The notes under the pieces: model-generated
What the model saw: only the letters and a program-made list of their open reading frames with translations
Told to the model about the DNA's origin: nothing
Database searches by the model: none
Shown here: piece after piece, positions 1 to 32,886 of the stretch
Layout: each line of letters starts with the position of its first letter
How positions within the stretch are numbered: the stretch's first letter is position 1
Translations under genes and position numbers: made by a program
From: Clostridiales bacterium
GTDB lineage: Bacteria; Bacillota; Clostridia; Lachnospirales; WQUN01
NCBI GenBank assembly: GCA_031271275.1
Contig: JAISWA010000014.1
Span: forward strand, 1-32,886
DNA: 32,886 bases
Reading direction: 5' to 3'

Positions 1-1215
1 AAAATCCTCACCGCGCTCACCGCCCTTGATTATTTGAACCCGGACGATGTCGTCACCGTAGGGAAGGAAATTTACGGGCTGCCCTCCGACTACAATACCG
101 CCATACACGCCGAGGGCGAGACCATTACCGTCCGCAACCTGATTCGCGCGCTGATGATCCGTTCCGGCAACGAGACGGGCTGTATTCTCGCGCTTAACAC
201 CATCCGCGTGAAAGAGGAGCGGCAGAACATCCCTTACGCCGACGCGGAGCGGCTTTTTTGCGTTTTGATGAACGAAAAGGCCCGCGACCTCGGCGCGCTT
301 GACACTAATTTTACCAACCCCTACGGGCTGCAAAGCGAGGACCATTACACCACCGCTTACGATATGGCGCTAATCAGCCGCGCGTACATGGCGAGTCAAA
401 CGCTGCGGCAAATCGCGGGGGAACGCGCGTATACCGGCGACAGTTTGGAAGGACGTTCTATTGAAAGCGCGGAGGTACGGCAATATAATTGGGAAAGCCA
501 CAATTTTATGCTGCTTCCGGGGGAGTTTTATTATCCCTACGCCAACGGAATAAAAACCGGCTTTACGGACGAAGCCGGCGACTGCGTTACCGTTTCCGCG
601 AAAAAAGGCGATATCGAGCTGATTGCGGTGATATTCAACTCCCCGGAGCCGGGGCGCTGGCAGGACGCGCGGCTGCTGCTCGACTACGGTTTCGAGACCT
701 ACGGGTTTGAAACCATCCATACCAAAGACGAAATACTCGGTAGCTTCACCGTCTCTAACCCCCGCCTCGGCGCGGAAAGCGAAATCGATATTCTGGCTGA
801 CGACGGAGCGGTGCGGTTTATGCGGAAGGGCGACTCGCAGCGGCTTGAGCGCGTGATTACTTTCGACGAGGCTTATTTAACGGGAGAGGACGGCGCGCTC
901 GCCCCGCCCATAGAAGCGGGCGCGACGGTTGGAGCCGTTTCTTATGCCTTAGACGGCGCTACGGTTTACGAGAGCACGGTACGCGCCGCGTCAGGGGCGT
1001 TGGTACGCGACTTTGAAAGCGACGTGGATTATTATATCGAACAGGTTAAAACCAATATCTTTACCATAAAGGCGCTGCCGTATTGGTTTGGGGCGGCGGG
1101 TTTCCTTGTGGGGCTGATCGGAATCATCGTCGCGGCAGTCAGCCGGCGTAAAAGCCGGAGAGACAGTTGGCGCGGCGGCGGGCGCTCGTTTAGCCATTAC
1201 GGCAGGTATAAATAA
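1..1215 (+). CDS. D-alanyl-D-alanine carboxypeptidase (DacF/PBP5-like, peptidase S11), 5' end truncated by window edge
   Basis: Frame 1 is open from base 1 (KILTALTALDYLNPDDV..., the K probably that of the SxxK motif), so the listed TTG start at 34 is artificial. SGN motif (MIRSGNETG), KTG motif (NGIKTGFTDEAGDC), C-terminal TM helix and basic tail. Confidence 0.93.
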   Translation, partial: KILTALTALDYLNPDDVVTVGKEIYGLPSDYNTAIHAEGETITVRNLIRALMIRSGNETGCILALNTIRVKEERQNIPYADAERLFCVLMNEKARDLGALDTNFTNPYGLQSEDHYTTAYDMALISRAYMASQTLRQIAGERAYTGDSLEGRSIESAEVRQYNWESHNFMLLPGEFYYPYANGIKTGFTDEAGDCVTVSAKKGDIELIAVIFNSPEPGRWQDARLLLDYGFETYGFETIHTKDEILGSFTVSNPRLGAESEIDILADDGAVRFMRKGDSQRLERVITFDEAYLTGEDGALAPPIEAGATVGAVSYALDGATVYESTVRAASGALVRDFESDVDYYIEQVKTNIFTIKALPYWFGAAGFLVGLIGIIVAAVSRRKSRRDSWRGGGRSFSHYGRYK

Positions 1216-1259
1216 AAAATGCAGGAAAAGCCATTCTGATACGATAGGAGATTTACGAT

Positions 1260-1952
1260 ATGAACGGTGAGCGCATATTAATCATCGAAGACGAGGAACA
1301 AATGGCAAGGTATCTTCAACTGGAACTCACATACGAGGGGTACTCCGTAGATACCGCCGGCGACGGGCGCGACGGGTATGAGATGTTTGAGCGGGGCGAG
1401 TATGATTTGGTGCTGCTCGATTTGATGCTTCCGGGGCTAAACGGGCTTGAGGTCTTGCGCAGAATACGCAAGTCGGAAAATACGCCGGTTGTCATTATCA
1501 CCTGTAAGGACGAGGTGATGGACAAGGTGGTCGGGCTTGACTCGGGCGCAGACGACTATATCGCCAAGCCCTTCGCCATTGAGGAACTGCTTGCGCGTAT
1601 TCGCGTCACGCTGAAAAAGAGCGGCCAAAAATCAGAAAAGACAGGGTTGGGCGTGATAACCTTCGCGCCGCTGACCATAGACACGCAGCAACGCATGGTC
1701 AAGTTTGAGGATACGCCTATTGAATTGACCAAGACGGAATACGACCTGTTGCTGCATTTGGTACAAAACAAAAATGTGGTGCTCACGCGCAAACAAATCG
1801 TAAGCGCGGTTTGGGGGTTCGACTACGAAGGGCACACGAATATTGTGGACGTGTATATCCGGTATTTACGCACGAAAATAGACGAGCGCTTTGACACTAA
1901 AATTATCCGAACCATACGGGGAGTGGGTTATTACGCCAAGGAACAGGAGTAA
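1260..1952 (+). CDS. OmpR/PhoB-family DNA-binding response regulator
   Basis: N-terminal receiver (ILIIEDEEQMARYL, LVLLDLMLPGLNGLEVLR, K in IAKPF) and winged-helix C-terminus (LTKTEYDLLLHLVQNKNVVLTRKQIVSAVWG...VDVYIRYLRTKID...IRGVGYYAKE). Confidence 0.96.
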   Translation: MNGERILIIEDEEQMARYLQLELTYEGYSVDTAGDGRDGYEMFERGEYDLVLLDLMLPGLNGLEVLRRIRKSENTPVVIITCKDEVMDKVVGLDSGADDYIAKPFAIEELLARIRVTLKKSGQKSEKTGLGVITFAPLTIDTQQRMVKFEDTPIELTKTEYDLLLHLVQNKNVVLTRKQIVSAVWGFDYEGHTNIVDVYIRYLRTKIDERFDTKIIRTIRGVGYYAKEQE

Positions 1953-2838
1953 GCGTTACCGCCCCCTTTCTTCGGGCAACACAAGCCGCAGAAGGCTGCG
2001 GAAATCCATACTTCATATCAGCGACATGGCAGAACGCATTTATATCGAGAACCTGCACCAACGCATAGACGACCCTTCCGGCGACGCGGCGGTGCGGCAG
2101 TTGGTATACACCATCAACACCATGATAGAGCGTCTGGAAAAGGAAGTCCGCAAGCAGGTTTTTTTTATATCCGACGCGTCTCACGAAATGCGGACGCCCA
2201 TCGCGGTAATCAAGGGTTATATCGATTTGTTGAACCGTTGGGGCAAGAACGACCCGAAAGTCATACAGGAAGCCATCAACGCGATCAAATTGGAAACCGA
2301 ACGGATGAGTTCGCTTATCACCATGCTGTTGTCTTTGGTGCGAAGCGGCGACGCGGCAAACGGAAGCAAACTTCAGATGACTTCGCTTAACGCGGCGGCG
2401 AGGACGGTGTTGCGGGAATTAGAGGTGCTTAACAATGACGGGTTGGCCGCGCTTAGCGAGGAATCGGACGAGTACGTTCTCGGCAACAGCGAAATGATTA
2501 TGCAAATGATACACATATTTATAGACAACGGCTTGAAATACGCCAAAGCAAACAGCGAGCCGATGCAGATCATCATTTCCGGAGACGAGAACGGAAGTTA
2601 TCTAACCGTGAAGGACTCCGGAATCGGCATCCACGAAGACGATTTGCCGTATATTTTTGAGCGTTTTTACAGGGCGGACAAATCCCGCTCGGGGCATATG
2701 CCCGGTTTTGGGCTCGGGCTTGCCATAGCGGACGCCATATCCCGCGTACACGACGCCACCATAGCGGTGCACAGCGAATTGGGCATAGGAACCGAGTTTA
2801 CCGTCCGGTTCCCGAAACCCCTGCGGACGGAAGAATAA
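1891..2838 (+). CDS. Sensor histidine kinase, short form: HAMP-like remnant + HisKA + HATPase, no transmembrane sensor region (start uncertain; ATG at 2026 is an alternative)
   Basis: H-box SDASHEMRTPIAVIKGY, N-box FIDNGLKYAK, G-boxes DSGIGIHEDDLPYIFERFYRADKS and GFGLGLAIAD. HAMP-like MAERIYIENLHQRIDDPSGDAAVRQLVYTINTMIERLEKEV. No hydrophobic segment upstream of it. The TTG at 1891 lies inside the response regulator. Confidence 0.85.
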   Translation: MTLKLSEPYGEWVITPRNRSKRYRPLSSGNTSRRRLRKSILHISDMAERIYIENLHQRIDDPSGDAAVRQLVYTINTMIERLEKEVRKQVFFISDASHEMRTPIAVIKGYIDLLNRWGKNDPKVIQEAINAIKLETERMSSLITMLLSLVRSGDAANGSKLQMTSLNAAARTVLRELEVLNNDGLAALSEESDEYVLGNSEMIMQMIHIFIDNGLKYAKANSEPMQIIISGDENGSYLTVKDSGIGIHEDDLPYIFERFYRADKSRSGHMPGFGLGLAIADAISRVHDATIAVHSELGIGTEFTVRFPKPLRTEE

Positions 2839-2845
2839 GTTACTA

Positions 2846-3373
2846 TTACGGTTTGTGATATATTAATACGTTGTCGCCGTCTGCCTCCGGGTGCTCGCGT
2901 TCAAATAACAAGCCGTTGTTAAGGATTACGCGCTTTGAAGCCCTGTTGCTTTTTTTACAGCTTACCACCGGTTCGATGATTCCGAGCTGCTCCGCTTTGA
3001 TAAGCGCGAGCCTTAAAATTTCCGTCCCGTACCCGCCGCGCCGCTCGGAAGGGCGGACGGAATACCCGATGTGGCCGTTGTGGTATACTTCCTCGCGCAG
3101 GTAACGGCGTATATTGGCGACGCCGACGATAACGCCGTCTGAAAGCCTGACCGCGAAATACGTCGTGGCGGGCAAAAGGTCGGCGTTAAGGCCAAGGTCA
3201 ATTTCCCGCGCGTTTTTCAGCCACTCGTTGAAGTCGTCATAGCGGTGCAGGTCGCAGGAGCCTTGGATATTTTTTTCCCCGCTTTGCAAAAATTCCTCAC
3301 GGAAAGCCATAACGTAGTTTTTCATTTCAAGCGAAGGCGTTTTAAGTTTTATTTTTTCCGGTTTTGATTTCAT
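2846..3373 (-). CDS. GNAT-family N-acetyltransferase
   Basis: GNAT core GHIGYSVRPSERRGGYGTEILRLALIKAEQLGI...VSCKKSNRASKRVILNNGLLFE. Confidence 0.88.
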   Translation of the reverse strand: MKSKPEKIKLKTPSLEMKNYVMAFREEFLQSGEKNIQGSCDLHRYDDFNEWLKNAREIDLGLNADLLPATTYFAVRLSDGVIVGVANIRRYLREEVYHNGHIGYSVRPSERRGGYGTEILRLALIKAEQLGIIEPVVSCKKSNRASKRVILNNGLLFEREHPEADGDNVLIYHKP

Positions 3374-3447
3374 CCTTAACCTCCTGTGTTATACTGCCTG
3401 TATTTTACACATCTCCCGCGAGTTGCACAATTGGAAGGGGCAAATAA

Positions 3448-4344
3448 ATGATACGAAGCATGACCGGCTACGGCCGGGGCGAATGCCTTTCGCACGACCG
3501 GCGCTTTAAGGTGGAGGTCAAATCGGTAAACCACCGGTACGGCGATATTTCCATTAAGCTGCCGCGTTTTTTGAACCCTTTTGAAGACGCGGTGCGCAAA
3601 CGCCTCGCGAAAGACATACAGCGCGGGAAGGCGGACGTGTTCATCCACTTTGAAACCTTTACCGAGCGGGACATCCGCGTGACGGTAAACGCCGCTTTCG
3701 CCGACGCGTATGAGCACGCCCTGCGGGACCTTTCTTCGCGCTATATTCTGCCGGACGGCGTTACCCTTTCCATGCTTGCCGCCCATCCCGATATTATCAA
3801 CGTAGAAAAAGATTCGATGGACGACGCCACCCGTATCGAATTATGGGACACGCTTTCCACCGCGTTGGAACAGGCGCTTTTGCGCTTTAACGCCATGCGC
3901 GAGGCGGAAGGCGGGGCGCTTAAGCGCGACCTGCTCGAAAAGCGGGAAAAGATACGCGCCTTACTTTCCAAAATAGCGGAACGCGCGCCCGCCGTCACGG
4001 AGGAATACGCCGCCCGCCTGCGGGAACGCGTGGCGGAAACGCTGGCGCAGGTCGGGCTTGCGCCGGACGAGGGCAGGTTGCTTACGGAAATCGCCGTATT
4101 CGCCGACCGCTCGTGCATCGATGAGGAAATCACGCGGCTTGGCAGCCATATCGGTCAGATGGGCGAGATTTTGGCGGCGGAAGGCGAGACGGTAGGGCGC
4201 AAATTGGATTTCCTCGTGCAGGAGCTTAACCGCGAGGCAAACACCATCGGTTCCAAGTCAAGCGACGCGGCGCTAACGAAGTTGGTCGTCGAGCTAAAGA
4301 GCGAAGTGGAAAAGATACGGGAGCAGGTGCAGAACATTGAATAG
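3448..4344 (+). CDS. yicC: YicC family protein (endoribonuclease YicC-like)
   Basis: N-terminus [23 protein letters not shown]-terminus [47 protein letters not shown]; genomic context with remA-gmk. Confidence 0.96.
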
Positions 4345-4594
4345 CTTTAAATTAATCAACATCGGCTTCGGCAACCGCGTCCCCGCGGGGCGGGTGGTGG
4401 CGTTGGTAAGCAACGAGTCGGCCCCGGTCAAACGCATGATACAGGAGGCGCGTGAGAAAGGCGTACTCATCGACGCGACCCACGGGCGAAAGACCCGCGC
4501 GGTGGTGGTGACGGACAGCGGTCATATCTTGCTTTCGTCCATACAGCCGGATACAATAGCCAACCGGGCGGACGACAGCGCCGACAATGTTTAA
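4337..4594 (+). CDS. remA: RemA/DUF370 family regulatory protein
   Basis: [76 protein letters not shown] is a near-canonical RemA sequence. TTG start overlaps the yicC stop. Confidence 0.93.
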
Positions 4595-4615
4595 ACTTCC
4601 GGGAGCGCGCCGATA

Positions 4616-5215
4616 ATGCAGGGTATGTTGGTGATTATCTCCGGCCCGTCCGGTTCGGGGAAGGGCACGGTGGTAAAACGGCTCGACCCGTCCCATGGGT
4701 ACGCGCTTTCCGTTTCGGTCACGACGCGGGCGCCCCGGGCGGGCGAACGGGAAGGCGTGGATTATTTCTTCCGCACCGAAGACGAGTTCACGCGAATGCG
4801 GCAGCATAACGAGCTGCTTGAGCACGCGGTGTATGTGGGCAATTATTACGGCACGCCCCGCCAATATGTGGAGGAAATGATTGCTAAAGGCAAGGTCGTG
4901 GTGCTCGAGATAGAAGTGGTGGGCGCGCTGCAGGTGAAGGAAAAGTTCCCGGAGGCGGTGCTCGTTTTCCTGATGCCCCCGACAATTTCTGAGCTTGCCC
5001 GGCGCTTGCAATGCCGCAATACCGAAGACCGGCTGACCATCGAGGACCGCCTGAGACGCGCAAGGGAAGAAATCGCGCTGATACCCCGGTACCAGTACCT
5101 TGTGGTAAACGACGAAATATCCGAAGCGGTGGGGAGGATTAACGCCATTGTCGAGGCAGAACGGCTGAGACCCCAACGCTGCGCGGACGAGATAGAATTT
5201 TTTTCAGGAAACTAA
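4616..5215 (+). CDS. gmk: Guanylate kinase
   Basis: P-loop ISGPSGSGKGTVVKRL, SVTTRAPRAGEREGVDYFF, GNYYGTP, LEIEVVGALQVKEKFPEAVLVFLMPP. Confidence 0.97.
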   Translation: MQGMLVIISGPSGSGKGTVVKRLDPSHGYALSVSVTTRAPRAGEREGVDYFFRTEDEFTRMRQHNELLEHAVYVGNYYGTPRQYVEEMIAKGKVVVLEIEVVGALQVKEKFPEAVLVFLMPPTISELARRLQCRNTEDRLTIEDRLRRAREEIALIPRYQYLVVNDEISEAVGRINAIVEAERLRPQRCADEIEFFSGN

Positions 5216-5237
5216 TTTCAGGAAATGAGGTAAAAGA

Positions 5238-5708
5238 ATGCTGCGTCCTTCTTATTCGGAATTAATGGACACTATTAACGAAGGAAAGCTTGTGGACAGC
5301 AAGATCACTAGCCGTTATACCATCGTGCTCGCCGCCGCGAAACGCGCGAGGCAGATTATCGACGGTGCCAATCCGCTGACTTACGCGCCCACCGACCGGG
5401 CGGTTTCCATCGCGGTAAGGGAAATGAGCGAGGGAAAGTTGGTCATCAACGTAAAGGAAGACATGCTCGACGGGAATTATGAGCGGATGCTCAACGCCCA
5501 GAATAAATATAAAGGCATCACCGCCGTGTCGAAGGACGACCTTCGGGAAGATTTGAAAGACAAGTACGAGCCGGACCAATACTCCGCCGGGGGCGACGAG
5601 GACGGCGACGACGAGGACAGCCTGTACAAAGACCATTACGACGACGAAAAAGACCCGTATAAGAATATGTATGAAGCAGAGGACTATGGGGATTCCGACG
5701 AGGAATGA
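5238..5708 (+). CDS. rpoZ: DNA-directed RNA polymerase omega subunit with long acidic C-terminal extension
   Basis: MLRPSYSELMDTINEGKLVDSKITSRYTIVLAAAKRARQIIDGANPL...KPVSIAV-type omega core (here DRAVSIAVREMSEGKLVI), between gmk and priA; C-terminus rich in D/E/Y. Confidence 0.92.
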   Translation: MLRPSYSELMDTINEGKLVDSKITSRYTIVLAAAKRARQIIDGANPLTYAPTDRAVSIAVREMSEGKLVINVKEDMLDGNYERMLNAQNKYKGITAVSKDDLREDLKDKYEPDQYSAGGDEDGDDEDSLYKDHYDDEKDPYKNMYEAEDYGDSDEE

Positions 5709-7756
5709 TTTATGTTTCGGTATGCGTAGATTCCGCCAGCCCGGAAGTTGACCGGCTTTTTACGTATTACGTTCCGGATGAGATTGCGGAAGCCGTTGTA
5801 CCGGGTATGCGCGTGCAGGTTCCCTTCGGGCTCGGAAATAAAATGTATAAGGCTTATGTGACGGGTTTTGCGGAGCAGCCGGATATCCCTCCGGGGAAAA
5901 TAAAGCCCGTGGCGCGCGTTCTCGGAAGTTACCCGGTTTTTACCGAAGAAACGCTCGCCCTCGCTTTCTGGATGAAAGAAAAATATTACGCGACGCTTGC
6001 TCTTTGTATGCGTTGCGTTTTACCGTCCGGGCTTACCGGTGACGGCGTTCCGCCAAAGCCACGGCAGAAAAAAGCCGCGGGGAAAAAGGAAAGCGCTTTA
6101 AACGGCGGGCGGGCGGGTTGGCCCGAACCGACGGACGAGCAGCAAGCCGCTATAAACGCAATCCTTCCCAAACTGCGCGGACGCGTTTCGGAAAATTCCC
6201 CGGTTTTTTTGCTTCACGGGGTCACGGGAAGCGGAAAGACGGAAGTTTACTTACATATTATTGCCGAGACGTTAAAGCTTGGTAAACAGGCGATTGTGCT
6301 CGTGCCGGAAATCGCGCTTACCCCGCAGACGGTGGCGCTGTTTACGGAGCGGTTCGGGGAAGCGGTGGCGGTGACCCACAGCCGGTTAAGCGGCGGCGAG
6401 CGTTTCCGGTTATGGAAGCGGGCGCTTGACGGGGAAGTTTCCGTAATGATAGGCCCCCGCTCGGCGGTGTTTACCCCCTTTAAACAGCTTGGCGCGATTA
6501 TCATAGACGAGGAGCACGAGCACACTTATCAATCGGAAAACACGCCCAAGTACGACGCCCGGGAGGTCGCCCGGCGGCGGGCGGCGGTTTGCGGCGCGGT
6601 AACGGTGATGGGCTCCGCCACGCCGAGCCTGGAAAGTTATTACCGCGCGGCGGAGGAGCGCCGGTATACGCTGCTCAAGCTTACCGAGCGGGTCAACCGG
6701 ATGTTCCCAAGCGTTGAGGTCACCGATATGCGGCGGGAACTGGCCGAAGGCAACGTATCTTTGTTTGGTCGCCCGTGTATGGCTGCCCTCGCCGAAACTT
6801 TCGCGGAAGGCAGACACGCCCTGCTGTTTTTGAACCGGCGCGGGCATTCGTCTTTTGTTTCCTGCCGTTGGTGCGGGCATGTGCTTAAATGCGTAAACTG
6901 CGACGTAAACTATACGTGGCACTCGGCGGGCGAAAAGCTGCTTTGCCATTACTGCGGGCGGGAGGTCGCGCTCCCTTCCGAGTGCCCCGCCTGCGGTTCG
7001 GAATATTTAAAGAACTTCGGGCTCGGCACCCAAAAGGTGGAGGAGGAAATGAGCCTGCACTTCCCCGGAATCAAATGCCTGCGAATGGATTTCGATTCCA
7101 CCAAAGGGAAGGACGGTCACGGGAAAATACTGGAATCTTTCCGACGGGGCGAAGCGCAGGTTTTAATCGGTACGCAGATGATTGCCAAGGGGCTTGACTT
7201 CCCCAACGTGGTGCTTGTATGCGTCCTCGCGGCGGATATGTCGCTGTTTAGCGGGGACTTCCGCGCGGGGGAATATACCTTCCAATTGCTTACGCAGGTT
7301 TCCGGCCGCGCGGGCCGCGCCGGTTACAGCGGGCGCGTTTTTTTGCAGACGTACAACCCGGAGCATTACGCCATTGAGTTGGCGCGAAAGTCCAACTACG
7401 AAGCTTTTTATAAGCGGGAAATCGCGCTGCGGAAATCCATGCGGTATCCGCCGTTTACGCATATCTTCGAGGTGCTGTTCACCGGGCCGGACGAAAGGGC
7501 CGTTATCACGGCGCTGCACAAATTGCGCGCGGTGATGGGGTACTGCAACAAAAAAGGGTTTTTTGAAACGCTCGGGCCTGCCCCGGCATTTGTTTCCAAG
7601 ATAAAAAGCCAGTACCGGTGGAAGATTTTGGTGAAAGGCGCGGACGGGGAACTTTTAAAAAAATTTGTATTATACTGCATCAGGAAATTAAAGGACAACG
7701 ACCCGTTGGCGGGGGTGTCGGCAAACCTGACGCTCGACCCGACGGGGTTGGAGTAG
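5705..7756 (+). CDS. priA: Primosomal protein N' (replication restart helicase PriA)
   Basis: Walker A LLHGVTGSGKTEVYL, DEEH box IIIDEEHEHTYQ, GSATPSLESY, zinc-binding cysteines CRWCGHVLKCVNCDVNY...CHYCG...CPACGS, QVSGRAGRAGYSG. Confidence 0.97.
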   Translation: MIYVSVCVDSASPEVDRLFTYYVPDEIAEAVVPGMRVQVPFGLGNKMYKAYVTGFAEQPDIPPGKIKPVARVLGSYPVFTEETLALAFWMKEKYYATLALCMRCVLPSGLTGDGVPPKPRQKKAAGKKESALNGGRAGWPEPTDEQQAAINAILPKLRGRVSENSPVFLLHGVTGSGKTEVYLHIIAETLKLGKQAIVLVPEIALTPQTVALFTERFGEAVAVTHSRLSGGERFRLWKRALDGEVSVMIGPRSAVFTPFKQLGAIIIDEEHEHTYQSENTPKYDAREVARRRAAVCGAVTVMGSATPSLESYYRAAEERRYTLLKLTERVNRMFPSVEVTDMRRELAEGNVSLFGRPCMAALAETFAEGRHALLFLNRRGHSSFVSCRWCGHVLKCVNCDVNYTWHSAGEKLLCHYCGREVALPSECPACGSEYLKNFGLGTQKVEEEMSLHFPGIKCLRMDFDSTKGKDGHGKILESFRRGEAQVLIGTQMIAKGLDFPNVVLVCVLAADMSLFSGDFRAGEYTFQLLTQVSGRAGRAGYSGRVFLQTYNPEHYAIELARKSNYEAFYKREIALRKSMRYPPFTHIFEVLFTGPDERAVITALHKLRAVMGYCNKKGFFETLGPAPAFVSKIKSQYRWKILVKGADGELLKKFVLYCIRKLKDNDPLAGVSANLTLDPTGLE

Positions 7757-7779
7757 CAATCGGTGATTGAGGGGTTTAC

Positions 7780-8253
7780 ATGGCTTTACGACAAATCAGG
7801 GTTTTTGGAGACGACATTCTTCGCAAAAAGGCGAAGCCGGTCGGTAATATTAACGCGGGTACTTACGCGCTGCTTGACGATATGTTGGAGACGCTTCGCA
7901 GCAAGAACGGCGTCGGGCTTGCCGCGCCGCAGGTGGGAGTGCTCAGGCGTATCGCGATAGTGGAGCATGAGGATAAGTTATACGAAATGATCAACCCGAC
8001 GATTATAAAAAGCGAAGGCAAGCAGCGGCACAGCGAGGCGTGCCTCTCCGTGCCGGGCAAGCAGGGGGACATCGACAGGCCCTACTATGTCAAGGTAGAA
8101 GCCTATGACCGCAACGGCAATGTCTTTACGGTGGAAGGCAAAGATTTCCTATCTTCCGTGCTGTGTCACGAGCTTGACCATTTAGACGGGGTGCTGTACA
8201 CCGACCGGGCTTCCAACGTGCGGGAAGATACCGGAAACGAAAGAAAAGAGTGA
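7780..8253 (+). CDS. def: Peptide deformylase
   Basis: Motif 1 GVGLAAPQVG, motif 2 EACLSVPG, motif 3 CHELDHLDG; context priA-def-fmt. Confidence 0.95.
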   Translation: MALRQIRVFGDDILRKKAKPVGNINAGTYALLDDMLETLRSKNGVGLAAPQVGVLRRIAIVEHEDKLYEMINPTIIKSEGKQRHSEACLSVPGKQGDIDRPYYVKVEAYDRNGNVFTVEGKDFLSSVLCHELDHLDGVLYTDRASNVREDTGNERKE

Positions 8254-8255
8254 CG

Positions 8256-9188
8256 ATGAAACTGATTTTTTTCGGTACTCCGGATTTCGCGGCGGTCATT
8301 TTAAAGGCGCTGCTTCCGGCGCATCAGGTGCTCGCGGTGGTGACCCAACCCGACCGACCCAAAGGACGCGGCCACGCGGTGCAATTTTCGCCGGTAAAGG
8401 TATTGGCGGCGGATAATAACCTGCCCGTACATCAGCCGGAAACACTCCGCGGCGTTTCGATACGGGAAATTTTAGCGGAATACGGCGCGGACGCGTTTAT
8501 TGCGGCGGCATACGGGCTGCTGCTTCCGCCAAAGATTCTCGCGCTGCCGAAGCACGGCTGCCTGTGCGTGCACGCCTCGCTGCTTCCCAAATACCGGGGC
8601 GCGGCGCCTATGCAGTACGCTATTTTAAACGGCGACACGGTTACGGGCGTTACGATTATGCAGATGGACAAGGGCATGGATACCGGGGATATGGTTTTGC
8701 AGCGCAGGCTTCCCATACTTCCGGGCGAGCGTTTGCCGGGTTTGCACGACCGTATGGCGGCGCTCGGGGCGGAGTGCATACTGGAAACGCTTTCGCAAAT
8801 CGAAAACGGCACGGCGGAACGCACGCCGCAGGACAACCGCCTCGCGACTTACGCGCCCATGATTTCCAAAGAGGACGGGCATATAGACTGGGGCAAAACT
8901 TCCGCGCAGGTCATGAATGTGATTCGCGCGACGGACCCGTGGCCCGGGGCGTACACCCTGTATCAGGGACAAGCCCTGAAGGTTTGGGAATGCGAGCCGC
9001 TAAGCGGCGGCAATAATACCGGCGAGCCGGGAACGGTTTTGCGGTCGGACGCGCGAAGCGGTCTGCTGATTAAAACCGGCGACGGGGTTATGAAAGTGTT
9101 GGAAGTGCAGGCCGTCGGAGGCAAACGCATGGCGGCGGCGGATTATTTGCGCGGGCATCCGGTGGAAGCCGGGGCGAAACTCGCGTAA
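8256..9188 (+). CDS. fmt: Methionyl-tRNA formyltransferase
   Basis: MKLIFFGTPDFAAVILKAL, VVTQPDRPKGRGHAVQFSPVK, HASLLPKYRGAAPMQYAILNGDTVTGVTIMQMDKGMDTGDM. ATG at 8256 fits better than the listed GTG at 8250, which overlaps the def stop. Confidence 0.96.
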   Translation: MKLIFFGTPDFAAVILKALLPAHQVLAVVTQPDRPKGRGHAVQFSPVKVLAADNNLPVHQPETLRGVSIREILAEYGADAFIAAAYGLLLPPKILALPKHGCLCVHASLLPKYRGAAPMQYAILNGDTVTGVTIMQMDKGMDTGDMVLQRRLPILPGERLPGLHDRMAALGAECILETLSQIENGTAERTPQDNRLATYAPMISKEDGHIDWGKTSAQVMNVIRATDPWPGAYTLYQGQALKVWECEPLSGGNNTGEPGTVLRSDARSGLLIKTGDGVMKVLEVQAVGGKRMAAADYLRGHPVEAGAKLA

Positions 9189-9232
9189 TCGCGTGGGATG
9201 AAATGACATTATATTAATAGGAGGCTTTTAAA

Positions 9233-10096
9233 ATGGTGGTAAACGCGAAGGAAATGATTCAAAAGGCAAACCGGGGGCATTACGCGGTGGCGCAGATCAA
9301 CATCAATAACTTGGAGTGGACCAAGGCGGCGCTGCTTACCGCGCAGGAGTTAAACAGCCCGGTAATACTCGGGGTTTCGGGAGGCGCGGGCAAATACATG
9401 ACGGGCTTTAGCACCGTCGCCGCCATGGTGCGCGCGATGGACGATTCCCTCGGCATCACCGTTCCGGTGGCGCTTCACCTTGACCACGGCGGTTATGAAG
9501 AAAGCCTCGCCTGCGTAAAAGCCGGGTTCTCGAGCATTATGTTTGACGGAAGCCATTTCGCCTTCGAGGAGAACATGGCAAAGACGGCGGAGTTGGTGAA
9601 ATTAGCCCACGAGAACGGGATGACCATCGAAGCGGAAGTGGGAAGCATCGGCGGCGAAGAAGACGGCGTCGTGGGCATGGGCGAGGTAGCGAGCCCCGAG
9701 GAATGCAAAAAAATCGCCGACCTCGGCGTGGATTTCCTCGCGGCGGGCATCGGGAATATTCACGGCGTATACCCCGCCAACTGGAAGGGGCTCGACTTTG
9801 CCACGCTTGAGCGCATTCACGAAATCACCGGAGGCATCCCGTTGGTGCTGCACGGCGGCACAGGCATCCCCGCGGAGATGATACAAAAAGCGATTTCACT
9901 CGGCGTTTCCAAAATAAACGTCAACACCGAATGTCAACTTTCCTTCGCGGCTGCCACGCGGAAATACATCGAAGACGGGAAAGACAAGCAGGGCAAGGGC
10001 TTCGACCCGCGCAAGCTGCTCGCCCCCGGCTTTGAGGCGATTAAGGTTACGGTACGTGAAAAGTTGGAGTTGTTCGGTTCGGCGGGGAAGGCGTAA
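9233..10096 (+). CDS. fba: Class II fructose-1,6-bisphosphate aldolase
   Basis: VALHLDHGGYEESLACVKAGFSSIMFDGSH, EAEVGSIGGEEDG, GNIHGVYPA, PLVLHGGTGIPAEMIQKAISLGVSKINVNTECQ; RBS-like AGGAGG upstream. Confidence 0.95.
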   Translation: MVVNAKEMIQKANRGHYAVAQININNLEWTKAALLTAQELNSPVILGVSGGAGKYMTGFSTVAAMVRAMDDSLGITVPVALHLDHGGYEESLACVKAGFSSIMFDGSHFAFEENMAKTAELVKLAHENGMTIEAEVGSIGGEEDGVVGMGEVASPEECKKIADLGVDFLAAGIGNIHGVYPANWKGLDFATLERIHEITGGIPLVLHGGTGIPAEMIQKAISLGVSKINVNTECQLSFAAATRKYIEDGKDKQGKGFDPRKLLAPGFEAIKVTVREKLELFGSAGKA

Positions 10097-10178
10097 GCAT
10101 TAGTATTACAGCTGCCGATTCACGATTTTTGCGAAGCGTCAAATGAGGGCAGTGAGCGAGCCAAAGTATTAGAGCGTG

Positions 10179-10283
10179 TTCCCACAACGGAAGCAGCCCG
10201 ATTGATGAGACGATTTTACGCCGGTCGATGACAAAGAATGGCGTAAAATCGACCATAAAGAGGGCTGTTTCCGGTAGTGGGAA
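10179..10283. repeat. ~105-bp imperfect palindromic element (MITE/REP-like or large hairpin)
   Basis: Outer arms TTCCCAC-aa-CGGAA-g-CAGCCC (10179-10199) versus GGGCTG-t-TTCCGG-ta-GTGGGAA (10262-10283); inner perfect 12-bp arms CGATTTTACGCC (10211-10222) and GGCGTAAAATCG (10240-10251) around a 17-nt loop. Confidence 0.75.
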
Positions 10284-10304
10284 TGCCTTAAATGAAGCCG
10301 AATA

Positions 10305-10868
10305 TTACGAAGATGGATAAAAATAAACCCTGTTTTCATACCGGTCGTCCTGTTCAACCGCGTCCCCTTCAATGCCATACCCGAGCAGTACGGAAGCGCA
10401 GGGCTTATACCCTTCCGGAATTAGCAGCTCTTTCAGCCACTGTTCCCGCTCCGCTCCGTGAAACGCGAATAGGGGGAAATACGCCCAACATGAACCGACG
10501 CCCAACGACTTCGCCGCAATCAGCATGTTCTGGATGGACGCGCCGCACACCGCTTCGTATTGGATGGAACTTTCGTTTCCCGAAACGATAACGACGGTGG
10601 GCGCGCCGTATGTACCGTCAAACCCGGGCGTGGAAAACAAGTTCCGCTGAAAATCGCCCAGTTTTATCCCTTCCGCAATAGCCGACCGGTTAAGGCGGTC
10701 TATCACAGCCCTGTCGCGTATCACCGTAAAGCACCGGGAATCCGGCGAAACATACGGTGCTTGCTGACCGGCTTTCAATATTGCCGTGAGCATTTCCCCC
10801 GGGATGACATCGGGTTTATACGCGCGGACGCTTCGGCGCGAGGCAATGGCGTTTAATACTTCGTTCAA
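10305..10868 (-). CDS. Nitroreductase family protein
   Basis: MNEVLNAIASRRSVRAYKPDVIPGEMLTAILKAGQQAPY, GASIQNMLIAAKSLGVGSCWAYFP, LLGYGIEGD. Confidence 0.92.
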   Translation of the reverse strand: MNEVLNAIASRRSVRAYKPDVIPGEMLTAILKAGQQAPYVSPDSRCFTVIRDRAVIDRLNRSAIAEGIKLGDFQRNLFSTPGFDGTYGAPTVVIVSGNESSIQYEAVCGASIQNMLIAAKSLGVGSCWAYFPLFAFHGAEREQWLKELLIPEGYKPCASVLLGYGIEGDAVEQDDRYENRVYFYPSS

Positions 10869-10917
10869 AATAATCCCGACCTTTACGAAGTTATTTTCTA
10901 TCTAACGCGGAAACCGT

Positions 10918-11613
10918 CTACCGCGCGCTTACCGGCGGCGGGTCTGAATCCAACGTGATGAAGTAATCGTACAGCGGCATCAGAAACGCGTACCCTGCCG
11001 CAAGGCGGTTTACCAGTTCCGGAGAAAATAATTCCTCACTGTGTGCTTGCTCATGTATGAGCGAAAAGGTTTTCTTGTTGTACCACGCCTCCGTTTTTTC
11101 TGACGGAGCGGCTTTCTTGCGGGCATATTCGGCGCCGTTAAGCGCAAATTCATGCTGCTTTTCAAGCGGCGCGATGAGTTTTTCAAACGCCTTCGGGTTT
11201 TTATCCATTCTCGTCCGCAGTTTCGCCATCGTTTCAGCGCGGGCGGAATAATACCCCAAGCCGTAACTCCAGTTGTCGTGCGAGAGCTCAAACCAGAAAA
11301 CGGGCGTGCTTGTCCAGTCCGCGTCAGCGTTTGACGGGCGCTCTATGGAAAACCACAGGTTGGTCCTGTACGGCTCGCCGCCCTTCACGCGGCGCGCGTC
11401 CTTGTAAATGCGCGACACCTTATGGATAAACCCGCGTCCGCCAAAGTCCGCGTTTATCCGCTCAAAAACCTCACGCCCCAACGCCTTCATAGGCATTTGA
11501 AGTTCGCGGACAAAGCCGTCCTTATGCGCTTCAAACCATTCTTTGTTATTGTTAAAGCGCAGATTCCACAAAAATTCCAGTGTTGCCGGTGAAAAGCCCT
11601 CGAAGGCTGTCAT
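10918..11613 (-). CDS. DUF2461 domain-containing protein (TIGR02453-like)
   Basis: FSPATLEFLWNLRFNNNKEWFEAHKDGF...RIYKDARRVKGGEPYRTNLWFSIERP...ELSHDNWSYGLGYYSARAETMAKLR. Confidence 0.88.
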   Translation of the reverse strand: MTAFEGFSPATLEFLWNLRFNNNKEWFEAHKDGFVRELQMPMKALGREVFERINADFGGRGFIHKVSRIYKDARRVKGGEPYRTNLWFSIERPSNADADWTSTPVFWFELSHDNWSYGLGYYSARAETMAKLRTRMDKNPKAFEKLIAPLEKQHEFALNGAEYARKKAAPSEKTEAWYNKKTFSLIHEQAHSEELFSPELVNRLAAGYAFLMPLYDYFITLDSDPPPVSAR

Positions 11614-11685
11614 CTCGCGTTCTTCTCCTTTTCAAAATTTTATATCCGCTTCAGCCGTTCGATTATGAGCGTTAAAATAAATTCC

Positions 11686-11714
11686 TTGCCATATTTCAAG
11701 CGTTTCATTATAAC
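11686..11714 (+). promoter_or_regulatory. Candidate sigma-70-type promoter for the xylulokinase gene
   Basis: TTGCCA (11686-11691), 17-nt spacer, TATAAC (11709-11714), upstream of an RBS-like TTGGAGGC before ATG 11795. Confidence 0.5.
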
Positions 11715-11744
11715 ATACTGTGACTGCCCGGTCATTTCCGTGCG

Positions 11745-11761
11745 AGATAAAAGTATTATCT
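11745..11761. promoter_or_regulatory. Short inverted repeat in the xylulokinase 5' leader, possible operator
   Basis: AGATAA (11745-11750) aagta TTATCT (11756-11761), between the candidate -10 and the start codon. Confidence 0.3.
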
Positions 11762-11794
11762 TATTTATAGCGAATCAGCTTTGGAGGCAACGCC

Positions 11795-13318
11795 ATGGGC
11801 TTTCTTTTAGGAATTGATATCGGTACTTCCGGCACAAAAGCGGTTTTGTACGATGAATCAGGAGTCCCGCGGGCTAAAAAGACGGTGGAATACCCCCTGT
11901 CGCAGCCTCAAAACGGTTGGGCGGAGCAGAACCCCGACGATTGGTGGAGGGCTGCGGTTGAGGGTATTAAATTTGTGCTTGAAACAAGCGGGGTTCCTTC
12001 CGCCGGGGTTGCCGGAATCGGCCTGTCGGGACAGATGCACGGGCTTGTCATGCTCGACAAAGACGGGAAGGTGTTGCGCCCTTCCATCATTTGGTGCGAC
12101 CAGCGCACCGCGAAAGAATGCGAGCAAATAAACCGGGCGCTTGGCGCAGAAAACGTCATTGCCATAACCGCGAACCCGCCCATGACCGGATTCACCGCAA
12201 GCAAAATCTTATGGGTTCGGAACAACGAGCCGGAGGTTTATGAAAAATGCGCGCATATCCTTTTGCCGAAAGATTATATCCGGTACAGGCTGACGGGGGA
12301 ATTTGCCACGGAAGTAAGCGACGCAAGCGGTATGCAGCTGATGGATATTTCCAGGCGGACATGGAGCGCCACGGTGCTTGAGAAGCTTTGCATAGACAAG
12401 GCGCTGCTGCCCTCCATGCACGAAAGCCCGGATATCACAGGGCGGGTACAGGCATCCGCCGCGAAAGAAACCGGGCTTGCCAAGGGTACCCTCGTTGTCG
12501 GCGGGGCGGGAGACAACGCCGCCGCGGCTGTTGGCACCGGCGTTGTGCGGGAGGGAAGGGCGTTCACTACCATCGGTTCCTCCGCCGTCGTTTACGCTGT
12601 CAGCGATAACGTGAGAATTGACGGTAAAGGCCGCGTTCACGGGTTATGCGCCAGTGTGCCGGGGAAGTGGACGGTGATGAGCTGTACGCAGGGCGCGGGG
12701 TTAAGTTTGAAATGGCTGCGCGATACGGTTTGCGTTCCCGAAATCGGGCAGGCGGATCGGCACGGCGTTAATCCATACGATGTCATGGGTGAAATGGCGG
12801 AAAGAATCCCGATAGGCGCGGAACGTTTAATCTTTCTGCCTTACCTTATGGGGGAGCGAAGCCCCCACCCCGACCCGAATTGCAGAGGGGTGTTCTTCGG
12901 GCTTTCCGCCATGCACCAACGCGCGCATTTGATACGCGCCGTTATGGAGGGCGTTGCTTTTTCGCAGGGGGAATGCGTAGAGGTGTTCCGTGAAACGGGC
13001 GTGCCTGTTTCCGACATGGTGATAACCGGGGGCGGAGGAAGAAGCGCGTTATGGCGTCAAATGCTCGCGGATATCTATAACTGCCCCGTAAACACGCTTT
13101 CGTCTGAGGAAAGCGGCACGCTTGGCGCGGCAATGCTCGCGGGCGTGGGCGCCGGAATATTTTCCGGCGTGGAACAGGCGGCTGACGCCATCGTAAAAAA
13201 GGAAAACACGGTTCTTCCAAACGGGGACGCCGCCGCCGCGTACATGCCTTATTACCGCCTGTACCAGAAATTATACCGCGCGCTGAAAGCGGGTTTTGAC
13301 GAATTGGCGGTTATTTGA
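11795..13318 (+). CDS. xylB: Xylulokinase (FGGY family carbohydrate kinase)
   Basis: LLGIDIGTSGTKAVLYDESG, PQNGWAEQNPDDWW, GLSGQMHGLVMLDKDGKVLRPSIIWCDQRT, GAGDNAAAAVGTG, VITGGGGRSALWRQMLADIYNCPV. Confidence 0.92.
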   Translation: MGFLLGIDIGTSGTKAVLYDESGVPRAKKTVEYPLSQPQNGWAEQNPDDWWRAAVEGIKFVLETSGVPSAGVAGIGLSGQMHGLVMLDKDGKVLRPSIIWCDQRTAKECEQINRALGAENVIAITANPPMTGFTASKILWVRNNEPEVYEKCAHILLPKDYIRYRLTGEFATEVSDASGMQLMDISRRTWSATVLEKLCIDKALLPSMHESPDITGRVQASAAKETGLAKGTLVVGGAGDNAAAAVGTGVVREGRAFTTIGSSAVVYAVSDNVRIDGKGRVHGLCASVPGKWTVMSCTQGAGLSLKWLRDTVCVPEIGQADRHGVNPYDVMGEMAERIPIGAERLIFLPYLMGERSPHPDPNCRGVFFGLSAMHQRAHLIRAVMEGVAFSQGECVEVFRETGVPVSDMVITGGGGRSALWRQMLADIYNCPVNTLSSEESGTLGAAMLAGVGAGIFSGVEQAADAIVKKENTVLPNGDAAAAYMPYYRLYQKLYRALKAGFDELAVI

Positions 13319-13326
13319 AGAATATA

Positions 13327-16300
13327 TCAGCGCGGAACATATTTGTATGTTTTAATTTCATACGGTTTTATTTCCCACGGGGTTTCGGAACCGGCGGGGA
13401 TTTCGGACAGGACGCGCTCAAGCAAATCGCATTCGTAAATTTTTTCCGCCTTAAAACCGGCGCTGACGGTAAACTTCGCGTCCATATTAAACGCCTCGTA
13501 TAGCCTGACGATGATTCCGCCGCCGTCCTCGGCTTTTTTTACGCTTTCGAGAAAAACGTTCTCCGCGTCTGTCTGGAAAAGGGAAAACGCCGCAGGTCCT
13601 TTCCCCCGCCCGTTCAGCCAAACCGTAAACGGCGGGTCGTTGAGCTTATACCCTTCTTGAACCGTGCCGCCTTCCGCGAACCCTTTCAGATGCGGGAACA
13701 GGGAATAGGTAAACGTATGACGGCACCGGTCGGCTTCCGTGTTAGGATAGTCGGGGGATTTTAACAGGGTCAGCCGCAGGTTTCCGCCCGCAATATCGTA
13801 CCCGTACTTGCAGTCGTTAAGCAGGCTGACACCCCGGTCGCCCTGGGAGAGGTCCGCCCACTTGTGGCCGCAGACTTCGAAGCGCGCGCTGTCCCAGTTT
13901 GTGTTCCGATGGGTCGGTCTGGAAATATTCCCGAAGGGGATATCATAAACGGCGTGTTCGGAATGAATACTGACCGGGAATAAAACTTTGAGCATCACAT
14001 GGGTTTCCCGCCAGTCTATTACGGTGGCAAAATCGATACGGGGCGAGCGGGCGTACAGGATGATATCCTGCTTTACGCGGGATTGCATAAAGCTTTTTTC
14101 CACGCGCACCACGGTCCTGACCGGGCCGCTTTCAATAATTTCAACACGGTCCGCCGTGTTAAGCTCCCGCGTCTTTTCCTCAAAATGAGGCGCGATATCC
14201 CAGGCGTCGTTCCAACAATAGGGCAGGTCGTCGAAGGCTTGCAGCACATTTCCCCTGCCGCGCAAAACTTCGCGGCAGGAGCGTTTGTCGTAAAGGCTGT
14301 CGAGCGCGCCGGCGGCGTCTACGGTCACGCGGAAAAAAGGCGTTTCGAGGGTAACCGTTTGGTTGGCGGGGTCGCCGCTTGCGGATATTTTTTCGCCGTC
14401 GGGCGTTCCGGCGGCGCGTCTTACCGCCAAAGTTTTGTATCCTTTTGCGGGAATATTTTCCGCGTAAAAAATAATTTTGCCGTCATAGGTCTTTTGCGCG
14501 GGGCTGTCCCCGATTGTTGCCGAATCAAGCCCTTCCGGCGGGTTTTCAACCACCGCTTCCCCGGTGTAAGGGAAACTCAGCGCGTTAAACACCGCGCATT
14601 CTTCAAGGTTTCCGGTCGCCGGGCAACCTTCGGAGGAAAGAAAAGCGCGTTTCTTTTCGCTCCTTAGTATTGCCGCCGCCGCTTCTTTTAAAATTTCGCC
14701 CCCGTCCTTCAAAACTTCCTCATACTCCCTGCGGGAAACCTCATAAACCGCTTTAACGCTCGAGCCGGGCAAAATATCGTGGAACTGGTTAAGCAATACT
14801 TTTTCCCAGTTCTTGCGCAGGCGCTCCGCCGGGTATGCCGCGCCCGCCATTATTTCCGCAAGTACGGAAAACATTTCCGCGTCCTGGAGCAAAAATTCGC
14901 ATTTCCGGTTGTACCGTTTGTTCGCCGCCATCGTGGTATAGGTTCCCCGGTGGTATTCCAAATAAAGTTCCCCCGTCCAAGCCGGAAGCCGCGCGCCCGC
15001 CTTCGTTTCCGCCTCCGCCGCGCGGAAAAAATCCCCCGCCTTCCCAAAGCGTACAGTTGGGTTTCCGGGTATACCCCGCGCCATGCGCACGCCCGCCTCC
15101 AACATGTCCTCCGTCGGCCCGCCGCCCGCGTCGCCCCACCCGAAGGGGACCAACACATGGCTTGCGATATTTTTCTGCTTAAAGTCGTCCCACACTTCCT
15201 TAACGGGTTTTGGCCCCAGATACGCGGCGTGATGAAGGGTAAAGCACGAGAAAATCTCCGTGCCGTCAATCCCCCGCCACATAAATAAATCATAGGGCAT
15301 TTTGTTCGTGTCGTTCCAACTCAATTTGGTGGTGCCGAAATAATCCACCCCGGCGAGTTTTAAAATCTGCGGCAGCGAACCCGTAAACCCGAAACTATCC
15401 GGCAACCAAAGTATTTTTGAATCCACGCCAAATTCCTCGCGGAAAAATTGCTTGCCGTACAGCAACTGCCGCGCAAGAGATTCCCCCGACGGGATGTTGC
15501 AATCCGGCTCCACCCACATGGCGCCTTCGGGTTCCCATCGGCCCCCCTCGACTTTTTTGCGGACCTTTTCAAAAATCTCCGGGAAGTCCTCTTTCACGAA
15601 GCGGTAAACCAAGGGCTGACCGCACATAAATTGATATTCCGGATAAAGTTCCATCAATTCAAGGTGCGTGGTAAAAGTACGCGCCGCCTTTCGGCGGGAG
15701 TCCTCCACCGTCCACAGCCACGCCAAATCCAGATGGGTATGACCGGGGCACCAGGCGGTATAAGGCTCGGTATTTCCCTTCCCGTAAATTTCCCCCGCGA
15801 TCAGTTCCCGCGCTTCTTCCGCGGTGCGGTAAAAGGACGGGCCAAGAGGCTTGCGCATGTCCAAAAGATTGGCGGCTTCGTTCAGGGCGTTAAGCAGCAG
15901 ATGCCGGCGCTTGTTCTCCGGCGGAAGCAAAAGGGCGGCGTCGAGTACGGTTTTGATATCGTAGTACAAAGCTTGTGCGTCCCTGTCTTCGGAAATGATG
16001 TCGATTTCCATTCCCGTCAAAATTTCTTTTACGCCGGAAAATCCCTGAATACAAATATCAAAAATCTCCCCTGCCCTCGCGCTTGCGGAAAGCCGGACGG
16101 TTTCATGCCACAAGTCCATGCCCCGCTTCACCCTGCCGTTCACATAGACAAGGTACTGAGGCCCGCCGGGGTACCATTCCCCTTCCCTGCCGGTGCGTAT
16201 TTTAAACAACACCGGGCGGCGTTCAAGCTCAGGCGGCACGGTGTGGGAAAAACGGAACCAGCGTATACTATCGACCGTTCCCCACCGGTCGTAGCGGTCA

Positions 16301-16446
16301 AAGTCCCGCCAGTCGCCGCCCAAGGCGGAAATATCGTCCGTCCGCGCGTCTTGGTATAAACAGCCGGGCAGCCGCTCCACCGTCGGGTACAGGTATTTTT
16401 CCAACTCAAATAAAATTCTGTTAAGCCTGTCGGGAATCCAATCCAT
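13327..16446 (-). CDS. Glycoside hydrolase family 38 alpha-mannosidase, no signal peptide seen
   Basis: CPGHTHLDLAWLWTVEDSRRKAARTF (metal-binding HTHLD), GAMWVEPDCNIPSGESLARQLLYG, ILWLPDSFGFTGSLPQIL (nucleophile Asp context), LLNQFHDILPGSS. Confidence 0.95.
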   Translation of the reverse strand: MDWIPDRLNRILFELEKYLYPTVERLPGCLYQDARTDDISALGGDWRDFDRYDRWGTVDSIRWFRFSHTVPPELERRPVLFKIRTGREGEWYPGGPQYLVYVNGRVKRGMDLWHETVRLSASARAGEIFDICIQGFSGVKEILTGMEIDIISEDRDAQALYYDIKTVLDAALLLPPENKRRHLLLNALNEAANLLDMRKPLGPSFYRTAEEARELIAGEIYGKGNTEPYTAWCPGHTHLDLAWLWTVEDSRRKAARTFTTHLELMELYPEYQFMCGQPLVYRFVKEDFPEIFEKVRKKVEGGRWEPEGAMWVEPDCNIPSGESLARQLLYGKQFFREEFGVDSKILWLPDSFGFTGSLPQILKLAGVDYFGTTKLSWNDTNKMPYDLFMWRGIDGTEIFSCFTLHHAAYLGPKPVKEVWDDFKQKNIASHVLVPFGWGDAGGGPTEDMLEAGVRMARGIPGNPTVRFGKAGDFFRAAEAETKAGARLPAWTGELYLEYHRGTYTTMAANKRYNRKCEFLLQDAEMFSVLAEIMAGAAYPAERLRKNWEKVLLNQFHDILPGSSVKAVYEVSRREYEEVLKDGGEILKEAAAAILRSEKKRAFLSSEGCPATGNLEECAVFNALSFPYTGEAVVENPPEGLDSATIGDSPAQKTYDGKIIFYAENIPAKGYKTLAVRRAAGTPDGEKISASGDPANQTVTLETPFFRVTVDAAGALDSLYDKRSCREVLRGRGNVLQAFDDLPYCWNDAWDIAPHFEEKTRELNTADRVEIIESGPVRTVVRVEKSFMQSRVKQDIILYARSPRIDFATVIDWRETHVMLKVLFPVSIHSEHAVYDIPFGNISRPTHRNTNWDSARFEVCGHKWADLSQGDRGVSLLNDCKYGYDIAGGNLRLTLLKSPDYPNTEADRCRHTFTYSLFPHLKGFAEGGTVQEGYKLNDPPFTVWLNGRGKGPAAFSLFQTDAENVFLESVKKAEDGGGIIVRLYEAFNMDAKFTVSAGFKAEKIYECDLLERVLSEIPAGSETPWEIKPYEIKTYKYVPR

Positions 16447-16468
16447 ACTATCCGCCTTTACATAAAAA

Positions 16469-16496
16469 CCGGGGGCTGTTTCGCGGCAGCCCCCGG
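16469..16496 (-). terminator. Intrinsic (rho-independent) terminator downstream of the secreted duplicated-domain protein
   Basis: On the minus strand CCGGGGGCTG-ccgcgaaa-CAGCCCCCGG followed by TTTTT: 10-bp perfect GC-rich stem, 8-nt loop, T-tract. Confidence 0.85.
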
Positions 16497-16519
16497 CAGT
16501 TTATTAGAAAAAACAGGGC

Positions 16520-17872
16520 TCAAGGTTTCGGGTCGCCGGGTTCCGAAGCGGGGGTTTCCAATTCCTCCGCGGAAACGGGGGCCATTACCTCAAAGCTGCC
16601 GTCAAAGGAAACGTCCTCATAAGTCACCATGATGTCGTCCATCCGCACCGTGGGGGTTTCGGAATTCACGTCAACCAGTTCCATGGGGCGCATGATGAAA
16701 TAAATCATGTCGCCTTCCTCCACCTCGACGCTTAACTCCTCACTGGTCTGCATCCCGCCCGACAAACGGGTGAAGTACAAAGTTTCGTCATTTTTGCGGA
16801 TTTCCGCCGCGTAGGTGTTCCCCTCGTAAGGCTCGTATACGATGGTCCCCGATTGGAAATCGCAGTTGCTGAATAAAATATGCCGCCAGGGGGCGATGCG
16901 CAGGGTTCCGGTTTCCGGCGCTTTAAAAGCCGCCGCGATTTCGTAGGGCTCATTGGAAAGGATGTCGTAACCCGCCTGCGCGCCTACGCCGTTCCAATCG
17001 AACAGGGAATAATAAATCGCGTCTTCGTCCGGGTTGGGTGAAGCCTGCCAGTTAGCGCCCCATTCGGGATAATAATTCAGTTCCGCCCAGTCGCCGTCCC
17101 CCAAGCGCTGCATGTAAAACCATTCCGACCCCTGCTCCTCGGCGCTCATAAAGGTATCGTGCAGGCTGTAAATCCCCTCGCCGCCGTAACTGACGGGCAG
17201 GTTGAGCAGGATATCCGCCGACGGGCGGGCTTCCTCGCCATAGGTGACGGACAGGTCGTTGATAAGCACGTCGCCTTCGGCGTCTTCGTGGGGTTCCACG
17301 ATAAACCAAATCTCATCGCCCTTTGCCACGTCCACGGTAATGGCTTCGCTGCCGACGACTTCCGTGGGGCTGGAGTCGCCTCTGTAGAGTTCCTCGCCGT
17401 TTTTCGTAATAACGGCGGTAATCCCGCCTTCTTCCTTCGGCTTAATCACCCACGCGCCTTCGTCGTCCAGGTAGATGTCCCCGTAAGTGGAAAGCATATG
17501 CCGCCAGGGCGCAATCGTAACGGTTCCTTTTTTAGGCGCGGTATAACGGGCGGCAATGCTGTAGCGTTGGCCGTCCATCCAACCGGGGTACGCGATGGCT
17601 TTCCCTTCCGACAGGTAAAGGGAGAAATAAATCCCGTCGCCGTCGGGCGTTTCGGAATACTGCCAGTTGTCGCCCCATTGGGCGGTGTAGTAAAGCGCCT
17701 GCCATTCGCCTTCGTCCACGCGGGCAAGGTAATTCCACTCCGGCCCCTGTTCCGTCGCCCCGGGCAAAGCTTCCTCAAGGGCGTAGGTCGCCCCGGCTTC
17801 GGACGCCGGCACGATTGCGGTCACGGAAAATACCATCACCGCCGCAAGCAAAAGACTTAAAAATTTCTTCAT
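16520..17872 (-). CDS. Secreted protein of unknown function with two tandem copies of a ~180-aa domain
   Basis: Signal peptide MKKFLSLLLAAVMVFSVTAIVPASEA. Copies begin EQGPEWNYLARVDEGEWQALYYTAQWGDNWQYSETPDGDGIYFSL... and EQGSEWFYMQRLGDGDWAELNYYPEWGANWQASPNPDEDAIYYSL..., each containing GT(V/L)xIAPWRH(M/I)L. Confidence 0.85.
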   Translation of the reverse strand: MKKFLSLLLAAVMVFSVTAIVPASEAGATYALEEALPGATEQGPEWNYLARVDEGEWQALYYTAQWGDNWQYSETPDGDGIYFSLYLSEGKAIAYPGWMDGQRYSIAARYTAPKKGTVTIAPWRHMLSTYGDIYLDDEGAWVIKPKEEGGITAVITKNGEELYRGDSSPTEVVGSEAITVDVAKGDEIWFIVEPHEDAEGDVLINDLSVTYGEEARPSADILLNLPVSYGGEGIYSLHDTFMSAEEQGSEWFYMQRLGDGDWAELNYYPEWGANWQASPNPDEDAIYYSLFDWNGVGAQAGYDILSNEPYEIAAAFKAPETGTLRIAPWRHILFSNCDFQSGTIVYEPYEGNTYAAEIRKNDETLYFTRLSGGMQTSEELSVEVEEGDMIYFIMRPMELVDVNSETPTVRMDDIMVTYEDVSFDGSFEVMAPVSAEELETPASEPGDPKP

Positions 17873-17909
17873 TTAAGAACTTCCTCCTTGAATATAATAA
17901 TGGGCGAAC

Positions 17910-17927
17910 CGCCGCCGCGCGGCGGCG
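17910..17927. repeat. 18-nt perfect GC palindrome between the permease and secreted-protein genes
   Basis: CGCCGCCGCGCGGCGGCG equals its own reverse complement; starts immediately after the permease stop codon on the minus strand, no T-tract. Confidence 0.7.
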
Positions 17928-18869
17928 TCATCCCTTAACCGAGCCTATCAGCAAGCCCTGCGTAAAATATTTTTGCAAAAAGGGGTACACGATGATAATC
18001 GGCAGGGTGGCGACCATTACCGCCGCCATTTTCATCGTCTCCGACGGCATGATTCCGCCGGACTGTATCACCTTGACGCCGCCTCTGGCGCTTGCGGTCA
18101 CCTGGGTGTTCGTCAGCACCTTCCGCAGCAAGAGCTGCAGGGTCGTCAAAAATTCGTTGCGGGTGATAAAAATGAGCGCGTTGTACCACTCGTTCCAATA
18201 ACCCACGGCGGTGTACACCACCATGGTGGCGAGTATCGGTTTGGAAAGCGGCAGTATAATCCTGAAATAGACGGTGAAATCGTTTGCCCCGTCCAGTATG
18301 GCGCTTTCCTCTAAACTTTCCGGCATTGCCATAAAAAAATTGCGGATGATAATCATGTTCCAGATGGAAATCGTGCCGGGGACAAACAACGCGAAAAACG
18401 AATCGAGCATCCCCAACGTTTTAACCACCAAAAAATACGGTATCAGCCCGCCGTTAAAGAGCATAGGGATGAAAATGAAAACCGTAAGCGCCACGCGGTA
18501 CGGCAGGTAGCGTTTGGAAAGCACATACGCGCCCATCGTGGTAAAAAAAAGGCTGTTGACCGTGCCCGCCACGGTAAGAGCCGCCGTAACCAGGAACGCG
18601 TTCGTAAACTGATTGCTTGAGGAAAACAAATAATCATAAGCAAACAGCGTAAAATTGTCCGCCCACAGGCGGAACCCCTTCGCGGCGATTTCCGTTTCGG
18701 GCGTAAGCGAAGCGATGAGCATAAGCCAAAAGGGCAGGATGAACAAAAGCGCCAGTAAAATCATCACCCCGTAATTAAAAACCGTAAACCACGCCGGAAC
18801 CCTGTTGGCTTCAAACCTGCGCCGCCGCCGCCCCGCGGCAGCCGGGACGTTTGCGTTGCCGTTTACCAT
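17928..18869 (-). CDS. CUT1-type carbohydrate ABC transporter permease (LplC/YtcP-like)
   Basis: Multiple TM helices and the permease EAA-type loop ESLEESAILDGANDFTVYFRIILPLSKPIL. ATG at 18869 (ATGGTAA overlap, purine-rich RBS) preferred over the ORF-track start 18890. Confidence 0.92.
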   Translation of the reverse strand: MVNGNANVPAAAGRRRRRFEANRVPAWFTVFNYGVMILLALLFILPFWLMLIASLTPETEIAAKGFRLWADNFTLFAYDYLFSSSNQFTNAFLVTAALTVAGTVNSLFFTTMGAYVLSKRYLPYRVALTVFIFIPMLFNGGLIPYFLVVKTLGMLDSFFALFVPGTISIWNMIIIRNFFMAMPESLEESAILDGANDFTVYFRIILPLSKPILATMVVYTAVGYWNEWYNALIFITRNEFLTTLQLLLRKVLTNTQVTASARGGVKVIQSGGIMPSETMKMAAVMVATLPIIIVYPFLQKYFTQGLLIGSVKG

Positions 18870-19816
18870 ATCGCTTCGCCCCCCATCCATTTGACAATCC
18901 GGTTGGTACCCATGACCAAAACAAAGCCGATCACCGACTGGAACAGCCCCATTGCCGCGCCGATGGAAAACAAGCCGCCCTGCAAACCTTTCCGGTAAAT
19001 ATAAAAGTCGAGCACGTCGGTGTTGGCGTGGAGCGGCGCGTTTTGACCTATCAGCGCGAAAATCTGCCCGAAGTCGCCGCTCATCATGCTCCCGATGTTT
19101 AAAATAAACAGAATGGACGCGGTGGGCATGATACAGGGTATGGTGATGCTAATAACCTGCCGCCACCGCGACGCGCCGTCCACCACCGCCGCCTCGTAAA
19201 GGGTCGGGTCGATTCCGGAAATAGCCGCCAGATACAGGATGGAACTGTAACCGATCCCTTTCCAAATGCTGCTGCCCACCAAAATCGAGCGCCAGAACTC
19301 GCCCCGCACAAACCACTGCACCGGCTCCAACCCCAAGCCTTTCAGCACGCCGTTGACCAAGCCGAAGTTCGTGTTCAACAGCGCGTAGGAAATCCCGCTG
19401 ATGACAATCCACGAAACAAAGTGCGGCAGGTAGGAAATCGTCTGGATGGCGCGCTTAAAGAGCTTGCCGCGCAATTCCGTAAGCAGCAGCGCAAAAATAA
19501 CCGGCGCGGGGAACCCCCACAAAAGCTTCAGCACATTAATCCATACCGTGTTAAAAACCAACCGCCCGAAATCCGGCGCGGAAAACATGGTCCTAAAATT
19601 ATCCAAGCCGACCCAGGGGCTTTCAAAAATGGGAACCCACGGTTGGTAACGGGTAAAAGCAATCAATATCCCACTCATGGGTATGTAATTGAACAGCGTA
19701 AGGCAGATGATTACCGGGACAAACATCAGGTAAAGCATCCAATACTTTCGGATACTGGATATAAAGCCCCTTTTCCTCGCGGCGATACGAACTTCGTTTA
19801 TGCTTCCGCCTGCCAT
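18863..19816 (-). CDS. CUT1-type sugar ABC transporter permease (LplB-like)
   Basis: YWMLYLMFVPVIICLTLFNYIPMSGILIAFTRYQPW, EAA loop DPTLYEAAVVDGASRWRQVISITIPCIMPT. Confidence 0.93.
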   Translation of the reverse strand: MAGGSINEVRIAARKRGFISSIRKYWMLYLMFVPVIICLTLFNYIPMSGILIAFTRYQPWVPIFESPWVGLDNFRTMFSAPDFGRLVFNTVWINVLKLLWGFPAPVIFALLLTELRGKLFKRAIQTISYLPHFVSWIVISGISYALLNTNFGLVNGVLKGLGLEPVQWFVRGEFWRSILVGSSIWKGIGYSSILYLAAISGIDPTLYEAAVVDGASRWRQVISITIPCIMPTASILFILNIGSMMSGDFGQIFALIGQNAPLHANTDVLDFYIYRKGLQGGLFSIGAAMGLFQSVIGFVLVMGTNRIVKWMGGEAIW

Positions 19817-19860
19817 TACACACCTCCCGCGTTAAAATAAGTTTTCCGTTGACCCGCCGT

Positions 19861-21420
19861 TTACCTGCCGTTCGCGGCTTTCCATTCCTCGTGCTGGCGG
19901 CGGATTTCCGCGTAAGGCCCTTCCACGCTCGCCTCGTATTCGTCCACCATTGCCTGCCATTCGGAAATCGGGCGGACGCCCGCGGCGATATTGTAGTTCT
20001 CCACCCAGATATCGATGGAGTTAAAGTCCCCGACCTTTTCCCAGTCGATGACGAAACCCTTCAAGGGGTTTACAAACATGGGAAGGCTGCGGTAATAATC
20101 CTGCGTCGCCTCCACGTCGTAGCTGAGGTCGGTGCGCTTAAGCGCGTAGCCCTCATAAGACAGCGGCATGTACACCGTATCGTAACCGCGTTTGGACTCG
20201 TCCCCGCCCGCGCTGTCGGGCAGTTTCCAACCGTCCTCGCCGTCGCGCACGTAGTTGGCACCGTCTATTCCGTACTTGCCCAGGATATAATTTTCGCGGT
20301 TTGCCGCAAGCCAGTCAAAGTATTTCACCACCAGTTCGGGGTGTTTTGACATGGTGGTGACGTAAGCGATCATGCCCGCGCCGCTGTTTTCCGGCAGGGC
20401 GGCATCGCCCATCGGGCCGCTCAATACCGGCATGATTTCCAGTTTGCCGTCGGGGTCCTGGGCGGTCAATTGGGGCTGATAGCGGTCAATGTTGCGAGGG
20501 TCGGTGAACAGCACGCCCACTTTGCCCGTAATCAGCCACTGGTCATACTGGGATTCGTCCGTCACGAGGAAGTCCGGGTCGTACCAACCGTTGTCCAACC
20601 AACGCCGGTACATTTCCAGAAACTTAACATAGTCGGGGTGCTCGTAGGCTTGGATAAACACGCCTTCGGGGGATTCGGTCTCCCACCCGGTTTCGGCGGT
20701 TACGCCGCCGGAAATCGCGCTTGCCATGGAGGGTTCCAAAAACCACGGCTTACCCGCCACCGGAACCACGTCGCCCCTGTCCTTAAACGCCGCGAGTACG
20801 GTTTCAAATTCCTCTACGGTGGTAGGCATTTCAAGCCCGGCGTCTTCCAACCAGTCTTGACGGATGATGGCGCCGTTCCAGTACACGCGTTCATAGGAAG
20901 GGATCCCCAAAATTTCGCCCGACGGGTTTTTTACGTTTATCCACGCGTCCTCGGGCATCATTTTACGGATGTTTTGCCCGTACTGCTCAACCAACGCGCC
21001 AATAGGAGCCACAAGCCCCGGCTTGGAAATATCCACGCCGAAGTCGTCGGTGTCGCCGATAAACCCGTCCAACTGGTCGCCGGAGGCAAGCAAGGTGTTT
21101 TTCTTTTCCTCAAAGCCGTCGCGGGGGATGATAATCCAATCCAACGTGACGTTTAGGTCCTCTGCCATTTGTTTTTCCAACTCCGCGCGGACGGCGTCCA
21201 TGCCTTCGGGCGTGGAGGTGGCGCTTTGGAAGGGGTAAAACAAAACCAGTTTTGCGGGCGGTTCTTGAACCGCTGCGGTGGTAGCCGCGGTGGTCGCGGC
21301 GGTTGCCGCCGCTTGGGTGGTCGCCTGCGTTGCCGTTCCTGTTCCGCCGGAGCAGGCGGCGAGGGCAAACATCAAAACCAAACACAGGGACAGGACTTTG
21401 CTGCAGTTTTTGAACGTCAT
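19861..21420 (-). CDS. Extracellular solute-binding lipoprotein (LplA-like)
   Basis: Lipobox LAAC in MTFKNCSKVLSLCLVLMFALAACSGG, Ala/Thr linker, then SBP-like sequence. ATG at 21420 has a GGGAGAG RBS; an upstream ATG at 21465 overlaps the nucleoside hydrolase stop. Confidence 0.92.
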   Translation of the reverse strand: MTFKNCSKVLSLCLVLMFALAACSGGTGTATQATTQAAATAATTAATTAAVQEPPAKLVLFYPFQSATSTPEGMDAVRAELEKQMAEDLNVTLDWIIIPRDGFEEKKNTLLASGDQLDGFIGDTDDFGVDISKPGLVAPIGALVEQYGQNIRKMMPEDAWINVKNPSGEILGIPSYERVYWNGAIIRQDWLEDAGLEMPTTVEEFETVLAAFKDRGDVVPVAGKPWFLEPSMASAISGGVTAETGWETESPEGVFIQAYEHPDYVKFLEMYRRWLDNGWYDPDFLVTDESQYDQWLITGKVGVLFTDPRNIDRYQPQLTAQDPDGKLEIMPVLSGPMGDAALPENSGAGMIAYVTTMSKHPELVVKYFDWLAANRENYILGKYGIDGANYVRDGEDGWKLPDSAGGDESKRGYDTVYMPLSYEGYALKRTDLSYDVEATQDYYRSLPMFVNPLKGFVIDWEKVGDFNSIDIWVENYNIAAGVRPISEWQAMVDEYEASVEGPYAEIRRQHEEWKAANGR

Positions 21421-21461
21421 CGTAATCTCTCCCATTATTTTATTTTGCGCGGCAAGAGCGC

Positions 21462-22319
21462 TCATTCTTTTACCGTCTCAATCAGCCGTTTCCGGAAAAG
21501 TTCCGGATTCACTTCCGTTGCGATTCGTACCTCCGCGCCGTTTTCTGTTTCGGTCAGCGCTCCCCGGCGGCTCCGGTCGCACAGTTCCACGGACACCCGC
21601 TTCTTTTCAAAGGCGATCACATCGTCCCAAAGCAGCGCGCCCACCGCCAACGGGTCGTGAAGTACCGGGAGGTAGTGTTCCCTTGTAAAGTCGCGCATCA
21701 TTTCATACAGCAGCCGTTCCTTTTTCCCGCCGTGCGCGAAAGAATCCACTTCGGCCTGCGTAAAGCGGCACAACTCCGTTACGTTTAAGCCGACGATACT
21801 GACCGCTGCGCCGGAATTAAGAACCGTGACGGCGGCTTCCGGGTCGCAGAGGAAGTTCCATTCCGCGCGGCCGTCCCCCGGGGAACCGCCCATTAACATG
21901 ATTCGGCGGCCTTTGGCGATTCGCGGCGCCGCCAACATTGCGGCGGCGAGGTTGGTCAGCGGCCCGATTGGCACAAGCGTCAGTTCCGGGTCGTCCTCGC
22001 ATAAACGGATGATAAACTCGGCGGCGCGGTTACGCTCGTCGATAAATACAGGGGAAGCGCCCGACCTTTCAGCTTCCGTGTCCCCGCTTTGCCCCCAACT
22101 TCCAATCAGCGGCTTTTCCGCCCCAATCGCCACGGGGATATCCTTCCGCCCGTACACTTCGAGCATGTTGGACAATATCCCGTGCCGCCACGCGTTGCCG
22201 AGGTACACAAGCGATATTCCGGCTACGGAAATCTCCGGAGAACTGAGCGCAAGCGCAAGGGCAATCGCGTCGTCCACATCGCCGCCTATGTCCGTGTCAA
22301 TCAGAACCCGCGTTTTCAT
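21462..22319 (-). CDS. Inosine/uridine-preferring nucleoside hydrolase family protein
   Basis: N-terminal Ca-binding motif VLIDTDIGGDVDDAIALALAL, LTLVPIGPLTNLAAAM, MGGSPG..AEWNFLCDPEAAVTVLNSG, HDPLAVGAL. Confidence 0.93.
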   Translation of the reverse strand: MKTRVLIDTDIGGDVDDAIALALALSSPEISVAGISLVYLGNAWRHGILSNMLEVYGRKDIPVAIGAEKPLIGSWGQSGDTEAERSGASPVFIDERNRAAEFIIRLCEDDPELTLVPIGPLTNLAAAMLAAPRIAKGRRIMLMGGSPGDGRAEWNFLCDPEAAVTVLNSGAAVSIVGLNVTELCRFTQAEVDSFAHGGKKERLLYEMMRDFTREHYLPVLHDPLAVGALLWDDVIAFEKKRVSVELCDRSRRGALTETENGAEVRIATEVNPELFRKRLIETVKE

Positions 22320-23704
22320 TTCCCCGAATAGATCAAGTCAATCGCCGCCTTGTGCTCCGGGTTAAGCTGTTCCGCGATGGTGCTTGCCGGGGTGTTGCCG
22401 TCAAGCAGGTTTGCCACGGTTCCGGTAATCCTGTCGATGTTTTCCGTGGCTTTGTCAAAGGCGTAAACCATTTCGCTGGCGGGGTCGTTGTAAATCATGT
22501 CGAAATACTCCTGGCCAATCAAATTGGCTTCCAGTTCATTCCCTGCCGTTGCCCAGTTTTCGTTCAGCATACGCATGAAAGTCACCGCGCCTTCCGGGTT
22601 CTTCGCGCCGTTGGGTACCGCCATCCCCTGAGGCATGACCACCACCGGTTTTTCCACGGCGCTGTTGGGGCCCTTGGGGTACGGGACCATTCCGATGTCA
22701 AAGGCGAACTCGTTGTTGCCGTATTCCACGCCGTCGATAAAGGCAAGGTTGCCCACCTCAAAATAGTCGAACATGGTGTCGTTTTTTGCCCAGGCGGACT
22801 GCGGCGCGCTTGACCATGTGCGCATCCAGTCCAACGTGTCAATCATCGCCTGGTTGTCAAAACCGGAAACCGCCGTGCCGTTTACCGTGTCCACGTCGAT
22901 AAAGCTGGCGCCGTTCGCCACAAGCAGGCGGCTCATGCCCTCGCCCTCCCACGAGCCGTAGCCCATGGACTCCGCTTCCCCGTCCGTATAGCGGGTGGTC
23001 GTTTTAATCATTTCGGCGAATTTGTCAAAAGTCCACTCGCCCCGCTTGTAAAGTTCGTCGGGCATTTCCAGGCCGTACAGGTCAAGCAGGTCGCGGTTAA
23101 ACACAAGGGAAGTCAGGTAGGGCTTCCATGGTATGGCGTAAGGCACGCCCTTCCAACTGAACAGTTCCCGGTCCACGTCCCAGAACGCAAAGTCGGAATC
23201 CGTTACGTAATCTGAAAGCGGCATGATAGAGCCTTGGAAAATCATGTTGTGCATGACCCTGTCGTAAACCTCAATCAAGTCCGGCGCCTGCCCCGCCGCC
23301 TGAAGTTCCGCCATGCGGGCGAGCATACTGTTCCATTCCACGTACTCAATATTGACCGTGCCGCCGTATTTTTCCTCAAAAAGCGGCTTCGCCTCCCACA
23401 CTCCGTCGAAAAGGTTGGGTGCGCGTACCTTTTCCGTTTTGTAGTTCCTTTCCGAACGCCAGTAAATAATGTGGAGGTCCGGGTTGCTTAGCGCGTCGGG
23501 CAGCGCTTCCGCGGCGGCGGCTTCGGAAGCGGCGGCTTCCGTTGAAACGGCTTCCGTTGCGGCGGCAAGGGTTGTGGCGGCAGTGGCGGGTTGAGTCCCT
23601 CCGCCCACCGCAGGGGGAATATTTGCCGCCTCGCTCCCGCATGCCGCCGCGGAAAGCAGCAGCATGGTCCCGAGCGCCCCGCTCCATATCCTGTTCAGTT
23701 TCAT
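22316..23704 (-). CDS. Extracellular solute-binding lipoprotein (family 1)
   Basis: Lipoprotein-like N-terminus MKLNRIWSGALGTMLLLSAAACGSEA, Ala/Glu/Thr linker, VNIEYVEWNSMLARMAELQAAGQAPDLIEV..., downstream of two permease genes. Confidence 0.92.
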   Translation of the reverse strand: MKLNRIWSGALGTMLLLSAAACGSEAANIPPAVGGGTQPATAATTLAAATEAVSTEAAASEAAAAEALPDALSNPDLHIIYWRSERNYKTEKVRAPNLFDGVWEAKPLFEEKYGGTVNIEYVEWNSMLARMAELQAAGQAPDLIEVYDRVMHNMIFQGSIMPLSDYVTDSDFAFWDVDRELFSWKGVPYAIPWKPYLTSLVFNRDLLDLYGLEMPDELYKRGEWTFDKFAEMIKTTTRYTDGEAESMGYGSWEGEGMSRLLVANGASFIDVDTVNGTAVSGFDNQAMIDTLDWMRTWSSAPQSAWAKNDTMFDYFEVGNLAFIDGVEYGNNEFAFDIGMVPYPKGPNSAVEKPVVVMPQGMAVPNGAKNPEGAVTFMRMLNENWATAGNELEANLIGQEYFDMIYNDPASEMVYAFDKATENIDRITGTVANLLDGNTPASTIAEQLNPEHKAAIDLIYSGK

Positions 23705-23737
23705 TCAGATTCCTTCTTTCTTTATGTTAAATACTTA

Positions 23738-24688
23738 TTAAATACCCGTCAGCCCGGCGGTTTCGATACTTTCGGCCAGACGGTTTTGGAAAGCCAGATA
23801 CATGGCAAGCAGCGGCGCGATTCCCAACAGAACCCCCGCCTGTATCCGCGTGGTGGCGATGGTCATGTCGTCCGCCCCCGCGCCTATTACCTGCCGCAGG
23901 AAATCCTGCAGTTCGCTTAAACTGGTGGCGATGGTGTATTTGGCGCGGATAAACGAAGCCGCCGTATAATAGTCGTTCCAGTTCCACACGATGGCAAGCA
24001 TAAGGGCGGTAATCGCGATGTTCTGCGCGTTGGGCAGCATTACCGAACGGAAGGTGCGAAACGCGCCGCACCCGTCAATACGCGCGGCTTCTTCCAGTTC
24101 GCGGGGCATGGACGCGAAAAACTGGCGGAAAATCAAAATGTAAATCCCGGAACGCAAACTGGCGGCAAAAGCCGCCGGTATAAAGGTGACCCAATGGCTC
24201 CCGATTAAGTTGACGCTATTGGGGACGCCGCCCCCGGTGACCCGGTTTAACAGCCCCAAAACCCCGAAGGGGTTAAAGTGGTAAAAGGCTTGGAACAACC
24301 CGGTGGAAATTGAAACCGGCGGAACTACCACCGTCAGCAGCACCAACGCGAACAAGGGTTTCTTTAAGGGGAAACGGAACCGGGCGAAACCGTAGCCCAC
24401 CAACAGGCACGAGCCGAGCTGCACCAAAGTGGGAAGCACCGTATAAGTCAGCGTGTTGAGCAAACTGCCCGCGTAATCCATAAAGCCGATTACCTCGCTG
24501 ATGTTGTAAAGGGTGAAACTTTTCGGTATCCATATTACGCCGGGGTCGCGGGCCTGCGCGTAAGGCTTAAACGCGTTGGAGAGCATAAACAGCATGGGGT
24601 ACAGGATGACGAAACTCAGCCCGACAAGCAGCGAGTGGCGGAAGACGGCGATAACGGCGGACCAAAGGCGTTTTTTTATTTTAATCAC
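23738..24688 (-). CDS. CUT1-type carbohydrate ABC transporter permease (MalG/UgpE-like)
   Basis: EAA loop ELEEAARIDGCGAFRTFRSVMLPNAQNI, hydrophobic helices, FLRQVIGAGADDMTIATTRIQAGVLLGIAPLLAMYLAFQ. Confidence 0.93.
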   Translation of the reverse strand: MIKIKKRLWSAVIAVFRHSLLVGLSFVILYPMLFMLSNAFKPYAQARDPGVIWIPKSFTLYNISEVIGFMDYAGSLLNTLTYTVLPTLVQLGSCLLVGYGFARFRFPLKKPLFALVLLTVVVPPVSISTGLFQAFYHFNPFGVLGLLNRVTGGGVPNSVNLIGSHWVTFIPAAFAASLRSGIYILIFRQFFASMPRELEEAARIDGCGAFRTFRSVMLPNAQNIAITALMLAIVWNWNDYYTAASFIRAKYTIATSLSELQDFLRQVIGAGADDMTIATTRIQAGVLLGIAPLLAMYLAFQNRLAESIETAGLTGI

Positions 24689-24691
24689 GTT

Positions 24692-25654
24692 TTACCTCCC
24701 TTCCGTTACCTTGGAGGACGGCAGCCCCACCGCAAGGTACGCCAACAGCACAAACACAATAATCATCAGCGTATAAATCCAACTCATGGCGGCGGCGTAG
24801 TCAAAGCGCATGACCTTGCCGAAACCCATCTGCTGAATGGCGTACATGGTGACGTTGCCCGAGTTCTCCATGCCGTAAGTGATAAAGGAGTCCAACATCG
24901 TGTAAATCGTGTTCAGAAAAATGACCGGCGAAATAATGGGGAAAGTGATTTTCCAAAAAGATTCCCAACCGTTGGCGCCTTCAATTTTGGCTGCCTCGTA
25001 ATGGGAAGCGGGGATTTTCGCCAACCCGGAAAGGAACAGCAAAATCTGTACCCCCGCTTTGGAAACGTAATTGAAAATCTGGTTGACCAGTTTTGTCACA
25101 GCCTCCACAAAATCCGCGTTAAGGCCCCCCTGCAGCATAATGTCGCGCAGACTGGTCACTTTAAACGTAAAGGCGTTGCCCGAGTCCACGATGCTCGTAC
25201 TGGTGTAAAGCTCCCCGCCGGACATCCCCTGTTGGATTAAAAGATACATAACCCCCGTGGTCATGATAACCGGCAGGAAAAAAACCGCCCGGTAAACGTT
25301 GCGGCCCTTAAACTTACCGTGCAGCAGCGCCGCCACAAACAGGGAAAACACGGTGATCACAATAACGGCTGCGGCAGTGTCCAGGGCGGTGGTACGCAAT
25401 TTTTCCAAAAAACTGGCGTCCGCCAGAAGGAAGTAGCGGTAGTTCTCCCAAAAGTTGCGGGCATTGTCTATGCCGTTAATGCTGACGCTGAAACCCGAAT
25501 CAGAAATGGAAACCTCCGCGAAGGAAAAACGGATGCTCTCAATCATCGGCGCGATAAAAAACAGCAGCAGACCAATCACCCAGGGTAATATAAACAGGTA
25601 TCCGTTAACAGCCTCGCGCCCGCGCAGGGTTAATTTTTTCACGCCGTCACCCAC
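24692..25654 (-). CDS. CUT1-type sugar ABC transporter permease (MalF/UgpA-like)
   Basis: NGYLFILPWVIGLLLFFIAPMIESIRFSF, EAA loop ASHYEAAKIEGANGWESFWKITFPIISPVIF. Confidence 0.93.
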   Translation of the reverse strand: MGDGVKKLTLRGREAVNGYLFILPWVIGLLLFFIAPMIESIRFSFAEVSISDSGFSVSINGIDNARNFWENYRYFLLADASFLEKLRTTALDTAAAVIVITVFSLFVAALLHGKFKGRNVYRAVFFLPVIMTTGVMYLLIQQGMSGGELYTSTSIVDSGNAFTFKVTSLRDIMLQGGLNADFVEAVTKLVNQIFNYVSKAGVQILLFLSGLAKIPASHYEAAKIEGANGWESFWKITFPIISPVIFLNTIYTMLDSFITYGMENSGNVTMYAIQQMGFGKVMRFDYAAAMSWIYTLMIIVFVLLAYLAVGLPSSKVTEGR

Positions 25655-25690
25655 TTTCGCTTCAAAGAATAAAACCTGTTACGGGAAACA

Positions 25691-27970
25691 TTATTCAATG
25701 ACCACATACCCCTTGGCAGGGATTATGCCGCCCCCGTATTCCGCTTCCTCGCCGCCGTAATTGCACACCACCGTCAGCCGCCCGCCGTATTCGGTGACGC
25801 TGATCGACCCTTCCCTTTTATGGGCGGTGACGGTCTCACCGGAAACTTTTGAAAGCACCGCGTTTATTTCCGCGTAATCCCGGGCGGCTTGCTCCGCCCA
25901 CCGCGCATAACCCGCGCTGAACAAATAATCGCTACGGGAGCCGATTAATTCGTCCTCGTTTTCAAACACCCAGGAGAACATGGGCGACGCGCCCGTCTCA
26001 AGGGCTTTGAGCTTCATTTCCCCGGGGTTGGAGGAAAGGTTGGCGGCGTTAAGCGCGTAGTTAACCCGCCCGTGGAACACAATCTGCCAGAAAGGAACTT
26101 CCCTGTCATAAATGTCCAACCCGCTTGAACGGGCGGGGGCGTCCACAATATGGTCGGCGTACACCGCCGCGTAGGCGTTGCCGCCGTTTAGCATCAAGGG
26201 TACGCCCCCGGTTTTCTCAAGTTGGGACGCGAACAGTTTGGCAACTTCGTCCCGTTTGATACCGTCGGACGCCAGTTCCGAATACAGCGTGTCGCCGATG
26301 GAATCCAACGCCGGGTACCCGTAACCGGCTTCGGAGAAATTCCCCCAGTATTTATCAAAAAATTTTTCAATACGCTGCGGGCGAACCAGATACCAAGGGT
26401 CGTACCGGCTGTCAGCCGACGAGTTCGCGAGGGAAAACGCGTACTGCTTCTGGGGCGTGCGGGCGATGGTTCTGAGGGCGTCAGACAAAACCCAAAAGCC
26501 GCCGCCTGTTTTGTAAGCGTTAAGCGGTTCGTAGGTCAGGAACAAACTCCCGCCGTTTGCCTCAAGGGTTGATTTAAGGGAGCGCAAACCCTTTTCGCCG
26601 CCCAGGGAAGCGAGGGGCTTCGGGTCGGTGGTCAGTTTGCCGAAGTAACCGTCCCGCTGCCAGTAGTTGTATTTAAGCTGTATGTTGCGAACGCCGAGGT
26701 CGGTCAGTTCGTTGACCGCCGCCTCCGCCTTTGAAAAGGAAGCCGTGGGGATTACCGTGTCGGCGGGGATGCCGAAGCGGGGTTTTGTTTTGACGATATG
26801 CCCGTACACGTCGAGATAAAAAGGGATGTCGGTGTTGGGCAAGGGCTGCCCCAAGCCGAGCGTATGGCGGTAGGCTTCCGCCATGTCCGTATAATCCGAC
26901 TTCCCGTGGGGCAGAAAGGTGTATTCAATTTTATAATTATTCGCGAGGTCGGGGTAAACTTCGGGGAAGCTCTCCTGCTTTTGCTCGAATCCCTTGGTCA
27001 GCATCCGGATGTCCGCCCAGTCGCGGTAAGCGTAAGTGGCGTAGGCCATGTTAAAGCCGCTGCCCATTCCCCCCGACTGGGCGTACAGCGTGGCGCGCGC
27101 CGCGCCGCCGGTTATCACCGCCAAATAGCCGTCGTCGTTAAGCTTTACGCCCCACAGGGGAAGGTTCACGGCTTCGGAAAGGGTCTTTTTGCTTTTGTAC
27201 TGTTCGGTGCTTGCGGCGGTGCGGTCGCCCGTGCCGGCGTTAAAGCCGTATACGTCGGCTTCCTCCAACTTGTCCGCGGAGGATTTGTTGTTGTTGAAAT
27301 CAATCAGCGCGCCCGCGCCGTCGGGAATCAGGATATACCCTTCGTCTTCGGGGGAGCCCGCGCCGAAGGAGGGCAAAATCGAAACGTTCGTCAGCCTGCT
27401 TGTGCCGTACTCAACCACTTCGCCGTTCAATAATTCCGCAGTCAGCCCGGTGTCGGTCAGGCTGTATTTTACGGGAACCATAATCTGCGGGCGTTGGAAG
27501 TCGTATACCATAATCAGCCCGTCGTCCGTCAGTTTGTAAGCCGCCGTACAGTTGGAGGCGAAGTCGGCGTAGCGGGTCTCCACCGGCGGGGCTTCCGGCT
27601 CGGTGTAGACATTGGCGTCGATTAACAGGCGGGAATTTAAAAGCTGCAGGTTAAACCCGGAACCCCAGTCGTTCTCCCTGCCTTCCGGGTTTGAGAACCA
27701 TGTGCGCCCGGAACGGGAATCTTCTATATAAAACTCGCCCGTGGAAAAATCCGCGTACAGGGTCAGCGCGCCTTTTTCCAAGGCTTTATGGAAACCTCCC
27801 CCGGCGGCTGCGGCTGCGCCGTCGGACTGCCTGACATACCCTGCGCTGTCGTCGGCTAAAACGGCGCGGCGCAGTACGACACCGGCGGAAACGGCAAAGC
27901 CGATTGCGAGAAGCGCAAATAAAAGTCGTTTCATCATATCGCCGCCTTTCCGGGGTTTTTGTTTCGTCAA
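25691..27970 (-). CDS. DUF5696-like secreted/anchored protein, glycosidase-like central region (true start may be near 27937)
   Basis: N-terminal hydrophobic segment MMKRLLFALLAIGFAVSAGVVL; EGYILIPDGAGALIDFNNNK; LPLWGVKLNDDGYLAVITGGAA; ITDLGVRNIQLKYNYWQRDG-type segment (ELTDLGVRNIQLKYNYW); YEPLNAYKTGGGFW. Family name from recalled resemblance and context. Confidence 0.72.
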   Translation of the reverse strand: MTKQKPRKGGDMMKRLLFALLAIGFAVSAGVVLRRAVLADDSAGYVRQSDGAAAAAGGGFHKALEKGALTLYADFSTGEFYIEDSRSGRTWFSNPEGRENDWGSGFNLQLLNSRLLIDANVYTEPEAPPVETRYADFASNCTAAYKLTDDGLIMVYDFQRPQIMVPVKYSLTDTGLTAELLNGEVVEYGTSRLTNVSILPSFGAGSPEDEGYILIPDGAGALIDFNNNKSSADKLEEADVYGFNAGTGDRTAASTEQYKSKKTLSEAVNLPLWGVKLNDDGYLAVITGGAARATLYAQSGGMGSGFNMAYATYAYRDWADIRMLTKGFEQKQESFPEVYPDLANNYKIEYTFLPHGKSDYTDMAEAYRHTLGLGQPLPNTDIPFYLDVYGHIVKTKPRFGIPADTVIPTASFSKAEAAVNELTDLGVRNIQLKYNYWQRDGYFGKLTTDPKPLASLGGEKGLRSLKSTLEANGGSLFLTYEPLNAYKTGGGFWVLSDALRTIARTPQKQYAFSLANSSADSRYDPWYLVRPQRIEKFFDKYWGNFSEAGYGYPALDSIGDTLYSELASDGIKRDEVAKLFASQLEKTGGVPLMLNGGNAYAAVYADHIVDAPARSSGLDIYDREVPFWQIVFHGRVNYALNAANLSSNPGEMKLKALETGASPMFSWVFENEDELIGSRSDYLFSAGYARWAEQAARDYAEINAVLSKVSGETVTAHKREGSISVTEYGGRLTVVCNYGGEEAEYGGGIIPAKGYVVIE

Positions 27971-30063
27971 ATCCGGAACATCAGTTCGCTGAAAATGGTG
28001 TAGAAGAACATATAAAGCTGTTGGAACAGGCTGTACAGCAAAAAGATAAAGAACAGGATAGCCGCCGCCCCAACCGCCGTAAGCGCCACGTTGGCGACCA
28101 CTAGCTTAAAGCCGAGCCGGTGGGTCTGGAATATCCCCATCATCAACTCAACCGCCGACCAACCGATTCCAAACACGCTGATAAATTGCAGGAACACGCC
28201 CATCTCCGCCGAGACTAAATTAGACGCGGCGATAACCGCCAATTGGCACAGTATGTACGGCGCAAGGGAATATGCAAGCGTGATGAAAAGCTGCCGGAAG
28301 GTAGCCTCGCTTGGCAGCAGGGACGACACCGCGTAATTGGCGGCCAGTACCAACGCAAACCCGCCCGCCGTTACCATGAAAACGGAAACGACGGAAAATT
28401 TGTCCGGGTTGCTCGCGTTAAAAATAAACCCGGTCAACTGCGCGTTGAAAACCGCCGTCAGAAAAAACAGCCCCACCATGGCTGCCCCCAACGGGGCGGA
28501 ACCCTTTCCCGACCACTTTACCGCGTCAAACCCCGCCGCCGGGTTCTTCATACAGCTAAGGCAAAAACGCAGTTCCCTGACGCACCGGGTCAGGACGGTT
28601 TCTTTTTTTGCCCCGCCCCGTTCCGGTTTCGGGCGGAACCGCCGCCATAACTTCAGCATAAGCGGCGACAGCGCCAACAGCAGCGCCGCCGTAAAAAACC
28701 AACCGAAATTCCCGCGCATAAAAATCAGGCTCTGTTCCGAGAACGCGTCCGAATACCCCTGCCGGTCGCCCGCCAGTTTGAAGTAGTACAGGGATTGCCC
28801 GTAGTTTTCCAATTGGTAGTACGCCTTGCCCAGTCCGGTATACCCGAGCATGTAGTTGGCGTCGTCCCGCAGCACCCGCTCCCAAAGGCTGATATCCTCC
28901 TGATAGCGGCCCTCGTTGTACAGGCGCATGGCGTCGTGTACGCCCCTGCCGAACTCCGTCAGGGAAAACAGGGTGATACTGCGCTTGCTTTCGTCCAAAA
29001 CCCACAGCACGTCCCCCACGCTGATAATCGCCGAAGGCCGCGAAAACAAACCGAGCTGCGCGCCAATTCCGCCGAAGGCGAACATCAGCCGCCCGTTTTT
29101 GTCGCACTGGTAAATCACGCCGAGCACCGCGTCGCACATGGTCATAACCCCGTCGCCGTCTACGGTGACGTCGGTAAACGCCGCGTTTTGAAACCAGTTC
29201 ATACTGGTTTTGGGAAGGACGTTTACGCCGAGGGGGTTCAGCTTGCGCAAAAGCTGTTGGTTATTGGCGCGGTAAATATCCTGAGCGGTAAGCCCGCTTG
29301 TCACGTCGGCGGTAGTGGTGACGGTGGCGTAAATAAAATTTGTTTCATCTATGTAGAGGTTGGAGTATTCGATGGGGACAAAGTTTTCCATCTTGCGGCG
29401 GGCTTCCTGTGTGACGATTTTTTTCCACGCTTGCAGCGCCAACCGCCCCAAGGTCATTTCCACATGGTTGGCTCCGTAGTAATTGATAAAGCTTCCGTCG
29501 GCGTCCAGGCAGTAAATCCCCTCGAACACGCCAAACGCCTGCACATACATTTTCCCGTAACTGTCCACGACTATTTTGGACGGCCGGTAGTTGGTTTCGC
29601 GGGTAATCAAATCCGACTGGGGCGCTCCGAAAATATTTTCAATGCGGCCCCCGCTGTCGGACTTGATAACCGCGCCGCCGTCAAAGTCGCAGACATACAG
29701 GTCGCCGCCCGGCGTGACGTAAATGCCGGTAAGCCCCGCGGGGGCGTAAGGTTCGCCGTTTAAGGTAAACTGGATTGCGCGGATGATTTCAGCCTGTTCG
29801 TTCAGCACCCAAACGCCGGAGGTTCCCACCAGGTAAATTTCATTTTTGCCCGCGTGATAAAAAAGGTCGCGGGGGTTTTCAAAACCGGTCACGGCGCGGG
29901 CGGGCAGGTAACCGTTCGGCGAGGGGACGGCGTTGCCCCATTTGTCCACGTTGTAGGTGGCGTAGGGCGCTTCGGTCATACGAGAGGAGGCGGGAACCGT
30001 TTGGCAGAAAAACAGCATAAATACAAACGCCAACGCCGGTACTTTGAACCATTTACCTTTCAC
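27967..30063 (-). CDS. Multidomain membrane protein: signal peptide, NHL-like beta-propeller, TPR-like segment, C-terminal Yip1-like membrane domain
   Basis: Repeated propeller-like strands (GLTGIYVTPGGDLYVCDFDGGAVIKSDSGGRI; PSKIVVDSYGKMYVQAFGVFEGIYCLDADGSF; FTDVTVDGDGVMTMCDAVLGVIYQCDKNGRLMFAFGG), TPR-like RLYNEGRYQEDISLWERVLRDDANYMLGYTGLGKAYYQLENYGQSLYYFKLA, then several TM helices. Confidence 0.8.
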   Translation of the reverse strand: MKGKWFKVPALAFVFMLFFCQTVPASSRMTEAPYATYNVDKWGNAVPSPNGYLPARAVTGFENPRDLFYHAGKNEIYLVGTSGVWVLNEQAEIIRAIQFTLNGEPYAPAGLTGIYVTPGGDLYVCDFDGGAVIKSDSGGRIENIFGAPQSDLITRETNYRPSKIVVDSYGKMYVQAFGVFEGIYCLDADGSFINYYGANHVEMTLGRLALQAWKKIVTQEARRKMENFVPIEYSNLYIDETNFIYATVTTTADVTSGLTAQDIYRANNQQLLRKLNPLGVNVLPKTSMNWFQNAAFTDVTVDGDGVMTMCDAVLGVIYQCDKNGRLMFAFGGIGAQLGLFSRPSAIISVGDVLWVLDESKRSITLFSLTEFGRGVHDAMRLYNEGRYQEDISLWERVLRDDANYMLGYTGLGKAYYQLENYGQSLYYFKLAGDRQGYSDAFSEQSLIFMRGNFGWFFTAALLLALSPLMLKLWRRFRPKPERGGAKKETVLTRCVRELRFCLSCMKNPAAGFDAVKWSGKGSAPLGAAMVGLFFLTAVFNAQLTGFIFNASNPDKFSVVSVFMVTAGGFALVLAANYAVSSLLPSEATFRQLFITLAYSLAPYILCQLAVIAASNLVSAEMGVFLQFISVFGIGWSAVELMMGIFQTHRLGFKLVVANVALTAVGAAAILFFIFLLYSLFQQLYMFFYTIFSELMFRI

Positions 30064-30113
30064 CGCTCCGCCTCCTTCCTTAAAAAATTGCTCCGCCCGG
30101 CTTTTGCGCCGCG

Positions 30114-30983
30114 TTACTTAATCCCCGAATGCGCCATCGTTTCCATGACCGACGACTGGGAAATAACAAACACCAAATACGGCGGTATCATCATCAGCAG
30201 CGCGACTACCGCCCCCGCCCCCGCCCTGGCGATACCCGCCGAGGCAATTTGGGAAAGCACCGCCGAAAGGGACTTCATCCCTTCGTCATAGATATATTCC
30301 GCGCCGCTCATGTTCCAAAACTGCGTAAAGGTAAAAATAATCAGCGTAAGCCACGCCGGGCGCGTCATGGGCATAATCAGCCGGAAAAAAATATAATACT
30401 CGCTGCCGCCGTCAATCCTCGCCGCTTCAATCATGGAATCGGGAACCCCCAACATAAACTGCCGCATCAGGAAAACCCCGAAGGAACCGGAAAGCACCGG
30501 GACGATCATCGCGGCATAGGTGTTGACCATGCCGAGGGCGTTCATAATGACGTACTGGGGTATGCGCGTGACTTCGGGCCTGAACATAATCGCCAACACT
30601 ACCACCCAGTACACCGCGTCAAGGGTTTTGCTTTTATATTTCGCGAGGGGGTACGCCGCCATCGACGCCACAAAAACATACAGGGCAGTCCCGAATACCG
30701 AAACAAAAATATTGTTAAAGATGTACCGCTCAAGCGGAACCCACATTTCCTGGGCGATTTCAAAAAGCATCGTAAAGTTTTCAAGGCTCGGCTCCCGCAC
30801 AAAAAAGCGCGGCGGCCAGTAAAAAATTTCGTGCAGCGGCTTAAAGGCCGTCACCACCGTGTACAGCACGGGCAATGCCATAAACGCGCCCACCAACCCA
30901 AGGAACAGTATGATGGTAACGGTTCCCCCGGTGCTGCGTGAAAGGGTCACGCCGCTTTTTCCTTTTTTTCTTATATGCGGCAA
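30114..30983 (-). CDS. CUT1-type carbohydrate ABC transporter permease (MalG-like), TTG start
   Basis: EAA loop DSMIEAARIDGGSEYYIFFRLIMPMTRPAWLTLI; GGGGAG RBS overlapping the preceding gene's stop. Confidence 0.93.
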   Translation of the reverse strand: MPHIRKKGKSGVTLSRSTGGTVTIILFLGLVGAFMALPVLYTVVTAFKPLHEIFYWPPRFFVREPSLENFTMLFEIAQEMWVPLERYIFNNIFVSVFGTALYVFVASMAAYPLAKYKSKTLDAVYWVVVLAIMFRPEVTRIPQYVIMNALGMVNTYAAMIVPVLSGSFGVFLMRQFMLGVPDSMIEAARIDGGSEYYIFFRLIMPMTRPAWLTLIIFTFTQFWNMSGAEYIYDEGMKSLSAVLSQIASAGIARAGAGAVVALLMMIPPYLVFVISQSSVMETMAHSGIK

Positions 30984-30988
30984 GTTTT

Positions 30989-31897
30989 TTACTCCCCTTT
31001 CTCGCGAAGGGCGTTGTTAACGGCGGTCCATATCGCCATCATAACCGCGAATAAAACCACCGCCACCGCGGATGCGTACCCAAGCTCAAAGCGTATGGAG
31101 CCTACGTCCATAATGTGCAGCACGACCGTGTGGGCAGCGTAGTCCGTACTGGGGAACCCGGTCAGGTTCATCGCCTCGTAGCCCACCGCGAAGGAAGTGG
31201 AGATTGTCATGACCGCGCCGAACAAAAGCTGAGGCTTCATTTGCGGAAGGGTGATGTACCAGAGTTCCTGAAAACGGTTGCGTATTCCGTCTATAGCCCC
31301 GGCTTCGTAAACCTGATGGTCCTTGTTTTGAAGCCCTGCCACAAACGCGAGGAACCCCGCGCCCATGGACAGCCAAAGGATAACCACGGTAACGACGCCG
31401 ATGGCGGTTTTCGGGTCGGTCAGCCATTGGACAGGCGCGGCAATCAGCCCTGCGCGGTACAAGACGCTGTTTAAAAACCCCACCGAGTCGCCGGAAAAAA
31501 TGTATACCCAAATGAAATAAACATTGCCCGCAAGGTTGGGCCCGTAAAATATCACAGTAAGAAAAGACCGGACGCCCCGGGGGAACTCGTTAATCAGCCA
31601 CGCGAAAATAAAACTCAGGGCGTAGCCCACAGGCCCGGTAATTAAGGCGAACACCAAAGTGTTGCGTATGGCGATCAGGAAAACGTCGTCGTCGAAAAAC
31701 ATCCGGACATAATTGTCAAACCCCGCCCACTCGGGCGGCTCGAACATGTTGTAACTGGTAAAACTTAATACCACGGAGGAAATAATAGGCGTAACGGTAA
31801 AGACGGTGAACAAAATCACAAAGGGCGCCATAAATACGAGCATGGGCGCGCGCGTGCTGTTTAAGGCGCGTCTTTTCGCTTTTTTCATCCGTCTCAC
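30989..31897 (-). CDS. CUT1-type sugar ABC transporter permease (MalF-like)
   Basis: LVFMAPFVILFTVFTVTPIISSVVLSFTSYNMF, EAA loop DHQVYEAGAIDGIRNRFQELWYITLPQMKPQLLF. Confidence 0.93.
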   Translation of the reverse strand: MRRMKKAKRRALNSTRAPMLVFMAPFVILFTVFTVTPIISSVVLSFTSYNMFEPPEWAGFDNYVRMFFDDDVFLIAIRNTLVFALITGPVGYALSFIFAWLINEFPRGVRSFLTVIFYGPNLAGNVYFIWVYIFSGDSVGFLNSVLYRAGLIAAPVQWLTDPKTAIGVVTVVILWLSMGAGFLAFVAGLQNKDHQVYEAGAIDGIRNRFQELWYITLPQMKPQLLFGAVMTISTSFAVGYEAMNLTGFPSTDYAAHTVVLHIMDVGSIRFELGYASAVAVVLFAVMMAIWTAVNNALREKGE

Positions 31898-31941
31898 CCC
31901 CGGTAATGGCTTATACTTATCTTTGTTACCTCAGTGGAAAA

Positions 31942-32886
31942 TTAGTACAAGTCAAACTCTATCCGTTTCCTTGTAATCTCTTTGTTTATTTCCTTATTGT
32001 ATTTGTACAGGGTTTCCCGCTCGTTTGCGTTTCCGTAAATCACCGAGCGGAACGCGAAGGAAATATTCCGCCCCACATAGTAGCCGCCGGGTATCTGCGG
32101 CGCTTCCACCACCTGCTTCCATTGCTCCGTCAGCGCGTCCGTCTGCCGGGGTTCCCACGGCAGGCGCTCAAAGGCTTCCACGTTCGCGGTGGGGTAACGC
32201 GCCGCCGCGCCCATCAAATTCTCAAGCTCAAGGCCGAACTGCGCCTGGGCATCCGCCGACACCCACCACGACAGGAAATCAAAAACATTTTGGTATTGGA
32301 TAGTATCGTCTTTCGCCACCATCACGCAGCCGGTTCCCGTCGCCGTTTCGGCGTTGCTGACCGTGCCGTCCGCATACACCGTCCCGGGTACCGGCGCGAA
32401 GTCCCACAGCCCTTTTATTTCCGGAGCGGCTCCCGCGAGATAATTGCATTGGGTGTAGGGGACGATGGCCATGGGCATTTCCCCGGAACGGAAGCGGTTA
32501 AAGAAATCAAACACCAACGGCAGGCTGTACTTGGCGTAAAGCCCCGTCCATTGCTCAAAGGCCGCCAACGCTTCCGGCTCGTCAAACGCCGTGCTGCTTA
32601 AATTCGCGGAATACAGGGACGCGCCTTTCTGATACAGCAGCGCCTCAAACATCCGCTGGCTTTCGGGAATGCCGGTCAGCAGGTTGTTCCGTTGAAGCAC
32701 GGAGAGTACGTAATAAAATTCCGCCCAGGTTTTCGGCGGGGTCAGGCCCAGTTCCTCAAAAACATCCGTCCGGTAGAACAGCATGTCAAAGCTTTGCGTT
32801 TCCGGTAAGGCGTAGGTGCCGCCCTCGTATTGGTAAGGGGTCAGCGCCCCCGGCATAAAATTATCCGCGGCGGATTCAAAACCCTC
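31942..32886 (-). CDS. Extracellular solute-binding protein, N-terminal part beyond the window edge
   Basis: Frame open to the edge (EGFESAADNFMPGALTPYQYEGGTYALPETQSFDMLFYRTDVFEELGLTPPKTWAEF), FRSGEMPMAIVPYTQCNYL, VMVAKDDTIQYQNVFDFLSWWVSADAQAQF. The ORF-track ATG at 32856 is internal. Confidence 0.9.
   Translation of the reverse strand, partial: EGFESAADNFMPGALTPYQYEGGTYALPETQSFDMLFYRTDVFEELGLTPPKTWAEFYYVLSVLQRNNLLTGIPESQRMFEALLYQKGASLYSANLSSTAFDEPEALAAFEQWTGLYAKYSLPLVFDFFNRFRSGEMPMAIVPYTQCNYLAGAAPEIKGLWDFAPVPGTVYADGTVSNAETATGTGCVMVAKDDTIQYQNVFDFLSWWVSADAQAQFGLELENLMGAAARYPTANVEAFERLPWEPRQTDALTEQWKQVVEAPQIPGGYYVGRNISFAFRSVIYGNANERETLYKYNKEINKEITRKRIEFDLY

Follow-up and report, generated by a model that had tools for sequence, protein, structure and literature searches.

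The window, by which we mean the whole stretch of 32,886 nucleotides analysed, encodes a 698-aa protein in which an NHL beta-propeller, a TPR-like segment, a transmembrane helix and a Yip1 domain are fused. The protein belongs to a cassette whose nine components are inherited together; very probably it is a functional, hitherto undescribed element of machinery for plant-fibre sugar uptake. The reading that we favour, with a probability of roughly 0.55, is that it acts as a membrane-anchored accessory scaffold or hand-off subunit of a double CUT1-type importer of hemicellulose oligosaccharides. The features on which the following account draws are collected in Table 1.

Table 1. Features of the cassette and of the fused protein in the window, in the direction of transcription
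Feature	Position	Strand	Basis or remark
SBP1, C-terminal part only (truncated at the contig end)	31942..32886	-	
Permease A1 (UgpA/MalF-like), EAA loop	30989..31897	-	
Permease E1 (UgpE/MalG-like), EAA loop	30114..30983	-	BPD_transp_1
Shine-Dalgarno AAGGAAGGAGG	30071..30081	-	Strong, 7 nt upstream of the GTG start
Fused NHL-propeller/TPR/TM/Yip1 protein	27967..30063	-	ORF, Pfam, AlphaFold2, Foldseek
Signal peptide, residues 1-26 MKGKWFKVPALAFVFMLFFCQTVPAS	29986..30063	-	Hydropathy; model N-terminus
Six-bladed NHL beta-propeller, residues ~36-368	28960..29958	-	AlphaFold2, Foldseek, NHL motifs of relatives
Conserved inter-blade helical insertion, residues 205-225	29389..29451	-	Model helices, 121-sequence alignment
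Short TPR-like helical segment and capping helix, residues 370-451	28711..28956	-	AlphaFold2; Pfam sub-threshold
TM helix, residues 453-476, then a basic loop on the cytoplasmic side, up to 489	28597..28707	-	Model, hydropathy
A7 tract near the fusion point	28603..28609	-	Comparison with split ortholog
Yip1 domain (modelled bundle, residues 490-697)	27973..28596	-	PF04893 E=3.1e-8; AlphaFold2
DUF5696 protein: N-terminal membrane helix and GH129-like domain	25691..27970	-	PF18952 E=2e-149; AlphaFold2, Foldseek, profile match
Permease A2, EAA loop	24692..25654	-	
Permease E2, EAA loop	23738..24688	-	
SBP2, solute-binding protein	22316..23704	-	SBP_bac_1 E=4e-19; conserved cassette position
Strong intrinsic-terminator-like hairpin	16468..16497	-	Consensus scan only

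The gene for the fused protein starts with GTG, and there are no DNA repeats of note within it. An AlphaFold2 model calculated from an alignment of 96 rows has a mean pLDDT of 91.7 and a pTM of 0.85; at its N-terminus, where hydropathy gives a hydrophobic stretch at residues 5-26, it has low confidence and a short helix. Hydropathy also marks a single transmembrane segment at residues 452-473, which is followed by KLWRRFRPKPERGGAKKE, and several more from about residue 521. A preliminary description of this DNA had seen a signal peptide, propeller-like repeats, a TPR-like segment, a single transmembrane segment, a basic loop and a multi-spanning domain resembling Yip1, and Pfam, hydropathy and AlphaFold2 between them recover every one of these, with both the propeller and the Yip1 fold predicted with high confidence (AlphaFold2, Foldseek). 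The architecture shown by the predicted model is thus that of a propeller and TPR segment fused to membrane helices.

Foldseek placed the NHL domains of TRIM71, TRIM2 and Thin at the top of its matches in the PDB (E ~1e-13, probability 1.00) and also matched PknD and the six-bladed designed "Pizza6" propellers; the count of six blades is our own reading of the DSSP strand list of the AlphaFold2 model. Pfam NHL models score below the cut-off in the window copy, which is diverged, and above it in relatives, where the NHL motif DTGNNRI is present. Between blades there is a conserved insertion, modelled as two helices (residues 205-216 and 219-225), that bears the family motif W(R)..T..QR, then P.E. 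Across 121 sequences W213 is conserved at 86%, T218 at 80%, Q221 at 79% (the window copy has Ala here), R222 at 87%, P230 at 97% and E232 at 89%. The likeness to the NHL-repeat proteins TRIM71/TRIM2 and the PknD sensor domain lies in the six-bladed fold, whereas the cassette propeller lacks a RING, kinase or RNA-binding context, is continued by the TPR-TM and Yip1 parts, and bears the conserved insertion of two helices. For the TPR-like segment, helix pairs are modelled and TPR_11 gives E=0.008, with all Pfam TPR models remaining below the gathering score in the window copy and in its relatives. The Yip1 match of Pfam covers residues 505-673 (34.1 bits against a gathering cut-off of 28.6), in a region modelled as a multi-spanning bundle.

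In relatives the propeller-TPR-TM protein (~500 aa) and the Yip1 protein (~210 aa) are mostly encoded by two overlapping or abutting genes, an arrangement missed when the window was read by itself; the window copy is a fusion of the two. In the nearest ortholog (genome G053, 69% identical) the propeller gene ends at the site of the A7 tract, and a separate Yip1 gene overlaps it by 11 nt. We considered a programmed frameshift at this tract and find it unneeded, because in the split ortholog the Yip1 gene starts from an ATG of its own within that overlapping arrangement. Assembly error as the sole cause of the fusion was also rejected: at the former junction of the two genes the window has no start codon, and fusions are seen repeatedly in further lineages. 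On the NHL tree of 121 sequences the fused or split state changed at least six times, and three of these changes are forced by well-supported branches. Because the same two neighbours have been fused repeatedly, a "Rosetta stone" sign, this pattern suggests that the NHL-TPR-TM and Yip1 parts work in contact.

The cassette as a whole consists of SBP1, the permease pair A1/E1, NHL-TPR-TM, Yip1, DUF5696, the permease pair A2/E2 and SBP2. The first eight follow one another in a fixed order, which is that of this list, and SBP2 lies at one end. The preliminary description had correctly placed the fused gene between a permease gene upstream and the DUF5696 gene downstream; its importer neighbours are likewise present, but where one importer had been seen the cassette has two permease pairs and two SBPs. 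Relatives of SBP1, which is truncated in the window, are ~970-1000 aa long and carry CBM35/CBM6-like modules N-terminal to the binding domain. All four cassette permeases keep their EAA loops. The cassette encodes no ATPase gene; elsewhere in the genome, outside the operon, there is an OB_MalK protein (G000:C7), and we infer that this MalK-type ATPase serves the cassette importer. SBPs, paired permeases with EAA loops, and a MalK/MsmX-type ATPase in the genome are the parts of a CUT1 importer.

Other genes lie on the same strand downstream of the cassette. A third importer (window 17928-21465) comprises SBP3 and permeases E3 and A3, and adjoining it is an inosine-uridine nucleoside hydrolase (21462-22319), apparently on one transcript with the cassette. 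The last gene before the terminator-like hairpin (16520-17872) encodes a 450-aa protein with a sub-threshold Expansin_C match only. Judging from the sequence, the hairpin is likely the 3' end of a transcript that contains the cassette and the third importer. Beyond it, adjoining the operon, is a GH38 alpha-mannosidase gene (13327-16446), the only glycan-enzyme gene of the window itself; GH38 is also found beside the cassette in one other locus (L031).

We sampled the cassette in well over a hundred bacterial gene clusters; among its carriers are Lachnospiraceae, Oscillospiraceae, Paenibacillaceae, Bacillaceae, Treponema and a Dictyoglomus MAG. Across genomes the tie to ABC importers holds: the core set was present in all 63 genome-contig loci with full flanks, drawn from Bacillota, Spirochaetota and Dictyoglomota, 60 of them counted by script and three (L093, L102 and L116) added by manual reading. 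Two of the script's misses, L093 and L102, are attributed to an over-long ORF of the propeller gene that runs back over permE1. The third, L116, has the same parts in a permuted order, with A1/E1 after SBP1. In that locus (L116:16673-21298) a GH10 xylanase and an F5/8 domain are naturally fused to the cassette SBP1 in one chain of 1542 aa.

Another set of 41 loci, which includes the window, contained 34 full cassettes, four that end at contig edges and three that are partial. Among the partial loci, L024 is without SBP1 and its cognate A1, L040 and L054 are without DUF5696, A2 and E2, and L040 is also without SBP1 and A1; these are draft contigs, on which either misassembly or real loss would account for the gaps. 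In L024, the closest relative, a repeated intergenic sequence that may be misassembly (L024:7560-8245) stands where SBP1 and permA1 are absent. Within the class, 63 of 293 genomes have the full-length NHL protein and every one of these 63 also has DUF5696, which lies directly downstream of 85 of 86 NHL genes, the sole exception being at a contig break. With SBP2 left aside, the pairwise-distance matrices of the cassette parts show correlations of r 0.86-0.96, as is expected of any vertically inherited operon. Conservation is highest in the permeases of pair 1 (median identity 0.61/0.56) and lowest in SBP2 (0.24), a difference that may reflect a role of SBP2 in setting specificity. The membership of the NHL-Yip1 protein in the cassette is well supported, and co-occurrence and gene order rule out a gene that merely lies beside an importer.

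The DUF5696 partner proved to be GH129-like by AlphaFold2, Foldseek and profile matching, a relationship that had gone unseen in the preliminary description. With its model (pLDDT 89.3), Foldseek ranked GH129 enzymes highest, ahead of GH101, GH36 and GH31, and the sequence profile reaches GH129 structure chains at E=1e-10, so that the likeness to GH129/GH101 glycosidases is one of fold, for which the TM score by target reaches 0.73, and of significant profile similarity. DUF5696 has a GH129-like fold but, by the remote profile alignment, does not retain the active-site acid: the Asp of LHLDGW in GH129 NagBb, which is among the residues changed in mutant 5wzq and is here taken as an active-site candidate, is mostly Gln, Asn, Ser, Leu or Thr in DUF5696, and the other candidate active-site positions in that alignment show no invariant acid. 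Because this Asp is mostly replaced, DUF5696 is probably a glycan-binding pseudo-glycosidase, and possibly represents a widespread family of them.

The genes around the cassette point to hemicellulose, a context missed in the preliminary description. Recurring neighbours in ~119 loci, with family names taken from one Pfam-scanned representative per neighbour group, were GH26 with CBM35 (27), CBM65 (15), GH10 (14), GH43 (14), GDSL (9) and GH130 (6), as well as DUF624 (12), response regulators (21) and LacI (18); at least one of the glycan families was present by 57 of the loci, or about half. The flanks contain mannan (GH26/GH130) or xylan (GH10/GH43) genes, and these split cleanly on the NHL tree, where the GH26 and GH10 contexts require 1 change against 11.9 when shuffled. 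Most likely, going by these neighbours, the system is specialised by clade for fragments of beta-mannan or of xylan.

How might such a protein serve the importer? Of the roles suggested in the preliminary description, a scaffold for the importer is the one best supported by the evidence. Nothing supports an envelope-stress adaptor; the sole mention of Yip1 in a PSP survey is that the HAAS domain has a clan similarity to it. As a scaffold, the protein would place its propeller and TPR segment, with DUF5696, outside the membrane, and its Yip1 bundle would be packed in the membrane beside the permeases; in this genome a single chain unites these two membrane parts, which as a rule are separate and translationally coupled. 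This non-catalytic scaffold would keep SBP1, SBP2, the GH129-like DUF5696 and the two permease pairs assembled. Mannan- or xylan-derived oligosaccharides would be captured and passed by SBP1 and SBP2 to the permeases, and a shared MsmX/MalK-type ATPase, encoded elsewhere, would power them. Here we infer the mechanism, contacts, substrate and hand-off, as well as the topology beyond the positive-inside loop. A stronger form is possible, and we offer it tentatively: the NHL-TPR-TM/Yip1 scaffold would clamp both CUT1 importers, both SBPs and the pseudo-glycosidase into a single membrane supercomplex.

Three other roles have to be weighed against a scaffold. The protein could be a factor for assembly or quality control, its Yip1 bundle and TPR segment inserting, pairing or stabilising the four permeases and the large SBP1 and taking no part in transport. 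In eukaryotes, Yip1-domain proteins span the Golgi membrane several times, and early work linked them to vesicle budding, according to the available part of one account (PMC6682643). The NHL-TPR-TM and Yip1 genes also sit exactly between the two permease pairs. We nevertheless regard an assembly factor as unlikely, since it leaves unexplained both the large conserved extracytoplasmic propeller and the tracking of substrate type with the NHL tree, and ordinary CUT1 importers need no such dedicated factor to work. A sugar sensor, which had also been proposed, could use the propeller to detect SBP-bound or free glycan and, by way of the TM/Yip1 part, inform a regulator or the ATPase and thereby gate uptake or expression. 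That Foldseek matches the extracellular NHL sensor domain of PknD, and that response-regulator/AraC or LacI genes flank many loci, would fit, yet these regulators are near a minority of loci only (21 and 18 of ~119), and the protein has no cytoplasmic signalling domain, just a basic loop of ~13 residues and short tails. With nothing that supports it specifically, we consider a sensor quite improbable.

Least of all do we expect an enzyme, that is, a propeller acting as a lactonase, lyase or hydrolase on the glycan before import. A weak SGL/gluconolactonase similarity in one relative and a streptogramin lyase among the Foldseek matches of the 698-aa protein hint at such activity, but the positions at least 75% identical across the 121 sequences include no His and only one Glu, and the best structural matches are non-enzymatic NHL domains.

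Carbohydrate ABC importers are textbook three-part machines. The cassette resembles those of the CUT1 type (MalFGK/UgpAE, MsmX-served) in its combination of an SBP with two different EAA-loop permeases and in its glycan-utilisation context, and MsmX-served importers of Gram-positives likewise have operons without an ATPase gene. It differs from CUT1 importers in having two complete permease pairs and two SBPs, and an SBP with CBM-like N-terminal modules. To our knowledge, the three extra fixed parts (NHL-TPR-TM, Yip1 and DUF5696) occur in no described CUT1 importer. A literature search, whose scope left out most subscription papers and all bioRxiv preprints, found no paper on DUF5696 and no description of the cassette or of NHL together with a sugar ABC importer and Yip1; nor is the cassette described in the available parts of work on loci of related bacteria for beta-glucan, xanthan and xylan. 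The occurrence of this cassette, with its two permease pairs and three unexplained fixed partners, in Lachnospiraceae of the gut and rumen and in Paenibacillus, Treponema and Dictyoglomus suggests that a common plant-fibre uptake route includes components that have seemingly never been assayed. For DUF5696 and a bacterial branch of Yip1, two "unknown" families, it also yields a role that can be tested.

A precedent for a propeller that serves an ABC importer is AztD of the AztABCD zinc importer, a beta-propeller encoded with its importer that, in the part of the report available, hands its zinc ligand to the SBP (PMC6689063). AztD differs from the cassette protein in being a zinc-binding propeller for a metal importer, for which the same part of the report suggests no TPR, TM or Yip1 (PMC6689063), and it is absent from the sequence and fold matches listed for the 698-aa protein. 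The SusCD-type glycan importers of Bacteroidota offer an analogy only, as a dedicated cassette for cell-surface capture and uptake of plant polysaccharide fragments; there is no homology between the two, and the present cassette is ABC-driven and occurs mainly in Gram-positives and a few spirochaetes. The supercomplex, if true, would be an ABC-driven Gram-positive counterpart of the SusCD-type machine, for large hemicellulose fragments.
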